A stretch of 64,000 bases of DNA from Philodulcilactobacillus myokonensis (lineage in GTDB: Bacteria; Bacillota; Bacilli; Lactobacillales; Lactobacillaceae): positions 124,001 through 188,000 of the forward strand of contig NZ_BRPL01000002.1 of NCBI RefSeq assembly GCF_027923585.1, written 5' to 3'. Positions 1-64,000 of the stretch are shown here, one piece after another. Below the pieces are notes generated by a model. That model was not told where the DNA came from. It saw only the letters and a list, made by a program, of their open reading frames with translations, and made no database searches. The position numbers and the translations under genes are program-made. Within the stretch, counting starts at the first letter, position 1. Every line of letters starts with the position of its first letter.

Positions 1-459
1 ATCATTACTAATTAAGAAGACCCCAAATGCCCAGGTAGAAACGGTATTAATAATATAATAAACCAGGAAGTAAGTCATACTATTATCACCAAAGAGGGCA
101 AGGTTTAGTGGCAAACCAATGAAAATGGTGTTGGCATTGACGATGGCATTGATGAATACACCACGACGCCCCTTCCTGACTTTTAATACTTTGACTAGGA
201 TATACGAAATGATGTAGCCAATAATGACTGAAATGATTCCCCAAATCAGATAACTAGAGAAACTAATTAGTTTATCACGGGTTAATTTTTGCAAAACCGA
301 AACAAAAATGGATGCTGGCAGTGCGATGTTTTTGATAAATTTAGCAATGTTAGCACCGAATGTATCAGCAAACCAGCCGGTCTTTCTTAAGATATAGCCT
401 AAGATCATAATGATAACAACGACTAAGACACTTTGGATTGAGTTTAAAAAGGTACTCAT
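1..459 (-). CDS. AEC-family (auxin efflux carrier type) transporter, C-terminus outside window
   Basis: The first 153 codons are present and the reading frame runs off the left edge. The protein begins MSTFLNSIQSVLVVVI and shows at least four hydrophobic membrane segments with the short polar loops and the N-terminal GYILRKTGWF pattern typical of the AEC (auxin efflux carrier) permeases. In lactic acid bacteria members of this family include malate permease MleP, and the malolactic genes lie 2.2 kb away, so malate or another organic acid is a reasonable substrate guess. It is not directly linked to mleA, however, because an HxlR gene, an oxidoreductase and a toxin-antitoxin pair lie between. 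The start is ATG at 459, preceded by AAGGAG at good spacing. Confidence 0.8.
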   Translation of the reverse strand, partial: MSTFLNSIQSVLVVVIIMILGYILRKTGWFADTFGANIAKFIKNIALPASIFVSVLQKLTRDKLISFSSYLIWGIISVIIGYIISYILVKVLKVRKGRRGVFINAIVNANTIFIGLPLNLALFGDNSMTYFLVYYIINTVSTWAFGVFLISND

Positions 460-664
460 AATTTCACTCCTTAAAATTTAAAATTACTGTTTAAAATATT
501 ACATTGATATCCAGCATATAGTCAAAGCAACGTTCCTTAATAAGAAATATTAATAACTCTAAATTCAAATGGACATATAGTTGTTATCGCTATGACTTGG
601 TGCTATTATTCACTTATAAAGAGTTAGTAATAAGGGAGAATCCAATTGCGAGGGGTAAGTCGTA

Positions 665-994
665 ATGCTAAACTTAATTGGAAGTATTTTACTAATACTA
701 TTAATGTTATTGATTGCTGTAGTAGCCGTTATTGATGCTTTTAATGAATTAAAGAATGATGATTATGAAACGGGAATCATCATCGCTGATATCATTACTT
801 TTTTAGCTGGCATCATTCCATTAGAATATTTTATTGTTAGCCGCGAAACTTTCATTGTAATTTCCATCGTATCAAGTATCGTTGTCGTTGCATGTGCGAT
901 TGCTAATGGCATTTACTCCCGTCATTTTCACATTATGCACCACGTCATTCGGATCATTATTTTAGGAATCTTATTAACAATGATTATCGTTTAA
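665..994 (+). CDS. small integral membrane protein, unknown function
   Basis: A 109-residue protein made almost entirely of hydrophobic stretches: about three membrane segments (residues 3-24, 38-58, 62-80) and a fourth near the C-terminus (94-108). The polar loop NELKNDDYETG separates the first two. I do not recognise a family. It stands alone, with a GAGGGG ribosome site about 9 nt before the ATG and a strong hairpin terminator just after the stop. The opposite-strand HxlR gene uses the same terminator from the other side. Confidence 0.6.
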   Translation: MLNLIGSILLILLMLLIAVVAVIDAFNELKNDDYETGIIIADIITFLAGIIPLEYFIVSRETFIVISIVSSIVVVACAIANGIYSRHFHIMHHVIRIIILGILLTMIIV

Positions 995-1004
995 AAATGA
1001 ACAT

Positions 1005-1046
1005 GAAAAAAGTCCCATGATCACGATGTGATTGTGGGATTTTTTA
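1005..1046. terminator. bidirectional intrinsic terminator
   Basis: An A-run, then the arms TCCCA-tg-ATCA / TGAT-tg-TGGGA and a run of six T. It sits between convergent genes (membrane protein on plus, HxlR regulator on minus) and can serve both. Confidence 0.85.
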
Positions 1047-1358
1047 TTGATTATATTTCATCGACCAATTTTTCATTTGATACAAAATTGGTGCTAGAGC
1101 TTTTCCTTTTGCTGTGAATGTATATTTAACGGTTGGTGGATTGTTATCTAAAATATGACGTTCAAGAATATTTTTTGTTTCTAGCTTTCTTAATCTTAAT
1201 GATAATGTCCTTGTACTAATTCCGGGGATACTACGTTTGAGTTTTCCGTAATGATTATTTCCGTTATAGATTTCCCACAAGACGATTGCTGACCATTTTC
1301 CACTAATAATTTCAATAAATGGTTGAATTGGGCAGTCATTGGTTTGATTCTTTTGCAA
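1044..1358 (-). CDS. HxlR-family winged-helix transcriptional regulator
   Basis: 104 residues with the classic HxlR layout: an N-terminal Cys (NDCPIQPFIEIISGKWS), then the winged helix with HYGKLKRSIPGISTRTLSLRLRKLE split over residues 37-60, and the wing ending in VKYTFTAKGKAL. Members of the family sense electrophiles or oxidants, often through the N-terminal Cys, and control a divergently transcribed oxidoreductase. That is the arrangement here: the neighbour on the plus strand is an NAD(P)H-dependent flavodoxin-fold oxidoreductase, with an inverted repeat between the two. Confidence 0.9.
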   Translation of the reverse strand: MQKNQTNDCPIQPFIEIISGKWSAIVLWEIYNGNNHYGKLKRSIPGISTRTLSLRLRKLETKNILERHILDNNPPTVKYTFTAKGKALAPILYQMKNWSMKYNQ

Positions 1359-1378
1359 AGTAACACCTGCTTTAACTT

Positions 1379-1393
1379 TACTTTAGTAAAGTA
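1379..1393. promoter_or_regulatory. inverted repeat, candidate HxlR operator
   Basis: TACTTT-AGT-AAAGTA, a 6-3-6 palindrome in the divergent intergenic region 21 bp upstream of the HxlR gene. HxlR-type operators are short dyads of this form. Binding by the adjacent regulator is inferred. Confidence 0.6.
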
Positions 1394-1483
1394 TGAATAT
1401 TTTTTGATAGATAGTGAATTAATTTTGCCTTCTTATATTTATCATTACGATTCATTATGATAAATAAAAGGGGATGAATTAAC

Positions 1484-2056
1484 ATCAAAATTCTAATTAT
1501 TTATGCTTACCCTAATCATACTGGTTTTAACCATATAATTGAAGAAAATATTATTCAACATCTTTCAAATCAAAATCAAATTAAGGTGATTGATTTGTAT
1601 CAGGATCATTTTGATCCGGTTTTGCATTTTGATCGAAAACATCGGAGACGGAATTTAATTTATGATCCTGAAATTCAAAAATACTGTGAATTAATTAAGT
1701 GGTCTGAAAAAATTATCTTCATTTTTCCAATTTGGTGGAGCGGAATGCCAGCTATTTTAAAAGGATTTATTGACCGAGTGTTCGTTAAGAATTTTGCGTA
1801 TTATTATCAAGGATTATTTCCGATTGGTTTATTAAAGGGCCGGACTGCATGGATTGTTAATACCAATGATACTCCAATGATATACGTTAAACTATTTCAA
1901 CAGGATTATGGAAATGTACTGAAGAAACAATGCTTAAAAATGTGTGGAATCAAATCAATTAAACATACTTCTTTATACTATATGCGTGGTATTTCACAGC
2001 AAAAACGGAAACGCTTCTTAAAGAGGATTGCTAAGATTGCGGAATGTTTTCGTTAA
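1484..2056 (+). CDS. NAD(P)H-dependent oxidoreductase, flavodoxin-like fold (apparent ATC start)
   Basis: The protein carries the quinone reductase/modulator-of-drug-activity hallmarks: N-terminal KILIIYAYPNHTGF (FMN/Rossmann-like strand), the central FPIWWSGMPAILKGFIDRVF segment, and YYYQGLFPIGLLKGR. About 190 residues is normal for the family. The only in-frame conventional start (GTG at 1586) would delete the first 34 residues, including the first beta strand. In-frame sequence upstream reads ATT AAC ATC AAA ATT CTA directly after a TGA at 1475-1477, so translation most likely starts at ATC 1484 (or ATT 1478) behind AAAAGGGG. Divergent from the HxlR regulator, which probably controls it. 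Confidence 0.75.
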   Translation: MKILIIYAYPNHTGFNHIIEENIIQHLSNQNQIKVIDLYQDHFDPVLHFDRKHRRRNLIYDPEIQKYCELIKWSEKIIFIFPIWWSGMPAILKGFIDRVFVKNFAYYYQGLFPIGLLKGRTAWIVNTNDTPMIYVKLFQQDYGNVLKKQCLKMCGIKSIKHTSLYYMRGISQQKRKRFLKRIAKIAECFR

Positions 2057-2128
2057 TATTTTTATAAAATACATGTACGTAAAATAGGTACATAGTATAA
2101 ATAAATATACAGAAAGGTGGTACTTATT

Positions 2129-2413
2129 ATGACTAATAAAACATTCTTTTCTCCTACTTCTGCACGTCAAAAGTTTTTTGGAATCTTAAAACAAGTTAAT
2201 GAAAATCATTCTCCAGTCATGATCAATAGTTCTCAATCCACCGGTAAAGAAGCTGTTATTATGAGTAAATCAGATTATGATGCATTACAAGAAACAATGT
2301 CATTAATGATGAATGGACAACTTCCTGAAGCAATTAAGCGTGAGAAAAAAGGTGGAAAGGTAACTCCTTTACCAGAAAATAAAAATGGAAATATTGATTG
2401 GAGTAAAATTTAA
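2129..2413 (+). CDS. type II antitoxin, Phd/YefM family
   Basis: 94 residues starting MTNKTFFSPTSARQKFF, the YefM/Phd fold in which the N-terminal half dimerises and binds the promoter and the C-terminal tail wraps the toxin. The motif EAVIMSKSDYDALQET is characteristic. The ATG at 2129 is chosen over the GTG at 2117 because AAAGGTGG lies 8-9 nt ahead of it. The stop codon overlaps the first base of the toxin ATG (TAATG), the usual coupling. The toxin is frameshifted, so this antitoxin is now probably an orphan. Confidence 0.85.
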   Translation: MTNKTFFSPTSARQKFFGILKQVNENHSPVMINSSQSTGKEAVIMSKSDYDALQETMSLMMNGQLPEAIKREKKGGKVTPLPENKNGNIDWSKI

Positions 2414-2663
2414 TGTGGAAAATTCAAATCTTGAATTTGGCATTAAAAGATATTATTAAAATAAAGAAATCTAATTTAACTAAACAATTTGATTCTGTTT
2501 ATAGTCATTTAAAAGTTAATTCTTATGAAAATAATCAGCGCTTTGAAAAATTATTTCTACCTGGTGCTGGTAAGTATTCAAGAAGAATAAACATTCTGTG
2601 GTATATACAATTGATGAAAATAACAAAATGGTTTTAATATTATCTGCTTATGGGCATTATTAA
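2413..2663 (+). pseudogene. YoeB/Txe-type mRNA interferase toxin, frameshifted
   Basis: The first 58 or so codons read as a YoeB-family toxin up to LFLPGAGKYSRRIN. The frame then continues into out-of-family sequence and stops at 2635. In the next frame the expected C-terminus appears: HSVVYTIDENNKMVLILSAYGHY followed by a stop at 2661-2663. Loss of one or a few bases near 2588 therefore destroys the catalytic C-terminus (the family uses the terminal His-Tyr). Seen directly in the sequence. A sequencing error is the alternative. Confidence 0.85.
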
Positions 2664-2699
2664 GAAGAAAAATTCTAAAAATAGAATTTTTCTTCTTTT
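2662..2699. terminator. bidirectional intrinsic terminator
   Basis: Hairpin with arms AAGAAGAAAAATTCTA / TAGAATTTTTCTTCTT between the convergent toxin pseudogene and mleR. Confidence 0.85.
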
Positions 2700-3591
2700 A
2701 ATTTTCGTTAATATTACCAATCGTTTCTTTAATAATATCAATGATTTTTCGCTGGATCGGATTAAATACCTGTAGATGACGGGTTGCCATGCTCATAACA
2801 AATTGGGGAACATCATGATCTTTTAATGCTAGCTTGGTAATTCGATTTGGATCGACAGTTAATGATGACATGAAGAACCCAATCCCGACGTCATCAGCAA
2901 TCATGTTCAGTAAACTATTAGTGGTGTACGATTGAAAGGCAATTTTAGGTGTAAATTTGTTGCGCTGTGCTAGCATTTTAAGGGCTTCATTTTGAATAAA
3001 ACCATTTTTAAAAATCACAAAATCATAATCTTTTAGTGCTTTGAAATGAAGATTATGATTGTTGTTTAATCGATTATTCTTGGATACAAAAATTTTGAAG
3101 GGTTTTCTGGCAAATTCATGGAGGTCAATATCATTATCATTTAATGAATTGAGGGTTCCTAAAAAGGCAAAATCAATTTTACCCTGCTTTAATTGTTTCA
3201 ATAAATTTTCGGAACCAAATTCAAAGGTTTCAATGGATTGAAGTAGGCCATTATCCTTTAATCGTTTCGCAATTGGTGCAAAGTATTCGGCTTCGATGAT
3301 CGGTGGTAAACCAATCCGTAGCTTCTTTCGCTTTAAATTAGCAATTTCTTTTTTGGATATTTGGCTGCTTTTCACGATTTGCTTGGCATGCTTTAATAAC
3401 TGCCTACCGCTATCCGTAACGATTAATCGTTGATAACGGTTTCGAATGATTAATTGAGCGCCCATTTCATTCTCTAATCGTTTCAAAGCAAGGGTAATGG
3501 TCGGTTGTGAAACATGAAAATGTTTAGCGGTTCTTGAGAAATTTTTTAGCTCAACGAGGGTAATAAAATATTCGAGGTCGCGGATGTTCAT
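2698..3591 (-). CDS. mleR: LysR-family regulator of malolactic fermentation
   Basis: 297 residues. Residues 1-60 form the LysR winged helix (NFSRTAKHFHVSQPTITLAL, then LENEMGAQLIIRNR), followed by the two-lobed co-inducer domain. It is divergent from the malolactic enzyme gene with 142 bp between, the standard mleR-mleA arrangement. Known MleR proteins activate mle genes in response to L-malate. The start is placed at ATG 3591 rather than ATG 3600 because AAAGGA lies 9 nt before the former and would overlap the latter. Confidence 0.85.
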   Translation of the reverse strand: MNIRDLEYFITLVELKNFSRTAKHFHVSQPTITLALKRLENEMGAQLIIRNRYQRLIVTDSGRQLLKHAKQIVKSSQISKKEIANLKRKKLRIGLPPIIEAEYFAPIAKRLKDNGLLQSIETFEFGSENLLKQLKQGKIDFAFLGTLNSLNDNDIDLHEFARKPFKIFVSKNNRLNNNHNLHFKALKDYDFVIFKNGFIQNEALKMLAQRNKFTPKIAFQSYTTNSLLNMIADDVGIGFFMSSLTVDPNRITKLALKDHDVPQFVMSMATRHLQVFNPIQRKIIDIIKETIGNINEN

Positions 3592-3733
3592 GGATAACAT
3601 TCCTTTTTCAAATTAATTAGTTTTATTTTATCATTGTTATAAAAATTACTTATAATAAATGCTTCTTTTGACTATATCTGAGGCGGCATTCTAAAATGAC
3701 GTTATAAATTTTAGCAATGAAAGGGGAATTATA

Positions 3734-5359
3734 ATGAGTAATATTTTAAACGACCCATTTAAAAATAAAGGAACCGCTTTTACAAAAACTGAACGAAAAA
3801 ATTTACACTTAGAAGGCATGTTGCCACCTTACGTCCAGACGTTGGATGAACAGGCTAAACAAGCATATGCTCAATACAAAACGAAACCATCTGATTTATT
3901 AAAACGCCAATTCTTGATGGAAATTTTTAACGAAAACCGCGTTTTATTCTACAAATTATTTAGTCAGCACGTCGTTGAATTTATGCCAATTGTCTACGAT
4001 CCAACAATTGCAGATTCAATTGAAAATTATAGTGAAATTTTTGTTGATCCACAAAATGCCACTTTTCTTTCAATTGATGAACAGAAATCAAAAGCTTCCA
4101 TCAAAGAAGCATTGAAAAATGCTGCTGATGGTCGCGATATTCGTTTAATCGTTGTTACCGATGCAGAAGGAATCTTAGGAATTGGTGACTGGGGAACCAA
4201 CGGTGTTGATATCGCAGTCGGTAAACTGATGGTTTATACTGCCGCTGCCGGAATTGATCCGAGCCAAGTCCTTCCCGTTTCATTAGACGTTGGAACCAAT
4301 AATCAAAAATTATTAGATGATCCAATGTACTTAGGTAACCGTCATCAACGTGTAACTGGTCAACCTTACTATAACTTTGTTGATCAATTTGTTCACGCCG
4401 CTGAAGAATTGTTTCCCAAAATGTACCTTCACTTTGAAGACTTTGGTCGCAGTAACGCTGCCAACATTTTAGACAAGTATAAGGATCAATACACCGTTTT
4501 TAACGATGATATCCAAGGAACAGGAATTATTATTTTAGCTGCCATTCTAGGGGCTTTGAATATTTCCAAAGAAAAAATGGTTGATCAAAAGTACCTTTGC
4601 TTTGGTGCGGGAACCGCTGGTGCTGGAATTACCAGCCGGGTTTATGATGAATTTTTGCAACAAGGGTTAAGTCCCGAAGAAGCTAAGAAACATTTCTACA
4701 TGGTTGATAAACAGGGCTTATTATTCGATGACGATCCTAGTTTGACACCGGAACAAAAACCGTTTGCTAGAAAACGAAGTGAATTTGATCATCCCGAAAA
4801 ATTGAATAATTTATTAGGAGTCGTTAAAGCGGTTCAACCCACCATCATGGTCGGCACTTCAACCCAGCATAATGCCTTTACCAAGGAAGTGATCCAGGCA
4901 ATGGCGGCTCATACTAAACGGCCGATTGTTATGCCAATTTCTAACCCCACTAAATTAATCGAAGCAACCGCTGATGACATTATGAAGTGGACTAATGGAA
5001 AGGCACTGGTTGCAACCGGAACCCCTAGTGAACCAGTCAATGTCAATGGTGTTGATTATGAAATTGGTCAGGCTAACAACGCTTTAGTTTACCCTGGATT
5101 AGGTTTAGGTGTGATTGCTTCACAAGCTAAGGTCTTAAACGATGAAATGATTTCTGCCGCTGCCCATTCACTAGGTGGGATTGTTGATCCTGAAAAACCA
5201 GGGGCTGCCATTTTGCCACCAGTATCAAAGTTGAATCAATTTTCTGATACGGTTGCTAGAGCCGTTGCTAAAAGTGTTGTTAAACAGGGATTGAATAAGC
5301 AACCAATCAAAGATATTGATCAAGCCATCCAAGACACTAAGTGGGAACCAAAGTATTAA
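3734..5359 (+). CDS. mleA: malolactic enzyme (L-malate to L-lactate + CO2)
   Basis: 541 residues, the length of lactobacillus malolactic enzymes. It is an NAD- and Mn-dependent member of the malic enzyme superfamily that decarboxylates L-malate to L-lactate without releasing pyruvate. Visible landmarks: [19 protein letters not shown] (malate/metal region, residues ~138-156), [11 protein letters not shown] and [10 protein letters not shown] (metal ligands, ~236-262), the nucleotide-binding GAGTAGAG (~290-297) and the C-terminal Rossmann half with MPISNPT. Ribosome site AAAGGGG. Its own regulator mleR is divergent, and a hairpin terminator follows. Malolactic conversion consumes protons and helps acid tolerance. 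Confidence 0.95.
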
Positions 5360-5376
5360 TTAAATCATTTAAAATT

Positions 5377-5416
5377 AAAAACCACAATTTAGTTTAAAAA
5401 ACTAGGTTGTGGTTTT
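5377..5416 (+). terminator. intrinsic terminator after mleA
   Basis: AAAACCACAA / TTGTGGTTTT arms with a loop containing further complementarity (TTTAGTTTAAAAAACTA). Confidence 0.8.
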
Positions 5417-5500
5417 GTTGCGTTATATATCATTATGATAAACAATTGTATGCTACAATTAACAAAATGGAAAATTGTTATATATTTGGAGGTCGTATAA

Positions 5501-5629
5501 ATGCGCAGCTATAGTAAAAGTGATTTTAAATCGACCGTAAATCAATTTGTTGGTAAACCTAATCTAAAAAAGGAACAAAAAGAAATACAGAAAGTAGCAG
5601 ATTATTTTAAATGCGTAATAAAACATTAG
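5501..5629 (+). CDS. short ORF, possible antitoxin partner of the GNAT pseudogene
   Basis: 42 residues (MRSYSKSDFKSTVNQFVGKP...) with an excellent GGAGG ribosome site 8 nt before the ATG. It overlaps the start of the following GNAT pseudogene by 19 nt, the kind of coupling seen in antitoxin-acetyltransferase modules. I do not recognise the protein. It is rather short for a DUF1778-type antitoxin and may itself be truncated. Confidence 0.45.
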   Translation: MRSYSKSDFKSTVNQFVGKPNLKKEQKEIQKVADYFKCVIKH

Positions 5630-6244
5630 AAGACGTTCTTGAAATCCATGGTGAGAATATTAATTCTTCTCTTTTAAATTTATCAAATTTTAATTGCGGA
5701 TATAATAATTTAAATGAATATTTAAAAGAAACAGCAAAAATAGATTCCAAAACTGGCGTTAATAAATAGTATTAATAGTGAGGGTAACAAGAAGCCGTTG
5801 GGATATTATTCGATTGCTGCTTCTTTAATATTAATATCTGGAAAAATAGATGCTGATAATTTTTCTGATATAGATTATTCCAATTCATATATTGAATCAA
5901 CTGTCAGATTTCCGGTTATTAAAATAAATGATTTTGCTGTTGATAAAAGATTTCAAAGAAATAAAATCGGAACTAAAATGATGTTTTATCTTTTCAATAA
6001 TCTTTATTTGATGTATTCGATTGCTAATATTGGAATGACAGCGATAACGTTACAATCAAAAAATAGTGCAGTTGAATTTTACAAAAAATTTGGGTTTAAA
6101 TATGTACATAAAGACTATAATGATTTGAGAGTCGATCCATTTGGGAATAAAGATTACTATCCAATGATGATAGGAATGGATAAAGTATTTAAAATAGTTG
6201 AAGAATCTGGATTTCCTGTTTCTAATGATCCTTATAATCCTTAA
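5611..6244 (+). pseudogene. GNAT-family acetyltransferase, broken near 5765
   Basis: The 5' part (ATG 5611) encodes LLNLSNFNCGYNNLNEYLKE and AKIDSKTGVNK, the N-terminus typical of GNAT toxins or small acetyltransferases, then hits a stop at 5767-5769. The remainder of the fold continues in another frame: KKPLGYYSIAAS, the acetyl-CoA loop region FAVDKRFQRNKIGTKMM, and NSAVEFYKKFGF. The gene thus carries a frameshift or small deletion where the family has the strand before GYYS. Function is presumably lost. Confidence 0.75.
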
Positions 6245-6290
6245 TACTTTATTATGTTTAAAAAATTTAAACAAAGCTTTTTATTAATAC

Positions 6291-6330
6291 AAGAGACGCA
6301 ATTTAATTTTAAAAATAAATTGCGTCTCTT
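6291..6330. terminator. hairpin terminator after GNAT pseudogene
   Basis: AAGAGACGCAATTTA / TAAATTGCGTCTCTT arms flanking an AT loop; the stem is very strong. Confidence 0.75.
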
Positions 6331-6345
6331 GTGTCACACCCAAAA

Positions 6346-6361
6346 TGTTTCACGTGAAACA
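6346..6361. promoter_or_regulatory. parS: parS chromosome partition site (ParB/Spo0J binding)
   Basis: TGTTTCACGTGAAACA, a perfect 16-bp palindrome identical to the established parS consensus of Firmicutes (TGTTNCACGTGAAACA). ParB nucleates here and spreads, loading SMC. In known genomes most parS copies lie near oriC. It sits in the short gap between a terminator and the two-component operon. Confidence 0.95.
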
Positions 6362-6450
6362 TTTTTGTTAAACATTGATTGTAACAGTGATTTCACAGCC
6401 TAAATTATGTTATGATTTCATTAAATCAATTTACTAAAGGAAATTGTAAA

Positions 6451-7143
6451 ATGAAAAATTTAGATATTCTATTAATTGAAGACGATGCGACTTTAGCCAA
6501 TAGTGTTGCCACTTTTTTGAAACCATTTGCGAACGTTAAAATTTCACACGACGGTTATGAAGGTCAGGCACTGGGTGAAGAAAACATCTATGATTTAGCG
6601 GTTTTAGATTTAATGCTCCCTGGAATTAGTGGTTATGATATTTTGAAACACTGGCGGGAAAAGGATCAATTAGATTTACCAGTATTAATTTTAACCGCGA
6701 AAGATACTTTAAACGATAAGATTAAGGGCTTTTCTGATGGGGCGGATGATTATTTAACCAAACCGTTTCACAGGGAAGAATTAATTCTACGGATCAAAGC
6801 ACTATTAAGAAGGTCGGGTGTCATTAGCGACACACGAACGCTTAATAAAAATCATTTTGCTGTCGATTTAGATAATCGGTCGACGACGTATTTTAACCAG
6901 CCCCTAAAATTAAACGGGAAAGAATACGATTTACTGGTTTACTTTCTCCAAAATCCTAACATTATCATCACAAAGGAACAGATTTTCAATCGGCTCTGGG
7001 GATTTGAATCTGATACTTCAATTACCGTGGTGGAAGTTTATATGAGTAATTTAAGACGTAAAATTAAAGCCATTCATAATCAACAGCCAATTAAAACCGT
7101 ACGTGGCGTTGGCTACATGATGGAAGATGACGTTCAAAAATGA
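6451..7143 (+). CDS. OmpR/PhoB-family response regulator
   Basis: About 230 residues. The receiver domain has the acidic pocket (LIEDD), the phospho-acceptor Asp in AVLDLMLPGISGYD, the conserved Thr/Ser of LILTAKD and Lys of DDYLTKPF. The C-terminal winged helix shows GKEYDLLVYFLQNPNIIITKE and VEVYMSNLRRKIK ending in VRGVGYM. The start is ATG 6451 with AAAGGAAAT upstream; the in-frame ATG at 6412 lacks a ribosome site. It overlaps the kinase gene by 4 nt (ATGA). The pair resembles CiaRH-type systems, but the signal is unknown. Confidence 0.9.
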   Translation: MKNLDILLIEDDATLANSVATFLKPFANVKISHDGYEGQALGEENIYDLAVLDLMLPGISGYDILKHWREKDQLDLPVLILTAKDTLNDKIKGFSDGADDYLTKPFHREELILRIKALLRRSGVISDTRTLNKNHFAVDLDNRSTTYFNQPLKLNGKEYDLLVYFLQNPNIIITKEQIFNRLWGFESDTSITVVEVYMSNLRRKIKAIHNQQPIKTVRGVGYMMEDDVQK

Positions 7144-8426
7144 ATACAGAGCAAAGACAGCAATTTAAATTCTTCATGGAAGAATTAATTACGTTTGCCA
7201 TTCTATTCTTGACCCTTGGCATCATCATTAATTTTGCCTTTCAAAAATTGAATGATCATAACATTAATGGCGAATTAATGAATCAGAAGATGCAAATTAC
7301 CAAGAATTTAGTGCATCAAGATTATCAATCACAACTTGGATTTAGGCCCCAGCCACCAACCGCTCATTCACCATTTCAAGCTAATATCATCATGTTTAAT
7401 CGGGAAGGTCAAATCTTGAATCAAGCATCGTTTAACAAACGTGATCAATACATGATCAAGAAGGTTAAACTAAGAACCCAAGATTTAAACCGTTCCCACC
7501 GTTTAACGTTGAACAATGGCGGATCCGATAGTAATTTTCAAGCATTATTGATTCGTAATCCCCAGGTATATCCGAATGGAATTGCATATGTTTTAATTTT
7601 AGAAAATATTGACGGTAACTTGGCATCGTTGAATACACTGCGGATTGCTTTAGCAATTACTTTGATTACTGCTTGGATATTGGCAATCGTTATTGCGTAC
7701 GTTCTTTCGAAGAATACAATGCGGCCAATTGTTAAAGCTTGGCAAAGACAACGGGAATTTAGTTCGAATGCCGCCCATGAATTAAGAACACCACTGACGG
7801 TGATCCGGAATCAATTGGAATATTTGCTAACCAAACCGAATGCGAAGGTGATCGATGAATCCAGATCAATTTCAACGTCGTTAAATGAAACCCAGCATCT
7901 GCAAACGTTAATTCAACGTTTATTGACGCTGGCCCGTTCTGATTCCGGATTGATTCAAATTCAGAAGGCTAGGGTTGATATTAAACAATGGTTTGCGCAA
8001 ATTATTCAACCGTATTCAGTTGGTATTAAAAGCCAGCATAAACAATTTAACGTTCAAATTAACGCCAGCGGAACAGCTGAATTTGATCCGGATTTGATTC
8101 ATCAATTGCTAGTGATTCTGTTAGATAATTCTGTTAAATACACGGATTATCATAATGGCAAAATTAGTTTTGAAGTTTCAAAAATTCATCACAATAAATT
8201 AAGAATCATGGTTGCCAACAACGGCACCACTATTTCTAATCAAAATAAGCACCGCATTTTTGAACGCTTTTATCGGATTGATAAATCGCGGAATAGTAAA
8301 ACTGGCGGAAATGGTCTCGGTTTAGCCATTGCTAAATGGATCGTAAATGAACACCACGGTTCAATTACGGTCGCTGATAATCAACCGCATGGGGTTCGAT
8401 TTATTGTGACATTACCAATTTCATAA
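7140..8426 (+). CDS. membrane sensor histidine kinase
   Basis: 428 residues: membrane segment ~13-31, an extracytoplasmic sensor of about 125 residues, second membrane segment ~164-188, then dimerisation/H-box FSSNAAHELRTPLTV, N-box LLDNSVKYTD, and the G-boxes with RFYRIDKSR and GGNGLGLAIAKW. There is a very short linker (TMRPIVKAWQRQREF) in place of a clear HAMP domain. It is translationally coupled to the response regulator upstream and followed by a strong terminator, so this is a two-gene operon. Confidence 0.92.
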   Translation: MNTEQRQQFKFFMEELITFAILFLTLGIIINFAFQKLNDHNINGELMNQKMQITKNLVHQDYQSQLGFRPQPPTAHSPFQANIIMFNREGQILNQASFNKRDQYMIKKVKLRTQDLNRSHRLTLNNGGSDSNFQALLIRNPQVYPNGIAYVLILENIDGNLASLNTLRIALAITLITAWILAIVIAYVLSKNTMRPIVKAWQRQREFSSNAAHELRTPLTVIRNQLEYLLTKPNAKVIDESRSISTSLNETQHLQTLIQRLLTLARSDSGLIQIQKARVDIKQWFAQIIQPYSVGIKSQHKQFNVQINASGTAEFDPDLIHQLLVILLDNSVKYTDYHNGKISFEVSKIHHNKLRIMVANNGTTISNQNKHRIFERFYRIDKSRNSKTGGNGLGLAIAKWIVNEHHGSITVADNQPHGVRFIVTLPIS

Positions 8427-8432
8427 GCAAAC

Positions 8433-8475
8433 AAAAGGCCCTGAAGACGGGAGAAATCTTCAGAGCCTTTTTATT
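8433..8475 (+). terminator. intrinsic terminator of the two-component operon
   Basis: AAAAGGCcCTGAAGA / TCTTCAGaGCCTTTTT arms with a T-tract. The following 220 bp up to the GT39 gene show no other feature. Confidence 0.9.
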
Positions 8476-8694
8476 TTATTCGAAAGAAGTGGTTTTAGTT
8501 ATTCACATGAGTGATTTTAATTTGAAGGATGACATTATTTTGAAATGCCTCTGTTTTGAAAGTTAATATATGAGAAATTTTAATGGGAGTAGGGATAGTT
8601 TGAAACGACAATGACGCTATTCTTGCTGCCTCATCAAACATTGAATATGGATGATAAGGTACTTTTGAGTAATATCCATCTTAACTCACCTCGA

Positions 8695-10866
8695 TTAATG
8701 AATTGAACTTAAGTCATACAGAACGCCATTACTGCCACCCATGCCACCAGATGGTTGTTGCATTGTTTTCATTTGGCTATGTTGACCTCCTTTTTGTGAA
8801 GGCTTTTGATTAGGCTTACCACGGTGATTAAACTGATGGGATGGCATCGATGAACTTGAATTTGGCCTTTGCATTGGTGAATTGCCTTGGTTAGAACTAG
8901 ATGAACTTTGATATTCACTAGTTGCCACCTTCTTAGCGTGCTTCTTGATCCAGTTAACAATCGTATTATTAGCTGAACCAGATTTACCGCCACTGTAGTA
9001 GTACTTAACCTCACCATTCTTCACCAGTTGTTTGAACTTACTTAGTGAAATGGCAGGGTCGGTTCCATTGAAACCACCCATTGCCATGACTGCTTTACCA
9101 GTCTTAATAATGTAAGGAGAGGCGGTACTTGAATCATCAGTAGCAAATAGATACTTAGCGTTGCCAGCGTGTTTTTCAAGATAATTCAACATTTTAGTAT
9201 TGACGCTACTTTCACTGCCCATCTGGTTGCCACCTGAACTTAATAGGTCAGGACCAGAAGTCGGAATGCCAGATGATTCGGCAGAAATAGTGGGTGTTAA
9301 CGACCACCACGTTGGTGCAGCCATGATTAGCACTAGGCCAATTCCAGCAAGTGGCTTCATCATTTTAACCAAGTTCCTGATGCTAAAGAAAATTAAGTTA
9401 ATCGCAATCAAGCTACCGGAAATCACAATTACCCATGATAGCCATGGATAATAGCTATAAACATAGACGGCTTGGAGGGATGCCGTTATGAAAATGGCGA
9501 TTGGCAACAGGTATGATTGCCAATTTTTAGTTTTCTTTAGAACGGATTTAATTAAAATCGGAACGCTGATGCCGAAGAACGCCGCAATTGGCGGGGCCAA
9601 CATGATCATGTAATATGGATGAAAGAAACTAGCAACTGAGAAGAAGCCAAAGACTGGAACAAGCCAGCCGAGCCATAGTACCAACTGTTTTTGTTTGAAG
9701 CTTAAGTGGTACCATTTTTTCTTCTTGTCAGAATAGAATGCCCAACTGGCAATCATTCCAATAATACTAAATGCTAATAGCCAGCTGATTTGAGGACCTA
9801 ATTGAGTTTTGAAGAGTCTAAAGATACCGGCAGATCCGATGTTGAAGGCACCACCGCCAGCTCCTCTGTTACCCGCGTGACCTTGCATCCCACGCTTATG
9901 ATTGAGAGGGGTCATGCCCTTGGCACCCTTCATACTTCGGTTACCATTCATTCGATGTTGACCATTTAACATTCCACCTCGTTTCATATTGCCTGATTTC
10001 TGGTGTTTTTGATTCCCCATTCCTGGGAAGGCGCCACCGGTTCCCGTTGATTGGCCTAACAATCGTTGGGTGCCGTTATATCCGAAAGCTAATTCCATGA
10101 CGGAATTATGTTCAGATCCACCTTCGTATGGACGTTTGCTTGCTGAAGTCATATCAACAGATAGTGGCCAGAAAAGGGTGGCAATAATTAAAACGATCGT
10201 TGAAATGGAAAGCACTTTCACCTTTGATAACCAGTGCTTTCTGACTGCCAACCAGTAAAAGAGATACATGGCAGGTAAAATCATGAAAGCCTGCAGCATT
10301 TTGATGTTGAATGAAATACCAATCAAGCCAAAACTGATGATGATCCAACGTGATTGCTTTTTAATGTTTCCTTTTTCCAATAAAATTAGTGATAATAATA
10401 GGAAGAAGATTAAAATTGAATCCATGTTATCAGTTCTAGAATCGGCAACGACAATGGGTGTAATGGTCATTGCCAGTGCTGCTAGACGACCGGCAGTTGC
10501 ACCAAAGTATGGTTGAACCAATTTATAAATTAAATAAACGGATCCTACACCAGCTAAAGCCGATGGTAAGACAACGCTCCAACCGTGGACACCAAAGATC
10601 TTGGCACTGATGGCCATGAACCATAATGCCACTGGTGGTTTGTCAACGGTAATGTATCCAGCTGGATCAAAACTAGCAAACCAGAAATTTTTAAAACTCT
10701 TGGTCATACTGGTAATGGCAGCCGTATAGAAACTGTTAGCATTGCCGGCTTTCCAGATTTGCCATCCGTACAGGAATGCCGCTGCCAGTAAAATTGCGGC
10801 TAAAATCCAATCAAATTTGGGATGTTTTGATTTTAAATATTTTGAAAAATGCTCCATTAAAATCAC
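8695..10866 (-). CDS. GT39/ArnT-like membrane glycosyltransferase with low-complexity extracellular insert
   Basis: 723 residues with about a dozen membrane segments and the GT-C/dolichyl-phosphate-mannose type N-terminus, including the catalytic-loop Asp in FASFDPAGYITVDKPPVALWF. Such enzymes transfer a sugar from a polyprenyl-phosphate donor to an extracellular acceptor. Two low-complexity stretches are notable: residues ~270-345, rich in Gly, Met, Asn and Lys, and the C-terminus, rich in Ser, Gln, Pro, His and Met. Translation likely starts at GTG 10866 (AAGGA 7 nt upstream), overlapping the stop of the upstream GtrA-like gene. The two form an operon, fitting lipid-linked sugar supply by GtrA. 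Confidence 0.85.
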   Translation of the reverse strand: MILMEHFSKYLKSKHPKFDWILAAILLAAAFLYGWQIWKAGNANSFYTAAITSMTKSFKNFWFASFDPAGYITVDKPPVALWFMAISAKIFGVHGWSVVLPSALAGVGSVYLIYKLVQPYFGATAGRLAALAMTITPIVVADSRTDNMDSILIFFLLLSLILLEKGNIKKQSRWIIISFGLIGISFNIKMLQAFMILPAMYLFYWLAVRKHWLSKVKVLSISTIVLIIATLFWPLSVDMTSASKRPYEGGSEHNSVMELAFGYNGTQRLLGQSTGTGGAFPGMGNQKHQKSGNMKRGGMLNGQHRMNGNRSMKGAKGMTPLNHKRGMQGHAGNRGAGGGAFNIGSAGIFRLFKTQLGPQISWLLAFSIIGMIASWAFYSDKKKKWYHLSFKQKQLVLWLGWLVPVFGFFSVASFFHPYYMIMLAPPIAAFFGISVPILIKSVLKKTKNWQSYLLPIAIFITASLQAVYVYSYYPWLSWVIVISGSLIAINLIFFSIRNLVKMMKPLAGIGLVLIMAAPTWWSLTPTISAESSGIPTSGPDLLSSGGNQMGSESSVNTKMLNYLEKHAGNAKYLFATDDSSTASPYIIKTGKAVMAMGGFNGTDPAISLSKFKQLVKNGEVKYYYSGGKSGSANNTIVNWIKKHAKKVATSEYQSSSSSNQGNSPMQRPNSSSSMPSHQFNHRGKPNQKPSQKGGQHSQMKTMQQPSGGMGGSNGVLYDLSSIH

Positions 10867-11237
10867 TTCTTTTCCTTAAAAATCCAGTACTTGCTCAAAA
10901 TCCAGTTGATGGGAATTACAAGCATGAGGTTAACAATTGGGATTAATAAACCATTTAAATGTAGATACCCAATTGCAAAATTTGTGAAGTAGTTACCAAG
11001 CATCCATGTAAAGAAGTATGCTAAGTAATATTTAATTGTGATTGTTTGAATTGATTTGCCGGTACATACCCGCCATTGTTTACTGAAAATTAAGCCAATC
11101 ATGGATGTAATTCCGTAACCAATGGTCGATAGAAATGCCGGACTGAAGAGCTGTCCTAAAAACATAAGATATGATAAAACGGTATTTATAAAATCAGGCA
11201 AACTGGTTGAGACGATTTGCCTAACGACTTTCACCAA
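10863..11237 (-). CDS. GtrA-family membrane protein (polyprenyl-phosphate-sugar flippase type)
   Basis: About 124 residues with four membrane segments and the GtrA pattern FLGQLFSPAFLSTIGYGITSM early and a C-terminal NWILSKYWIFKEKK ending (the family typically ends with N/F..(R)xWVF). GtrA proteins are thought to flip undecaprenyl-phosphate-linked sugars for surface glycosylation. It overlaps the GT39 gene. The start is ambiguous: AAGAAGGTG suits TTG 11237 or GTG 11234 better than GTG 11246. Confidence 0.85.
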   Translation of the reverse strand: MVKVVRQIVSTSLPDFINTVLSYLMFLGQLFSPAFLSTIGYGITSMIGLIFSKQWRVCTGKSIQTITIKYYLAYFFTWMLGNYFTNFAIGYLHLNGLLIPIVNLMLVIPINWILSKYWIFKEKK

Positions 11238-11376
11238 TTGAATCACCTTCTTTGTTAATTTAGAACCTAGTTTATCTGGCGAACCATAAAATAACCTTAA
11301 AAATATAAAAAAATTATTTTTTTATTTAAAAATCATGTATAATGCAGATAAATCACGTCATAAAAGAAGGAAAATA

Positions 11377-11637
11377 ATGAATCGAATTAAGAAGTGGCTA
11401 TGGAAATCAATTGTGGATACGTTTTGGGATACGATCTTTACAATTTGCGCCTGCCTATTTATCTTAGCTATTATTGGAATTGGTGATTTAATTTATATTT
11501 TTGCTTTTCACGGTACCCATCCTATTTTAATGGGGAAAGAAAGCTTAATTGGCTGGTCAATTAAACTTCCAGCGGTTTTACTGCTTTGGAATTTAATTTC
11601 AGATGGGCATAAGATTAAAAAATCAGAAGCAAAATAA
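11377..11637 (+). CDS. small two-pass membrane protein, unknown
   Basis: 86 residues, MNRIKKWLWKS then membrane segments at ~17-40 and ~60-76, and a basic C-terminus. The ATG at 11377 is preceded by AAGGAAA; the in-frame ATG at 11335 has no ribosome site. No family recognised. It is a single-gene unit ended by a perfect hairpin terminator. Confidence 0.6.
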   Translation: MNRIKKWLWKSIVDTFWDTIFTICACLFILAIIGIGDLIYIFAFHGTHPILMGKESLIGWSIKLPAVLLLWNLISDGHKIKKSEAK

Positions 11638-11670
11638 AAGCCAGGCCTGAATATTTAGGCCTGGCTTTTA
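11637..11670. terminator. intrinsic terminator
   Basis: AAAAGCCAGGCCT / AGGCCTGGCTTTTA arms, near-perfect 13-bp stem. Confidence 0.9.
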
Positions 11671-11713
11671 TTATCTAAACTTTTAATTATAGCACAATCA
11701 TAGGCGTAAAAGG

Positions 11714-11903
11714 TGCCATGTTTATGACAAAATAGTGTCAATTAACTGCCATTTTTATGTCAGATTAGTGCCAAAAATATGTCAATAATGTGTCAGTTTT
11801 CTGACAATATCCTGCCATTTATCTGCCAAAAACATGTCAATTTTATGCCAAATTCATGTCAAAACTCTCATTCACCTGTCAGAAATATGACAAGGTGATG
11901 CCA
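11714..11903. repeat. phased array of 17 TGNCA palindromes with 11-bp period
   Basis: TGNCA (a palindromic pentamer) begins at 11714, 11725, 11736, 11747, 11758, 11769, 11780, 11791, 11802, 11813, 11824, 11835, 11846 and 11857, 14 consecutive copies at exactly 11 bp. After a gap of 20 come 11877, 11888 and 11899, again 11 bp apart. The middle base is C, T or A; the 6-bp spacers are AT-rich and not conserved. The array ends 16 bp before a cre box and 92 bp before gldA. The layout suggests cooperative binding of a protein to one face of the helix. The protein is unknown. Confidence 0.9.
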
Positions 11904-11918
11904 GTATTTTAAAATTAA

Positions 11919-11933
11919 ATGAAAGCGATTACT
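11919..11933. promoter_or_regulatory. cre box (CcpA) upstream of gldA
   Basis: ATGAAAGCGATTACT matches the cre consensus WTGNAANCGNWNNCW at every position. It lies 62 bp before the gldA start codon, so carbon catabolite control of glycerol dehydrogenase is likely. Confidence 0.75.
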
Positions 11934-11994
11934 TTATTTTAATGATCGATTTAGATATAATTGATTTGATTTGAAATTAAAGGAGCTAATTAAA

Positions 11995-13104
11995 ATGGCA
12001 AATGTTTTTGGCAGTCCTTCATCATATGTTCAAGGTAAAAATATTTTATTTGATAGCAAATCATACATTCAAAAATTAGGTCAGCGTTTAGTTGTCTTGG
12101 CTGGACCGAACGCGTTAAAAGTAGTTGGAAACCGTTATATTAAGTACTTAAAAGACAACGGTTTTGACGTTCAACCAGTTACTTTTCAAGGTGAATCATC
12201 TGATCGCGAAATTAAGCGGGTGGTTAAAATTGGCAAGGACTTTAAAGCCGATGTGATTGTTGGTTTAGGCGGCGGGAAAACATTAGATACTGCCAAAGCG
12301 ATTGCTGACAAGTTAAAGATTAAAGTTGCCATTTTACCTAGTTTGGCATCCACCGATGCACCATGCTCGCGCTTATCCGTGATTTATCATGATGACGGTT
12401 CATTCTCAAACTACCTTTTTTATAATCAGAATCCGAACCTGGTTTTAGTTGATACTAAGTTACCAGCTGAAGCGCCTGCCCGTTTCTTGGCTTCTGGAAT
12501 GGGCGATGCCTTGGCAACCAATGTGGAAGCCCAAGCTGTTGCTAAGCATGATGGTAATACGATGCTGAATGCTAAACAGACTTTGGTTGGAAATGCAATT
12601 GCACAAAAATGCCAGGAAACTTTGTTTAAATACGGCAAAGAAGCTTTGGTATCGGTTGAAAATAAGGTCGACAGCAAGGCTTTAGATCGGGTTGTCGAAG
12701 CCAATACATTAATGAGTGGCCTTGGTTTTGAAAGTGGCGGATTAGCTGCTGCCCATGCTCTTTATAATGGGATGACCGTTTTACATGGGGATGTTGATAC
12801 CATGATGCACGGTGAAAAGGTTGCTTTCGGAACGTTAACCCAATTATTTCTTGAAGGTGCTGATAAAGCACGATTAGAGAAATTCTTGAAATTTGATTTA
12901 GAACTTGGTCTACCAACGACCTTCAAAGATTTAAAGATGCCAAACGTTACCGATGAAGAATTACGCAAGGTCGCTCATGCTGCGAATGCATCTAACGATA
13001 CCATGAAACAGATGCCATTTGAAATTTCAGATGACGACATTGTGCAGGCAATGAAGGCGGCTAACGCTTATAGTACTGATTATAAGAAGCGGATGGCTAA
13101 CTAA
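11995..13104 (+). CDS. gldA: glycerol dehydrogenase (Fe/Zn-dependent, NAD)
   Basis: 369 residues, typical of GldA, which oxidises glycerol to dihydroxyacetone (or runs in reverse). Visible features: the NAD-binding GLGGGKTLDTAKAIAD, SLASTDAPCSRLSVIY, and metal ligands in ASGMGDALATNVEA (Asp), GLAAAHAL (His) and TMMHGEKVAFGTL (His). The start is ATG 11995 with AAAGGAG 9 nt upstream. It is preceded by a cre box and by the TGNCA array, so it is probably under catabolite control plus a second, unknown system. Confidence 0.92.
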   Translation: MANVFGSPSSYVQGKNILFDSKSYIQKLGQRLVVLAGPNALKVVGNRYIKYLKDNGFDVQPVTFQGESSDREIKRVVKIGKDFKADVIVGLGGGKTLDTAKAIADKLKIKVAILPSLASTDAPCSRLSVIYHDDGSFSNYLFYNQNPNLVLVDTKLPAEAPARFLASGMGDALATNVEAQAVAKHDGNTMLNAKQTLVGNAIAQKCQETLFKYGKEALVSVENKVDSKALDRVVEANTLMSGLGFESGGLAAAHALYNGMTVLHGDVDTMMHGEKVAFGTLTQLFLEGADKARLEKFLKFDLELGLPTTFKDLKMPNVTDEELRKVAHAANASNDTMKQMPFEISDDDIVQAMKAANAYSTDYKKRMAN

Positions 13105-13159
13105 ATTCATTAATAAACTAATATAAATTTATCAATTACACTATCGAGGAGTGCTAGTT

Positions 13160-13648
13160 ATTTCAATTCAAGCCGATTACATTAAAAATTTAGAATTACA
13201 AAAACATCCAGAAGGTGGTTGGTTTAAAGAAACTTACCATAGTGATGATCAATATTTTGCTAAAGAAAGTAACGGGATGCGCTATCGTTATACATCAATT
13301 CTTTTTCTACTTGATTATAATCATCCATCACATTTTCACCGTTTAAATCATGATGAATTGTGGTTTTATCATGATGGTCAATCTATCAGTGTTCATTGCA
13401 TATTTCCAGATGGAAAATATAAAGAAATTAAATTAGGTAAAAATGTTGCCAATGGAGAAGTTTTGCAATATCGAGTTCCGAAAGAAACAATATTTGCATC
13501 AGAAGTAAGAAACAAAGGTGCTTTTGGTTTAGTTAGCTGTGTTGTTGCACCTGGTTTTGATTATCATGATTTTGAATTGTTAAAACGTAATGATTTGAAT
13601 TCAAAGTATCCAAATTTGAAAACACTAATTGATCGTTTAGCTAACTAA
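13160..13648 (+). CDS. cupin-fold DUF985 (Cupin_5) protein, apparent ATT start
   Basis: About 162 residues beginning SIQADYIKNLELQKHPEGGWF, the signature N-terminus of the DUF985/Cupin_5 family, with the cupin motifs FHRLNHDELWFYHDG and GFDYHDFE near the end. The family is structurally known (RmlC-like cupins) but the reaction is unclear. The conventional start GTG 13151 touches the GAGGA ribosome site and has no spacing. An ATT at 13160 lies 8 nt after GAGGAG and yields the family-normal N-terminus, so AUU initiation is the better reading. Confidence 0.75.
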   Translation: MSIQADYIKNLELQKHPEGGWFKETYHSDDQYFAKESNGMRYRYTSILFLLDYNHPSHFHRLNHDELWFYHDGQSISVHCIFPDGKYKEIKLGKNVANGEVLQYRVPKETIFASEVRNKGAFGLVSCVVAPGFDYHDFELLKRNDLNSKYPNLKTLIDRLAN

Positions 13649-13733
13649 ACCAAACACCTCCATTGATTTCACTACTAAGCATGTGCTATTACGGTTATGA
13701 ATAGTAATATATCAGTTCAAAGGACGTGATATT

Positions 13734-14375
13734 TTGAAGACGATTTCAGTTGATGACGCAAGAGCATTTGATCAATATACAATCAAAGAAGTCGGCATTC
13801 CATCATTAGTCTTGATGGAACGGGCCGCATTGAAAAGTACTGAGAATATTCTTAGTTTGAAATGGGATCTCCAACACGTTTTAATCGTTGCTGGTTCCGG
13901 TAATAATGGCGGTGATGGTTTAGCCGTTGCCCGTTTACTTAAAAATAAAGGGGTTGATGCCGAAGTACTATTGGTTGGTAATCCAAAACATGCTTCGATC
14001 GAAAGAACGCAGCAATTAAACTTTGCTAAACACTATGGTGTCAAAATTTTAGATCCTAATCGGATTTACTGGTCTAAATATACCGTGATTGTTGATGCCA
14101 TTTTTGGCACCGGATTATCACGCGATGTTGCTGGCAATTATCCGCCAATCATTAAATCCATTAACGATGCTCCCGCAAAGAAATTCTCGATTGATGTTCC
14201 ATCCGGTTTGAATGCCGACACTGGTAAAGTTATGGGAACATCCGTTCAAGCAGATGGCACTTCCACTTTTGCCTATGCTAAAAAAGGGATGGTCACTGAT
14301 AACGGCAAAGATTATTGTGGAAAATTATTTGTCGATGATATCGGAATTTATGATCCCAAAACATTTGAAAAATAA
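13734..14375 (+). CDS. nnrE: NAD(P)H-hydrate epimerase (YjeF N-terminal domain)
   Basis: 213 residues, the stand-alone YjeF-N form. It epimerises R- to S-NAD(P)HX so that the dehydratase can repair damaged cofactor. Motifs: GIPSLVLMERAAL, the glycine loop GSGNNGGDGLAVARLLKNKG (residues ~48-67), VDAIFGTGLSRDV and SIDVPSGLNADTG. Start TTG 13734 behind AAAGGACGTG. The dehydratase partner is not in this window. Confidence 0.9.
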   Translation: MKTISVDDARAFDQYTIKEVGIPSLVLMERAALKSTENILSLKWDLQHVLIVAGSGNNGGDGLAVARLLKNKGVDAEVLLVGNPKHASIERTQQLNFAKHYGVKILDPNRIYWSKYTVIVDAIFGTGLSRDVAGNYPPIIKSINDAPAKKFSIDVPSGLNADTGKVMGTSVQADGTSTFAYAKKGMVTDNGKDYCGKLFVDDIGIYDPKTFEK

Positions 14376-14382
14376 TAATTAT

Positions 14383-14435
14383 ATAGCCTCCTAAAGTTAA
14401 TAATTACTATGATTTAGCTTTAGAAGGTTATTTTG
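14383..14435 (+). terminator. intrinsic terminator after nnrE
   Basis: Arms AGCCTcCTAAAG / CTTTAGaAGGtTA with a 24-nt loop followed by TTTTG. Confidence 0.6.
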
Positions 14436-14519
14436 TCTATTAAAATTAAATTAAAATGATTGAAATAATTTAAATAAGAAACTAATATAATATAAAATAT
14501 ATATGAATGGAGTGGTCTT

Positions 14520-15470
14520 ATGGATAAATCGATTGATAAAAACAGTAATCATAAAAGTAGTAATCAGTCTAATTTTCTCAACATGGTTTTGCGAACAATC
14601 ATGGCATTTGCCGGGGTTAGCTTAGTGGGTTTAGGTGCCGCATTCATGCGTGAAGGACACGTTGGTTTAGATCCCTTCACAGCTTTAAACATTGGAGTAT
14701 CTAAACTTTTGGGAATGGATCTTGGTTCATGGCAATTGATTGCTAACCTGATTATTTTCGTATTAGTTGTGATTTTTGACCGTAAACAAATCGGGATTGG
14801 AACCATTATTAATATGGTATTAGTCGGGTATGAAATCCAATGGTTCTCAGCAATGTATGAATCATGGGGAATCCATTTAGACTTCTTTGTTATTATTGGT
14901 GATGCCGTCATTGGCCTGATTTTATTTACACTAGGAACTTCTGTCTATATGTCATCGAAATTAGGGGCCGCTCCTTATGATGCCATTGCACCGATTATTT
15001 CTGATAAAACGCATGGTAAGTATCAGATTGTCAGATCAATTCAAGATATTTTATTCATGGTTGCAGGATATTTTGCAGGTGGCTCTGTTGGTATCATGAC
15101 TGTTATTACTGCATTCTTTGCCGGTCCATTGATTGCTGTATGGAACAGAAATGTTAGCGATATTATTATGAAACACATTGAGCACTTTAGTAATCAACCA
15201 ACATTCTATGGTGTTGAACATGGTGTGATTGATTTTAGTAAATTAGGCTATAAATGGTTGAACTACGCTTATAAAAGAACTGTTTATATGCAGAGACATC
15301 TTTCTGGCTATTCTGACCAAGAATTGCAGGATTTAATCGATGAAAATACCCGCCATTTAAAACAGAATATGCTTCTTAATCGTCAAATTGAACGAGATCG
15401 AAAACAATTGATTGGTGAATTAAAACGACGTCAGATTCCGACAGATGATGAAAATACTAAGAATCAATAA
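14520..15470 (+). CDS. YczE/YyaS/YitT-type integral membrane protein
   Basis: 316 residues. After a polar, Asn/Ser-rich N-terminus there are five membrane segments with the family pattern GLGAAFMREGHVGLDPFTAL and LGTSVYMSSKLGAAPYDAIAP. The last ~90 residues are cytoplasmic and charged, probably helical (LQDLIDENTRHLKQNMLLNR). In Bacillus the YczE-like proteins are of uncertain function. The charged C-terminal tail is longer than usual for the family. Single-gene unit with a GGAGTGG ribosome site. Confidence 0.8.
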   Translation: MDKSIDKNSNHKSSNQSNFLNMVLRTIMAFAGVSLVGLGAAFMREGHVGLDPFTALNIGVSKLLGMDLGSWQLIANLIIFVLVVIFDRKQIGIGTIINMVLVGYEIQWFSAMYESWGIHLDFFVIIGDAVIGLILFTLGTSVYMSSKLGAAPYDAIAPIISDKTHGKYQIVRSIQDILFMVAGYFAGGSVGIMTVITAFFAGPLIAVWNRNVSDIIMKHIEHFSNQPTFYGVEHGVIDFSKLGYKWLNYAYKRTVYMQRHLSGYSDQELQDLIDENTRHLKQNMLLNRQIERDRKQLIGELKRRQIPTDDENTKNQ

Positions 15471-15594
15471 TTAATTTAAAAATAGAGTCCCCGTTGATTG
15501 ATTTCAGTGGGAGGAGAGTGTTCCAGATAATACTGTTGACCTGCTAAAGTGATTAAGAAAATTTAAATAACTGAAATTTATTAAAAATAATAAA

Positions 15595-15636
15595 TAAAAA
15601 TGCCACCAAATTTAATTATTTGGCAGCATTTTTAGT
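15595..15636. terminator. bidirectional intrinsic terminator
   Basis: AAATGCcaCCAAAT / ATTTGGcaGCATTTTT between convergent genes. The 120 bp before it (15475-15594) have no ORF or clear element. Confidence 0.85.
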
Positions 15637-15657
15637 CTAAATTTTATTAAAAATTAT

Positions 15658-16209
15658 CTATTTAATTACTTGGGCACCCAAAACGTGTTGGAAATGGTTT
15701 AAAGCCCACTGATTACCAGCAGGAGTTAAACCGGCAACACCACCCTTATGGACAACGATGTTGTAGCACTTATTGTAAGCATCAATGGCGGTATGGAGAA
15801 CACAAATATCAGTACAAACGCCAACTAAATGAACGGTGTCAATGTGTCTTTCACGAAGCCGCATGTCTAAATCGGTACTAGCAAACGCACTGTATCTAGT
15901 TTTATCATACATGTAGACTTTGTCGTCATTGTGATGTTTTTGATACCAGTCGTTGACTTTGCCGTAGAATTTATGTCCCCAGGTTCCTTTAACGTTATGG
16001 GTGGGGAACAACTTAGTTTCAGGATGATACGGGTCGTTCGGATGGTGAGCGTCCGTTGGGAAGATAACCCAGTTGCCACTTTGTTGAAATTGATCGGCTA
16101 ATTCGACAATGTTGTTTTGAAGCTTTTGGCCGGGCTTACCAACCGTCAATGAACCCTTGTCGTCAACAAAATCATTTGTATAGTCAATAATGAGTAATGC
16201 TTGTGCCAT
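15658..16209 (-). CDS. isochorismatase-family cysteine hydrolase, likely nicotinamidase
   Basis: 183 residues with the full catalytic set of the nicotinamidase/isochorismatase fold: Asp in LLIIDYTNDF, Lys in MYDKTRYSAFAST, Cys in VGVCTDICVLHTA, and the metal-type histidines in FPTDAHHPNDPYHPETKLFP. Nicotinamidase converts nicotinamide to nicotinate for NAD salvage. A PnuC-type transporter lies at 25.3 kb, which supports but does not prove that role. Ribosome site AAGGAGA. Confidence 0.85.
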   Translation of the reverse strand: MAQALLIIDYTNDFVDDKGSLTVGKPGQKLQNNIVELADQFQQSGNWVIFPTDAHHPNDPYHPETKLFPTHNVKGTWGHKFYGKVNDWYQKHHNDDKVYMYDKTRYSAFASTDLDMRLRERHIDTVHLVGVCTDICVLHTAIDAYNKCYNIVVHKGGVAGLTPAGNQWALNHFQHVLGAQVIK

Positions 16210-16291
16210 TTTCAGATCTCCTTGGGTAAATCAAATCAATATTCCACTTTAATCAGTTCGATTATATCAAATTACCGTTGAAATGAAAGGA

Positions 16292-16711
16292 TTAACGGCC
16301 GTGTCTGATTTGATGTAATTTGGTGTAAGGCCGTTGAATGTGTTCCAATTTACGGTCCTTTCTAAAAATTTCAAATGCCGAACTGCTGTAATATTTATGG
16401 TTATTAGTTTGCCAAACGATGCTGTCGTTCACAATGTAACGATTGGCACCACCGTGGTTAACGACCGCAATAAAATGCTTCTGTTTTAACGTTTTGGTGC
16501 CGCGATAAATCGTCTGCCGACTTTTGCCAGTAATCTGGGTTAATTCAGCAGATGTAATTTCACGCTGGTTACTTTTGTCCATGATGTCGATGAGGTAAAA
16601 CAAAATCTCACACGCGTTGGCATCGTGTTTCATTAAATCAATGATATTACCCATTTTAGCTTTGTTGATCCGCAACCAACTGTGGTAGATTGATTCGTTT
16701 TGGTTTGCCAT
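16292..16711 (-). CDS. RepL-like winged-helix protein (plasmid replication family), chromosomal
   Basis: 139 residues. The layout NACEILFYLIDIMDKSNQREITSAEL, SRQTIYRGTKTLKQKHFI, NRYIVNDSIVWQTNNHKYY closely resembles the Firmicute RepL family of plasmid replication initiators, in which a winged helix is followed by an FVND..W pattern. No other plasmid replication gene is nearby. It may therefore be a captured replicon fragment or a regulator derived from one. A perfect inverted repeat overlaps its probable promoter, suggesting autoregulation. Confidence 0.65.
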   Translation of the reverse strand: MANQNESIYHSWLRINKAKMGNIIDLMKHDANACEILFYLIDIMDKSNQREITSAELTQITGKSRQTIYRGTKTLKQKHFIAVVNHGGANRYIVNDSIVWQTNNHKYYSSSAFEIFRKDRKLEHIQRPYTKLHQIRHGR

Positions 16712-16735
16712 TACTTTCCCTCCATATTGAATATC

Positions 16736-16752
16736 GTATCATAAAGTGATAC
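16736..16752. promoter_or_regulatory. inverted repeat upstream of the RepL-like gene
   Basis: GTATCA-TAAAG-TGATAC, perfect 6-5-6 dyad 25 bp before the ATG, with a third TGATACAT half-site at 16770. Candidate operator or initiator-binding iteron. Confidence 0.65.
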
Positions 16753-16783
16753 ATCAATGTAGCATGATTTGATACATTAGCTT

Positions 16784-16826
16784 AAAGCCCCTTGGACTGT
16801 TAATTCAGCCTAAGGGGCTTTTTTAT
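16784..16826 (+). terminator. plus-strand intrinsic terminator with no annotated gene upstream
   Basis: AAAGCCCCTTGG / CCTAAGGGGCTTTTTT. Nothing is encoded on the plus strand before it, so it may end a short untranslated transcript beginning near 16715-16780, or be a remnant. Confidence 0.6.
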
Positions 16827-16913
16827 TTTGCATCCACTCTATATCTATTAATAAGACAAAGTGGTTTCAAGTAATTATTACCTCTTAATTAAATATTAAT
16901 TTCAAAAGTAAAT

Positions 16914-16992
16914 GTCGTGGCGAGACGCCACGATACTTTCCAACTTGAAGAAAAAGCAAGACCGAACTGGTTAATTCTAGTTCGGCTTTTTG
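16914..16992 (+). promoter_or_regulatory. two-hairpin leader, attenuator-like, before the 180-aa gene
   Basis: Hairpin 1: TCGTGGCG-aga-CGCCACGA (16915-16932). Hairpin 2: CCGAACT / AGTTCGG followed by CTTTTT (16962-16991), shaped like a terminator only 20 bp before the ATG. Together they look like a transcription attenuator. I recognise no known riboswitch. Confidence 0.55.
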
Positions 16993-17011
16993 AATTCAAG
17001 GAGGATGCAAA

Positions 17012-17554
17012 ATGAAGTGTGAAAGAAATTTGGTATATGCCAATCATGATGTTCAGTTTTACTATGTGAGAGTGACAAGCAGAAGTTCGTTTTCGGGGCA
17101 TCAGTTGCAGATTAAATATATTTTGAAACGTTATGATTACAGAGAACATCTTGGTTACCAATTAGCACCATTTTATAATGATGATTACTTATTTGAGACG
17201 TTGAAACTAGCTAGCCAAGTTGGTAAATCAAAGGTGAATCATGATTTTAAGCAGATCGTAAAATTAGTTCGAAATGATGCTAGAAAAGGCATGAAATTGC
17301 CGCAATTCAACGATTTTGAAGCAATTCAAGATATAATCGAAACGTATCCATTGAAGAATCAGGGATTAGTTGAATCAACTTTGGTTTACTGGTACCTAAT
17401 CATGAAATTAGATGCTTTCAACGGCGTTGACTGCCGGACAACGCACGTAATTGAAATGAAACAAATCTTGCAACAATCGTTCGATCCTGAAAGCGTTGAT
17501 CGTGAATTTCAAGTTAACTATCGAAAACAAATGAAGGAACATGTAATTAAGTAA
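17012..17554 (+). CDS. hypothetical protein, 180 aa
   Basis: Soluble protein without recognisable motifs. It is mixed alpha/beta in appearance, with charged helical segments (KQIVKLVRNDARKGMKLPQF) and a C-terminal EFQVNYRKQMKEHVIK. A good AAGGAGG site lies 7 nt before the ATG, and a two-hairpin leader precedes it. Its own terminator follows, so it is a monocistronic unit whose expression seems to be regulated at the leader. I do not know its function. Confidence 0.6.
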   Translation: MKCERNLVYANHDVQFYYVRVTSRSSFSGHQLQIKYILKRYDYREHLGYQLAPFYNDDYLFETLKLASQVGKSKVNHDFKQIVKLVRNDARKGMKLPQFNDFEAIQDIIETYPLKNQGLVESTLVYWYLIMKLDAFNGVDCRTTHVIEMKQILQQSFDPESVDREFQVNYRKQMKEHVIK

Positions 17555-17557
17555 AGT

Positions 17558-17589
17558 AAAAGAGAATCCAAATTGGATTCTCTTTTTTA
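17558..17589. terminator. bidirectional intrinsic terminator
   Basis: AAAGAGAATCCAA / TTGGATTCTCTTTTTT between convergent genes. Confidence 0.9.
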
Positions 17590-18042
17590 TTACCGATTAG
17601 ATTTATAATTCAATTTACTTCTAGTTTTTCGCATGGATTTCTTGAAAGTCTTTGGATTTAAATCTTCTTTGCTGATGTTGGGATGCGTTAGGGTAATTAA
17701 ATGGCCATCCGGATCTTTAACCACTGCTTCAGTCGCATTCCATGGCTTTTGTTCAATTGGGGATTGAATTGCTTTTGGGGAAACTGATTTGAGCATTGCT
17801 TTTACATCATTGACCATTAAGTTTAAGTAAATGCTGTTACCAATTTTCACGTTATCACTTTGAATCAACATAATATCTTGATACTTGTTTAATCTAAGGT
17901 GATTTAATATTACTTCATTCTTGCTATTTCTAAATTTGTAGATTGATTTGAAACCAAGTGCTAATTCGTACCATTTCGTTGATTTTTCAATATTTGTGAC
18001 CATGATTTTGGGAAACATCAGCATCGGGTAATATTCTGTCAT
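17590..18042 (-). CDS. VOC-family (glyoxalase/bleomycin resistance fold) protein
   Basis: About 150 residues with the VOC pattern: YPMLMFPKIMVTNIEKSTKWYELALGF, internal NLMVNDVKAMLKS, and VVKDPDGHLITL near the end. The VOC fold covers lyases, dioxygenases and antibiotic-binding proteins, and the substrate cannot be read here. A likely promoter (TTGTCA ... TATTAT, 17-bp spacing) lies within the upstream part of the open frame, so the start is probably ATG 18042 or 18057, not 18099. The C-terminus is unusually basic (KKSMRKTRSKLNYKSNR). Confidence 0.7.
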   Translation of the reverse strand: MTEYYPMLMFPKIMVTNIEKSTKWYELALGFKSIYKFRNSKNEVILNHLRLNKYQDIMLIQSDNVKIGNSIYLNLMVNDVKAMLKSVSPKAIQSPIEQKPWNATEAVVKDPDGHLITLTHPNISKEDLNPKTFKKSMRKTRSKLNYKSNR

Positions 18043-18309
18043 GTTAAACACCGCCATTTTATTTTCAAGATAATAATACCATAAGTAGGATTTTGACAAG
18101 TTAATTATGAAAGCGTATCGTTCGAAAATGTTGCTTAATATTTTAACGATTGGGGTTTGGATCCATATTTATAAATATAATTTTGTTGATTTTACTAATC
18201 CTTTTATATTTTAAAGATGGCGAAATTTCGACGTTGATTTTCGGATCGAATGTCATCATAATTTTGTTTGATTTACTAATAAATTATTTTAAAGCTTAAA
18301 AAAGATTAT

Positions 18310-18348
18310 AAAAGCCAAATTCCATTTTGATTGAAATTTGGCTTTTTT
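18310..18348. terminator. intrinsic terminator
   Basis: AAAAGCCAAATTcC / GaAATTTGGCTTTTTT arms, serving the minus-strand secreted protein gene. Confidence 0.8.
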
Positions 18349-18354
18349 AATATT

Positions 18355-18858
18355 CTATTTTGCTAACCAATTTGATGTATCAAAGTATTGCGGGGTATCA
18401 TGATGAACCTTGTGCCTAGTCCACGTTGTGATTTGTGAGAAATATCCCATATTGGTGTACACTTTCAATGATCTTTGACCATTCTTTAATTTTGCACTCC
18501 AGTAGATAATGGGAGCACCTTTTTTAGCATCCTGCTTACCAGTAATGGTATAGGATAAGCCCTTATGGTGATTTAAACCATTTTCACATGTTTTGACATA
18601 TAAGAAATGGGTGTTGCCATCATGGTGGTCGTGACGATTAATCTTAAAATTGTTAACCGTCACTGAATGTTTTTTGACCGTCATGATGTCATATTTATGT
18701 TCATATTGATTGTAGCGGTACCACCTGCCGCGAAGTTCGGTCGGGGTTGTATAATGCCCTTGATAACTGGCATGGGCAGGGGTTGCAGTAAAACTGACAA
18801 TCGTTAGTAAAAATGCAACACTAGCTAAAATGCTAAATAGGTACTTTTTAAAATTCAT
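18355..18858 (-). CDS. secreted small protein of the TPTELRGxWY family (copy 1)
   Basis: 167 residues: signal peptide MNFKKYLFSILASVAFLLTI ending PAHA-S, then SYQGHYTTPTELRGRWYRYN. The mature part is His/Lys/Tyr-rich and predicted all-beta. Two paralogues are encoded at 24014-24562 and 24589-25155, all sharing the signal peptide plus the (S/T)PTE(I/L)RGTWY entry motif and a W/Y..SKRKI/AKLKNG region. It resembles the small secreted beta proteins common in lactobacilli. No enzymatic residues recognised. Confidence 0.7.
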   Translation of the reverse strand: MNFKKYLFSILASVAFLLTIVSFTATPAHASYQGHYTTPTELRGRWYRYNQYEHKYDIMTVKKHSVTVNNFKINRHDHHDGNTHFLYVKTCENGLNHHKGLSYTITGKQDAKKGAPIIYWSAKLKNGQRSLKVYTNMGYFSQITTWTRHKVHHDTPQYFDTSNWLAK

Positions 18859-18962
18859 CTTGGATCATTTCCTTGTATCATATTTTATATTCAATATATA
18901 CTTTTTCAGGGGAAATGACAAGGTGAAATTAACGGCCTATTTGGTGGTAAATTAATAAATGA

Positions 18963-19160
18963 TTATTTATTTCTATTTTTTACAAGATAGACAACAAGAT
19001 TAGTTAAAATATACAAACAAATCACTACCGTAAAGAATAATATAACTTGAATTTTATTCCATTTCATAAAAATATGAAAATGACTGCTCATTCGTATTAG
19101 GAAAAAGATTATCCCAGCAAATGCGATATGCATATATTTCACAAATTTATTTTTCTTAAT
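18963..19160 (-). CDS. small two-pass membrane protein with apparent ATT start
   Basis: 65 residues reading (M)KKNKFVKYMHIAFAG, two membrane segments and a basic tail VKNRNK. No ATG/GTG/TTG is placed well. ATT at 19160 follows TAGGAG with 9-nt spacing and gives a normal N-terminus (Lys-Lys-Asn-Lys). An internal ATG at residue 10 has no ribosome site. It follows a broken small membrane gene by 19 bp, so the two were likely one operon. Confidence 0.5.
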   Translation of the reverse strand: MKKNKFVKYMHIAFAGIIFFLIRMSSHFHIFMKWNKIQVILFFTVVICLYILTNLVVYLVKNRNK

Positions 19161-19179
19161 GTTTGTCAGCTCCTAATAT

Positions 19180-19358
19180 TTATTTCTTATGATTATTTTG
19201 AGAAATTAGTGGAATCGATACTAAAACTATGAAAAAATCAATGCTGAAAAATGATCATTACTTAATATTTTTTCATGATTAAATAGTGAAACAATAGTCA
19301 TTCCAACTATGAAAGATATTGATAAAATAATTACTTTGTATGTCTTCTTTAATTTCAA
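19180..19358 (-). pseudogene. small membrane protein broken by a frameshift
   Basis: TTG 19358 behind AAAGGTGG encodes KLKKTYKVIILSISFIVGMT and continues to SALIFS then stop. The next frame reads on as FIVLVSIPLISQNNHKK and stops at 19180-19182, giving a sensible second membrane segment. Loss of one T in the T-run explains it. Divergent from the XRE regulator. Confidence 0.5.
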
Positions 19359-19421
19359 AATTAACCCACCTTTTAGAAAAGATTTATTTTAAAATAGCAT
19401 TCATAATATAATGAAAACAAC

Positions 19422-19458
19422 CTATAAAAAATAGAAAAATGCAATCTATTTTTTATAG
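19422..19458. promoter_or_regulatory. perfect 13-bp inverted repeat between divergent units
   Basis: CTATAAAAAATAG - 11 nt - CTATTTTTTATAG. It sits between the small membrane operon (minus) and the XRE regulator (plus), 34 bp before the latter. Candidate operator for that regulator. Confidence 0.65.
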
Positions 19459-19491
19459 ATTACTTTTATTCTTGATATGAGAGGGACAATA

Positions 19492-20106
19492 ATGAATTTT
19501 AAAAATAAAATAAAATTTTATAGAAAACATAATAAATTAACTCAAAAAAATTTAGCAAATAAATTGAATGTTTCTAGTAAAGCTGTTTCACGTTGGGAAA
19601 CTGGAAAAAACTATCCTGATATAGAAACGCTTATAAAAATCGCTAAACTATTTAATACTTCTGTTGATGATTTATTAAATAATAAAGATGTAGAATTTTA
19701 TAATAATGCAGTGAACGGTGGGCATAAATTATCAATAATAAAAAAATTTTTATTATATTTAAACGTATTACTGATTGTTTTGGGTTATTTAGAGTTGATC
19801 CAACCATATGGAATTCATATTAGTATGATTCCACTATTTTTATTTGTTTTCTCAATTGTTTCATTGTACTTAACTTATAATAATAGAAAAAGCATTTTTA
19901 ATGATAAACATAAAATAATCGTGATTTTTTCAATTATATTAGTAATAAACACGTTGATTGGTACTCTAGGTGTTGATGTTAAAAATTTGATGTTAATAAA
20001 TGATAAATTTTATGTTCAAGGATTTATTTTTGGAAGAATAATGCTAATTATTAATGTCTCTTTATTATTTGCTGCTGAAATTTCAATTATAAGAAATAAA
20101 AATTGA
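19492..20106 (+). CDS. XRE-family regulator with C-terminal membrane domain
   Basis: 204 residues: HTH at ~5-58 (KHNKLTQKNLANKLNVSSKAV, SRWETGKNYPDIETLIKIAK) followed by four membrane segments from ~77 to 200. This Cro/CI plus DUF-type membrane architecture is common in Lactobacillales, often next to small membrane or peptide genes, as here. ATG 19492 follows GAGGG; the ATG at 19477 does not have a site. It probably senses a membrane-associated signal and controls the divergent operon through the 19422-19458 palindrome. Confidence 0.8.
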   Translation: MNFKNKIKFYRKHNKLTQKNLANKLNVSSKAVSRWETGKNYPDIETLIKIAKLFNTSVDDLLNNKDVEFYNNAVNGGHKLSIIKKFLLYLNVLLIVLGYLELIQPYGIHISMIPLFLFVFSIVSLYLTYNNRKSIFNDKHKIIVIFSIILVINTLIGTLGVDVKNLMLINDKFYVQGFIFGRIMLIINVSLLFAAEISIIRNKN

Positions 20107-20177
20107 ATAAATTTATGCATTGTTATATATTAAAATTGTTAGTTATAATGCAATCAGTTTCATTGTAATAAGCCATA

Positions 20178-20220
20178 AAAAAGAACCAGTGTCCCTCTAA
20201 AACACTGACTTCTTATTTAT
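20178..20220. terminator. hairpin terminator, copy of a dispersed repeat
   Basis: AAGAAccAGTGTC / ACACTgaCTTCTT. The stem is nearly the same sequence, inverted, as the hairpin at 60811-60842 behind the type I toxin candidate, and resembles that at 23926-23958. Confidence 0.65.
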
Positions 20221-20226
20221 TTTGTT

Positions 20227-20484
20227 TTATATTATCATAATGATTGCCAGCACGATGTTAAACATAATTTCCCAACGCAGGATTCTAAAAATCATGTTTT
20301 GAGTATGAAATGATTTGGTGATTTTAATTTGGACTAATGAAACTAGAATAGTGTAGATACATACAAAATTCATCCCATTTTGCGGATGACTGCTATTAAC
20401 TGACAAAACGATAAATTCCATAAAAGTTAGTAAGATTAAGATTGACATTAGCGTTCGATCATTGATGTTGGACCATTTAAACAT
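20227..20484 (-). CDS. small three-pass membrane protein (paralogue A)
   Basis: 85 residues; starts MFKWSNINDRTLMSILILL with FMEFIVLSVNSSHPQ. It aligns along its length with the 94-residue protein at 21002-21286 (shared WS-x-(I/V)ND, ILLL-x-FME, NSS-x-P), so the two are paralogues. Three membrane segments. A family name is not known to me; such small membrane proteins in lactobacilli include immunity-like proteins, but there is no bacteriocin gene adjacent. Confidence 0.6.
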   Translation of the reverse strand: MFKWSNINDRTLMSILILLTFMEFIVLSVNSSHPQNGMNFVCIYTILVSLVQIKITKSFHTQNMIFRILRWEIMFNIVLAIIMII

Positions 20485-20593
20485 GATTGATCACCCCTAA
20501 GATATTCTAATTTCTATTTTGATTCTAAATTATTTTAAATACCAACAAAAGCATTGGATATATGCTAGGATGGTTCTAAATAGGGGCATCATA

Positions 20594-20707
20594 ATGAAAA
20601 ATAAAACTAAATTTTCACTCGCATCAATGGTTGCATTAATATCTGCTTTGTTGATTGCTGGGAAAGAATATTTGAATATCAGTTCTAAATTTAATGATAA
20701 AAAGTAA
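20594..20707 (+). CDS. short membrane peptide, 37 aa
   Basis: MKNKTKFSLASMVALISALL then IAGKEYLNISSKFNDKK; one membrane segment with charged ends. Ribosome site AGGGGC 9 nt ahead. It lies between two minus-strand paralogous membrane genes. It could be a peptide toxin or a small membrane factor. Confidence 0.4.
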   Translation: MKNKTKFSLASMVALISALLIAGKEYLNISSKFNDKK

Positions 20708-20901
20708 TTTTGAAATCATTATCAGTTTACTTAAATTGAAATGAGCTATATAATAATAGTGAAATAAAAAGAGCTTAGGAGTGTGATCCTAAATCCTTTC
20801 TAAGCAAGCTGTTTAAAGAACAGTGACTTTTGTTTACAAACGATAATTAATTAAAATAGTTGCCCTTCAACTAGCCAAAGTATCTGGGACGGCTTTTTTA
20901 A

Positions 20902-20967
20902 TTACTTCTTGTCAATATAAGTCAACAAGGCAATTAAAAAGATGCCAAAAGTATAAAAGATCGTAAC
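20902..20967 (-). pseudogene. remnant of a holin-like (Hol-Tox) type I toxin
   Basis: The reading IFYTFGIFLIALLTYIDKK before a stop matches the C-terminal half of the lactobacillar putative holin-like toxins. The N-terminal half is missing: an in-frame stop precedes it and the terminator of the upstream gene has taken its place. Confidence 0.45.
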
Positions 20968-20998
20968 TTAGCTCAATTGCTAGATTACGATCTTTTAT
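20955..20998 (-). terminator. terminator of the 21002-21286 gene
   Basis: AAAAGATCGTAA / TTACGATCTTTTA arms, 11-12 bp stem. Confidence 0.85.
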
Positions 20999-21001
20999 TT
21001 T

Positions 21002-21286
21002 TTAAAGAATATACATATAAATAAAATATCCAACCACTAAAATAACGTTTAATATTGCTAATAATACCGTAAATTGAATGACGACCTTTAAGTGATTAAA
21101 GGAAAATAATAATTTTAAATGAAGGATAAAGCCGATAATTAAATATGTAATAATATAGGAATCACTGCTAGGATTATCGCTACTGTTTGCAAATATCACC
21201 ATACATTCCATGAACAGCAATAACAGAATTACGAATGCCAACACATAATCGTTGACGCCTGACCAATCGAACCACTTTTTGAGCAT
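21002..21286 (-). CDS. small three-pass membrane protein (paralogue B)
   Basis: 94 residues, MLKKWFDWSGVNDYVLAFVI, then LLFMECMVIFANSSDNP and two further membrane segments. Paralogous to the protein at 20227-20484. AGGAGTTG ribosome site before the ATG. It lies directly downstream (same strand) of the large structured RNA candidate, whose 3' boundary is only 30 nt upstream. Confidence 0.65.
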   Translation of the reverse strand: MLKKWFDWSGVNDYVLAFVILLLLFMECMVIFANSSDNPSSDSYIITYLIIGFILHLKLLFSFNHLKVVIQFTVLLAILNVILVVGYFIYMYIL

Positions 21287-21317
21287 TTAAACAACTCCTA
21301 ATTTATATTTATTGTGT

Positions 21318-21906
21318 AGCCAGCTTAGCAACCACACTCTAAATTCCGTTCTACAAATTATGTATTACTGTGATGAGGCATCCTCCAGCATAGAGGGAGT
21401 GAAGGGTTTTTGAGTCGATTTTGCCCCTGGTTTGGGAAGAAACAAAATCAATTCATAACTAAACTAAAGCACCCACAGCACGTCGGTCGCTCGAGCCCCG
21501 TCATCGCCTATGGCATTTCGGACTTGTCGTTTTAGGCAAGTCGCCGTTAACTGCCGATCCTACTTTTTCGGATCAATCCATCAAAAAAACGCCCTTGATG
21601 GACGTTACTAATACGTATTTTTATTATAGTTCGATTAATAACACATTTAACGACCCCTGATGCTTTTAACATCACGTTCAGCCACCATGCTTTCCGTAGC
21701 ACTCACGTTCGGTATCCTTGTCGTGTCATAGGAAACTTACGAATACCTAAAGGCAATTATTGCAGTGGCTACCTTACGACCTGTCTACTTTTTATGTTCC
21801 ACCGTTAATTGCGTCGCCTCATCTGACAATCACAATTAATTTAGTACTGGGGTTGATATTACTATCGAGCCCTGTGTGGCTTGGCTCCCACACGGTCTAA
21901 GCAGCT
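21318..21906 (-). ncRNA. large structured noncoding RNA candidate, about 590 nt (ROOL/GOLLD-like size class)
   Basis: No ORF fits this GC-richer block. On the minus strand the ends pair with each other: GCTTAG (21897-21902) with CTAAGC (21323-21328), continued by AGC/GCT. An inner long-range helix pairs GATGAGGC (21816-21823) with GCCTCATC (21372-21379). The 5' domain shows a pseudoknot-like arrangement: GTGTGG/CCACAC stem whose loop GAGCC can pair with the following GGCTC. Local hairpins include GGATC-type, GACTTG/CAAGTC, CCATCAA/TTTGATGG, TGATG/CATCA and CCTC/GAGG. A promoter is seen just upstream. The class assignment is inference from size, host group and architecture only. Confidence 0.6.
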
Positions 21907-21908
21907 AA

Positions 21909-21936
21909 ATCATACCCAATAATCTTTGACAAACAA
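21909..21936 (-). promoter_or_regulatory. promoter of the structured RNA
   Basis: On the minus strand TTGTTT (21936-21931), 16 bp, TATGAT (21914-21909); initiation would fall near 21902, exactly at the 5' strand of the terminal helix. Confidence 0.6.
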
Positions 21937-21987
21937 TTATGTAATAGGATATTATAAACATGTATTCGAACATACATTTTCAGTTTC

Positions 21988-22060
21988 CCCAGGGCCTAAT
22001 CTGGGGAGCTGCTTACATATTCAATTTTAAGAGGTAGCCATTATGTCGGCTACCTTTTTT
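21988..22060 (+). terminator. hairpin CCCCAG/CTGGGG and intrinsic terminator on the plus strand
   Basis: CCCCAGggcctaatCTGGGG at 21988-22008 and GGTAGCC / GGCTACC plus T6 at 22033-22060. No ORF precedes it on this strand, so a short RNA starting in the 21940-21980 gap is possible. Confidence 0.55.
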
Positions 22061-22219
22061 GTAAGCTTGATAAAATCAGGTCACTTACAAAATTGAAGCA
22101 CATTTGTAATTATATCCGATTATGGTAGGGCTGGCAAGATAAATTGAAACTAATTGTAGTTTATTTATGATTTTACGTGTTAATATATATTTAACATTAA
22201 ACGGTGGGGGGTCATACTT

Positions 22220-22822
22220 ATGAATAAAAGTCGAATTGAAGCCTTTACTGATGCTGTCATTGCAATTATTTTAACGATTATGCTGCTAGAATTAAAGGTT
22301 CCCAAATCACTTCATTTTTCAGCTATTTTCCAACAGCTTCCGTATATTTTTTCGTACTCAGTTGGCTACTTGTACATTGGAATCACTTGGTATAACCACC
22401 ATTATATGTTTTCTAAGGCCCACTGGATCAGTAATAGAATCTTTGCTTACAATTTGCTATGGATGTTTATTACATCATTTATCCCACTTGCAACTGCTTG
22501 GGTCGGAGAAGGAATTAACGCGCGTGGGCCAGCTTTGTTTTACGCGTTCATTTATTTAATTTGGACCATTTCTTATATGCTTTTATCGCATAGCATTATC
22601 GAATCTGAAATTTATCTAAATCATATGAATTCTGCTCATAGTATTCAAACGATGAAGACATACCGGAACCTGACCAATCCTAAATTTGTGGTAATAGCAC
22701 TGATTATTTGGGCATTGATCTTAATTTTCATTCCTGCAGTTCAACTCGTTGCCATCACTATTTTTGTCCTTGCTTTTGGTACTTCGACTAATGATGATGG
22801 TGATAAAATGTTTAAGAATTAA
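22220..22822 (+). CDS. TMEM175-family (DUF1211) potassium channel-like membrane protein
   Basis: 200 residues; begins MNKSRIEAFTDAVIAIILTI, the diagnostic RxxxFSDAVxAI-type motif of the TMEM175/DUF1211 family, in which the first-helix FSD-type residues line the pore. This copy has FTD. Six membrane segments fit one repeat, and bacterial members assemble as tetramers conducting K+. Single gene with GGTGGGGGG upstream and a terminator behind. Confidence 0.85.
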   Translation: MNKSRIEAFTDAVIAIILTIMLLELKVPKSLHFSAIFQQLPYIFSYSVGYLYIGITWYNHHYMFSKAHWISNRIFAYNLLWMFITSFIPLATAWVGEGINARGPALFYAFIYLIWTISYMLLSHSIIESEIYLNHMNSAHSIQTMKTYRNLTNPKFVVIALIIWALILIFIPAVQLVAITIFVLAFGTSTNDDGDKMFKN

Positions 22823-22827
22823 TTGTC

Positions 22828-22860
22828 GAAAAAAGAACTAGCGTTGACTAGTTCTTTTTT
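22828..22860. terminator. bidirectional intrinsic terminator
   Basis: AAAAAAGAACTAGc / gaCTAGTTCTTTTTT between convergent genes. Confidence 0.9.
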
Positions 22861-22862
22861 GA

Positions 22863-23816
22863 TTATTCAGCTTGTTTTGAATGGGTTCTGTTTTGCATCA
22901 AATACATAATAAAGTAGACGTCTAAAACTACAAACGAGAACATCCATAGGAAAATGTAATAACAGTAAGCAAAGAGAAATTTAAATATTAAAATGAACAT
23001 CGAATGGTTGGCGCCGCTAAGGGTCCTTCGATCCCTAACAAATCCATACTGAACTGAATCGTGATCAACGAGCCATTGATTGCGGCCTAAATATTCGCCA
23101 CGGAATGAAACGACTGGAATGCCCGAATGTAAGTAATCATCGTATAAAGATGCTGATGCGGCAGCAGTTTGCATCACTGATTTAGGCATCGGAACATGCA
23201 GTTTATACAATAAACTGATAATCATCGTATTGGCAGCTCTGAAATTGAAGAAACCTAGTAGGACTAAGCAAACCATGAACAATTGATTACTTTTCACAAT
23301 CGTGATGATTGGGCCAAATGGAGAATCAGCGAGTGGATAGATGACCGTATTGATATCAGGCATGATAGCTGCTGGTGAATAGGATGAAATGTCCGAAATA
23401 ATCACGCCAATCGTAATGATGATGGCTAATGCAAATATGATGGGATGTTTCTTACTTCCATAAGCTTGATTGATGTAGGTAACTAAATCAATGTGGGTCA
23501 TTAGCATATAGACACAAAATGCCAATGCCACTTGGAAGAAGATATCACCGATTGAATCTGGGACACCCATTAAAAGTCGAACCACTAAGTTTAACAGAAT
23601 CCCAGCTGGAAACAACAGCTTATAGTTAGTAAAAATTGATGTAATCATCGCTGCCGATCCGATTAAATAAACGATGAATAAAATATTAAGGTATCCAGAG
23701 AAGAGGCCCCGTAATAAGTTATCAATCGCAAAGAGGAAGACAATTACATTAATATAAGTGATTGATGCTTTGAAATTAATCCCTTTAGAATTATTAATAT
23801 CATCATAACCTTTCAA
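22863..23816 (-). CDS. polytopic membrane protein, unknown function
   Basis: 317 residues with about seven or eight membrane segments. A soluble loop near residues 210-265 contains AASASLYDDYLHSGIPVVSF and REYLGRNQ-like polar sequence. I do not recognise the family. No operon partner. The start is uncertain because the first residues (MKGYDDINNSKG) are polar and no strong ribosome site is visible. Confidence 0.55.
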   Translation of the reverse strand: MKGYDDINNSKGINFKASITYINVIVFLFAIDNLLRGLFSGYLNILFIVYLIGSAAMITSIFTNYKLLFPAGILLNLVVRLLMGVPDSIGDIFFQVALAFCVYMLMTHIDLVTYINQAYGSKKHPIIFALAIIITIGVIISDISSYSPAAIMPDINTVIYPLADSPFGPIITIVKSNQLFMVCLVLLGFFNFRAANTMIISLLYKLHVPMPKSVMQTAAASASLYDDYLHSGIPVVSFRGEYLGRNQWLVDHDSVQYGFVRDRRTLSGANHSMFILIFKFLFAYCYYIFLWMFSFVVLDVYFIMYLMQNRTHSKQAE

Positions 23817-23925
23817 TATATAATATAGTTATAATTCTAAAAAGATTTTTGAACCCTAACAAGTGTACTTTTGGTTTACAAAAGGGTGTAAATTGGAATT
23901 TTATTTAAAAATATCAAAATAAAAA

Positions 23926-24010
23926 GTCAGTGCTTTATACACAAGCGCTGGCCTTTTGTGGTTATCACAGACATGTAATAACTTCTTAACTACCAACTTC
24001 AATATATAAC
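23926..24010. repeat. dispersed repeat: hairpin plus conserved tail (copy 1)
   Basis: A GTCAGTGCT...AGCGCTGGC hairpin followed by GTGGTTATCACA, CATG and TACCAACTTCAATATATAAC. The same order and nearly the same sequence occur at 60813-60900 downstream of the type I toxin candidate. This copy lies where no toxin ORF survives, so it is probably a decayed module containing the antisense-RNA region. Confidence 0.6.
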
Positions 24011-24013
24011 TTT

Positions 24014-24562
24014 TTATTTTCCAATCAACTTCTTCGCGTTGGCATACGTGCCGTGATAAGTAAATGAATAGTTATGATAAATTTTATTTCTGGTCATAAT
24101 TTCAAAGTCAGCCGAAAAATGTTTGTGATTGGATTTATTAACGTCAATTTCCATTAAAACGCGGTGCCCATTGATTTTACGATGGGAAAGCCAGAAGACA
24201 CTATCGTTAGTGATATTCTTGATTGATTTAACTTTCGTCATTGTGTATACCGTTCCAGCAAAACCAGTTTTTGATTTTGGAAAACGATAAATATGAGCGA
24301 CTTCACCTTCACAATCGGAATATTTGGTGGATAAAAATGGAACTTTATCAACTAGCAAAGTATCTTTAGTGTATTTAATTGGAAATGACGCAAATTTACT
24401 GTGGCTTTTACTGTCAACGTACCAGGTACCTCTGATTTCAGTTGGGGAAGCATGGTGGCCGGCATAACTAGCGTGGGCTTGTTGATTAACGTTACCAATC
24501 CCAATTGGTAAGACTAATGCTAAACTGGCAAAAGCAATTGCAAATTTTCTTTTAATCAACAT
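24014..24562 (-). CDS. secreted small protein of the TPTELRGxWY family (copy 2)
   Basis: 182 residues. Signal peptide MLIKRKFAIAFASLALVLPI with cleavage after QQAHA, then SYAGHHASPTEIRGTWY. It shares about the whole architecture with copy 3 immediately upstream (24589-25155): DTL/HHLYMNKIKFL, FAGTVYTMTK/FAGNVYTIVK, RKI-GHRVL/RKIGGHHVL. The pair is a tandem duplication; copy 1 at 18.4 kb is more diverged. All mature domains are His/Lys/Tyr-rich, presumably extracellular beta proteins. Confidence 0.7.
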   Translation of the reverse strand: MLIKRKFAIAFASLALVLPIGIGNVNQQAHASYAGHHASPTEIRGTWYVDSKSHSKFASFPIKYTKDTLLVDKVPFLSTKYSDCEGEVAHIYRFPKSKTGFAGTVYTMTKVKSIKNITNDSVFWLSHRKINGHRVLMEIDVNKSNHKHFSADFEIMTRNKIYHNYSFTYHGTYANAKKLIGK

Positions 24563-24588
24563 TTTAAAATAGCCTCTTTTGTATAAAT

Positions 24589-25155
24589 TTATTTACCAAT
24601 TTCCTTTACAACTTTTTTGAAGCCACCCTTTAAAGAGTATGAATAATTATGATGGATCTTGGTTCGAGTCCAAACACCAACATCAGCTGAATAATGTTTT
24701 TTACTATGAATATGATCAAGATCCATTGTAATTAGGACATGGTGACCACCAATTTTACGCTTTGAAACGTAAACAATCCCATTTGAAAGTGATTTTTTCA
24801 TTGTCTTATCTTTTACAATTGTATAAACGTTTCCAGCGAATCCCGTCTGCTTAGGGGCGTAACGATTTACAGAAACAAATAAATTATCGCCACGATTATC
24901 AAAGCTGTTATATCCAGTTTTCAAAAATTTAATTTTATTCATATAAAGATGGTGCTTAGTAAACTTAATCTTAACGGTTCTGACGTGGTTACTAACATTT
25001 TTAAATGTTTGGTACCATGTGCCTCTGAGTTCGGTTGGAAATTGGTTTGGTCCCTTATAACTAGCGTGGGCTTGCTGATTAACGGCACCGATTCCAACTG
25101 GTAATACTAATGCTAAACTGGCAAAAACGGTAGCAAATTTTCTTTTGATTGACAT
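24589..25155 (-). CDS. secreted small protein of the TPTELRGxWY family (copy 3)
   Basis: 188 residues from ATG 25155, MSIKRKFATVFASLALVLPV, cleavage after QQAHA, then SYKGPNQFPTELRGTWYQTF. The upstream in-frame extension to 25233 has no ribosome site and would bury the signal peptide, so it is rejected. Tandem paralogue of copy 2, 26 bp apart and probably co-transcribed. Confidence 0.7.
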   Translation of the reverse strand: MSIKRKFATVFASLALVLPVGIGAVNQQAHASYKGPNQFPTELRGTWYQTFKNVSNHVRTVKIKFTKHHLYMNKIKFLKTGYNSFDNRGDNLFVSVNRYAPKQTGFAGNVYTIVKDKTMKKSLSNGIVYVSKRKIGGHHVLITMDLDHIHSKKHYSADVGVWTRTKIHHNYSYSLKGGFKKVVKEIGK

Positions 25156-25215
25156 AGATAGGGCTTCTTTTTCATAAATTATATTTATGTTAACTTGCCG
25201 ATGAAATTTTGACAA

Positions 25216-25256
25216 GTCGAAAATTATCCACAACTAAATGGTTGTGGATAACTTTT
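25216..25256 (-). terminator. terminator of pnuC
   Basis: AGTTATCCACAACC / GTTGTGGATAATTTT on the minus strand. Confidence 0.65.
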
Positions 25257-25262
25257 TATAAT

Positions 25263-26060
25263 TTAGTTTTGCTTTAAAATGTATGTCCATTTATACCAAC
25301 CATAGATTGAATTGGTCAAACTGACGACGTAGAAGGCAACCATGATCGGATTGAAACTTAAAATCCAGAGAATAATTTCTGCCATGTTGGCAATGTTCCA
25401 AAGCAACCACTGACTTGAACCGTAACGCATGACCATTAGTGCCATGGCGTAAAATTGAACGATGGCGCTTAGGGCGTCAAGCCATGGATGTGGATCCAGC
25501 GTTGTGGATATAAATGGAACGTGGAGTAGAAAGATTCCCATACCGAACCAACTAATTGCGAAAAGGATAATCAAAATGAACCAGCCTTTAAATGATAGTG
25601 ATTTAGATTCAACGACATTTTTCGTTTCAGAATCACTCTTCATATTTTTAGCAGTCCAGGTGTAGATGCCGATAAATTCAAGCACCAAGAAATACAAATT
25701 TAAATAAACCTCACCGTATAAATAGCTAACGAACGAAATATAAATATAACTAACATTGTTTAAAATCGCCCAGAAATAATTAGTAATTTTTCCATCAGCT
25801 TCAATCGTGACATTTAAAATGCCGGTGATTCCTGAAAATAAACCGAGTAATCCGATAAACGTTGTATCGGGTGCGATCGACAGGTGGTGGGGTGTATAAA
25901 TGATGAAGAATGAGCAGAGTTGAATTAAAAGTAAAAAGATGATGTATAGTCCCCGCCCCAGTTGCATATGGAACAATTCCTTGATAATATTCTTCGGATT
26001 AAAGGCGAGGCTAGCGGCTTCTTTGATGATTGCTTTTGTTGATGGTGTTGAATGGTCCAT
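25263..26060 (-). CDS. pnuC: PnuC-family vitamin B3 precursor (nicotinamide riboside) transporter
   Basis: 265 residues and seven or so membrane segments. Recognisable PnuC elements: GEVYLNLYFLVLEFIGIYTW, WLLWNIANMAEIILWIL and the C-terminal SIYGWYKWTYILKQ. PnuC mediates facilitated uptake of nicotinamide riboside or related compounds, trapped by kinases or used in NAD salvage; a nicotinamidase-like gene is at 15.7 kb. AAGGAA ribosome site. Monocistronic. Confidence 0.85.
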   Translation of the reverse strand: MDHSTPSTKAIIKEAASLAFNPKNIIKELFHMQLGRGLYIIFLLLIQLCSFFIIYTPHHLSIAPDTTFIGLLGLFSGITGILNVTIEADGKITNYFWAILNNVSYIYISFVSYLYGEVYLNLYFLVLEFIGIYTWTAKNMKSDSETKNVVESKSLSFKGWFILIILFAISWFGMGIFLLHVPFISTTLDPHPWLDALSAIVQFYAMALMVMRYGSSQWLLWNIANMAEIILWILSFNPIMVAFYVVSLTNSIYGWYKWTYILKQN

Positions 26061-26220
26061 GGTGATTCCTTCCTTATGATTTGAATATAAATTGGCTATA
26101 TCTTAACTCGAATCATGAATTTAAACAATTGAAACATAATATATGACTTGTATATTAAGTGTGCTATAATACGACTTATAAAAAGTAACCAACATGTTTT
26201 TTATAAAGAAGGTTTTAAAA

Positions 26221-26391
26221 ATGAAAAATGGTATGCTAAAAGACCTCTTGCATCTACACAATTTGATTAAAAATAACTACGAGAATGAAAAATATGAAGA
26301 GTTTGGAAACTGGTATAGTAATCGCAAAAATTTAGCAAATAAAAAATATTACCATCGCAATGATGAACAAGAAAGCGATGCGAAGAAATAA
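26221..26391 (+). CDS. hypothetical short polar protein, 56 aa
   Basis: MKNGMLKDLLHLHNLIKNNY..., highly charged and probably helical, ending in EQESDAKK. The ATG at 26221 follows AGAAGGTTTT; an upstream in-frame ATG (26194) is less likely. A perfect terminator follows, so it is probably transcribed. No family recognised. Confidence 0.5.
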   Translation: MKNGMLKDLLHLHNLIKNNYENEKYEEFGNWYSNRKNLANKKYYHRNDEQESDAKK

Positions 26392-26392
26392 A

Positions 26393-26441
26393 AAGAAGCC
26401 TCACAGCTACGACGTTAAATCGTGGTTGTGAGGCTTTTTTG
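26393..26441. terminator. bidirectional intrinsic terminator
   Basis: AAGAAGCCTCAC / GTGAGGCTTTTTT with an inner ACGA/TCGT stem, between the small gene and apt. Confidence 0.9.
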
Positions 26442-26456
26442 TTCAGTATTAATTTA

Positions 26457-26975
26457 CTATCCCTCGTATTTTTGCAATGAAACTAAATCCAAACCATTAA
26501 TATTCTTGCGGCCATTTAACTTGGTTAATTCAAGAATGACGCCAGCACCCACGACGGTACCACCTAAATCCGAAATTAAATTTGCGGTCGTTTTTAAGGT
26601 GCCACCAGTGGCGAAGACATCGTCAATGATGACAACGTGTTTACGGTCTTGAACGTCTTCTTTTCTGAGGTTCAATGAATCTTCACCATATTCCAGTTTG
26701 TAGGACATGCCGACTGAATCACCAGGAAGTTTGCCTGGTTTTCTAGCAGGTGCAAACCCGATGCCCAATTTGTAGGCGACAGCGGATCCAAAGACAAAGC
26801 CATTTGCTTCTGGTCCAACAATTAGATCAGCGTGGTTTGATTTAGCATAATCAGCTAAATGGTCAATGATATATTTAAAAACATTCGGTTCTTCCATGAG
26901 TTTGGAAACATCGTTAAAACGAATCCCGGTCACTGGAAAGTTATGATAGACATCGATATATTTGAGTAAATTCAT
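26457..26975 (-). CDS. apt: adenine phosphoribosyltransferase
   Basis: 172 residues, standard length. It converts adenine + PRPP to AMP. Motifs: GPEANGFVFGSAVAYKLGIG, the flexible loop with LEYGEDSLNLRKEDV, and the PRPP-binding VIIDDVFATGGTLKTT (residues ~115-130). ATG behind GGAGGTCC. In most Firmicutes apt follows recJ; here it is alone at the left border of the defence island. Confidence 0.93.
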   Translation of the reverse strand: MNLLKYIDVYHNFPVTGIRFNDVSKLMEEPNVFKYIIDHLADYAKSNHADLIVGPEANGFVFGSAVAYKLGIGFAPARKPGKLPGDSVGMSYKLEYGEDSLNLRKEDVQDRKHVVIIDDVFATGGTLKTTANLISDLGGTVVGAGVILELTKLNGRKNINGLDLVSLQKYEG

Positions 26976-27234
26976 GATAGGACCTCCATATTCAACATTC
27001 TTAATATATGAATATTATACACTAAAATATGGATAAATGTTCGTAAAAATAAAAAAATAATTTCTCCTAATGTAAAACAGAAGTACACTTGTTAATAATT
27101 ACGATTATATTAAAATAAAATAAAAATAATAAATATAAAAATATTTTAATGTTTTATGGATTTGAAAAATAATTTAATAACAATTATACTTATTTTATCA
27201 ATATATATTTAAGAAAAGGAGAAATATTGTTGAT

Positions 27235-28767
27235 ATGAATGATGAAAGAAAGTTACCTAAAATGATTGGCGAACAATGTCGAATATTATATTTACCTGAT
27301 GATGATAATCAAGTTGTTTTAGGCGTTGCGGGTAGTGGAAAATCTGTTGAAGCAATTTATCGCGCATTATGGATTAGTATTTCAAATCCAAAAGATAAAA
27401 TTGTTGTTTTAACTTATAACCGTAAAGTTAATGACACAATCGATACATATATAAATAATTATAAAAATAATGATGATATTAACGAATATAATAATATAAA
27501 GGTAAAGACAATTTTTAGTTATTGCTATTATTTAATTAATCATTATTCTGCTAAACCTAATAGTATTCTATATGGGTTAAAACATAAATTAAATAATGAA
27601 TTAAAGTATCCTTTACGAGCAATTAAATCATCAAAAGATGATGAAATAATATCTAAAGCTGTTCAGATAGTCAAAGATCAATTTCCTGATGCAAGTCTTT
27701 GGCAGAAAAATGATTATATTAATTTTATTAAAAACGAAATTGGATGGATGCAAGATAATAGAATTGGTTACTATAGAGGTGCTCGCAAATACTACATTCA
27801 TGTTTCTAGAATTGGAAGAGGTAGTGAACGAATATCTAGTCAACAAAGAGAAACAATGTATAGTATTTATAAACATTATTATTTTATAAGGACGTTAAAA
27901 TATTATAAATTATTTAATTTTAAAGATATTTACAGATTAATACCGGATTTAGATATACCTGAAAATGATAAACCTAAATATATTATCATCGATGAAGTTC
28001 AAGATGTATCACCTAGCATGTTTAACGCACTTAACTATATTATTCGAAATGATGGGCGTTGGAGTGTGTTTGGTGATTTAGCTCAAAATATATTTGGACA
28101 ACAAATATCATGGCAATCATTAGGATTAAATAATATTAAAAAACAATACCGCTTAAAGAAAAATTATAGAAATAGTAGAGAGATTGGTCTATTAGCTAAG
28201 AGTATATTGCGAAATAAGTATTTTGATGATAATAATCATAAATTTATTCAACCGATTCCTTCCGATAAAAAAGGTGAATGTCCAAGAATAATATCTGAAG
28301 ACGAAGCATTATCTTCTAGTGAAGGTGTAATTAATAAAATAAATAATTGGTTGAAAAATGAAACCAGTATTGCAATTATTACCATGAATACTTATGTAAT
28401 GTATCAAGTAAAAAATATTTTAAACGATTATTATAAAAATAAAATTCCTGATAATATTAAAATTTTAACCATTAATAAAGTAAAGGGATTAGAATTTGAT
28501 AATGTGGTTCTTTATGGAATTGATACTCCACAAATGTATGGGAATGGTTATTACGATCGACCAGAAATAATTTCTGATGAACACAATTTAGCTGATCGAA
28601 CACTTATTGAAGATAAAATGAGTGATGATGATAAAGCAATTATTGCTAAAAGAATATACGTTTCAATTACTAGGGCTAGAAAAGGTTTGCTTTTAGTATA
28701 TAAAAGAAACAGTTTAGATTTTCTTTTTTCTAATTTAATTAATATATTAAGAGATAGTGGTGATTAA
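27235..28767 (+). CDS. UvrD/Rep-like superfamily 1 helicase, first gene of the DarT-McrBC operon
   Basis: 510 residues. SF1 motifs in order: Walker A VVLGVAGSGKSVEA (~27-40), motif Ia VVLTYNRKV, Walker B IIIDEVQDVSPSMF (~251-264), motif III FGDLAQNIFG, motif IV QYRLKKNYRNS, motif V LTINKVKGLEFDNVV (~407-421) and motif VI YVSITRARKGLLL. It is shorter than UvrD, lacking most of the 1B/2B insertions, as in several defence-associated SF1 helicases. The gene is very AT-rich. It ends 2 bp before darT. AAAAGGAG lies 13 nt ahead of ATG. Confidence 0.85.
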   Translation: MNDERKLPKMIGEQCRILYLPDDDNQVVLGVAGSGKSVEAIYRALWISISNPKDKIVVLTYNRKVNDTIDTYINNYKNNDDINEYNNIKVKTIFSYCYYLINHYSAKPNSILYGLKHKLNNELKYPLRAIKSSKDDEIISKAVQIVKDQFPDASLWQKNDYINFIKNEIGWMQDNRIGYYRGARKYYIHVSRIGRGSERISSQQRETMYSIYKHYYFIRTLKYYKLFNFKDIYRLIPDLDIPENDKPKYIIIDEVQDVSPSMFNALNYIIRNDGRWSVFGDLAQNIFGQQISWQSLGLNNIKKQYRLKKNYRNSREIGLLAKSILRNKYFDDNNHKFIQPIPSDKKGECPRIISEDEALSSSEGVINKINNWLKNETSIAIITMNTYVMYQVKNILNDYYKNKIPDNIKILTINKVKGLEFDNVVLYGIDTPQMYGNGYYDRPEIISDEHNLADRTLIEDKMSDDDKAIIAKRIYVSITRARKGLLLVYKRNSLDFLFSNLINILRDSGD

Positions 28768-28769
28768 AT

Positions 28770-29480
28770 ATGAACATAAATAAAATATTTGGTTTCATGG
28801 AGGAGAAATTAAAAAAGACAAAAACTAGACCAATTAGTAAAAATTATGGTGTAATTTCAACACCATACAAGAATATAATTCAAAAAAGAGGGATAACTTG
28901 TTTATGTCATTTTACTAAATCTAGTAATTTACCATTTATTTTTGGTAATGATGATAGTAATAATGGTCTTATGTCTACAACTCACATTGCTCAATCCAAA
29001 TATTTACAGCAAATTGATAAAAGGCGTTTTGATGGTCATGAAGATTACATTAGCTGTTCGGTTCAAAAAATTAATACCCGTTTTTATAACTTTAGAGAAC
29101 GGAAAAATAAGGATGATCTTTTTCATGAATGGGCAATTGTATTTATCGATCCGAGTGTAATAAATAATACGTCATTATTTTGTCAAACTAATGCAGCTGT
29201 TCGTAATGGCGCACTTATTGAAAGCGGACCAACAGCATTTGAATCATTATTTAATAAAGTAACTCTTGCCGCACGTGGCCGTAAAACATATCGTAATGCT
29301 AATTATCCTCCTAATCGTCCAACTGATATGCAAGCTGAAGTTATGATAAAAGATAGAATCCCTAAAAATAAGTTACTTGGCGTAGCTTTTCCTGAACATT
29401 CTAGAAATTATGAAATCAAAAGAATGAAATTTTGGAATTCAGATAATATTGATATTAGACCATGGGAGGAATGGGAATAA
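28770..29480 (+). CDS. darT: DarT-type DNA ADP-ribosyltransferase (DUF4433)
   Basis: 236 residues. The DarT fold is evident: CLCHFTKSSNLPFI (NAD-binding His), the DKRRFDGHEDYISCSV segment, NAAVRNG-type loop, and catalytic Glu in MQAEVMIKDRIP with LLGVAFP. DarT enzymes ADP-ribosylate thymidine or guanosine in single-stranded DNA and act as toxins or anti-phage effectors. The N-terminus has an extra ~40-residue basic extension (MNINKIFGFMEEKLKKTKTR). No DarG macrodomain protein is adjacent; the next gene instead encodes a NADAR-like protein. Confidence 0.88.
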   Translation: MNINKIFGFMEEKLKKTKTRPISKNYGVISTPYKNIIQKRGITCLCHFTKSSNLPFIFGNDDSNNGLMSTTHIAQSKYLQQIDKRRFDGHEDYISCSVQKINTRFYNFRERKNKDDLFHEWAIVFIDPSVINNTSLFCQTNAAVRNGALIESGPTAFESLFNKVTLAARGRKTYRNANYPPNRPTDMQAEVMIKDRIPKNKLLGVAFPEHSRNYEIKRMKFWNSDNIDIRPWEEWE

Positions 29481-30127
29481 TGGCTCGTCGTTTTGTTTAT
29501 TATATTGATAAATCAAATCATTATAAGAAAGTTAGTATTGACTTTAAATGGGAACCTGGATTTGCACTATCACAGAAGCAAAAATCTGTTGATAATTTGC
29601 AAAATGCATTTAAGAATAAATTTCCTAATTTAAAAGTAATTGAGACATCTTCAGCATCTAAATCATTTTTAGGTAAACATGCTAGTGCATTTAATCTAGA
29701 CATGGAAACAACCCATGGTAAATACAAAGTTGAGCAATTATTTCAAGCAGGTAAAGTATATGAAGAAGCTGGATCTCAGGAAAAACTTTTAGAATTAAAA
29801 CCATGGGAGGCTAAAAAGCAAATTCACAGGATTAATGATGATGATCAACTGAATTCTTTTATATTATTTAATAAAGTTTTTCCGTTAACTCCTAAGACTC
29901 TCTTTTACAATTGGATTTATATTAATGCCTTAAATCAGAATCGAAAAATTGCTAAAAGCATATTAGAATATGATGCTTTTACTGATATTTATGATAATCC
30001 TAAAAGAACCATTAATACTCAATCTGAAGCATGTTCAATTTATGTTTCTTTATTTAGGCGAGGGGTATTAAATGAAGCATTGAGTGATAAAAATAACTTT
30101 AAAAGAATTGTTTATGAAGAAAATTAA
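29480..30127 (+). CDS. NADAR-like antitoxin, DarT-associated (DUF6977-type)
   Basis: 215 residues starting MARRFVYYIDKSNH. Key features: GFALSQKQKSVDNLQ, LGKHASAFNLDMET, VEQLFQAGKVYEE, FYNWIYINAL and AFTDIYDNPKRTINTQSEA. FYxW(I/L)YxxAL and the AFTDI...PK motif recall the NADAR ADP-ribosyl glycohydrolases found beside DarT1 in place of DarG. It would therefore reverse the toxin's DNA modification. TAATG overlaps the darT stop, GAGGA lies 9 nt ahead, and co-translation is expected. Family assignment is from memory of motifs, not a search. Confidence 0.7.
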   Translation: MARRFVYYIDKSNHYKKVSIDFKWEPGFALSQKQKSVDNLQNAFKNKFPNLKVIETSSASKSFLGKHASAFNLDMETTHGKYKVEQLFQAGKVYEEAGSQEKLLELKPWEAKKQIHRINDDDQLNSFILFNKVFPLTPKTLFYNWIYINALNQNRKIAKSILEYDAFTDIYDNPKRTINTQSEACSIYVSLFRRGVLNEALSDKNNFKRIVYEEN

Positions 30128-30189
30128 GTTTTAGATGACGAGATTATAATAACTTGTTATCTATTTTTATTATTTTCGGAGGTTTAATT

Positions 30190-32010
30190 ATGAATTTTAA
30201 TGAACAAATAATTGATAAATATAAAGACGATAATATTCATGGATACATATTGGGATATTTTAATTCAGAGAATGGGATTCGAATTAATCATCATAATAAT
30301 GAAAAATATATTTTAATGAAAATTGTATATTTTAACTTAGAATTACCTTATCCAATTCATAATGGACAAGTATACATATCATTAAGAAAAATATCTGATA
30401 ATGAAGAAGATGTGGACGAAAATTATTTTAATAACAAATTGATTATTGTTGATTTATTTAAATTATATAAAGAAGAAGATCATTATAACTGTATTTGTAA
30501 TAATGCGTATGTGATTGAGAATAAATGGAACTTTTCAAAAATATCTTCAATTTTTATTACAGATAATAATTTTAAAAATAATATCTTGAATGATAATAAT
30601 GAATTGGACAGTAATAAATCAAATGAATTCTTGAATAATAGTTATTATTTGGAGGATACAAATGGTCAGGTTGATTTATTATCATCTAAATTAATTCTGA
30701 AATCTGTAAATGAATATTCTTATATTTTTTGTGATATTAGTTTAAATATTATTAATAATTCGTCAAAGAAGAATCAAAATTTTAATCCTTTTAATGATAG
30801 TAAATATATTAAAGTTAGTAATTCTGAATTAAGGCAAAATTATTCTCAAATTGAAGACAAGTATTATTTATCAAATATTTATCTTGATAATACAATTAAT
30901 TCTTTAAATGTTGATGAATCGATTGTTAATTCATTTTTTAAAACACTAAATGAATATCAATTGCATTTTAAATTATCAGATATAATTAACTTACATACTT
31001 CAATCAAAAGTAATTTATTAACGATTATCTCCGGATTAAGTGGGATGGGTAAATCTAAAATTATAACAGCTTACGCTGATGCATTGGGTATTAAAAATGA
31101 TTCTCAATTTAATATGATATCGGTTAGGCCATTTTGGCAAGATGATGCTGATTTATTAGGATTTGCTGATACTATGAATAATATGTATCATCCTGGAGAT
31201 TCTGGATTAGTTAATACATTAATTGAAGCTAATCAACATCCAGATAAGTTATATATTATTGTTTTTGATGAGATGAATTTAGCTAGAATCGAATATTATT
31301 TTTCACAATTTCTTTCTGTGATGGAAAAAGCTCCTCAAGATCGGTATATCAGATTATATGATAAAAGTTTAAAATCTAAACTAAATGATAGTGAACAAAT
31401 AGATTATAAAATAAAATTACCATCAAATATTAGATTTGTAGGAACTATTAACGTTGATGAATCAACGTTTACTATCTCTGATAAAGTATTGGATCGTTCT
31501 AATATTATTAGTTTACAGAGAATTCCATTTCAAAATGATAATAATTATTATAAATATGATGGGAAAAACATTTTAAATGGTTCATGTTCTTGTGATAGTT
31601 ATAAATTAACTATCCATAATAATTATTCGTTTAATAAAAATGAATTAAAATTCTTTGATAATTTAAATCAAAGCATTTCTTATTATTTGCCAGATGTTGG
31701 AATTAGTTGGCGTAATTTAAATAGTATTGGTAAATTTCTTTCAAATGTTTCACATTTTGAATCATTTTATAATAAATTAGGATTTAATGAATCGAGTGCA
31801 TTTGATTATCAAATTGCTCAAAAAATTATTCCTAAAATAAGAGGAACGCGTGAAATGTTAATGCCATTGATTGATTATAAGAATGATGATAATGAAAACA
31901 ATATTAATTTTATTTTAAATAGATATAATGATTTATCCGATTTTCGTATCACTAAAAAAGCATTAAGAAATAAATTACGAGAATTAAAGGTGATGGGATT
32001 TGCTAAATAA
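30190..32010 (+). CDS. McrB-like AAA+ GTPase/ATPase subunit
   Basis: 606 residues from ATG 30190 (GGAGG 7 nt upstream). The N-terminal ~260 residues are unfamiliar, probably target-recognition. Then the AAA core: Walker A ISGLSGMGKSKII (~279-291), VRPFWQDDADLLGFADTMN, and Walker B YIIVFDEMNLARIEYYFSQFL (split across ~362-382), the McrB hallmark, with FVGTINVDESTF as sensor. McrB-type motors translocate along DNA and drive the McrC nuclease. Very AT-rich. It overlaps the next gene by 11 nt. Confidence 0.85.
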   Translation: MNFNEQIIDKYKDDNIHGYILGYFNSENGIRINHHNNEKYILMKIVYFNLELPYPIHNGQVYISLRKISDNEEDVDENYFNNKLIIVDLFKLYKEEDHYNCICNNAYVIENKWNFSKISSIFITDNNFKNNILNDNNELDSNKSNEFLNNSYYLEDTNGQVDLLSSKLILKSVNEYSYIFCDISLNIINNSSKKNQNFNPFNDSKYIKVSNSELRQNYSQIEDKYYLSNIYLDNTINSLNVDESIVNSFFKTLNEYQLHFKLSDIINLHTSIKSNLLTIISGLSGMGKSKIITAYADALGIKNDSQFNMISVRPFWQDDADLLGFADTMNNMYHPGDSGLVNTLIEANQHPDKLYIIVFDEMNLARIEYYFSQFLSVMEKAPQDRYIRLYDKSLKSKLNDSEQIDYKIKLPSNIRFVGTINVDESTFTISDKVLDRSNIISLQRIPFQNDNNYYKYDGKNILNGSCSCDSYKLTIHNNYSFNKNELKFFDNLNQSISYYLPDVGISWRNLNSIGKFLSNVSHFESFYNKLGFNESSAFDYQIAQKIIPKIRGTREMLMPLIDYKNDDNENNINFILNRYNDLSDFRITKKALRNKLRELKVMGFAK

Positions 32011-33733
32011 TCATAATTCGGATCAAAAATTATCTAATGTTATTAAGATAATATCAATCGATAATAAAAGTAATTCTAAATCATTAAGTTTTTCAAGAAA
32101 GGGATCAAACTTAAAAACTGAAAATACTTTTACAATTTACGATGAAAATACTAAATATGAATTCATTATTAATTTAAAAAAAGATGATAAGCTATATATT
32201 GATGGACTTGAAATGTTAGGAATAAATAATATTAAACACTTTGATTCTAATGGTTACTACATTAAAGGTTTTAAACATGATTTAGAATTAAAACTTTACG
32301 ATGAAAACAATCAGTCTAACAAGTATTTACCAGGAAAATATATAATTCATTTAATTCGAAATCATTGTGATTATTATTCTTGGTTAGTAGTTAATCCCAA
32401 GTTTTTACAGAGTAGTGAATATAATAAATTATTATACGATTTAGAACATAAAATTGATGCGTTGTCTATGGGATCTTCTTTTGGAATTCACGGGGCTAAA
32501 AATGGTCCATTAATATTAAAAAATGATCTAAAATTATTAGAAATTTTTGAAAATAAATTTATTGATTTTAGAAATGCAATTTTTAAAATATCTAAAAATC
32601 CTAGAAATGAAATCTCCACTACACATAAATGGAGTAAGAGTACTAAATTCATTGGTGGTTTGGATTATTTAAGCGTTATGAAAATGTCTCAATATCATTG
32701 TAGTAATAACTTTTATGTTAAATATCATTGCATTAATTATGCTATACCAGATAATATAAAATTAAAAAATGAATTATATAAAATTAAATTAACGGCATAT
32801 GATTTATATAAAAGGTATAAAGATGTAATTAATTCATTTAAAACTATTAGACTATATAATTATATGAAATTAATCGATCAATTATTTAGTGATTCATGGA
32901 TGAAAACGGTTCCTTTAAAATTTGATTATAATCCTTCTTTAGGTAATTATTTGTTAAATCATAATTATTTATTTATACATAATTTACTTAATCAAATTTA
33001 TAATCTTCGTTTAGACACAATTAATTATCCACGTTATTTCTTATTTGATTCAAAACCAACAGAAAAACTTTATGAATTATGGGGATTTTTAGAGACAATT
33101 GAAGCATTGAAAACAATGGGGTTTATTATAACTTCTGAATCATTATTAGATTGCTTTGAAGAGACCGATTCAATGCAAATTGTTAAAAATGGTCTTAGCC
33201 AAGAACTTCCTATTAATATGGTTTTAAATCATAAAATGCACCATGATTTTAGAAATATTAAATTAAGTATCATCTATAATAATCATATTAAAGATAAATC
33301 AATTGAAGAACCCATTAGAACAGTTAACAAGCACGATAAACCAGATATCAGGATTCATGTTTTTGATGCTAAAGATGTTTTTATGGGAACCATAATTATT
33401 GATACTAAATATAGAAATCCACAAAATGTTTTTAGTCATCATTTTAGTAATAATGCTAGAGAACAGTTATTTGAATATAGTCATGGAATATTTAGCAATA
33501 ATATATTTTCTTCCGATACTTATCCAAGAGAATTAAGAAATTATGCTAAAAAACACCCAGTGGTTGAATCAGTGGGTGTAATGTTTCCTAAAATAAATGA
33601 AGTTAGTGATAAATACGACAAACTAAAAAATCTTCATAATATAATTTCATTCCATGCTAATCCTGATAATAGACAGCATTTGATTAATTTTATTAAAAAT
33701 AGTATTAACTCAATTTTATCCACTTTTAATTAA
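32000..33733 (+). CDS. McrC-like nuclease subunit (DUF2357 type)
   Basis: 577 residues. The middle has LYELWGFLETIEAL, the DUF2357 hallmark. The C-terminus holds a PD-(D/E)XK core: KPDIRIHVFDA followed by TIIIDTKYRNPQNV. Together with the preceding McrB-like motor this forms a type IV modification-dependent, or general, defence module. Start TTG 32000 lies inside the end of the McrB gene. The downstream terminator ends the five-gene operon that starts at 27235. Confidence 0.8.
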   Translation: MLNNHNSDQKLSNVIKIISIDNKSNSKSLSFSRKGSNLKTENTFTIYDENTKYEFIINLKKDDKLYIDGLEMLGINNIKHFDSNGYYIKGFKHDLELKLYDENNQSNKYLPGKYIIHLIRNHCDYYSWLVVNPKFLQSSEYNKLLYDLEHKIDALSMGSSFGIHGAKNGPLILKNDLKLLEIFENKFIDFRNAIFKISKNPRNEISTTHKWSKSTKFIGGLDYLSVMKMSQYHCSNNFYVKYHCINYAIPDNIKLKNELYKIKLTAYDLYKRYKDVINSFKTIRLYNYMKLIDQLFSDSWMKTVPLKFDYNPSLGNYLLNHNYLFIHNLLNQIYNLRLDTINYPRYFLFDSKPTEKLYELWGFLETIEALKTMGFIITSESLLDCFEETDSMQIVKNGLSQELPINMVLNHKMHHDFRNIKLSIIYNNHIKDKSIEEPIRTVNKHDKPDIRIHVFDAKDVFMGTIIIDTKYRNPQNVFSHHFSNNAREQLFEYSHGIFSNNIFSSDTYPRELRNYAKKHPVVESVGVMFPKINEVSDKYDKLKNLHNIISFHANPDNRQHLINFIKNSINSILSTFN

Positions 33734-33741
33734 ATTGAGTA

Positions 33742-33780
33742 AAAGACTAGTTACCTCAAAAAAGGCAACTAGTTTTTTGT
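33742..33780. terminator. bidirectional intrinsic terminator
   Basis: AAAAGACTAGTTaCC / GGCAACTAGTTTTTTG between the defence operon and the convergent FGGY kinase gene. Confidence 0.85.
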
Positions 33781-33786
33781 TTACTA

Positions 33787-35298
33787 TTATTTTTTATCAA
33801 TCACACTCGAAAAATCCTTATAATACTGTTTAACGCTCTGGTAAGCTTTCTTATACATCTCAAAGTAACGGTTGTAAAGTTGATGATTCTTCATGTTCGG
33901 ACTGACCTTTTGATCAATCTTGATCCATTTTGAAACATCTTCAGCGTTCACTTCATGAATTCCAATTCCAGCTAAAATAGCACTACCCAGATTGGCTTCA
34001 CCACCGGTTTTAGTGGTTAAAACAGTCTTACCGGTTACATCAGCAACCATCTGGACCATTTTTTTGGAGTGGCTAACTCCACCAACCAACGTGATGACCC
34101 CATCTGGTTTCGCACCGAATTGATCAATCCCATCACGAATAGCGTAAGCCAAGGCTTCTTGAAATGCATTGTAGATTTCGTATTTAGTGGTCTTCAATGA
34201 AATGCCTAGGATGGTTCCACGGACGGTGGAATCCCAGAGTGGGCTGCGTTCGCCCATAAAGTATGGCAAGACAATCAAGCCATTACTGCCAATTGGTACG
34301 TTTAAACTATGCTGATTCAATTCATTAATGGAAGCTTTATCCGTTAATTCAATTCCGAACTCTTTTGCAAACCAAGTGACAATCGCACCGGCAGTATTAG
34401 CACCGGCAAAGTTATAGTAGTATTGCGTCGGTTTATAAGCGTATGGCCAAATGATGAGGTTGTGGTTTCTGAGCGGATGATCGGTTACCATGGCTGCACT
34501 CATAGAAGTGCCAGCAGCTACGGTAATCTTACCCGGTTTAAACACACCGGTACCGACCGTAGCAGGACCCACGTCAACACCAGTGTTAAAGATTGGGATC
34601 CCAGCTTTCAAACCTAATTCTTTAGCCCATTCATCTCTAAGGTAGCCAGCCGGATCCGTGCTTTGAATGAATTTCTGTGGTAATTTTTTTAAATCAATCC
34701 CAAGTTTAAACGCAATCGAGTTCGACCACTTATCATGGTCAATGTCGAAGATTCCGGCGAGGTTACCAGCAGCGGAATAGTTCATACTTAAGTTGCCGGT
34801 TAAATGGCGAATTATGTATGATTCTGGTGGCAGAAATTTGGCCGTTTTTTGGTATAAATCGGGATGGTGCTTCTTGATCCACATGATTTTGGTGAAACCA
34901 TAATAGGGGTCGGCAATATTAGCAGATACCTTTTCTAATTCTTTATTGCCAACAATTGTTTCGGCTTCAGCGGCTTCATGTGTGGCACGACGATCCATCC
35001 AAATTAAAGTGGGGCCAATAATCTTGCCACTTTGATCAACTGGAATGCCAGAACCGGCGTATAGTCCATCAATGCCAATTGCGACAATGTCTTTTGCATC
35101 AACTTTAGTAGCTAGAATTCTGATTAACGAGATGGCTGCCTCGAACCAGTCATTCGCATTTGCTTCCACCCATCCATAGTGGGGTGTTTTAATTTGATAG
35201 CTAGCTTTTTCCTGATCAATAATGCTGCCATTGCTTGAAATGAGAATGGCTTTCGTGCTAGAAGTTCCGATATCAATACCAATGAGATATTTAGCCAT
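33787..35298 (-). CDS. FGGY-family carbohydrate kinase (gluconokinase/xylulokinase type)
   Basis: 503 residues. FGGY architecture: N-terminal LIGIDIGTSSTKAILIS phosphate loop, GIDGLYAGSG, NTGVDVGPATVGTGV, GTSMSAA and C-terminal GGVSHSKKMVQMVADVTGK with GGEANLGSAILAG. The substrate cannot be fixed; gluconate is a plausible guess given the dehydrogenase, KDG-kinase-like PfkB and permease genes upstream on the same strand. It has its own promoter with a perfect cre palindrome. Confidence 0.85.
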   Translation of the reverse strand: MAKYLIGIDIGTSSTKAILISSNGSIIDQEKASYQIKTPHYGWVEANANDWFEAAISLIRILATKVDAKDIVAIGIDGLYAGSGIPVDQSGKIIGPTLIWMDRRATHEAAEAETIVGNKELEKVSANIADPYYGFTKIMWIKKHHPDLYQKTAKFLPPESYIIRHLTGNLSMNYSAAGNLAGIFDIDHDKWSNSIAFKLGIDLKKLPQKFIQSTDPAGYLRDEWAKELGLKAGIPIFNTGVDVGPATVGTGVFKPGKITVAAGTSMSAAMVTDHPLRNHNLIIWPYAYKPTQYYYNFAGANTAGAIVTWFAKEFGIELTDKASINELNQHSLNVPIGSNGLIVLPYFMGERSPLWDSTVRGTILGISLKTTKYEIYNAFQEALAYAIRDGIDQFGAKPDGVITLVGGVSHSKKMVQMVADVTGKTVLTTKTGGEANLGSAILAGIGIHEVNAEDVSKWIKIDQKVSPNMKNHQLYNRYFEMYKKAYQSVKQYYKDFSSVIDKK

Positions 35299-35361
35299 GG
35301 TTAAGGCCTTCCTTTAATGTTTATGATGTGTAGTGGTTATGCTTAAAATGCTTCATACTTT

Positions 35362-35375
35362 TGTAACCGCTTACA
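35362..35375. promoter_or_regulatory. cre/LacI-type operator before the FGGY kinase gene
   Basis: TGTAACCGCTTACA, a 14-bp palindrome matching cre (TGNAANCGNTNNCA class) and immediately downstream of a TATACT -10 on the minus strand. A related site is at 39848-39861, so a local LacI-type regulator or CcpA may control both units. Confidence 0.8.
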
Positions 35376-35462
35376 CATATAGTATAGCATTAATCGGATA
35401 AATAGGTATCTTTAATATTTATTAAGATATTAAAAAATCGCATTAAGAAATTATAATGCGGT

Positions 35463-35660
35463 TTAATTATGATATTTAGTTCTTATGTGCTTCATTATGA
35501 AATAAATGATACTTTCCAGTAAAAACATTATTAATAGAAATGAAATAGAATAATCACTAAAGAAGGGTTTATGGAAGAAGATGCTTACTAAAGCGATTCC
35601 AATAATGCCCCCTGACATTGGAGGCCAGATGCTATTAAAATATGTATTTTTTATTTTCAT
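35463..35660 (-). CDS. small two-pass membrane protein, 65 aa
   Basis: MKIKNTYFNSIWPPMSGGII..., two membrane segments, basic tail KHIRTKYHN. GGAAGC about 10 nt before the ATG. It stands between the kinase and dehydrogenase genes and breaks the otherwise catabolic operon. No family recognised. Confidence 0.5.
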   Translation of the reverse strand: MKIKNTYFNSIWPPMSGGIIGIALVSIFFHKPFFSDYSISFLLIMFLLESIIYFIMKHIRTKYHN

Positions 35661-35808
35661 AAGATTGTTCAGCTTCCCTTTAATAAATTTATTTTATTGT
35701 AACATTGGTGGTTTTTTAATCCAATTTAATTCATAATTTAATATAAACAAAAATGGACTCTCACATTATAAAAATGTAGGCGTCCATTTTTAATTAATGT
35801 TAATTATT

Positions 35809-36744
35809 TTAACGATATACGTTCCACTGCGGTTTTTTACCTTCCAAAGTTTTCACAATTTCACTAGCAGCATCATATGCCATTCTGCCCATGCATTCAA
35901 CTGTATTTGATGCAATATGAGGAGTTAGTAAAACATTTTTAAAATTGTATAGTGGACTATCTGATGGAAGTGGTTCTTTGTCATAAACATCCAAAGCAGC
36001 ACCCTTAATTTTGCTATTCTTTAAGGCGTCAATTAAATCATGGGTCTTAATTAGGGGACCACGAGCTAAGTTAATTAGAACGGCAGAGTCTTTCATCATG
36101 CCAAATTCACGACTGGTAATGCTTCCCTTAGTTGATGGTAAAACGGGCATGTGTAACGTAATGATATCGGATTCTTTGAACAAGGTATCACGATCAACGG
36201 CTTTGCCAATTTCAGGATCTTTTAGGTTAGGTGAATAAATAATGATATTGACATTCATGGCACTCATTTTCTTAGCAACCATTTTACCAATCCGACCATA
36301 TCCTAAAATGCCAAGGGTCTTACCTGCTAAATCAAACCCCATGTGGAGTTTCTTATAGTTCCAGTTGTTTTTGTGCATTGCAATTGAATCATTTGTTAAA
36401 TTTTTAGATAAATCAAATATTTCCGCTAACGTGGTTTCAGCGACAGTCGAGGCATTGGCAAGTGGGGTAATGGTGACGTAGATTCCATGAGCTTTCATAA
36501 AATTAACATCGATATTATCGTAGCCAACACCATTTCTAGCAATAATTTTTAGATTAGGCATTTTTTTGACGGTATCATTTGGAAACGGAGCGGTGCCTAG
36601 AATGATTCCGTAAGCATCGCTGGCTAAATTAAGTAATGTTGAAATTTTTTTATCTGGTAATTCAACAACATCAAAACCATGATTCTTTAATAATTCTTTT
36701 CCAGAATCTGATAATGTTTTTTGGACAGCAATTTTTTTAGTCAT
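35809..36744 (-). CDS. D-isomer-specific 2-hydroxyacid dehydrogenase (SerA/GhrB type)
   Basis: 311 residues. NAD-binding LGILGYGRIGKMVAKKM (~143-159), substrate loop NGVGYDNIDVNF, catalytic Arg in INLARGPLIK, Glu in LDVYDKEPL and His in LLTPHIASNT. Such enzymes reduce 2-keto acids or oxidise D-2-hydroxy acids such as 2-keto-gluconate or phosphoglycerate. In this operon a sugar-acid reductase role is most likely. The next gene upstream, a PfkB kinase, ends 35 bp before its start. Confidence 0.85.
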   Translation of the reverse strand: MTKKIAVQKTLSDSGKELLKNHGFDVVELPDKKISTLLNLASDAYGIILGTAPFPNDTVKKMPNLKIIARNGVGYDNIDVNFMKAHGIYVTITPLANASTVAETTLAEIFDLSKNLTNDSIAMHKNNWNYKKLHMGFDLAGKTLGILGYGRIGKMVAKKMSAMNVNIIIYSPNLKDPEIGKAVDRDTLFKESDIITLHMPVLPSTKGSITSREFGMMKDSAVLINLARGPLIKTHDLIDALKNSKIKGAALDVYDKEPLPSDSPLYNFKNVLLTPHIASNTVECMGRMAYDAASEIVKTLEGKKPQWNVYR

Positions 36745-36779
36745 AATTGAATCCTCCTAACTGAATAAATAGTAGTCTT

Positions 36780-37733
36780 TTATTTCAAACTATGGTAGAA
36801 ATTGGCTAATTCTTTTGGAGTTGGATAACCATCATTGTCACCAGGGGTCTGAACCTGAAGTGATCCAATGGCATTACCCCGTGTAACAGCCTCTTTTAAG
36901 GATTTATGTTCTAGCAAAGCTGAGATGACACCAACTGCAAATCCGTCACCAGCACCAACGGTATCGACAACATGCTGGGCTTTAAATCCAGGGACGATAT
37001 ACGAATCACCGGCTTTAGTTTTCACATAGGCACCCCTTGGACCAATTTTAACTAAAACGGCGCTCGTTCTCCGACCATTTTTAAGATAATAATTAGCAAT
37101 TGTCTCGGGATTATTGGTACCAATCAAAACTTTGCCTTCCTTCGATCCCGGCATGACGATGTCAGCATCCTTTGCTAATTCATTAATGGTCTTAATCATA
37201 TCTTTGCGATTGTCCCATAGTGATGGCCGTAAGTTCGGATCAAAGGTAATGAAGATGTGCTGATTGATTAATTCCTGCATTAATTTCTTAAACGATGCCC
37301 TTGATGTTTGAGACAATGCCGGGAAAATGCCGGACATGTGAGCAATTTTAATTCCGGATAAATCGACATTATTAAATTGATCTGGACTTAAGTTGGCGGC
37401 AGCAGAATTAGTCCGGTAGTTAAACGTTTCTGGATCTCCGTGAGTAACCAACTGTTTTAATTGATGCCCTGTCCAGTGTTTTGAATCAAATGAAATGTAA
37501 TTGGTACCAATTTGATGGCTTTCAATTACCTTTTTAGCAAACTTGCCGAGTGGATCGGTCCCTAACTGCGTAATGTATTCGGTTGAATGACCTAAACGCT
37601 GAACACCAATTGCAACGTTCAATTCTGCCCCACCTAAGATTTTGGTGTAGTGGGTGGAATCAACCAGGCTAGCGTCAGCATCAGTCGATGCAAAGGTAAC
37701 GACCGGTTCACCCATTGTAATAAATTCACTCAT
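36780..37733 (-). CDS. PfkB-family sugar kinase, 2-keto-3-deoxygluconate kinase-like
   Basis: 317 residues: GGAELNVAIGVQRLGH (PfkB signature 1), FDPNLRPSLW, and signature 2 DTVGAGDGFAVGVISALLE containing the catalytic Asp. The FVTFDPNLRP and GSKEGKVL patterns are typical of KDG kinases (KdgK). It would phosphorylate a keto-deoxy sugar acid. It lies 25 bp downstream of the permease gene in a co-directional operon. Confidence 0.85.
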   Translation of the reverse strand: MSEFITMGEPVVTFASTDADASLVDSTHYTKILGGAELNVAIGVQRLGHSTEYITQLGTDPLGKFAKKVIESHQIGTNYISFDSKHWTGHQLKQLVTHGDPETFNYRTNSAAANLSPDQFNNVDLSGIKIAHMSGIFPALSQTSRASFKKLMQELINQHIFITFDPNLRPSLWDNRKDMIKTINELAKDADIVMPGSKEGKVLIGTNNPETIANYYLKNGRRTSAVLVKIGPRGAYVKTKAGDSYIVPGFKAQHVVDTVGAGDGFAVGVISALLEHKSLKEAVTRGNAIGSLQVQTPGDNDGYPTPKELANFYHSLK

Positions 37734-37758
37734 TTTAAATCCCTCACTTTCGGATTAA

Positions 37759-39042
37759 TTAACCAAAGAAGTGCCAAACTAAAATTTCATTAATGATCGA
37801 TACAATCCACATAATCGGAACCCCGAATTTAAGGAGTCGCTGTGGAGTAATCTTCATGTAGCCAATCCCCCAGACATTCCATGACTGTGTGATATCGGTT
37901 GAAACGGCGAGTAAAGTTGGAACATACATTAGGGGCAACAAGTACATATCGCTAAACATGCCAGTTGCTGAAAGAACGGCAGCAGTGGCGGCACCAGCGC
38001 CCCAGACATGGAGTGGACCTCTGAATAGTGCTAGTGGCGATAGAATCCCGATTGCTAGTGATAATACAAGGGTGCTATGCGGGATAATGGCATTGAAAAA
38101 TCCTTTGAATCTGGCAGCATTTAACTGGGCTGCAGCCGCAAACATTACTAGTGCCATTAAGAACATGATTAATCCAGAAATATCATTAATTGATTGTTTG
38201 ATTGATTCATCCAAAAACTGTTTGAATTCCTTAATGTGTTTCATATGACCAGTAATCAACATGGCTAGGATACTTGATAAAATTAATGCTGGAACGGCAT
38301 CCCACTTTAAAACCATGTTAAGAATGACTGGGATAACTGGAATGATGAATGCAAACCAGCTCACCTTTTTAGCTTCTTCTTTATTGGTTGCGCCGATGGC
38401 ACTTAAGTTTTGAGCAGCTTTGGTGGGATCAATCTTTTTGCGTTTAATAATCAAGAAGATAATAACTGCGATCAATTGAATCACCATTGCCGACCACCCG
38501 AAAACTAGGTAGTGAGCATTATATTGGGCATTGGGAAACAATGGTTTCATTTGGTTAAACAAAACGACGTTGACGTACATTGCAGCCCCAATTGATAAGA
38601 CGTACGTTGTTAACGCTATATCCCTTGGCAGTCCGAGTGATAGTAGGATTGGAAGTAAGATAACGCCAATGGCAATGACCGACCCGACACCGTATGAACT
38701 AACGAATAGTAGAGCGGTAACCAGGACAACGAGGATAGCTGCTAAAAGGGGCTTCTTGCGGCCGATTTTATTGGTATTGTATGAAATTGCTGGTGCAATT
38801 CCACTATTAACGAGGACCCTGCCAAACCAGGATCCAAAGACAATGTAAATAATGGTTGATCCATATTTTAGAGCAGGTTCGGTAAAGACATTCGTAAGGG
38901 CTGTTTGATATGGAATTAATCCAATCACTGACCACAAGATAGCCATGATGAAGAATCCCATCATTAAGTCGCCACCCTTAATGATGTAGTAGATGAAAAT
39001 TAGAAATAAAATTAATAGAAGTGTAGCAATGACAGCGTTCAA
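37759..39042 (-). CDS. GntP/CitMHS-like carboxylate permease
   Basis: 427 residues, about twelve membrane segments, with repeated re-entrant type motifs (IVFGSWFGRVLVNSGIAPA, SSYGVGSVIAIGVILLPILL). It resembles gluconate:H+ symporters and related anion transporters. The operon context (sugar-acid kinase and dehydrogenase) suggests uptake of a sugar acid. The isomerase-like gene lies immediately upstream, 1 bp away. Confidence 0.75.
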   Translation of the reverse strand: MNAVIATLLLILFLIFIYYIIKGGDLMMGFFIMAILWSVIGLIPYQTALTNVFTEPALKYGSTIIYIVFGSWFGRVLVNSGIAPAISYNTNKIGRKKPLLAAILVVLVTALLFVSSYGVGSVIAIGVILLPILLSLGLPRDIALTTYVLSIGAAMYVNVVLFNQMKPLFPNAQYNAHYLVFGWSAMVIQLIAVIIFLIIKRKKIDPTKAAQNLSAIGATNKEEAKKVSWFAFIIPVIPVILNMVLKWDAVPALILSSILAMLITGHMKHIKEFKQFLDESIKQSINDISGLIMFLMALVMFAAAAQLNAARFKGFFNAIIPHSTLVLSLAIGILSPLALFRGPLHVWGAGAATAAVLSATGMFSDMYLLPLMYVPTLLAVSTDITQSWNVWGIGYMKITPQRLLKFGVPIMWIVSIINEILVWHFFG

Positions 39043-39043
39043 A

Positions 39044-39793
39044 TTACTTCACCTCATTCCTGACTAAATTCAATTGAGTTTTAATATCCTGATCATTTTT
39101 CATCGGAAATTCGAGTGCAATATCGATATTGGGATGAAATTTACTTAGTAACTTTTTCCAATGTAAAACACCACTGTTTAAATTATCACTGGTTGTTAAT
39201 TTATGATCATTTGAAATCACATTTTTAACATGGATATAGTTAACAAATTTTCTTAATTCATTTGCGGCATAGTTAGCATCTTGGTGGGTGAAGACCCAGT
39301 TACCAAAATCAAAGACGTCACCAATTGGCAGCTGATCTTTAGTGGAATGGCATAAAAAGTACTTAATGTTTTTAACCCTTCCACTAATTTTGGTCTGGTC
39401 ATTCTCAATGTTGAGCTTAATTTGATTGAGGGGAAGCTTATTAAAATCATCAACTAGGTTGCCCGTGTATTTCTTAAAGTTGCCTAAATTGAACTTAGTC
39501 TTCTGGGCATCCATTGCCTTCGCTTCACTAAAATAAAGTTGAAGTTTTGGATTGATAGCTCCATCTTTTTCAAACAATTCATCTGGAATACTGTAATTGA
39601 TTAATAATCCTGTTTTTTTCCGTTCATCATTAATTGCCTTCAGCTCTTGATGGCTATCTTGGGGTAGATATTCTCTTCTCACTTCGATTCCATCGGCGCC
39701 AATTGCTTTTACACGACTTAACAAATCTGACTGCTTTACACCATGATTCTTGATGTCATTTTCAAAACACCAGGTGTTAATAAAAAGTGCCAT
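39044..39793 (-). CDS. sugar phosphate isomerase/epimerase (TIM-barrel, xylose isomerase-like)
   Basis: 249 residues from ATG 39793 (AGAGG 8 nt upstream; the in-frame start at 39820 has no site). TIM-barrel AP-endonuclease-2 family features: GADGIEVRREYL, NIENDQTK, FDFGNWVF, INYIHVKNV-like segment and EFPM near the end. The metal-binding Glu/His set is partly visible (IEND, H in TH-QDA, E in LEFP). It is the first gene of the four-gene operon 39793 to 35809 and is preceded by a cre-like operator. Confidence 0.75.
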   Translation of the reverse strand: MALFINTWCFENDIKNHGVKQSDLLSRVKAIGADGIEVRREYLPQDSHQELKAINDERKKTGLLINYSIPDELFEKDGAINPKLQLYFSEAKAMDAQKTKFNLGNFKKYTGNLVDDFNKLPLNQIKLNIENDQTKISGRVKNIKYFLCHSTKDQLPIGDVFDFGNWVFTHQDANYAANELRKFVNYIHVKNVISNDHKLTTSDNLNSGVLHWKKLLSKFHPNIDIALEFPMKNDQDIKTQLNLVRNEVK

Positions 39794-39847
39794 TTGGATT
39801 GCCTCTTTTCTAGAAGCCACTTACAATATTCCTCTCTCTAAAATTAT

Positions 39848-39861
39848 AGTAAGCGCTTACA
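39848..39861. promoter_or_regulatory. cre/LacI-type operator before the sugar-acid operon
   Basis: AGTAAGCGCTTACA with a perfect central GTAAGCGCTTAC palindrome, 55 bp before the isomerase start. It shares TAAGCG with the operator at 35362-35375. Confidence 0.75.
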
Positions 39862-40051
39862 CAGAGGAAGTAAAGAATATCGAATATTTATTTATATTTA
39901 TGACTTAAAGTGGTAATTTGATGGTGGGTGAAAGGGATTTTTATATAGTAATAGTTGTTTATATTTTATGATAATTTCATCAAGTGTTCGGATTAAAGTT
40001 GTAATCTGCCAAATAAATTAAATTTCCTTAAAAAATGAAAATAATATAAAA

Positions 40052-40086
40052 ATAGCATACAGAATATATCTGAATGCTATTTCTTA
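40052..40086 (-). terminator. terminator of the DUF262 gene
   Basis: AAATAGCATtCAG / CTGtATGCTATTTTT on the minus strand. Confidence 0.75.
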
Positions 40087-40087
40087 T

Positions 40088-41854
40088 TTATTTTATTAGT
40101 CCATCTATTATTTCATTAGCCATTCTAATGGAACGATTATTAATTTCATTATTTACAAAATTAAAATTATTTTGTTGCAAATTATTCATAATGTTCTTAA
40201 GTGTTATTTTTTTAAAGTATGATGATTGTTTAATTAAATTATTAATGTTTTCGATTTTATTATTATTTAATTCGTTTTGTTCCATATATTCATATAATGT
40301 TTTATCTTTTTTGTCATCATTCAATGATTTAGAAAGAAGCATTCCATTACCTAATGAACTTAAATGAACATTAAAAAGTTTTGGATCATTTTTTAAAACC
40401 CTATTTTTAGGTATGACGTGTTCGAATTCATAATCTTCTCCGTTATACTCAGTATATTTAGATACGTTAGCATGAATTGTAATTAAAGCTTGAACATATT
40501 TTGGAAAATTCTTTTTGTCTTTTTTGTTATTATCATCATTTAACCAGTTTTTAAATTCTGATTTAAAAGTATTCTTATTTACCGGTTTAGAATAATTGTT
40601 TTTATTATTGGACTGATAATATGGATAATATCTTTTTAATCTTTGATCTCCATGTGATCCCCATGTATTTGCTATAAAATCATAGACATAGTATGAAGGA
40701 ATATTATTTAAATCATTGTTCATATCTTTTTCACTTTTATCCCATAAATCTGCAAAGTATGAAAGAATTTTGGCATTTGAAGATATTCCACCTGCATATG
40801 GGTATTTTTTGGAATTACTTCTGCTACTATGAGAAATATTTTGCTTAAGATATTGTTTGAATTTGTCATTTAATTTATTAGAAATTATTTTTGCATTTGA
40901 TAAAATGATTTTGATATTATTTTGAATATTGTTGACGTGTTTAGTTTTTCCAACATATCCTATTATTTTTGGATCGACATTACTTATAATTGCCAATAAA
41001 TTAAATCCAATTTTATCTATAGACTTATCATCATTATTAGTAATTAAAGCTGGAATCCTTTTTACAACAAATTTTCCTAATGCTCTTCCAAATTCTGCTA
41101 AATTTATTTTTCGTTCTTCTCTTAATTTATCTTCAGAATAATTGCTGATTTTAAATTCACCATTTTTAGTGAGTGATTCATAATAATTCTTTACATTATC
41201 TATTATTTCATCACAATTTTTGTCGTTTTCAGGTATATTTAGCAATATATCTGACCACGTTGCACTAAAGATTTCATATCTTGTTAATGGAATTCCACCT
41301 TTATTTAAATTTTTAAATACTTGTGGAAGATCTTCCTTTTTTCCTGTAAATTCAATTACAGGAATTTGAAGTTCATTTAAATTAATATAATTATTAATTC
41401 TTTTCTGGAGTGATTTAATTGTGTCTCTAAGCTGCTTTTTAATTTTGGAATTTAAATTATCATATTTATCTGTCCAATCAGCGAGTTCATTCATTTTTAA
41501 ATATTTATTAAATTCATTAATTGTTATTTGATTATATCCATTTTCTTTTAGGATATTGTTTATTGAATTAAGAGTGTTATGATAATTTTTAGGGCTTAAA
41601 TCCTTATAAAAACTTACTTTATTTTTTTCATATTTTTTAATTGTTGATAATCTTTGTTGACCATCAATCAATTGTGAATTTTGTGAATTTCTTATTGAGG
41701 AGACAAGAAAAACTCCAAATGGGAAACCATCATGTAGTGTTTGAATTAAATCCTTTTGTTGCTTGGGTTTCCATACAAACCCTCTTTGAAATTTTGGCAA
41801 TTTTATTTGATCAATGTCACTATATGGTATGTGATCATATTTGTAATTTAACAT
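40088..41854 (-). CDS. GmrSD-type DUF262/DUF1524 nuclease (modification-dependent restriction)
   Basis: 588 residues. The N-terminal DUF262 (GmrS-like ParB-fold NTPase/nuclease) has KLPKFQRGFVWKPKQQKDL, FPFGVFLV and the diagnostic LIDGQQRLST. The C-terminal DUF1524 HNH region has YEFEHVIPKNRVL and LSSLGNGMLLSKSLNDDKKDK, an apparently intact His-Asn core. GmrSD proteins cleave DNA with glucosylated hydroxymethylcytosine, and relatives form other phage-defence systems. AT-rich. Two unfamiliar genes lie upstream on the same strand. Confidence 0.85.
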   Translation of the reverse strand: MLNYKYDHIPYSDIDQIKLPKFQRGFVWKPKQQKDLIQTLHDGFPFGVFLVSSIRNSQNSQLIDGQQRLSTIKKYEKNKVSFYKDLSPKNYHNTLNSINNILKENGYNQITINEFNKYLKMNELADWTDKYDNLNSKIKKQLRDTIKSLQKRINNYINLNELQIPVIEFTGKKEDLPQVFKNLNKGGIPLTRYEIFSATWSDILLNIPENDKNCDEIIDNVKNYYESLTKNGEFKISNYSEDKLREERKINLAEFGRALGKFVVKRIPALITNNDDKSIDKIGFNLLAIISNVDPKIIGYVGKTKHVNNIQNNIKIILSNAKIISNKLNDKFKQYLKQNISHSSRSNSKKYPYAGGISSNAKILSYFADLWDKSEKDMNNDLNNIPSYYVYDFIANTWGSHGDQRLKRYYPYYQSNNKNNYSKPVNKNTFKSEFKNWLNDDNNKKDKKNFPKYVQALITIHANVSKYTEYNGEDYEFEHVIPKNRVLKNDPKLFNVHLSSLGNGMLLSKSLNDDKKDKTLYEYMEQNELNNNKIENINNLIKQSSYFKKITLKNIMNNLQQNNFNFVNNEINNRSIRMANEIIDGLIK

Positions 41855-41957
41855 TTATTTATAAAACCTCTTTAAAATAATAAAATATAAATTAATTTTA
41901 TCAGAATATATATATTCTAGCAAAACCAATCTATATTATTGATAATAAATGCTATAA

Positions 41958-42884
41958 TTATAAACTTTCTTTATATTTTTTACTTTTTACATAATAATCA
42001 TTATATAAATCCATTAAACCACTCATCATTAGATTACATAGGCTTTTATCCGTTCTACCAGTATTAAAGTGGGATATTGAATTTCTTGCCATAAATAACA
42101 TGTTGATAAATGATTCTTTTCGATCATCAATTTTTATTGGATTTTGTTTAAATCCTCTTACATAATCTTTGGCAGTGGGTCTGTTACTTAAAATTGAATT
42201 CAATCTAATTCCATGTTTCCTATAATAATTACTATAATTTTTAAGTGTTAAATACATTAAATGTTCTATTAATCCACCCATTCCGGATGCACATAAATAC
42301 CATTTAGCATTATTATAAGCAAAAATGCATTCTTCCAATTCATCAATGAATTGTTTATCTTCAATGCCACTAATTAAATTTGAAAAATGAAAATTAGATT
42401 CAAAGAATATTTGTTTCTCATATATAATATTCACGTCTGGTTGATTTTTTAAATAATTTTGACTATTTTTAAACTCTTTATTAAATAATTTCTCGATATA
42501 AGATGAAAAACTTACTTTGGGCGTATTTTCAAAAAACATTTCCGTTGAAAATGATTTTTTTATGGAATCATTTAGAATCGTTTTACTTATTATTTTGTGT
42601 GAAATTAAGAAATTTAATTTATTATGGTCATTAAGTGTTGTAAAAACTGCTTTATCTGTTTCTTTACGTTTATCTAGTATAGTTAATTTATTGCTATTAG
42701 ATTTTTTAGCCCAAAAGAAGTATATTGGTGCATATTGGTCATTTGTTATTAATGAGTAAAAATGTAATTGATTATTTTTATTCCACATAAAATTATTATC
42801 ATTAAGTTGCATTTCATTCTTTTCCATTAGATTTTTATATTTATTTTTCATAAAAATTAATAAACGTTGTTCTTCATCATCCAT
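41958..42884 (-). CDS. unknown protein of the GmrSD-adjacent cluster, about 308 aa
   Basis: From ATG 42884 (AAGGAG upstream): MDDEEQRLLIFMKNKYKNLM... No motif known to me. The C-terminal part LCASGMGGLIEHLMYLTLKNY and FINMLFMARNSISHFNTGRTDK looks like the HEPN or RiboL-PSP-type helical domain often annotated at the ends of such genes; the RxxxxH pattern (ARNSISH) is that of HEPN ribonucleases. If so it would be an RNA-cleaving effector. It lies between the DUF262 protein and a PD-(D/E)XK-like gene, all on the minus strand. Confidence 0.45.
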   Translation of the reverse strand: MDDEEQRLLIFMKNKYKNLMEKNEMQLNDNNFMWNKNNQLHFYSLITNDQYAPIYFFWAKKSNSNKLTILDKRKETDKAVFTTLNDHNKLNFLISHKIISKTILNDSIKKSFSTEMFFENTPKVSFSSYIEKLFNKEFKNSQNYLKNQPDVNIIYEKQIFFESNFHFSNLISGIEDKQFIDELEECIFAYNNAKWYLCASGMGGLIEHLMYLTLKNYSNYYRKHGIRLNSILSNRPTAKDYVRGFKQNPIKIDDRKESFINMLFMARNSISHFNTGRTDKSLCNLMMSGLMDLYNDYYVKSKKYKESL

Positions 42885-42918
42885 ATTATTTATCTCCTTA
42901 ATTTTATATGTAAGTATA

Positions 42919-43395
42919 TTATAATCCCAACCACCAGTCTTCATATTTATCAAAGAAGATTTTGATACCATCGATTCTTAAAATGTTAAAAATATCTTGA
43001 TAATTATTTTTATTTTTAATATTGAATCGGGCACAAAATTCAACGGTAGGGTTAGGCTCTTTAGAAATTTGATTAACTATTTTTTGATACATCTTTCTTT
43101 GTGTTCCTAATCCTAGTACTTCTTCATCATTGACCTGTGTGTATTCTTTAATAATGTAGATCGTATTATTGGTTAGGTTGAAAAATGCTGTATCTGGCTT
43201 TAAGTAGCTGACTTGTTTAATTCTTACATGGCATAAAACAGACAGAGCTTTATAAAATTTATTACCAACAGCTATGATCCCAGCTTTACGGTTATTTTGA
43301 ATATTGATGACACTAAAAGCACCACTATCAATTTGTTTTAATTGGTAATGGTGCTTTAAGTCGTACTTGATATGCTTGATGAAATTTGTTCTCAA
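42919..43395 (-). CDS. PD-(D/E)XK-like protein with altered active site, 158 aa
   Basis: The stretch SYLKPDTAFFNLTNNTIYII, KEYTQVNDEEVLGLGTQRKMYQ, EFCARFNIKNKNNYQDIF and the ending IFFDKYEDWWLGL follows the order of small type II restriction PD-(D/E)XK proteins I know (PD..F, IIEKKxQ, KLQTxDFKKxxY, YxD.L, LGLP). Here the expected IIE-x-K is replaced by IIKEYTQ, so the catalytic Glu/Lys may be lost. It may be a specificity or inactive subunit working with the neighbours. Assignment is tentative. Confidence 0.45.
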   Translation of the reverse strand: MRTNFIKHIKYDLKHHYQLKQIDSGAFSVINIQNNRKAGIIAVGNKFYKALSVLCHVRIKQVSYLKPDTAFFNLTNNTIYIIKEYTQVNDEEVLGLGTQRKMYQKIVNQISKEPNPTVEFCARFNIKNKNNYQDIFNILRIDGIKIFFDKYEDWWLGL

Positions 43396-43548
43396 TAATA
43401 TTTACCACCTTATTATTTTTAGATCTATATTATTGATCAGAATAAGGTAGGAGTAAATAAAAATTTAGAATTTTAAATATCTAATGCATATAGATATGAT
43501 ATAATAATATGGTTTGTGTATTAAATTTAAACAAAAAGGGAAGATTTT

Positions 43549-45291
43549 ATGTCGACTTTTACTTCTGAGGTAAGGCCTCAGGTCCTAAGCATGATGGACG
43601 TATTCAAGGACAATAATTTTAGAATTCCATTTTATCAGCGTGACTATTCGTGGGGTAATGATGAAGTGGGTGACTTCTGGGATGATTTAATGGATGTTTT
43701 TAATAATAATCAAAATAATCATTTCTTTGGTCAATTAGTTACATTTGAACATGCTGACGTTCAAGATTTAATTGATGGTCAGCAACGGGTTACCACCAGC
43801 ACTATTTTCATGTCAGCTGTTTTTAATATTGCTAGCGATATTATTAAAAATAATAAATTAAGTGATGATCCGCTAATAGATTTGAAATTATTACAAAGAT
43901 CCATTCAAAAATCAATTCGGCAAAACAGTCAAACACCAGCATTAGTATTGCAAGCCCAATCGAAGAGCAGCAATCTATTGCAGAATTATTTAATTGGATT
44001 GTTTTCAAATCAAATTGAAATTACTGATGAATATAAAAACATTGAACCGATTAAAAATATTAATAATGCATATAATCAGCTTTATCAATATGTTCAAACT
44101 TTAATTAAATCTGAAAAGACAATTAATGGTCGAATTAATGCTTTAAATCAAATCTTTAATTCATTTTGTGATAAATTCTATGTTTCAATGATCACCGCGC
44201 CTAACCGTCAGGATGCTTTTATCATTTTTGAAACGTTGAATAGCCGTGGAAAGGATTTGGCACCTTCTGATATCATTAAAACCCACTTAATGTCATTATC
44301 TAGTAGCCAATCTGATGAACAAAGCGAAGATGAAGAAAAATTCCAAAATAAGTGGAATTTTGTCTCCAACCGTTTAAGCAAGAATAGTAATAGTTTAACT
44401 AAATTCATCCGTTCTTACTGGTCTGCTAGTCATAAATTGGTTATGTCTAGACAGCTATACCGATCAATTAGTAATTACATCACCACTAAAAATGAAGCTG
44501 AATCATTTCTGGATGATCTAAAGGAACTAGTTGATTTATATAACGTTTTAAATAGTCCTAGACAAACTAAGAATAATCTTAACTACCTAGAAGATTCATA
44601 TTTAACGGATATGATTTCAATCTTGCGCAGTATGCAAGTTAAGTTATATTATCCAATTATGCTTGCAATGTATCGAAGGGGTTATAATCCAAGTGATATG
44701 CGGAAAGTGATCCGAAAAGTACTATGTATTTTTGTCCGTCACCGCATGATCTGTAATGACGGAACGAATAAACTTGAAACTGGTTTTTCAAATGTTGCTC
44801 AAGATATTTGGAATCAGAATACAGTTGACGTGAATGATATTATTGGTGAGTTAAATCAACATCTTTTGAAGAGCAGTTCTGAAACCAAAGCTAACTTCAA
44901 CGTTCTTCAAAAAGAAGGTGGATCAGCCGGTGCTAAGCGTTGGTCATTAACTTATTTATTATTTAAACTATATCAAGTTGATCAGCATTCTGATTTTGAG
45001 TCTAATTCAATGTATGATCCCGACATTAATCTAGATGGTTATAAATTAATTCGAATTGGTAATGATGAAGTTGCTGATGAATACCAAAATTACATTGGTA
45101 ACTGGACGTTGATTGAGCCCCAATTATCGAACATTAAGAAAATTGGATTAATTGATGCTTTGAAACGCTCTGATTTGAACAATAATAAATATTTAGCTCA
45201 ATATATTAAGAATCATGGTAATCAATGGACGGTTGACGATATTCAAAGTCGACAACAGGAATTTAGCGAGTTGGCCACGATGATTTGGTAA
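43549..45291 (+). CDS. DUF262-domain protein with degenerate C-terminal DUF1524
   Basis: 580 residues. DUF262 is clear: FRIPFYQRDYSWGNDEVGDF, HFFGQLVTF, LIDGQQRVTTSTIFMSA, and IFETLNSRGKDLAPSDIIKTH. The C-terminus keeps the helical DUF1524 scaffold (AGAKRWSLTYLLFKLYQ, YQNYIGNWTLIEPQLSN), but the expected E-H-I-x-P motif is absent where INLDGYKLIRIGN is found. It may therefore lack HNH nuclease activity. Base composition is closer to the host than to its AT-rich neighbour. Divergent from the 42919-43395 gene, monocistronic with a terminator. Confidence 0.8.
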   Translation: MSTFTSEVRPQVLSMMDVFKDNNFRIPFYQRDYSWGNDEVGDFWDDLMDVFNNNQNNHFFGQLVTFEHADVQDLIDGQQRVTTSTIFMSAVFNIASDIIKNNKLSDDPLIDLKLLQRSIQKSIRQNSQTPALVLQAQSKSSNLLQNYLIGLFSNQIEITDEYKNIEPIKNINNAYNQLYQYVQTLIKSEKTINGRINALNQIFNSFCDKFYVSMITAPNRQDAFIIFETLNSRGKDLAPSDIIKTHLMSLSSSQSDEQSEDEEKFQNKWNFVSNRLSKNSNSLTKFIRSYWSASHKLVMSRQLYRSISNYITTKNEAESFLDDLKELVDLYNVLNSPRQTKNNLNYLEDSYLTDMISILRSMQVKLYYPIMLAMYRRGYNPSDMRKVIRKVLCIFVRHRMICNDGTNKLETGFSNVAQDIWNQNTVDVNDIIGELNQHLLKSSSETKANFNVLQKEGGSAGAKRWSLTYLLFKLYQVDQHSDFESNSMYDPDINLDGYKLIRIGNDEVADEYQNYIGNWTLIEPQLSNIKKIGLIDALKRSDLNNNKYLAQYIKNHGNQWTVDDIQSRQQEFSELATMIW

Positions 45292-45295
45292 ATAA

Positions 45296-45340
45296 AAACA
45301 CTCAATAATCTGTGAAAAGATTGTTGGGTGTTTATTTATT
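45296..45340 (+). terminator. intrinsic terminator
   Basis: AAAACACTCAATAATCt / GATTGTTGGGTGTTTATTT (with G-T pairs). Confidence 0.8.
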
Positions 45341-45439
45341 TTATCCTAAAAAATTGTTTTTACTAATATTCGTAAATAACCTATGTTGATTTATCAAAAT
45401 CTGTTATAATAATACTAGGATGTAATAGGATGTGAAAAA

Positions 45440-47380
45440 ATGAGATTTATTGGAAATAAAACTAGACTTTTACCATATATTGATGAAATGGTTTCTAAAC
45501 ATTTAAAAGGTGACGAGAATACTTTTGCGGATATATTTGCGGGAACTAATTCTGTTGGAGAACATTTTAAAAATAGATATAAAATAATAAGTAACGATTT
45601 ATTATATTTTTCTAAGGTTATTGCTGAAGCTACAATTAAATTAAATGATTATCCTAATTTTAATAAATTAAAAAAATATGGAATTAATCATCCATTTAAC
45701 TATTTACAAAGCAAGGATTTATCTGATTACAATGGTGATTTTATAACACAACACTATTCACCTAACAGTAAGGCTCATAGAATGTTATTCACTGTATCTA
45801 ATGCAAAAAGAATAGACTTTATAAGAACAACTATTCAGAAATGGTTAGATGAAGGTTTAATTGAAAAAAAAGAATTTTATTATATTTTAAATTCATTAAT
45901 ACAAGCTGTTCCATTTGTTAGTAATATGACCGGCACATATGCTGCATATTTAAAAAAATGGGACAGGAGAGCTTTTAAACCATTGGAATTGGTACCAAGT
46001 AATATTATTGATAATCACTGTAAAAATGAAGTTTTTAATCAAGATGCAAATTTATTGTGTAAAAAAATAAAGCCAGATATTGCTTATATTGATACCCCAT
46101 ATAATTCTAGGCAATATGGATCTAATTATCATGTTTTAGAAACAATAGCTCGTTGGGATTATCCAAAACTTCATGGGAAAACAGGGCAGAGAAATACTGA
46201 AAAATTAAATTCTGATTTTGCCAGGAAAAGAAAAGCTAAAGAAGCAATGAATGAATTACTTAATAATTTAAATTCAGAACATGTATGTCTAAGTTATTCT
46301 TCAGACGGAATTATTAATGTAGATGATTTAAAAGAAATGCTAATAAAGCATGCTAAAAATGGTTATGTTGACGTGAAAAAAATACCTTATAGAAAATATA
46401 AATCAAAATTATATAATAATGATAATAAAGTTTATGAACTAATATATTATTATCAACCAATTCAATATAATAAAAGACATAGTGTTATTAAATATAAAAA
46501 TGATATTCATTCTTCTACTAAAATAAACGTTAAAGATGGATTGATAAAAAGTCCTTTAAATTATATTGGTGGCAAATATAAGCTTTTAAATCAATTAATA
46601 CCTTTTTTTCCATCTGATATTGATATATTTGTTGATCTATTTAGTGGTGGAGGAAATGTTGGAATTAATGTTAAAGCAAACAAAATCTATTTTAATGATA
46701 TTAATACTAAAATAAATGGATTATTTAGATATTTTCAAGGAAAAAATCCACAGAAATTAGTAAGTCAAATAGAAAATAGAATTAAATATTTTTCTCTTTC
46801 TAAAACTAATGAGCGTGGTTTTAAGAATTTAAGAAATTATTATAATAAACATCCCAATCCTTTAGACTTATACGTTTTAGTATCATATAGTTTTAACTAT
46901 CAATTTAGATTTAATAATGATTTAAAATATAATAATCCATTTGGAAAAAATCGTAGTCATTTTTCTAAAAATATGAAAAATAATTTAGTAAAATTTGTTA
47001 CTAAATTAAATTTGATCAATGCAAAATTTACCGATCAATATTTTAATAAATTTAATTTCAATATATTAACAGATAAATCTTTTGTTTACGCGGATCCACC
47101 TTATTTAATTACTACAGGTAGCTATAATGATGGTAATCGGGGATTTGTAAATTGGACTGAAAAGCAGGAAAAAGAATTATATCAAGTGTTAGATAATTTA
47201 AATTCTAAACATATTAAATTTGCTTTGAGTAATGTTTTAAAGCACAAGGGTATTAAAAATACACTATTATTAAAATGGTCAAAAAAATATAATATACATC
47301 ATTTAAATTATAGTTATCATAATTCATCTTACAATACTAAAAATTTATCTAGTGATGAAGTATTAATAACTAATTATTAA
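45440..47380 (+). CDS. FokI-family type IIS DNA adenine methyltransferase, two fused D12 domains
   Basis: 646 residues, matching the known length of M.FokI (two Dam-like domains, one per strand of an asymmetric site). Domain 1: MRFIGNKTRLLPYID, FADIFAGTNSVGEHF, catalytic IAYIDTPYNSRQY, HVLETIARWD. Domain 2: KSPLNYIGGKYKLLNQ (~365-380), DLFSGGGNVGINV, FVYADPPYLIT, with SFNYQFRFNNDLKYNNPFG. The first catalytic motif is DTPY instead of the usual DPPY, an oddity. The cognate endonuclease gene follows. Very AT-rich, likely acquired as a unit. Confidence 0.9.
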   Translation: MRFIGNKTRLLPYIDEMVSKHLKGDENTFADIFAGTNSVGEHFKNRYKIISNDLLYFSKVIAEATIKLNDYPNFNKLKKYGINHPFNYLQSKDLSDYNGDFITQHYSPNSKAHRMLFTVSNAKRIDFIRTTIQKWLDEGLIEKKEFYYILNSLIQAVPFVSNMTGTYAAYLKKWDRRAFKPLELVPSNIIDNHCKNEVFNQDANLLCKKIKPDIAYIDTPYNSRQYGSNYHVLETIARWDYPKLHGKTGQRNTEKLNSDFARKRKAKEAMNELLNNLNSEHVCLSYSSDGIINVDDLKEMLIKHAKNGYVDVKKIPYRKYKSKLYNNDNKVYELIYYYQPIQYNKRHSVIKYKNDIHSSTKINVKDGLIKSPLNYIGGKYKLLNQLIPFFPSDIDIFVDLFSGGGNVGINVKANKIYFNDINTKINGLFRYFQGKNPQKLVSQIENRIKYFSLSKTNERGFKNLRNYYNKHPNPLDLYVLVSYSFNYQFRFNNDLKYNNPFGKNRSHFSKNMKNNLVKFVTKLNLINAKFTDQYFNKFNFNILTDKSFVYADPPYLITTGSYNDGNRGFVNWTEKQEKELYQVLDNLNSKHIKFALSNVLKHKGIKNTLLLKWSKKYNIHHLNYSYHNSSYNTKNLSSDEVLITNY

Positions 47381-47489
47381 ATACTTCGTATATTTCTTAT
47401 TTTGCAAAAATATTGATATTCTAATAAAATAATTATTATAATTTCTTTTATTAATTTTGAAATTAAATTTATTAGAATTGGATGTTTTT

Positions 47490-49316
47490 ATGAAATTAGA
47501 AAATACAATAAGTATTAACGAATATAATAATATTCCTAAATCTACATCAGGTTTGGGACAAGATGTATCTCAAAATCTTAATGATGTAGTAAAAGTTCCA
47601 TCTTTATTTGTTAAGAATTCAAATATTTATAAAATGTTAATTAATGGAAAATTAAGAGAATCAACCTTAGGATTGGGATCTCCTAAAATTATTTTTGATA
47701 AATTGAAAAAAGCGTTATTAAATAATAACAAAATATCTAAAGAGAATTTAATAACAATAAAAAGTAAATATGGAAGAGAAAAATATGCTTCTGGTCTTAT
47801 TAGATTATTATTTAAAGGACAAAAATCACCCAATATAATTGATTGGGCAGCTAGTAATTATTTAAGTTTGGCTGTAGGAATGGGTTTAATTGATTTTAAT
47901 TATAATGATAATTGTTATCATATTACTAAAAATGGTGAAAAAGCAGTTAATTTACTAGATTCAAAAAATAATAAAAAATTAAAAGAATTTATGTTAAAAA
48001 GACTATTTGAATATCCTTATGCTGCTTGGTTAATTAGACTTGTTAATAAACAACCTAAAAAATTATTCACTAAATTTGAATTAGGAGATAATTTTGGTTT
48101 TATTGATGAGCCTGGATTCATTTCATTACCTGAAGATATGTATGTTTCAGCATTACTTCAAGCCAAGGGAGAAGGAAATAAAAAAAGAATTAAAGAGATA
48201 AGGCAAAATTCAGAAAGTACTTCTGATAAATATATGAGATGGATTGCTGGATTAATGGTTAAGTATGATTTATTAACCAAAGAGTATAAGAAATTTTCGA
48301 CATATTATAATAAAAAGAAAATAGAAATTAAAATACCTGCATATAAATGTACAATCTTGGGAAAATCAGCATTAAACAATGTTAATGGCGGTTCTAGTCA
48401 TAAAAGATCTATTAAAAGAATAAAATGGGATTATTTAGCATCTAAAGTAGATAATGCAGACAGAAGAAAAACTGAAAGAGCTTTGATTATAAAATATTTA
48501 GCTGAAAATAAATCTTTAAGTTCTTATGATTTAACTAGTAAAATTAATAAAGTCTCTCCATCTATAAAAATGACGTCATCTAAAGTTGCAGATGATATAA
48601 AAGGATTGAACAGAATTGGTATTGAAATAATTGATAAAAATAATAAATATATTTTAAAAGACAATGTATTTAATTTTGTTATTCCTGTAAAGAAGAATTA
48701 TACTTTTACATCTTCTAGAGCTGAAAATTTAATTAATACTATTTCCCCTAAAATTAATAAATTAAGTCATCAATATTTTAAAGCAATTTATATTGCTTTT
48801 AAAAATTCAACTTCTAATAAAGAAAATGAATTATTTGAAATGTTATCTACTAAATTGCTTACTAAGGAAATTGGATATAAAGGTATGCATATTGGTGGAA
48901 TCAATGCTCCAGATGGATTTTCTTATAATAATAATATAGGTTGGATAATCGATTCTAAAGCTTATCATAAAGGATTTACTTTGACTAAGAAACATACAGA
49001 TGCTATGGGACGTTATATTGGACAATATCGTAATCGTAATGATGATTCTATATGGTGGAAAAATATACCTAATAATTTAAAAGAATCTTATTTTGTTTAT
49101 GTATCTAGTTCATTTAAGGGTGATTATAAAAATCAATTAATAAATTTTGAAAAAAGAAATAGTATGGAAGGCGGACTTTTAGAAATAACTAAATTAATAC
49201 TCTTAGTAGAACTTTTTAAAAATAATAAAATTGATGATAATGAATTAAAAGGATATATTTTAGATAAAAATATTAACTTTAAAAATTATTATAATAAATT
49301 AATTTATATTAAATAA
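47490..49316 (+). CDS. FokI-family type IIS restriction endonuclease
   Basis: 608 residues from ATG 47490. The order and motifs match FokI: N-terminal recognition subdomains (KLFTKFELGDNFGFIDEPGF, SLPEDMYVSALL, ESTSDKYMRWIAG), then KRIKWDYLASKVDNADRRKT and the cleavage domain IGYKGMHIGGINAPDGFSY ... GWIIDSKAYHKG. Equivalents of FokI D450, D467 and K469 are D475, D488 and K490; the dimer-interface Asp and Arg (D483, R487 in FokI) are D504 and R508. The inter-catalytic loop is 4 residues shorter. The recognition sequence is unknown. Confidence 0.92.
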   Translation: MKLENTISINEYNNIPKSTSGLGQDVSQNLNDVVKVPSLFVKNSNIYKMLINGKLRESTLGLGSPKIIFDKLKKALLNNNKISKENLITIKSKYGREKYASGLIRLLFKGQKSPNIIDWAASNYLSLAVGMGLIDFNYNDNCYHITKNGEKAVNLLDSKNNKKLKEFMLKRLFEYPYAAWLIRLVNKQPKKLFTKFELGDNFGFIDEPGFISLPEDMYVSALLQAKGEGNKKRIKEIRQNSESTSDKYMRWIAGLMVKYDLLTKEYKKFSTYYNKKKIEIKIPAYKCTILGKSALNNVNGGSSHKRSIKRIKWDYLASKVDNADRRKTERALIIKYLAENKSLSSYDLTSKINKVSPSIKMTSSKVADDIKGLNRIGIEIIDKNNKYILKDNVFNFVIPVKKNYTFTSSRAENLINTISPKINKLSHQYFKAIYIAFKNSTSNKENELFEMLSTKLLTKEIGYKGMHIGGINAPDGFSYNNNIGWIIDSKAYHKGFTLTKKHTDAMGRYIGQYRNRNDDSIWWKNIPNNLKESYFVYVSSSFKGDYKNQLINFEKRNSMEGGLLEITKLILLVELFKNNKIDDNELKGYILDKNINFKNYYNKLIYIK

Positions 49317-49346
49317 TTAATATATTGAATAAATAATACTATTAAA

Positions 49347-49411
49347 AAAATGCTGTCATATAAATTTAGCGATTTTAATTTATCACTATATTCATATGAC
49401 AGCATTTTTAC
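49347..49411. terminator. long-stem intrinsic terminator
   Basis: AAAAATGCTGTCATAT / ATATGACAGCATTTTT flanking a 30-nt AT loop, behind the FokI-like pair. Confidence 0.8.
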
Positions 49412-49502
49412 TTGAATTTTTTATAAGAAGAAGATATTATAAAGATACAAAGATAGTAAAAATTAAAAAGATATTTATCTTATACAAAGTGAGGACTTAA
49501 TT

Positions 49503-49886
49503 ATGAAAGATTCAACTCTTAATGATCAAATATATAATTTTATTAGTGATTCTGATATTAAAGGTACAGGTGTTAAGCTCATGGATATTGTGAATCATTT
49601 TCCAACTCATTCATCAGATTCTATTCGTGGTTGTGTTAATATGATGACCCAACGCAGCCTATTATCACGGGTATCCCGAGCTACATATTCGGTTACCAAT
49701 CATAAAAATATTATGCCTAGTGATTTATTGCTAAAAGAATTAAAAAATGATTTTCATAAATATAGTATTGGTATGGATAAATGCCTTTCTTTACCCAGTA
49801 ATGAACAGGAACGATACAAAAAAATAATGAATGATCTTAAAAAGTTAGTTGATAAGTATGATGAAAAAGGAGGAAATAAACTATGA
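49503..49886 (+). CDS. small winged-helix-like protein before hsdR
   Basis: 127 residues, MKDSTLNDQIYNFISDSDIK..., with a probable winged helix (LMDIVNHFPTHSSDSIRGCV, NMMTQRSLLSRVSRATYSV). GAGGA site 8 nt ahead. Its end overlaps the next gene by 4 nt (ATGA). Probably a DNA-binding accessory or regulator of the type I R-M operon. Confidence 0.55.
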   Translation: MKDSTLNDQIYNFISDSDIKGTGVKLMDIVNHFPTHSSDSIRGCVNMMTQRSLLSRVSRATYSVTNHKNIMPSDLLLKELKNDFHKYSIGMDKCLSLPSNEQERYKKIMNDLKKLVDKYDEKGGNKL

Positions 49887-50356
49887 TTAAGTTAAATAAA
49901 TTCAATTTAAATGAACATGGACTACCTAAAGAAATTCAATTATCATATGTTGTATTATATGTGATGGCCAATCATCATGTTGATGAGAAATTTAGTCGTA
50001 AAGATTTAAAGAAATTATGTCCATTTTATTTAGGTTTGCCGAACAATTTAAGGAATAAGAGAAGTAGTAATAAATCTAGACAACCCTTAATCGACACATA
50101 TGCAGAATTTGAACTTAGTAGCTTATTTAGAACTGGATTAATTTCACGTAGTAAGGTCGATAAGAAATCTCCAAAATATTATATTAATCCATTGGGATGC
50201 TACTTAATTAATTTTTATAAGGATGATTTATATGGCTTTATTAAAAAAATTAAGTTATTATATAAAAATAGAAATTTAAAATCTTTTCCATTTATGGTTG
50301 ATATAATTTTTAATACTGTTAATGATAAATATATTTCATTTAAACTAAATAAATAA
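49883..50356 (+). CDS. hypothetical protein before hsdR, 157 aa
   Basis: MIKLNKFNLNEHGLPKEIQL..., basic and mostly helical. A segment LIDTYAEFELSSLFRTGLISR precedes KYYINPLGCYLIN, reminiscent of a second winged helix, without a family I can name. Co-translated with the preceding small gene, 24 bp before hsdR; the three genes very likely share one transcript. Confidence 0.5.
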   Translation: MIKLNKFNLNEHGLPKEIQLSYVVLYVMANHHVDEKFSRKDLKKLCPFYLGLPNNLRNKRSSNKSRQPLIDTYAEFELSSLFRTGLISRSKVDKKSPKYYINPLGCYLINFYKDDLYGFIKKIKLLYKNRNLKSFPFMVDIIFNTVNDKYISFKLNK

Positions 50357-50380
50357 ATTATATTAAGGATGAATTAAAAC

Positions 50381-53300
50381 TTGGCAAAATACAAAAAGGA
50401 AATACTTTTTGAAAATCATTTAAAAGAATACTTAACCCATGTTGGTGGTACTAAGCAATGGAAAAAATTAGATATTAAAACCACTGATGGTTTATGGAAT
50501 AACTTCAGAAAAATCGTTTATCAACTTAATCAGGATAAATTAGATCAACCACTTAGTAATGATGAATTTAATCAAGTTAAGAAACAATTATTAGTGCAGA
50601 CTAAAACTCCATATGATGCTGGAGTCTTTTTGTATGGTGTTGGTGGTAAATCACAAATTGATATTGATCGTGATGATGGTAAACATGTTTTTCTAACCAT
50701 TTTTGTTCAAGATCAAATTGGTGCTGGAAATACAGTTTATCAAGTTGTTAACCAAATTCAACGTCAACATGTATTAACCGGTAAGCATGACCGTCGTTTT
50801 GATACAACCCTATTAATTAATGGCCTACCAATAATTCAGATTGAAGAAAAAGCAGATGGTCATAGTGCTAAAGAAGCCTTAAATCAAATGCATCAATATG
50901 AATATGAGGACCAATATTCGGGCATTTTTTCTACTGTTCAAATTTTAGTTGCGATGACTCCCCATGATGTCCGTTACATGGCTAATACCAATTCCGATGA
51001 CTTTAATACTGACTTTGCTTTTCAATGGAAGTTAAATGGTCATAAGAATCCGATTATGGATTGGCGAGAATTTACAGATCATTTTTTATCCATCCCAATG
51101 GCCCATAAAATGGCAACTAATTTTATGATTTTGGATAATACGCCTAATCATCAATCGATTAAAGTAATGCGTTATTATCAAGTCTACGCAACTGAAAAAA
51201 TTATTAATAAACTAGAGTACCATGATTTTAGCGATACTACTGATAGTAATAAAAAAGTAGGATACATATGGCATACAACTGGATCAGGAAAAACCATTAG
51301 TTCATTCAAAACGGCATTCTTAGCTTCTAGATTACCCAATGTTGATAAGGTCGTCTTTTTAGTTGATCGCGTTGCTTTAACTGATCAGACATTCGATGAA
51401 TACCGTGCATATGATCCTAATACCAGTGATAATAATAAGGGTGGCATTGTTGATAGTACTAATAATACTTATGATTTAAAACGTAAATTACGCTCAAAAA
51501 AGAAAAATGATATTATTGTCACTTCAACTCAAAAAATGTATCGTTTAATTTATCATAACCGTTTTTCAATGGATCAAAAGAACATTGTCTTCATTGTTGA
51601 TGAGGCTCATCGATCAACTAGTGGTGATATGCTTGCTCATATTAAAAATGCTTTTAAACATTCTGCGTGGGTTGGCTATACTGGAACACCTAACTTTAAT
51701 CCTGATAAGGGATTAACAACAGAAGATGTTTTCGGGCCTTGTCTTCATCAGTATGTAATTAGCGATGCGATTGCTGATCATAATGTTTTAGGATTCAAAG
51801 TTGATTTTCAGACGACAATTCCTGATAAAGAAGATAAATTAAGTCATGACGATATGGATGATAATATCAAATCAAGTGTTTATGATATGAATCCAGCTCA
51901 CGTTAAAAGTGTTGTTCATGATGTATTAAAATATTGGGATAATCGTTCGGTCAACGGTAAATATAATGCACTTTTTACTACCCATGTTGGTGGTGGAAAG
52001 GCTTCTACACCTATGGCAATGATGTATTACAATGAATTTAAACAACAGATGAAAGATATGGATCGTCCACTTCAAATTGCGGTTACATTTAGCCAAAATA
52101 CAACTAATAATGATGCCCAGTTGGAAACTAACAAGGCAATTTCAGATGAAATTTTGCCTGATTATAATAAACGATTCCATACCCATTTTGATGATACGCA
52201 AATTAGTGAATACTTTAGTGATGTCGTTAGTCGTTTAAATCGGACTGCTTCTGATGGAAGATATTTAGATTTAGTCATTGTTATTAATCAGCTATTAACT
52301 GGATTTGATGCTCCATATTTAAATACGTTATATGTCGACCGTACTTTGCAGGGCGCTAATTTAATTCAAGCATATTCAAGAACCAATCGAATTCAAAATA
52401 TGCAGTATAAACCTTATGGTCATATTGTAAATTATCGTTGGCCTAGTTATAGTGAAAAATTGATGAAGCATGCATTGGCAATTTATTCTAATCCGGCATC
52501 TGCTAAAATTCATGCCAAAGCTAAAAAAATTTCTAATAATGTTTTAGCTAAACCATTTAATGAAGTTAAAAATCATATGAAGTTAGTTGTTGGTGATCTA
52601 TCTGAATTAACTGATAATTTTAAGGGTGAACCTAAGAGTGAAGCAAAACAAGAACAAGCATTTAAGGAATTAAACACTTATAATCATTTAATGTCCCAAA
52701 TGAAGCAATACGATGAATTCAAGGATAGAGGCACTAATAAAGTAATGCATGAAATTGGTTTAAATGAAGATAATGAAGCTCGATTGACTGGTCCAATTGC
52801 TGATCATTTAAAGTCTGATGTTGCTAAACAGCATCATGTTGAACCGATTGATCTTAATTTAAAAATGGAACATGTTAAGGAAGTAACAGTTAATTATGAT
52901 TATCTTCATCAATTAATTGCAGAATACTTTAATCATGTTCATGATAAAGATTTACAAGCTAAAGAATTATCTCATTTAAAGGATATTATTTATAAATACT
53001 TAGAATCGATGGAAACAAAGGATTATAAATATGCTGATCAAATTAAGAAATTATTGAATGATGATTTAACGAATGAAATTAAATATCCACTAAAACCTAA
53101 TCAAGTTGATCACCTTATAAAACATCATATTCAGAGCTGGAAAATGAATCAAATTAAATCATTTATCCATCAATGGGGTGTCCAAAATAGTCAGGATAAA
53201 AACGATCTTAGTAAGTTAATTGAGCAACATCAGCTTGGTAATGATAAGGATTTAGGTAGCTCAAATAAACTAGAGGATATTGTTAAGCACGGTCAAATTG

Positions 53301-53413
53301 ATCATCAAAATGCTAGTGATTCAGATGTTAAGAAATTAAGTCCAATTAAATATCATAATCGTTTCATTGATGCATTAAAGCATTTAGCTGATAAGATTAA
53401 GAAACACATTTAG
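50381..53413 (+). CDS. hsdR: type I restriction enzyme endonuclease/translocase subunit
   Basis: 1010 residues. N-terminal nuclease RFDTTLLINGLPIIQIEEKAD (the family's D...ELK, here EEK), SF2 motor with Walker A IWHTTGSGKTISSFKTA (~299-315), DEAH box VFIVDEAHRS, TGTP motif, ITGFDAPYLNTLYVDRTLQG-type motif V/VI (split), and a helical C-terminus. HsdR forms R2M2S with hsdM and hsdS, translocating DNA and cutting far from the site. TTG 50381 behind AAGGATG. GC is higher than in the FokI and McrBC regions. Confidence 0.92.
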   Translation: MAKYKKEILFENHLKEYLTHVGGTKQWKKLDIKTTDGLWNNFRKIVYQLNQDKLDQPLSNDEFNQVKKQLLVQTKTPYDAGVFLYGVGGKSQIDIDRDDGKHVFLTIFVQDQIGAGNTVYQVVNQIQRQHVLTGKHDRRFDTTLLINGLPIIQIEEKADGHSAKEALNQMHQYEYEDQYSGIFSTVQILVAMTPHDVRYMANTNSDDFNTDFAFQWKLNGHKNPIMDWREFTDHFLSIPMAHKMATNFMILDNTPNHQSIKVMRYYQVYATEKIINKLEYHDFSDTTDSNKKVGYIWHTTGSGKTISSFKTAFLASRLPNVDKVVFLVDRVALTDQTFDEYRAYDPNTSDNNKGGIVDSTNNTYDLKRKLRSKKKNDIIVTSTQKMYRLIYHNRFSMDQKNIVFIVDEAHRSTSGDMLAHIKNAFKHSAWVGYTGTPNFNPDKGLTTEDVFGPCLHQYVISDAIADHNVLGFKVDFQTTIPDKEDKLSHDDMDDNIKSSVYDMNPAHVKSVVHDVLKYWDNRSVNGKYNALFTTHVGGGKASTPMAMMYYNEFKQQMKDMDRPLQIAVTFSQNTTNNDAQLETNKAISDEILPDYNKRFHTHFDDTQISEYFSDVVSRLNRTASDGRYLDLVIVINQLLTGFDAPYLNTLYVDRTLQGANLIQAYSRTNRIQNMQYKPYGHIVNYRWPSYSEKLMKHALAIYSNPASAKIHAKAKKISNNVLAKPFNEVKNHMKLVVGDLSELTDNFKGEPKSEAKQEQAFKELNTYNHLMSQMKQYDEFKDRGTNKVMHEIGLNEDNEARLTGPIADHLKSDVAKQHHVEPIDLNLKMEHVKEVTVNYDYLHQLIAEYFNHVHDKDLQAKELSHLKDIIYKYLESMETKDYKYADQIKKLLNDDLTNEIKYPLKPNQVDHLIKHHIQSWKMNQIKSFIHQWGVQNSQDKNDLSKLIEQHQLGNDKDLGSSNKLEDIVKHGQIDHQNASDSDVKKLSPIKYHNRFIDALKHLADKIKKHI

Positions 53414-53423
53414 GAGTAATTTT

Positions 53424-55043
53424 ATGTCAGAAAATAGAGCAAAAGATATTACGACACAACTATGGGATATGGCTAATCAATTAAGAAGTAATATGAACCC
53501 AGTTGATTTTCAAAGTTATATCTTAGGGTTCATGTTTTATCGTTACCTTTCTACCCACCAAGAACATTTTTTAAAGGATCAAGGCTTCTTTGAAATTAAA
53601 CCTGATCAAACGATTAATGATGCGTATACTGAAGCTGCTAAAAGGGATGGTGTGGATGATTATTTAAAAGCCATCTCAACAGATTGTGGTTATGCAATTA
53701 AGCCAGAAGATACCTGGACAACCATTGTCGACAAAGTCAATAACGGAACCATTGTTCCTGAAGATTTTCAAAATATGTTTTCACATTTTAATGAAAATGC
53801 TAATTTAAACCATGAATTTAAGAAAGATTTTCGAAATGTTTTCTCTGATATTCATTTAGGGGATAATCAACTTGGTAATAGTACTAATGAACGTGCTAAG
53901 GCCCTAAGTAAAATTGTCAGTTTAGTTGATCAATTTAATTATAATGATAAAAATGGTCATGATATCTTAGGAGATGTTTATGAATATTTAATTGCTAACT
54001 TTGCTTCTAATTCAGGAAAAAAAGCGGGCGAATTTTATACCCCGCATCAAGTTTCAGAAGTATTAGCAAAAATTGTGACGTTAAATTTAAAACAAAATGA
54101 TGATACTTTTACCGTCTATGATCCCGCAATGGGTTCAGGATCGTTACTATTAACGGTCCAAAGTAATGTTCCTAATGGTGATCAAAAAGGGAAAGTCCAT
54201 TTTTATGGTCAGGAATTAAATACCACTACTTATAATTTAGCTCGAATGAATTTAATGATGCATAATGTTAACTATAAGAATATGGACTTAAGAAATGGTG
54301 ATACATTAAGCATTGATTGGCCTGATGGTCGTGATCAAAATGGCGTTGATCATCCTCGTTCCGTTGACGCAGTTGTCGAAAATCCGCCGTATTCTGCTCA
54401 TTGGGATAATAATAGTAAACGCATTAAGGATCCTCGTTTTAGTGAATATGCAATCGCACCAAAAACGAAGGCTGATTATGCTTTTTTATTACATGGTTTA
54501 TACCATTTAAATAATCAAGGAACGATGGCAATCGTGCTACCACATGGGGTACTATTCCGTGGAGCTAAAGAAGCTAAAATTCGAAAAGCATTGTTAGATA
54601 AAAATCAAATTGATGCAGTGATTGGATTGCCACCGAAGTTATTTTATTCAACAAGTATTCCAACTTTAATTATGGTATTGAAGAGGAATCGTAAGAATCG
54701 AAATGTTCTCTTTATTGATGCATCCAGGGATTATAAAAAGGGTAAAAATCAAAATCTTTTAACTGCCGATAATATTGATAAAATTGTCCAGACTTATAAG
54801 CAACGAAAAAATGTTAAACGGTATGCTCATGTTACTAGTATGGATGAAATTAAAGAAAATGATTACAATTTAAATATTCCTCGATACGTTGATACATTTG
54901 TACCTGAACCGGATATTAATATTGATGAAGTTAAAAATAATATTAAAGATATTGATCAAAAAATTACTAAAACTAAAAAAGAATTAAAGTCAATGGAAGC
55001 TGATTTGATTTGGACAGATAAAAATAAAGACCAAGGTAATTAA
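53424..55043 (+). CDS. hsdM: type I DNA adenine methyltransferase subunit
   Basis: 539 residues. N-terminal helical HsdM_N (AKDITTQLWDMANQLRSNMN), then the N6-adenine MTase core: GEFYTPHQVSEVLAKIV, SAM-binding VYDPAMGSGSLLL (~235-247) and catalytic VVENPPYSAHWDNN (~318-331). C-terminal coiled coil for HsdS contact (IDQKITKTKKELKSMEADL). It starts 10 bp after hsdR. It is separated from hsdS by a terminator-like hairpin and an antisense small ORF. Confidence 0.93.
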   Translation: MSENRAKDITTQLWDMANQLRSNMNPVDFQSYILGFMFYRYLSTHQEHFLKDQGFFEIKPDQTINDAYTEAAKRDGVDDYLKAISTDCGYAIKPEDTWTTIVDKVNNGTIVPEDFQNMFSHFNENANLNHEFKKDFRNVFSDIHLGDNQLGNSTNERAKALSKIVSLVDQFNYNDKNGHDILGDVYEYLIANFASNSGKKAGEFYTPHQVSEVLAKIVTLNLKQNDDTFTVYDPAMGSGSLLLTVQSNVPNGDQKGKVHFYGQELNTTTYNLARMNLMMHNVNYKNMDLRNGDTLSIDWPDGRDQNGVDHPRSVDAVVENPPYSAHWDNNSKRIKDPRFSEYAIAPKTKADYAFLLHGLYHLNNQGTMAIVLPHGVLFRGAKEAKIRKALLDKNQIDAVIGLPPKLFYSTSIPTLIMVLKRNRKNRNVLFIDASRDYKKGKNQNLLTADNIDKIVQTYKQRKNVKRYAHVTSMDEIKENDYNLNIPRYVDTFVPEPDINIDEVKNNIKDIDQKITKTKKELKSMEADLIWTDKNKDQGN

Positions 55044-55063
55044 TTTACCTTGATCTTTATCAT
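55025..55063. terminator. hairpin terminator between hsdM and hsdS
   Basis: ATAAAGAccAAGGTAA / TTACCTTgaTCTTTAT. It suggests hsdS needs its own promoter. Confidence 0.75.
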
Positions 55064-55066
55064 TTC

Positions 55067-55186
55067 TTATTTGTGTCTTGGCGTAGTTCGCTTGTATCCA
55101 GGTTGTTTATGGGATGGGTGAACTATAACCGTTTTTGGACCTCTCTTATGAGGATTAGATGGAAAATGACGATTCTCTTTTGTCAT
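55067..55186 (-). CDS. short basic protein (39 aa) on the opposite strand between hsdM and hsdS
   Basis: MTKENRHFPSNPHKRGPKTV... ending KRTTPRHK; rich in Lys, Arg, His and Pro. AAGAAGG lies 8 nt before the ATG, and the stop is followed by the hsdM hairpin, which would act as terminator from this side. The opposite-frame extension of hsdS over this stretch has no ribosome site. No family recognised; possibly an inhibitor or unrelated cargo. Confidence 0.5.
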   Translation of the reverse strand: MTKENRHFPSNPHKRGPKTVIVHPSHKQPGYKRTTPRHK

Positions 55187-55279
55187 TACTACACCTTCTT
55201 TTTAAAAGGATTATATGTTTTTAGCATACAAGAAAATTGTACTTTAATTATTAAAAATATGAAATTAAAGAGTGATTTA

Positions 55280-56470
55280 ATGAATAATAAATTGATTCCT
55301 AGGTTAAGATTTAAAGAATTTAGTGGTGGATGGGAAGAAAATAGAATAAAAGATATTTCTAAAATAGTTCGTGGAGCATCTCCAAGACCTATAAAAGATC
55401 CTAAGTGGTTTAGTAAGAATTCAAATGTTGGTTGGTTAAGAATTAGCGATGTAACAAGCCAAAATGGAAGAATACATTATATTAAACAAAAAATTTCTAA
55501 ACTAGGAGAAGAAAAAACTAGAGTAATAAAAACTCCTCATTTGATTTTAAGCATTGCCGCAACGGTTGGAGAACCGGCAATTAATTATGTAAAAACGGGA
55601 ATTCATGATGGTTTTGTTATTTTTAAAGATCCTGAATTTAATATAGCTTTTATGTTCCAATGGCTAAAGATGTTTAAGCCATTTTGGACAAAGTACGGTC
55701 AGTCAGGTAGTCAAGTTAATTTAAATTCAAATATAATAAATAATCAAGAAATAAATATTCCATCATTAAATGAACAACAAAAAATTGGTTCTTTCTTTGC
55801 TAAATTAGATCAATTAATTGAGTTACAAAATAAAAAGATCGAACAATTAAAAAAATTAAAACGTGGATATTTGCAAAAAATATTTCCACAAAAAGGTGAA
55901 AATGTTCCTAGGTTAAGATTTGATTTTACTGATAATTGGAAAATAAATAAAATTTCCAATTTATATAAAATAACGATGGGGCAATCTCCACATTCCAAAA
56001 ATTATACTACAGACAATAAATATGAAATATTAATTCAAGGTAATGCTGATATTTTCAATGGTAAAATTAATCCTAGAATATTCACAAAGGAAGTAACTAA
56101 AGAATCTTATTATGATGAAATAATTTTAACAGTTAGAGCACCTGTTGGAGAAGTTGCAATTAATCAATATAATAAAGTGGTGATAGGAAGAGGAGTTGCA
56201 TCTATAAAACCTGGAAATTTATTTTTATATTATTTATTAAATTTATTAAGAAATAATGGCTTCTGGAATAAAATTAGTTCTGGTTCAACATTTCAATCTA
56301 TTAATTCACATGATATTAATAATGTTATTATAAATATTCCAGAAATTAATGAACAAAATAAAATAGGTGAATTGTTATACAAAGTAGATCGCTTTATTAA
56401 TTATGAAAATTATAAGTTATATCAATTCAAACAATTAAAAAAAGCTTATCTACAAGAAATGTTTTGTTAA
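55280..56470 (+). CDS. hsdS: type I specificity subunit
   Basis: 396 residues from ATG 55280 (AGAGTG about 6 nt ahead); the long in-frame extension upstream reads through the antisense gene region and is rejected. Two target-recognition half-domains: the first opens LIPRLRFKEFSGGWEENRIKDI and ends at the coiled coil LDQLIELQNKKIEQLKKLKRGYL; the second opens NVPRLRFDFTDNWKINKI and ends VDRFINYENYKLYQFKQLKKAYL. The halves sit in the classic pseudo-repeat (LPRLRF...W). It is much more AT-rich than hsdM, as expected for rapidly exchanged specificity genes. Confidence 0.9.
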   Translation: MNNKLIPRLRFKEFSGGWEENRIKDISKIVRGASPRPIKDPKWFSKNSNVGWLRISDVTSQNGRIHYIKQKISKLGEEKTRVIKTPHLILSIAATVGEPAINYVKTGIHDGFVIFKDPEFNIAFMFQWLKMFKPFWTKYGQSGSQVNLNSNIINNQEINIPSLNEQQKIGSFFAKLDQLIELQNKKIEQLKKLKRGYLQKIFPQKGENVPRLRFDFTDNWKINKISNLYKITMGQSPHSKNYTTDNKYEILIQGNADIFNGKINPRIFTKEVTKESYYDEIILTVRAPVGEVAINQYNKVVIGRGVASIKPGNLFLYYLLNLLRNNGFWNKISSGSTFQSINSHDINNVIINIPEINEQNKIGELLYKVDRFINYENYKLYQFKQLKKAYLQEMFC

Positions 56471-56493
56471 GATATTAAGGAATGTAACAATCT

Positions 56494-57162
56494 ATGCATA
56501 ATAATCTTAAAGATTATAAACAAAAAGAAATCCAATATTTTATAATAGCAAATTTATTAGTTATTTTTACATTTTCTACAAGAATTGATTCAATTTTATA
56601 TATAAACAATTATAGATCATTAATAAATTTAGCCCCTTTAATTGGTGGTATGGGGATAATTTATGTATACTTTATTATATTAGATAGCGTTATATCTACT
56701 AATATTAAAAATCTTTTAGTTTTTTTAGGTAATTCAAGATTACCAGGTAATACTATTTTTAATAAATTATATTCAAAAAAATATAAGGATTTTAGAATAT
56801 CAATTGAAAAATTACAATTATTTTATAAAGACACATGGAATGAAATAAATGAAGATGGTAATATTACTCAGAATAATAAATTTTATTCATTTTATAAAAA
56901 TGTAAAAAATGATGATTTGATTTTTTATTCTAATAAAAATTATTTATTAATGCGTGATATGAATGTTATTTCATTCTTATTTATGATATTTTATCCATTT
57001 ATTTTTTTATTAATTCATTTTGTTTTTTATAATGGTTGGGTTCAAATGTTTTTTGTAATATTATGGGTAATGACTTTATACGCTTCTCATTCTACTGGAT
57101 ATAAATTTGCTAAAAATGTTTTAATTTCAAATTATTATAATAAGGAGATGGATGATAATTAG
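56494..57162 (+). CDS. membrane protein of the MBL pair, 222 aa
   Basis: Four membrane segments (about 17-37, 48-70, 158-178, 184-204) flank a cytoplasmic block of ~90 residues (NTIFNKLYSKKYKDFRISIE, LQLFYKDTWNEINEDGN). No family known to me. It overlaps the next gene by 11 nt. Two-gene combinations of a membrane protein and a metallo-beta-lactamase-fold hydrolase occur in defence islands, but I cannot match this one. Confidence 0.6.
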   Translation: MHNNLKDYKQKEIQYFIIANLLVIFTFSTRIDSILYINNYRSLINLAPLIGGMGIIYVYFIILDSVISTNIKNLLVFLGNSRLPGNTIFNKLYSKKYKDFRISIEKLQLFYKDTWNEINEDGNITQNNKFYSFYKNVKNDDLIFYSNKNYLLMRDMNVISFLFMIFYPFIFLLIHFVFYNGWVQMFFVILWVMTLYASHSTGYKFAKNVLISNYYNKEMDDN

Positions 57163-58060
57163 TATTGTTAAATTTTTTGATTCTGGTGACGGTGATATGT
57201 CTTATATTTACCATAATTCAGATAATTTTTCTATTATAGACTGTAATTTACCTGATGATTATTTTGATAGGAATAAGATATTAGATGAATTAGAAGAAAA
57301 AGAAAGCAAAAAACAAATATTTAGATTTATATCTACTCATCCTGATGAAGATCATTTTCATGGATTGAAGGATATAAATAATAAATTAGATATAATTAAT
57401 TTTTATTGTGTTAAAAATGATGTTAACAAGGAAGACATTACTGATGATTTTAAAGAATATAAAAAATTAAGAAATTCTAGCAGGACTTTTTATATACATA
57501 AAAACGCTACTAGAAGATGGATGAACATGTCTACAAATAAAATAGGCAGTGCTGGTATAAACATACTATGGCCTGATGTAAATAATTATTATTTTAAAGA
57601 AAAATTTAATGAAATTAATAATAATGATTATGCTAGTCCAAATGATATTTCTCCTATTATAAAATATTCTGTAAAAGATAATGCTAATATTATGTTTATG
57701 GGAGATATTGAAACAGATTTTCTTAAAAAAATAAATGATGATGTAGATTGGCCAAGTATAGACGTATTATTAGCTCCCCATCACGGAAGGAAAAGCGGTC
57801 ATATACCATATGATATTTTAAATAAATTAAATCCTAAGTTAATTATTTTAGGACACGCTCCTTCTAAAGATATGGATTATTATTCAAATTGGAATACTAT
57901 ATTAAAGAATAATAGTGGAGATATAACCCTGGATTGTAGTGGTGATTTTATAAACGTCTGGGTTAAAAATGACGAATATACTTCTAACATTTCATTTAAT
58001 AATAATGAAAATAAAAATAATTTAAATTTAAATTATTTGGGTAGTATTAAAGTTAATTAG
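57152..58060 (+). CDS. metallo-beta-lactamase-fold hydrolase (ComEC/Rec2 C-terminal type)
   Basis: 302 residues. MBL motifs: SIIDCNLPDD, metal-binding STHPDEDHFHG (H-x-D-x-D-H variant, residues ~63-73), FMGDIETD (Asp), LLAPHHGRKSGH (His-His) and LIILGHAPSKDM (His). This matches the ComEC-like hydrolases, some of which degrade nucleotides or RNA/DNA. It is stand-alone, without the channel domain. Coupled to the preceding membrane protein. Followed by a terminator. AT-rich. Confidence 0.85.
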   Translation: MIISIVKFFDSGDGDMSYIYHNSDNFSIIDCNLPDDYFDRNKILDELEEKESKKQIFRFISTHPDEDHFHGLKDINNKLDIINFYCVKNDVNKEDITDDFKEYKKLRNSSRTFYIHKNATRRWMNMSTNKIGSAGINILWPDVNNYYFKEKFNEINNNDYASPNDISPIIKYSVKDNANIMFMGDIETDFLKKINDDVDWPSIDVLLAPHHGRKSGHIPYDILNKLNPKLIILGHAPSKDMDYYSNWNTILKNNSGDITLDCSGDFINVWVKNDEYTSNISFNNNENKNNLNLNYLGSIKVN

Positions 58061-58084
58061 ATTAATGATTTTTATAATACACAA

Positions 58085-58138
58085 CAAAACCACCGTCCCA
58101 CACAGCTTATCCAGCTCTGCGCAACGGTGGTTTTATTT
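58085..58138 (+). terminator. intrinsic terminator after the MBL gene
   Basis: AAAACCACCGT / ACGGTGGTTTTATTTT with a 30-nt loop containing short internal stems. Confidence 0.8.
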
Positions 58139-58189
58139 TGTAAACTATTTAGAAATTTTGGGGAAATTTGGAATAAAAATGTGAATTAA

Positions 58190-58996
58190 TTATTTAACGG
58201 AAAGGTGCAGGTCGTGCATGCCACTATCGAATGTGACCTTCCAATCACCTTTGGTTAAGTGAGGGGGCAGTAAGAAGGTTCCGGATGATACCATTTGACC
58301 AGCCTTCATTTGCATCCCTTGCGTATGCAGCTTCTTAACCAGCCATTGCAGTGATTTCATCGGATTGCCGAGCACTTCTGATGAAGTCCCTTGTGCCACC
58401 ATTTTACCGTTGTGGTACATCTTGCAATGGACCTTGGCTAGATCATCGTATGAATATGTATTGGTATCTTGTTCGTCACCGTAGACGACATAGCCACCAA
58501 CGGCCGCGTCTGACATGACTAAGTATTTAGATAAACCAGGGAACCAATCGTAGAATCTAGAGTCTGGTACTTCGACCCCGGGAGCAACGGTGGTCTTCTT
58601 CATTAAGTCGTCCAATGAATCTTCAGGGGATAAGTCTTCTTTGGCGCGGAATTCTAATTCGACTTCAGCCAGTGGACTCATTAATTGTTTCCCGGATGTT
58701 AAATGAACAGGGCTTTTGACGAAGTGAGATTTCACTTGAGCACCATATAATGGTTCGTCTGAATCGAACATGTGTTGGGTTTGTTTGCTAGTTAAACTAA
58801 CTTTGTAGCCACCCAGTGGTTGATTCTTTAATTCCATTAATTTCTTTTGAACGCGATACGCAGAGTCATCATTGGTAACCAGTGGTTCATAATCACTCAT
58901 TGGTAGTGGTTTCAAAGTCTTGTAAGCATTGTATAAATCTTTAGCAACTCTAGCTTCTGTTTTGGTTAAGTTTTCTACTTGTGTATTTTCTGACAT
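58190..58996 (-). CDS. 2-keto-4-pentenoate hydratase-family protein (FAH superfamily)
   Basis: 268 residues. Family marks: EVELEFRAKEDLS (acidic metal ligands), VAPGVEVPDSRF, SDAAVGGYVVYG, LGNPMKSLQWLVKKLHTQGM and GQMVSSGTFLLPP. Members hydrate 2-oxo-pent-4-enoate or decarboxylate oxaloacetate-like acids; the substrate here is unknown. AAGGAG precedes the ATG. Transcribed from the T-box-controlled promoter at 59.6 kb together with a 34-residue ORF. Confidence 0.8.
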   Translation of the reverse strand: MSENTQVENLTKTEARVAKDLYNAYKTLKPLPMSDYEPLVTNDDSAYRVQKKLMELKNQPLGGYKVSLTSKQTQHMFDSDEPLYGAQVKSHFVKSPVHLTSGKQLMSPLAEVELEFRAKEDLSPEDSLDDLMKKTTVAPGVEVPDSRFYDWFPGLSKYLVMSDAAVGGYVVYGDEQDTNTYSYDDLAKVHCKMYHNGKMVAQGTSSEVLGNPMKSLQWLVKKLHTQGMQMKAGQMVSSGTFLLPPHLTKGDWKVTFDSGMHDLHLSVK

Positions 58997-59010
58997 TTTA
59001 ATGATCTCCT

Positions 59011-59115
59011 TATATTTTACTAGCCGCCATTGAAATCGGCGGAATTTAATTTCCTATCTACAACTAAAATCTGAATCTGACCTTTATCATCGGAACTACT
59101 AATCACTGATTTCAA
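59011..59115 (-). CDS. short ORF between T-box and hydratase gene, 34 aa
   Basis: MKSVISSSDDKGQIQILVVD then RKLNSPISMAASKI; TTG start behind a perfect AAGGAGG (7 nt spacing). The stop is 14 nt before the hydratase ATG. It could be a small protein or a translation-coupling leader. No family recognised. Confidence 0.5.
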
Positions 59116-59149
59116 TTTAACCACCTCCTTAAAATGATATTGATGAAAA

Positions 59150-59219
59150 TATGTGATATGTGATGAAACTATGTGAAGATTATGTGAAAAAATATGTGAT
59201 TAAAAATGATCCTATGTGA
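59150..59219. repeat. cluster of six TATGTGA direct repeats
   Basis: TATGTGA starts at 59150, 59157, 59170, 59181, 59193 and 59213, with decayed copies at 59226 and 59232. Spacings 7, 13, 11, 12, 20. It lies in the untranslated region after the T-box terminator and before the 34-aa ORF. On the transcript the repeats read UCACAUA. Confidence 0.75.
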
Positions 59220-59239
59220 TGAAGCTATGTCTATGTATC

Positions 59240-59556
59240 AAAAAAGACGTCCTAACAATCCACATGAAGTGAATATGAAAGGACGTCTAAAAAACGTGTT
59301 ACCACCTTAATTTACTAAAACGAAAATCGTTTTAGCCTCTGCGTACGGCAAATGCGATACGTTGGCAAGATAACGGCTGCTACCGTGGAGACTTACTTGG
59401 TTCAGTTCCTAAAACTAAAGAATGATAACTTGTTAATTCTCATACATCGTTTCACCTAACCGATGCTCTCTAGGCTGATGAATTAATTTGTTTTTTCTTA
59501 TGATTGTTTTATGTTTTTATAATTCTAATTTATTTGTAATCAATTTCTAATTGATT
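59240..59556 (-). promoter_or_regulatory. T-box leader (tRNA-sensing riboswitch)
   Basis: On the minus strand a promoter TTGACA (59590-59585), 16 bp, TATACT is followed by stem I (AGAGAGCATCGG, GGTGAAACGATG), a specifier region GAA-TTA-AC at 59439-59432, the antiterminator T-box AAGGTGGTAACACG (59308-59295) and the terminator AGACGTCC/GGACGTCT plus T-run (59288-59240). By the GAA-xxx-A convention the specifier is TTA (Leu), tentative. It controls the 34-aa ORF and the hydratase-family gene. Confidence 0.85.
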
Positions 59557-59616
59557 ATTTATAGTATATCTCAAATTTTTAAAATGTCAACATATGTTTT
59601 AAAAAAATTTTAAAAA

Positions 59617-59880
59617 TTATTTTGATAATCGTGGCCTGCTCTTGACCCGATTTCGAAATAACCTTGGTCGTTCGGGACGAATCCTTGGCCTTGGTTCAGC
59701 CATGTTCTCAACGGTAACATCTAATAATTGAACGCCACCGTGATATTTACGATTGGATAAATCTTTAACTTTCACACCTACCATTTCAACGTTCGGTGCT
59801 ACTTGTTTGTCCCGGGTCTTCTTTTGAGCAGCCATGTTCGTTACTACGTTTACTAATGCTTTCATTTCCTTACTAGTCAT
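59617..59880 (-). CDS. small basic protein, cassette A (87 aa)
   Basis: MTSKEMKALVNVVTNMAAQ..., middle VGVKVKDLSNRKYHGGVQLL, and a striking C-terminus rich in Arg/Pro (AEPRPRIRPERPRLFRN) ending VKSRPRLSK. The protein of cassette B (61140-61343) also ends VKSRPSL. AAAGGAG 8 nt before the ATG. It is preceded by a mini-ORF, operator palindrome and promoter that are all repeated in cassette B. Function unknown. Confidence 0.55.
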   Translation of the reverse strand: MTSKEMKALVNVVTNMAAQKKTRDKQVAPNVEMVGVKVKDLSNRKYHGGVQLLDVTVENMAEPRPRIRPERPRLFRNRVKSRPRLSK

Positions 59881-59914
59881 TTTAATCGCTCCTTTGATTG
59901 GAACGCAGCCACAA

Positions 59915-60037
59915 CTAGTTGATCACTAGGAGTGGTTTACGTAATGGGTAATTTAAATTGATGCTACTAATCTGAACTTCGCTTGAGTTGTTACTTAACA
60001 CTAATTGCGTTGGAATCACTCCCTTAAAAATTTTCAA
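59915..60037 (-). CDS. leader mini-ORF of cassette A (40 aa)
   Basis: TTG 60037 start; contains VIPTQLVLS and ends RKPLLVIN. Its counterpart in cassette B starts MVPTQSNY and ends EPLLMNY. The PTQ and PLL positions are conserved while the middle is not. AAGGGAG lies inside the frame, so the true start could be the GTG at 60019. Coding status is supported only by this conservation. Confidence 0.4.
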   Translation of the reverse strand: MKIFKGVIPTQLVLSNNSSEVQISSINLNYPLRKPLLVIN

Positions 60038-60084
60038 ATGAGAATAAATTTAATTAAATTTAATTGATTTATAATCATTTGATT

Positions 60085-60118
60085 GTGTACAATATACACC
60101 GGTTAAAAATTATTGCAA
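60085..60118 (-). promoter_or_regulatory. promoter of cassette A with operator palindrome over the -10
   Basis: TTGCAA (60118-60113), 16 bp, TATATT (60096-60091). The -10 lies inside GTGTACAATATACAC (60085-60099), an imperfect version of the perfect palindrome in cassette B. Confidence 0.65.
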
Positions 60119-60182
60119 GGGTTTTAAATCAATTTTTTAAGTATTAATTTCATAAATGCGATGAGGACAGTGCTTTTCAGAG

Positions 60183-60590
60183 ATGAATTTTTTAAAAAGA
60201 ATTTTTCAAGAATGGCGTAAGCAACGTTTACGGCGTGAAATTGAAAAAATGGATCGATTGGACGGCTACCAATTTGAGGATTACGTTGCTAAAATTTTGA
60301 AGAAGAACGGATTTGAAAACGTTAGACAAACTTCGAAGATCCACGACAATGGCTTGGATGTAATTGCCGAACGTGATGGTAAAGTATATGGATTTCAGTG
60401 TAAGCACTATGTGAAACGAACGGTCGGCATGAAGGCGGTCCGTCAGACATTTGTTGGTGGGAATGCTTACCAAGTCGACTCAGCAATTTTACTTGTGAAT
60501 CGTGATTTTGATCAGAAGGCGATTACGTTAGCCAAGCAGCTGGAAGTGAAGTTGTGGGGCAGGGAAAAGTTGATTGAGTTGATGAAATGA
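60183..60590 (+). CDS. Mrr-type restriction endonuclease (PD-(D/E)XK, Mrr_cat)
   Basis: 135 residues. Mrr-cat layout: DGYQFEDYVAKILKKNGF (fold entry with conserved FE), NGLDVIAERDGK (catalytic Asp), YGFQCKHYVKRTVGMKAVRQ (Q-x-K active site) and the C-terminal ILLVNRDF...AKQLEVKLW. Mrr-related enzymes cut modified DNA. It lacks a DNA-recognition winged helix, so specificity must come from elsewhere. A basic helical N-terminus (WRKQRLRREIEKMDRL) precedes the fold. The ribosome site is weak. Confidence 0.85.
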   Translation: MNFLKRIFQEWRKQRLRREIEKMDRLDGYQFEDYVAKILKKNGFENVRQTSKIHDNGLDVIAERDGKVYGFQCKHYVKRTVGMKAVRQTFVGGNAYQVDSAILLVNRDFDQKAITLAKQLEVKLWGREKLIELMK

Positions 60591-60703
60591 AAAATATATT
60601 CTAAAAATAGGGGGGTATACCTTAAATTTGCTCCCTTATTTCATTTGAGATGATATAATTATTTTGTCGTGCTTATTTAAGCTCGATAAGGTGGTGAGCA
60701 ACC

Positions 60704-60799
60704 ATGCTTAATTTATTAAATACCTTATTTGTTAATGCTTTCAACTTAATTTTTTGTCCTTTAGTAGTTTACTACTTTGAACATAAAAATAAGCATTAA
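60704..60799 (+). CDS. type I toxin-like membrane peptide (31 aa, Fst/Ldr-like)
   Basis: MLNLLNTLFVNAFNLIFCPL then VVYYFEHKNKH: one membrane segment with a central Pro and a charged tail, the format of Fst-family type I toxins. AAGGTGGTG 7 nt ahead of the ATG; the 5' part contains short repeats (GTGCTTATTTAAGC, GGTGGTGAGC). A strong hairpin follows. In known modules the antisense RNA runs inward from the other side of that hairpin. Confidence 0.5.
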   Translation: MLNLLNTLFVNAFNLIFCPLVVYYFEHKNKH

Positions 60800-60810
60800 A
60801 TAAATAAAGA

Positions 60811-60900
60811 GTCAGTGTTTTTGCGGGACACTGGCTCTTTTTTGTGGTTATCACAACCATGCAATAACATTTATTAAATACCAACTTCAATATATAACAA
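60811..60900. repeat. dispersed repeat: hairpin plus conserved tail (copy 2)
   Basis: GAGTCAGTGT / ACACTGGCTC then T6, followed by GTGGTTATCACA, CATG and TACCAACTTCAATATATAAC. It matches 23926-24010 in order and sequence. It acts as terminator of the toxin candidate and possibly contains the antisense RNA promoter. Confidence 0.6.
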
Positions 60901-61003
60901 CTGGATATAATATTCAATTGTTTTTCTTAACTTGAGTGCTATTTAGGAAATAATATAAAAATAATATAAGTAATGAAAATGAAAATTAAATTCTAATTTT
61001 AAC

Positions 61004-61038
61004 CACAAAAAAGAGCATCCACACAATGTGAATGCTCT
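61004..61038 (-). terminator. terminator of cassette B
   Basis: GAGCATTCAC / GTGTGGATGCTC then TTTTTT on the minus strand. Confidence 0.8.
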
Positions 61039-61090
61039 CCTTCAGGACTATATTATATTATTAAAGAAAATTCAATCGTTAATTTGAGAA

Positions 61091-61106
61091 AGTAGCTCAG
61101 TTGGTA
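61091..61106 (+). other. tRNA D-arm-like fragment
   Basis: AGTAGCTCAGTTGGTA is identical to the consensus 5' D-arm region of tRNAs, but no anticodon or T-arm follows. It lies in the 3' untranslated region of cassette B. Either a decayed tRNA fragment or chance. Confidence 0.35.
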
Positions 61107-61139
61107 TTATTATTTCATAGAATGGGGAGATATATTGAT

Positions 61140-61343
61140 CTAAAGGCTAGGCCTTGATTTCACCCCAATGGAGACAGTCGCTGTTGGACGGCCTCCGCGA
61201 AGAACCATTACAGCGCTTGCTACTTTACTAGCTACAGCGTTCTTGGCTCTTTCACTTGCTTCTAATAATACAGCGTTTTCTTGATTAAGTGCTACCCTTA
61301 ATACTTTCAGTTTCAAAGCATTGTTCTTGTATACGTCAGTCAT
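61140..61343 (-). CDS. small basic protein, cassette B (67 aa)
   Basis: MTDVYKNNALKLKVLRVALN... with an Ala/Val-rich helix (ASERAKNAVASKVASAV) and the ending IGVKSRPSL, the same tail as cassette A. AAAGGGGCG before the ATG. Its mini-ORF, operator and promoter are the copies of cassette A. Function unknown. Confidence 0.55.
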   Translation of the reverse strand: MTDVYKNNALKLKVLRVALNQENAVLLEASERAKNAVASKVASAVMVLRGGRPTATVSIGVKSRPSL

Positions 61344-61378
61344 AGCAATCGCCCCTTTGTAAGGTGCTCCACAACTAA

Positions 61379-61465
61379 TTAGTAATTCATTAGGAGTGGT
61401 TCACCATTTACATAAACAAAACTTGTTGCATTTTTAATCGCATAATTTGATTGCGTTGGAACCAT
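61379..61465 (-). CDS. leader mini-ORF of cassette B (28 aa)
   Basis: MVPTQSNYAIKNATSFVYVN then GEPLLMNY. A stop lies two codons upstream in frame, so it can only start near ATG 61465, where AGGAG directly abuts the start. Translation may be inefficient or reinitiating. Compared with cassette A, the PTQ and PLL residues are kept. Confidence 0.4.
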   Translation of the reverse strand: MVPTQSNYAIKNATSFVYVNGEPLLMNY

Positions 61466-61520
61466 CTCCTAATTTAATTATCAAATGATGTTTAATCAGC
61501 TGATTGATATTCATTTGATT

Positions 61521-61554
61521 GTGTATAATATACACCTATTTGGAATTAAAACAA
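61521..61554 (-). promoter_or_regulatory. promoter of cassette B with perfect operator palindrome
   Basis: TTGTTT (61554-61549), 16 bp, TATATT (61532-61527), embedded in GTGTATA-A-TATACAC (61521-61535), a perfect 7-1-7 dyad. Confidence 0.65.
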
Positions 61555-61633
61555 GTGTTTAGGTAGATTTTTTGAAATTAAATTTTAAAATTAGTGTGAA
61601 AATGCGATATATGGGCATTTATAAGATGATAAT

Positions 61634-61668
61634 AAAACTCCAATCATTAAATTTGATTGGAGTTTTAT
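61634..61668 (-). terminator. terminator of the coiled-coil protein gene
   Basis: AAAACTCCAATCA / TGATTGGAGTTTTAT, serving the minus-strand gene. Confidence 0.85.
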
Positions 61669-61671
61669 TTG

Positions 61672-62916
61672 TTATTTAAGTTTTTTAATTTCTTTAATTA
61701 ATCTTTTTCTTTGATTGATTAATTTATGATGTCTTCTTTTGCTGATATGTTTTCTCTTAAGTTGTCTGTTAATTTTGTTGAAAGCTTTCCTCTTGGAATC
61801 CAATAATTTCCAATTAATTTTCTTAGTGTGTTTCTTTGATTTATCAGCCTTGCTTGTTAATTCTTTTTTCAATTTAGATATTTGATTTTGAAGATTTTGA
61901 ATTTCACTATCTGAAATTTTCTTTTGATTGTCTAAACTAGTTTGTAAATTTTGGATTTTATTGTTAATATCATTAATTTGGGCAGTATTATTATTGTTAA
62001 TAGGAATGTATACATAATTATTACTAGATGATTTATCTAAATTATTTTGCGATTGTGATTTTGAAGTTATATTTTTCAACGTATTTGATACATTATTTAA
62101 TTCTTTATCATAGTTGTTAATCTTAATTTGCGATTGATTTAATTCCTCAATTTCTATCTTGTTGCTTGGACCGTCAAGACCATATTCAATCATTTTTGTA
62201 ATATCAGAATTCTCAATAAAATCTATATCTGAATAGGCATTATTTATATCATTAATAACATTATTTGATATTTTATCGTTATTTGTTAGTTGATTTGATT
62301 TTTCATTGTAATTTTTAGATTCGTTCAAAGCTTTAATTGAATAATTTTTATATGTGTTAGTATCCATTGATGTAAAATCATAAAAATCTACTTTTCCAAA
62401 TATTTCTGCCTCATCATTTTGAATTTCTTGTATAGAAGATTTTAAATTTTTACCATCATTATCTCCTGAAATATAGGAATTGATATAACTTACTGCTTGA
62501 TCATAAGAATAAGTATATGATATCTCAAGCTTAGATTCCTTGGTTCTATTTAATAATTCTAATAGATTGTTTTTATTTGTTTCATTTACATTAAAATTCT
62601 TAAAATATGATAATTTATCATTATTTCTTTTTATTCTATTTTGTACTTTTGGCTGAAATGTATTATTAAAATAATCAATTGCTAAATTTAGATAATCATA
62701 TAATTGTTTCTCTGAATCACTGGCTAAATTTTCTAAATCCTTATCACTATATTTAGCTATGAAATCCTTATTTTGTTGATCTTGTTGATTATTTTGAACC
62801 TGTTGAGACCAGCTAACATCGTCAGCTTTTGCAGAATATGTATTTAATGAACCTCCTAATAACAAAATTGCTAATGGGGTAATGAATAATGATGACTTTA
62901 CACTAATTTTTTTCAA
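61672..62916 (-). CDS. secreted coiled-coil protein, 414 aa
   Basis: TTG 62916 start behind AGGAG (8 nt). Signal peptide KKISVKSSLFITPLAILLLG with cleavage after TYSAKA. The mature part is rich in Asn, Asp, Gln, Ser and Lys, with heptad-like helices, one marked coiled coil near the C-terminus (LQTSLDNQKKISDSEIQNLQ) and an extremely basic tail (KINWKLLDSKRKAFNKINRQ...). No LPXTG anchor; the basic tail could bind teichoic acids or DNA. Function unknown. Confidence 0.65.
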   Translation of the reverse strand: MKKISVKSSLFITPLAILLLGGSLNTYSAKADDVSWSQQVQNNQQDQQNKDFIAKYSDKDLENLASDSEKQLYDYLNLAIDYFNNTFQPKVQNRIKRNNDKLSYFKNFNVNETNKNNLLELLNRTKESKLEISYTYSYDQAVSYINSYISGDNDGKNLKSSIQEIQNDEAEIFGKVDFYDFTSMDTNTYKNYSIKALNESKNYNEKSNQLTNNDKISNNVINDINNAYSDIDFIENSDITKMIEYGLDGPSNKIEIEELNQSQIKINNYDKELNNVSNTLKNITSKSQSQNNLDKSSSNNYVYIPINNNNTAQINDINNKIQNLQTSLDNQKKISDSEIQNLQNQISKLKKELTSKADKSKKHTKKINWKLLDSKRKAFNKINRQLKRKHISKRRHHKLINQRKRLIKEIKKLK

Positions 62917-63020
62917 ATGGAAAACTCCTAAAATAGATTTGTGACACAATTTACTATTTTATCATGTAATCCAGCATTTACATATTAAAATTTTGAATTA
63001 ATTTGAATATTAAGGATAAG

Positions 63021-63088
63021 ACATCCCCATTAAAACAAGAATATCTATTTTTATGTAAAACAAAAGTCCATCTACAATCGTGTTTTTA
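63021..63088. repeat. intergenic repeat, copy 1, upstream of secreted Arg/His protein
   Basis: ACATCCCCATTAA ... AAAAGTCCATCTACAA ... GTGTTTTTA, repeated at 63755-63821 before the next paralogue. Contains a terminator-like hairpin plus promoter region, so it was duplicated with the gene. Confidence 0.7.
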
Positions 63089-63144
63089 ATCATCATATAA
63101 TTAAAACTGTTGAAAATATATATTTAAAAAAGGGGATTAATTAT

Positions 63145-63735
63145 ATGATTAAAAATACATTGAAGTATTCAGCTGCTGCATTATTAGCATTGGGTCTACT
63201 TGGTGGGGCTTTAGCAACTCCAACTAATGCCAGTGCTAAACGCCATGTCCGTGTAAGCAGAAAGGCTCATCGTCATTCTCATAAACGTCGTGCTAGAAGA
63301 CATGTCAGTCGTAAGCATAATACTCGTAGGGTAGCTCGTAGACGTCATCGTTCTCATAATCCAAAGTATAATACTGCTGAACAGGATGTAAATGCTTATA
63401 ACCATATGGTATTGATTGCAGATTCAGGCGGTCCAGTAGCGAATTTAAGTGCTAATACTAATTCACGACAAGATATTAGTGATGATTTAATAGAACAAGC
63501 TAATAGCCTTGATAGTAGTGGTGGAGCTACCGTAGAAGATGGACAAATGTCAACTAATGAAGAATTATTTACAAGCTTAAACAATTTGTTTAAAGGTCGT
63601 TTTAATTCTCATACTAATTCTCAATTAAACAATGAATATAATCAAATTAAAAATAGTGATACTACAAATATTAATGCAAATGTCTCTACATACATGAGAA
63701 CATTAGGAAATGCTATTAATAACAAGTGGCACTAA
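63145..63735 (+). CDS. secreted Arg/His-rich protein (copy 1), 196 aa
   Basis: Signal peptide MIKNTLKYSAAALLALGLLG ending TNASA-K, then a block of about 45 residues made mostly of Arg, His, Lys and Ser (RHVRVSRKAHRHSHKRRARR...), followed by a neutral Asn/Ser-rich domain with DDLIEQANSLDSSGG and LNNLFKGRFN. The block suggests binding to an anionic surface or nucleic acid, and possible antimicrobial activity. AAGGGG before the ATG. A paralogue begins at 63876. Confidence 0.65.
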   Translation: MIKNTLKYSAAALLALGLLGGALATPTNASAKRHVRVSRKAHRHSHKRRARRHVSRKHNTRRVARRRHRSHNPKYNTAEQDVNAYNHMVLIADSGGPVANLSANTNSRQDISDDLIEQANSLDSSGGATVEDGQMSTNEELFTSLNNLFKGRFNSHTNSQLNNEYNQIKNSDTTNINANVSTYMRTLGNAINNKWH

Positions 63736-63754
63736 AAAAATAAAAAATAGATCA

Positions 63755-63821
63755 ACATCCCCATTAATTTAGGAATGCTGATTTTTTTGTAAATTAAAAG
63801 TCCATCTACAACAGCGTTTTT
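63755..63821. repeat. intergenic repeat, copy 2
   Basis: Same order of elements as 63021-63088; the hairpin ATCAaCAT / ATGcTGAT plus T-run terminates copy 1 of the gene, then AAAAGTCCATCTACAA leads into the next promoter (TATAAT near 63830). Confidence 0.7.
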
Positions 63822-63875
63822 AGAAAGAATATAATAATAATTGTCAAAAATATATGAAAAGGAGATTGATTTACA

Positions 63876-64000
63876 ATGCAAAATAAATATAAGTATGCAG
63901 TTGCGACGCTATTAGCATTAGGTGTTTTAGGTGGTAGTACTATTACTGCACAAAATGCTAGTGCTAAGCGTCACGTTCGAGTTACTAGGAAAGTACATAA
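63876..64000 (+). CDS. secreted Arg/His-rich protein (copy 2), truncated by window end
   Basis: MQNKYKYAVATLLALGVLGG, cleavage after QNASA, then KRHVRVTRKVHK, aligning with the signal peptide and basic start of copy 1. AAAAGGAG about 12 nt upstream. Confidence 0.65.
   Translation, partial: MQNKYKYAVATLLALGVLGGSTITAQNASAKRHVRVTRKVH

Follow-up and report, generated by a model that had tools for sequence, protein, structure and literature searches.

The window analysed here is a 64,000-nt stretch of a 1.4-Mb chromosomal contig of Philodulcilactobacillus myokonensis, and it contains an intergenic block of 589 nt that specifies a large structured RNA (Table 1). A sequence-only reading of the same DNA had singled the block out as noncoding and GC-richer than its surroundings, and this description holds: its GC content is 44% relative to 31% for the window, with 1.7% of 589-nt windows equally GC-rich, and a coding role was rejected as nothing but short ORFs lie inside. 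The minus strand from 21300 to 21910 folds better than 20 of 20 dinucleotide shuffles (z -3.95). Two small membrane ORFs on the same strand (20227-20484 and 21002-21286) are paralogous, with 32% identity (E 2e-11), and belong to no Pfam family. Further away are three secreted-looking proteins of 167-214 aa (18355-18858, 24014-24562 and 24589-25233, all minus strand) that appear related by eye through a PTE(I/L)RG(T/R)WY motif, the first of them with no Pfam match, and a dense defence island (27235-58060, PADLOC models) that includes a UvrD-like helicase (GajB/DRT-helicase), PDC-M26A, an NsnA-like system, HEC-06/Orf5, a type II methylase and nuclease, a type I RM system and PDC-M48B. There are no tRNA genes in the window.

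Table 1. Coordinates of the RNA, its structural elements and its immediate neighbours in the window
Feature	Position	Strand	Remarks
Large structured RNA	21318..21906	-	Limits from the sequence-only reading, 5′ and 3′ ends putative; core 95.9 bits
P1, 5′ hairpin	21874..21893	-	6-bp covarying stem, 8-nt loop GAGCCAAG
Core modelled as R1	21556..21651	-	94 positions, three helices
Core helix 1	21604..21642 (21642-21634 with 21612-21604)	-	Covarying; A-rich loop
Core helix 2	21577..21602 (21602-21595 with 21584-21577)	-	Covarying; encloses GGGCG-U7
Core helix 3	21556..21574	-	Covarying hairpin; GAAAANGUA-type loop in many members
Terminator-like hairpin AACGUCC..GGGCGUU with U-tract	21588..21606	-	Overlaps helix 2 (pseudoknot or alternative pairing)
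3′ hairpin GAUUUUG..CAAAAUC	21417..21449	-	GGGG-containing internal loop; read by eye
Long-range 8-bp helix of the sequence-only reading	21372..21823 (21823-21816 with 21379-21372)	-	Present; chance level; without comparative support
Divergent small-RNA-like unit (putative)	21926..22060	+	Promoter-like 21926-21955, hairpins, terminator-like end 22031-22060
94-aa small membrane ORF	21002..21286	-	Begins immediately downstream of the RNA; local neighbour only

Taken alone, the window sequence makes a thin case for an RNA. The pairing described for the ends of the block (GCTTAG with CTAAGC) is present, at RNA positions 5 and 579. So is a long-range 8-bp helix, GATGAGGC with GCCTCATC at RNA positions 84 and 528, but it does not rise above chance: although no other perfect 8-mer pair in the block spans 200 nt or more, 300 shuffles yield 1.06 such pairs on average, and the helix alone is therefore no evidence. 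A duplex-energy permutation with 16 relatives gave an own mean of -17.8 and a cross mean of -16.7 kcal/mol, which leaves an equivalent pairing in the relatives unsupported. The minus-strand promoter that had been proposed (TTGTTT-16-TATGAT) does not appear in the output of our promoter scan (7 in total compared to a shuffle mean of 5.5), and the best match near the RNA 5′ end, TTGACA-18-TATTAT at 21926-21955, is on the plus strand and directed away from the RNA. The scan for terminator-like hairpins found one, compared to 0.8 expected in shuffles. The structured RNA is real because its homologues show the pairing.

The homologues are numerous, and many reside on plasmids. Three plasmids are matched by blastn with the window block itself, and when the RNA of a relative together with ~95 nt of 3′ flank is used as the BLAST query, 552 plasmid records are matched at 637 places, with six of these records covering 80% of the query and the others less, some perhaps through the flank only. 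The relative's RNA also matches phage Lb (two entries, one genome) and 56 of 397 Lactobacillaceae genomes, and a search with a pattern of the conserved core picks up 11 viral and 33 genome contigs. R1, a covariance model of this core, was built from 16 sequences with the window among the seeds, and finds the RNA in 69 of the 397 Lactobacillaceae genomes and 18 of 40 genera, or 67 and 16 without two doubtful genomes; a likely false positive with no family motifs around it (L156 in G318, E 0.0014) and a degenerate copy (L155 in G070) are kept in the larger figures as well as in the 46-row alignment described below and its pair counts. The window copy, as a seed sequence, scores 95.9 bits (E 7e-16), similar to the plasmid copies. 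Because R1, with stricter filters, finds only the window's own genome among 398 genomes across the class, the family looks confined to the Lactobacillaceae; its members are highly diverse in sequence. The RNA is often present as one copy per contig – genome G374 has seven copies on seven contigs – and there are two copies on one carrier (L099) and a further copy on a 182-kb contig (L093). The phage Lb record (L082, 43.4 kb) and eleven other entries filed as phage or viral contigs (L071-L081) have the same RNA, most with a ParA gene; two of the viral contigs (38,125 and 24,661 bases) are exactly as long as plasmid records, and some of these contigs may thus be plasmids or phage-plasmids.

Four helices, P1 and the three helices of the core, covary strongly. 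In a MAFFT alignment of 16 sequences, 87.3% of core cells are paired, compared to 32-57% when the partners are slid, and 15 of 22 pairs have changed on both sides. The alignment of 46 R1 matches (41 distinct, including the likely false positive and the degenerate copy) has 95.5% of cells paired, a figure that leans to structure because the alignment is fitted to the model. For P1, 92.1% of 114 cells are paired in 19 chosen sequences (28-48% when slid), with changes on both sides in five of six pairs. The window has both the P1 hairpin, with its GAGCCAAG-type loop, and the covarying core of the family. In the core helices of the model-fitted alignment G-U pairs outnumber A-C mismatches by 107 to 16, which places the RNA on the minus strand of the window as had been proposed. 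The wider proposal of a large structured RNA on this strand with ties to mobile elements is likewise borne out by the covarying and often plasmid-borne relatives. The family and its fold are secure: the block belongs to an undescribed family of structured RNAs, ~420-590 nt between predicted ends, that forms part of the backbone of many Lactobacillaceae plasmids.

Bacteria have few large structured RNAs, and the function of most of these is not known. The present family is absent from Rfam 15: none of 4227 Rfam families matches the window at the gathering score, and at E≤1 neither the window region nor any of 12 homologous loci has a match inside the RNA; all matches at these loci lie elsewhere (the Bacillus-plasmid RNA and two weak chance ones). 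STnc390 (E 0.016), Ref1C and snoZ5 score beside the RNA below gathering and were treated as chance. Rfam matches on the carriers scanned all lie outside the large RNA and are confined to group II introns and the Bacillus-plasmid RNA (RF01691), the latter on two carriers, at 471-531 of L005 and 207-267 of L165. An assignment to the ROOL class, which the sequence-only reading had suggested, fails with the ROOL model (RF03087, Rfam cut-off 99.1 bits), as there is no match in the block, in the homologous loci scanned or anywhere in the window's own genome, while the model recognises the divergent ROOL of Ligilactobacillus salivarius pMP118 at 130.4 bits and matches 4 of 151 family genomes. The GOLLD model (RF02032, 150 bits) has no match in the window region or the 12 homologous loci, and it matched no genome searched. 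The family is not described in the titles and abstract openings of the best literature matches listed, the scope being papers outside subscription (and so not the original reports on p256 and pWCFS103); the string 'lactobacill' is absent from the main text of a 26-genome RNA survey.

The usual plasmid neighbour of the RNA is a divergently transcribed ParA-type ATPase gene, and the small membrane genes noted beside the window copy are not common to its relatives. Of 30 genome contigs whose 5′ flank reaches 1 kb (L038-L070, with L045, L054 and L064 dropped for short flanks and L060 as the miss), 29 have ParA, a count that leans to one subtype because the contigs were found by one core pattern. 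Among 12 loci of greater diversity, 11 have it too (L140-L142, L147-L153, L157 as the miss, and L159, with L158 dropped for its short flank); both counts are of loci other than L143-L146, L154-L156, L092, L097 and L098, which the simple pattern does not see. The near end of ParA is ~500-785 nt from the core in the genome contigs and up to ~860 nt in the diverse loci, and a ParA gene is beside the RNA in the phage Lb record too. ParA was looked for and not found beside the RNA at L005, L087-L091, L093-L095, L099, L100, L102, L106, L109 and L157, some of which have short flanks, or by tblastn in the window. Upstream of the RNA, 21 of 29 representatives have a terminator-like hairpin on the opposite strand (a raw count with no shuffle baseline), which in the window is behind the TTGACA-18-TATTAT match, and this arrangement suggests a divergent small RNA beside the large one.

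Several carriers, down to 2.86 kb in size, have no recognisable Rep initiator. The listed proteins of a 2863-bp plasmid are DUF536 and HTH proteins only, neither of which is a Rep by NCBIfam; in a plasmid of 6353 bp, neither the five ORFs scanned with Pfam nor the gene list shows a Rep; and no Rep is listed for carriers of 5.3 and 5.7 kb or among the 36 listed genes of the 36-kb pWCFS103, PLSDB gene tables being incomplete. MOB-suite types the pWCFS103 replicon as rep_cluster_731, so a typed replicon sequence exists on this plasmid; PLSDB assigns no replicon type to six carriers. Unlabelled ORFs on the Rep-less carriers could be new Reps, and there are carriers with a Rep gene (L099, L100). 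One plasmid of Levilactobacillus brevis KB290 carries the RNA (BLAST), and a passage by the authors of that genome states that repABC-type genes are on all of its plasmids (PMC3609814).

We compared the distribution of the RNA with that of two Rep types, Rep_3 and RepA_N (the two types scanned, others being RCR, RepL and Inc18), in 15 genomes of no more than 10 contigs, taking one contig per genome as the chromosome. Rep_3 or RepA_N is on 7 of 31 RNA contigs and on 19 of 31 other non-chromosomal contigs (Fisher p=0.004), with the second 31 obtained as the listed numbers of contigs, which are perhaps rounded, less the chromosomes and the RNA contigs, and with one 110-kb contig in the comparison (G127 C1) that may be a piece of chromosome. 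Among the seven positive RNA contigs, two Rep genes are broken or partial. Four genomes (G301, G093, G249 and G345) divide cleanly into RNA contigs and Rep contigs. The comparison left out G000, whose copy is chromosomal, and two genomes of 20-30 contigs, in which the RNA is found with Rep (G078 C6) and without Rep_3/RepA_N (G109 C10 and C12). Cumulative GC skew in seven carriers and pTE15 has no consistent switch at the RNA.

As several carriers are without a recognisable replication protein, the RNA may let those plasmids copy themselves, and the reading that we tentatively favour is that it forms the core of a Rep-independent plasmid replicon. Rep-free replication as the job of the RNA is suggested by its distribution, and this function, proposed from distribution and by analogy, is advanced with the same reserve. 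A broader statement, which we put forward a little more cautiously still, is that the ~500-nt covarying RNA would be the replication determinant of a large class of Rep-free Lactobacillaceae plasmids, in 16-18 of 40 genera, with no Rfam relative and with ParA and DUF536 as interchangeable stability partners. On plasmids, the transcript would serve as the centre of a theta replicon that needs no Rep. Next to the ParA/repeat region, the folded RNA would place or process a primer, or else open up the origin; copy number may be adjusted by the divergent small transcript, and stability would come from ParA or, on small plasmids, from DUF536. Such a role would explain the replication of pWCFS103-like plasmids, provide a marker for replicon typing where protein-based typing fails, and offer new vectors for lactobacilli. 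The RNA is widely distributed on the plasmids of bacteria from food and gut.

Plasmids of the ColE1 type (class B) use a host-transcribed RNA primer, with no Rep and with a small RNA nearby. The manner of replication proposed here resembles theirs in all three respects, but the small RNA near the present family would be divergent, not antisense; as to replication without a plasmid Rep, several carriers have none that is recognisable and some have one. Closer to the hosts of this family, pTE15 of Limosilactobacillus reuteri is described as having a 1.3-kb minireplicon that depends on no Rep and precedes an AAA ATPase gene, and a copy number that is lowered by chloramphenicol, unlike that of a ColE1-type control (PMC9743546). 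Its noncoding region precedes the same kind of ATPase gene (AAA/ParA-type) as is found beside the RNA. Plasmid p256, reported in a passage of PMC8346141 as lacking replication genes and presumed to use theta replication, shares 112 nt of 3′ flank with the small carriers at 75% identity. In these two plasmids a Rep is not needed or not found, and several carriers resemble them in having none that is recognisable. R1 matches neither p256 nor the pTE15 replication region (4900-6650, best E 0.79), and they were set aside as members and are analogues. A short stretch of p256 (L164, 4884-4906) resembles part of the family RNA by eye. The Bacillus pLS20 minireplicon is also described as without Rep (PMC4490491), the comparison with the carriers being by description.

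It is less likely, and on balance improbable, that the RNA is a stand-alone stable plasmid RNA in the manner of ROOL, which assembles into a homo-multimeric cage, and perhaps multimeric itself, with no role in replication and next to ParA simply because both belong to a common backbone. Its size, elaborate fold, conserved unpaired loops and mobile-element setting would all fit, and there is a precedent in the L. salivarius megaplasmid RNA, a ROOL by the Rfam model, which according to passages in two reports reaches the level of 16S rRNA (PMC5643018) and is non-essential (PMC12286853). However, a stand-alone RNA does not predict the frequent occurrence of one copy per contig, a carrier of 2.86 kb, or the anticorrelation with Rep. 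More doubtful is a role for the RNA in partition or copy control, exercised together with ParA or its DNA site, while something else runs replication; the divergent ParA ~500-860 nt from the core in nearly all contigs counted and in phage Lb is in keeping with this, as is the wide variation in sequence among the ParA proteins, but the small DUF536 carriers and several type-B plasmids have no ParA nearby.

We consider it quite unlikely that the RNA is a giant 5′ leader or attenuator, in which the GGGCG-U6 hairpin would be a terminator governing read-through into a small downstream gene. The terminator-like hairpin within the RNA is kept, with its U6 or U7, in most alignment rows (exceptions include L144 and L106), and 10 of 29 representatives, the window among them, have an ORF with a ribosome-binding site after the RNA; but the same criterion finds none in the other 19, and by eye the downstream ORFs are dissimilar save for one pair common to L002 and L103. 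Moreover, conserved elements run 157-216 nt beyond the U-tract in the 11 representatives measured, with the 3′ hairpin followed in many members by a CUCUAARCU motif (by eye). Helix 2, which competes with the terminator-like hairpin, is partly downstream of the U-tract and forms only once this has been transcribed, a timing that does not allow it to be an antiterminator of the classical kind; classical attenuation is disfavoured, and a pseudoknot is likelier than a switch where the two overlap. Least probable by far is a diverged ROOL or GOLLD RNA, since the likenesses – to ROOL as a structured RNA of ~520-660 nt on plasmids and phages of lactobacilli with no known protein partner, and to GOLLD as a large mobile-element RNA whose first example came from L. 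brevis (PMC6582537) – are set against the model results above and the lack of tRNA genes in the window, ROOL often being near tRNA islands and GOLLD often near tRNA genes or with such genes inside it.

The copy in the window is a chromosomal one, on the 1.4-Mb contig and outside the plasmid setting beside ParA (tblastn in the window); under the tentatively favoured reading it could be what an integrated plasmid left behind, or else a copy that has been domesticated. On the same contig, 4.6 kb from the RNA, a RepL-like ORF (16292-16711, minus strand, E 3e-6) hints at possible plasmid debris.
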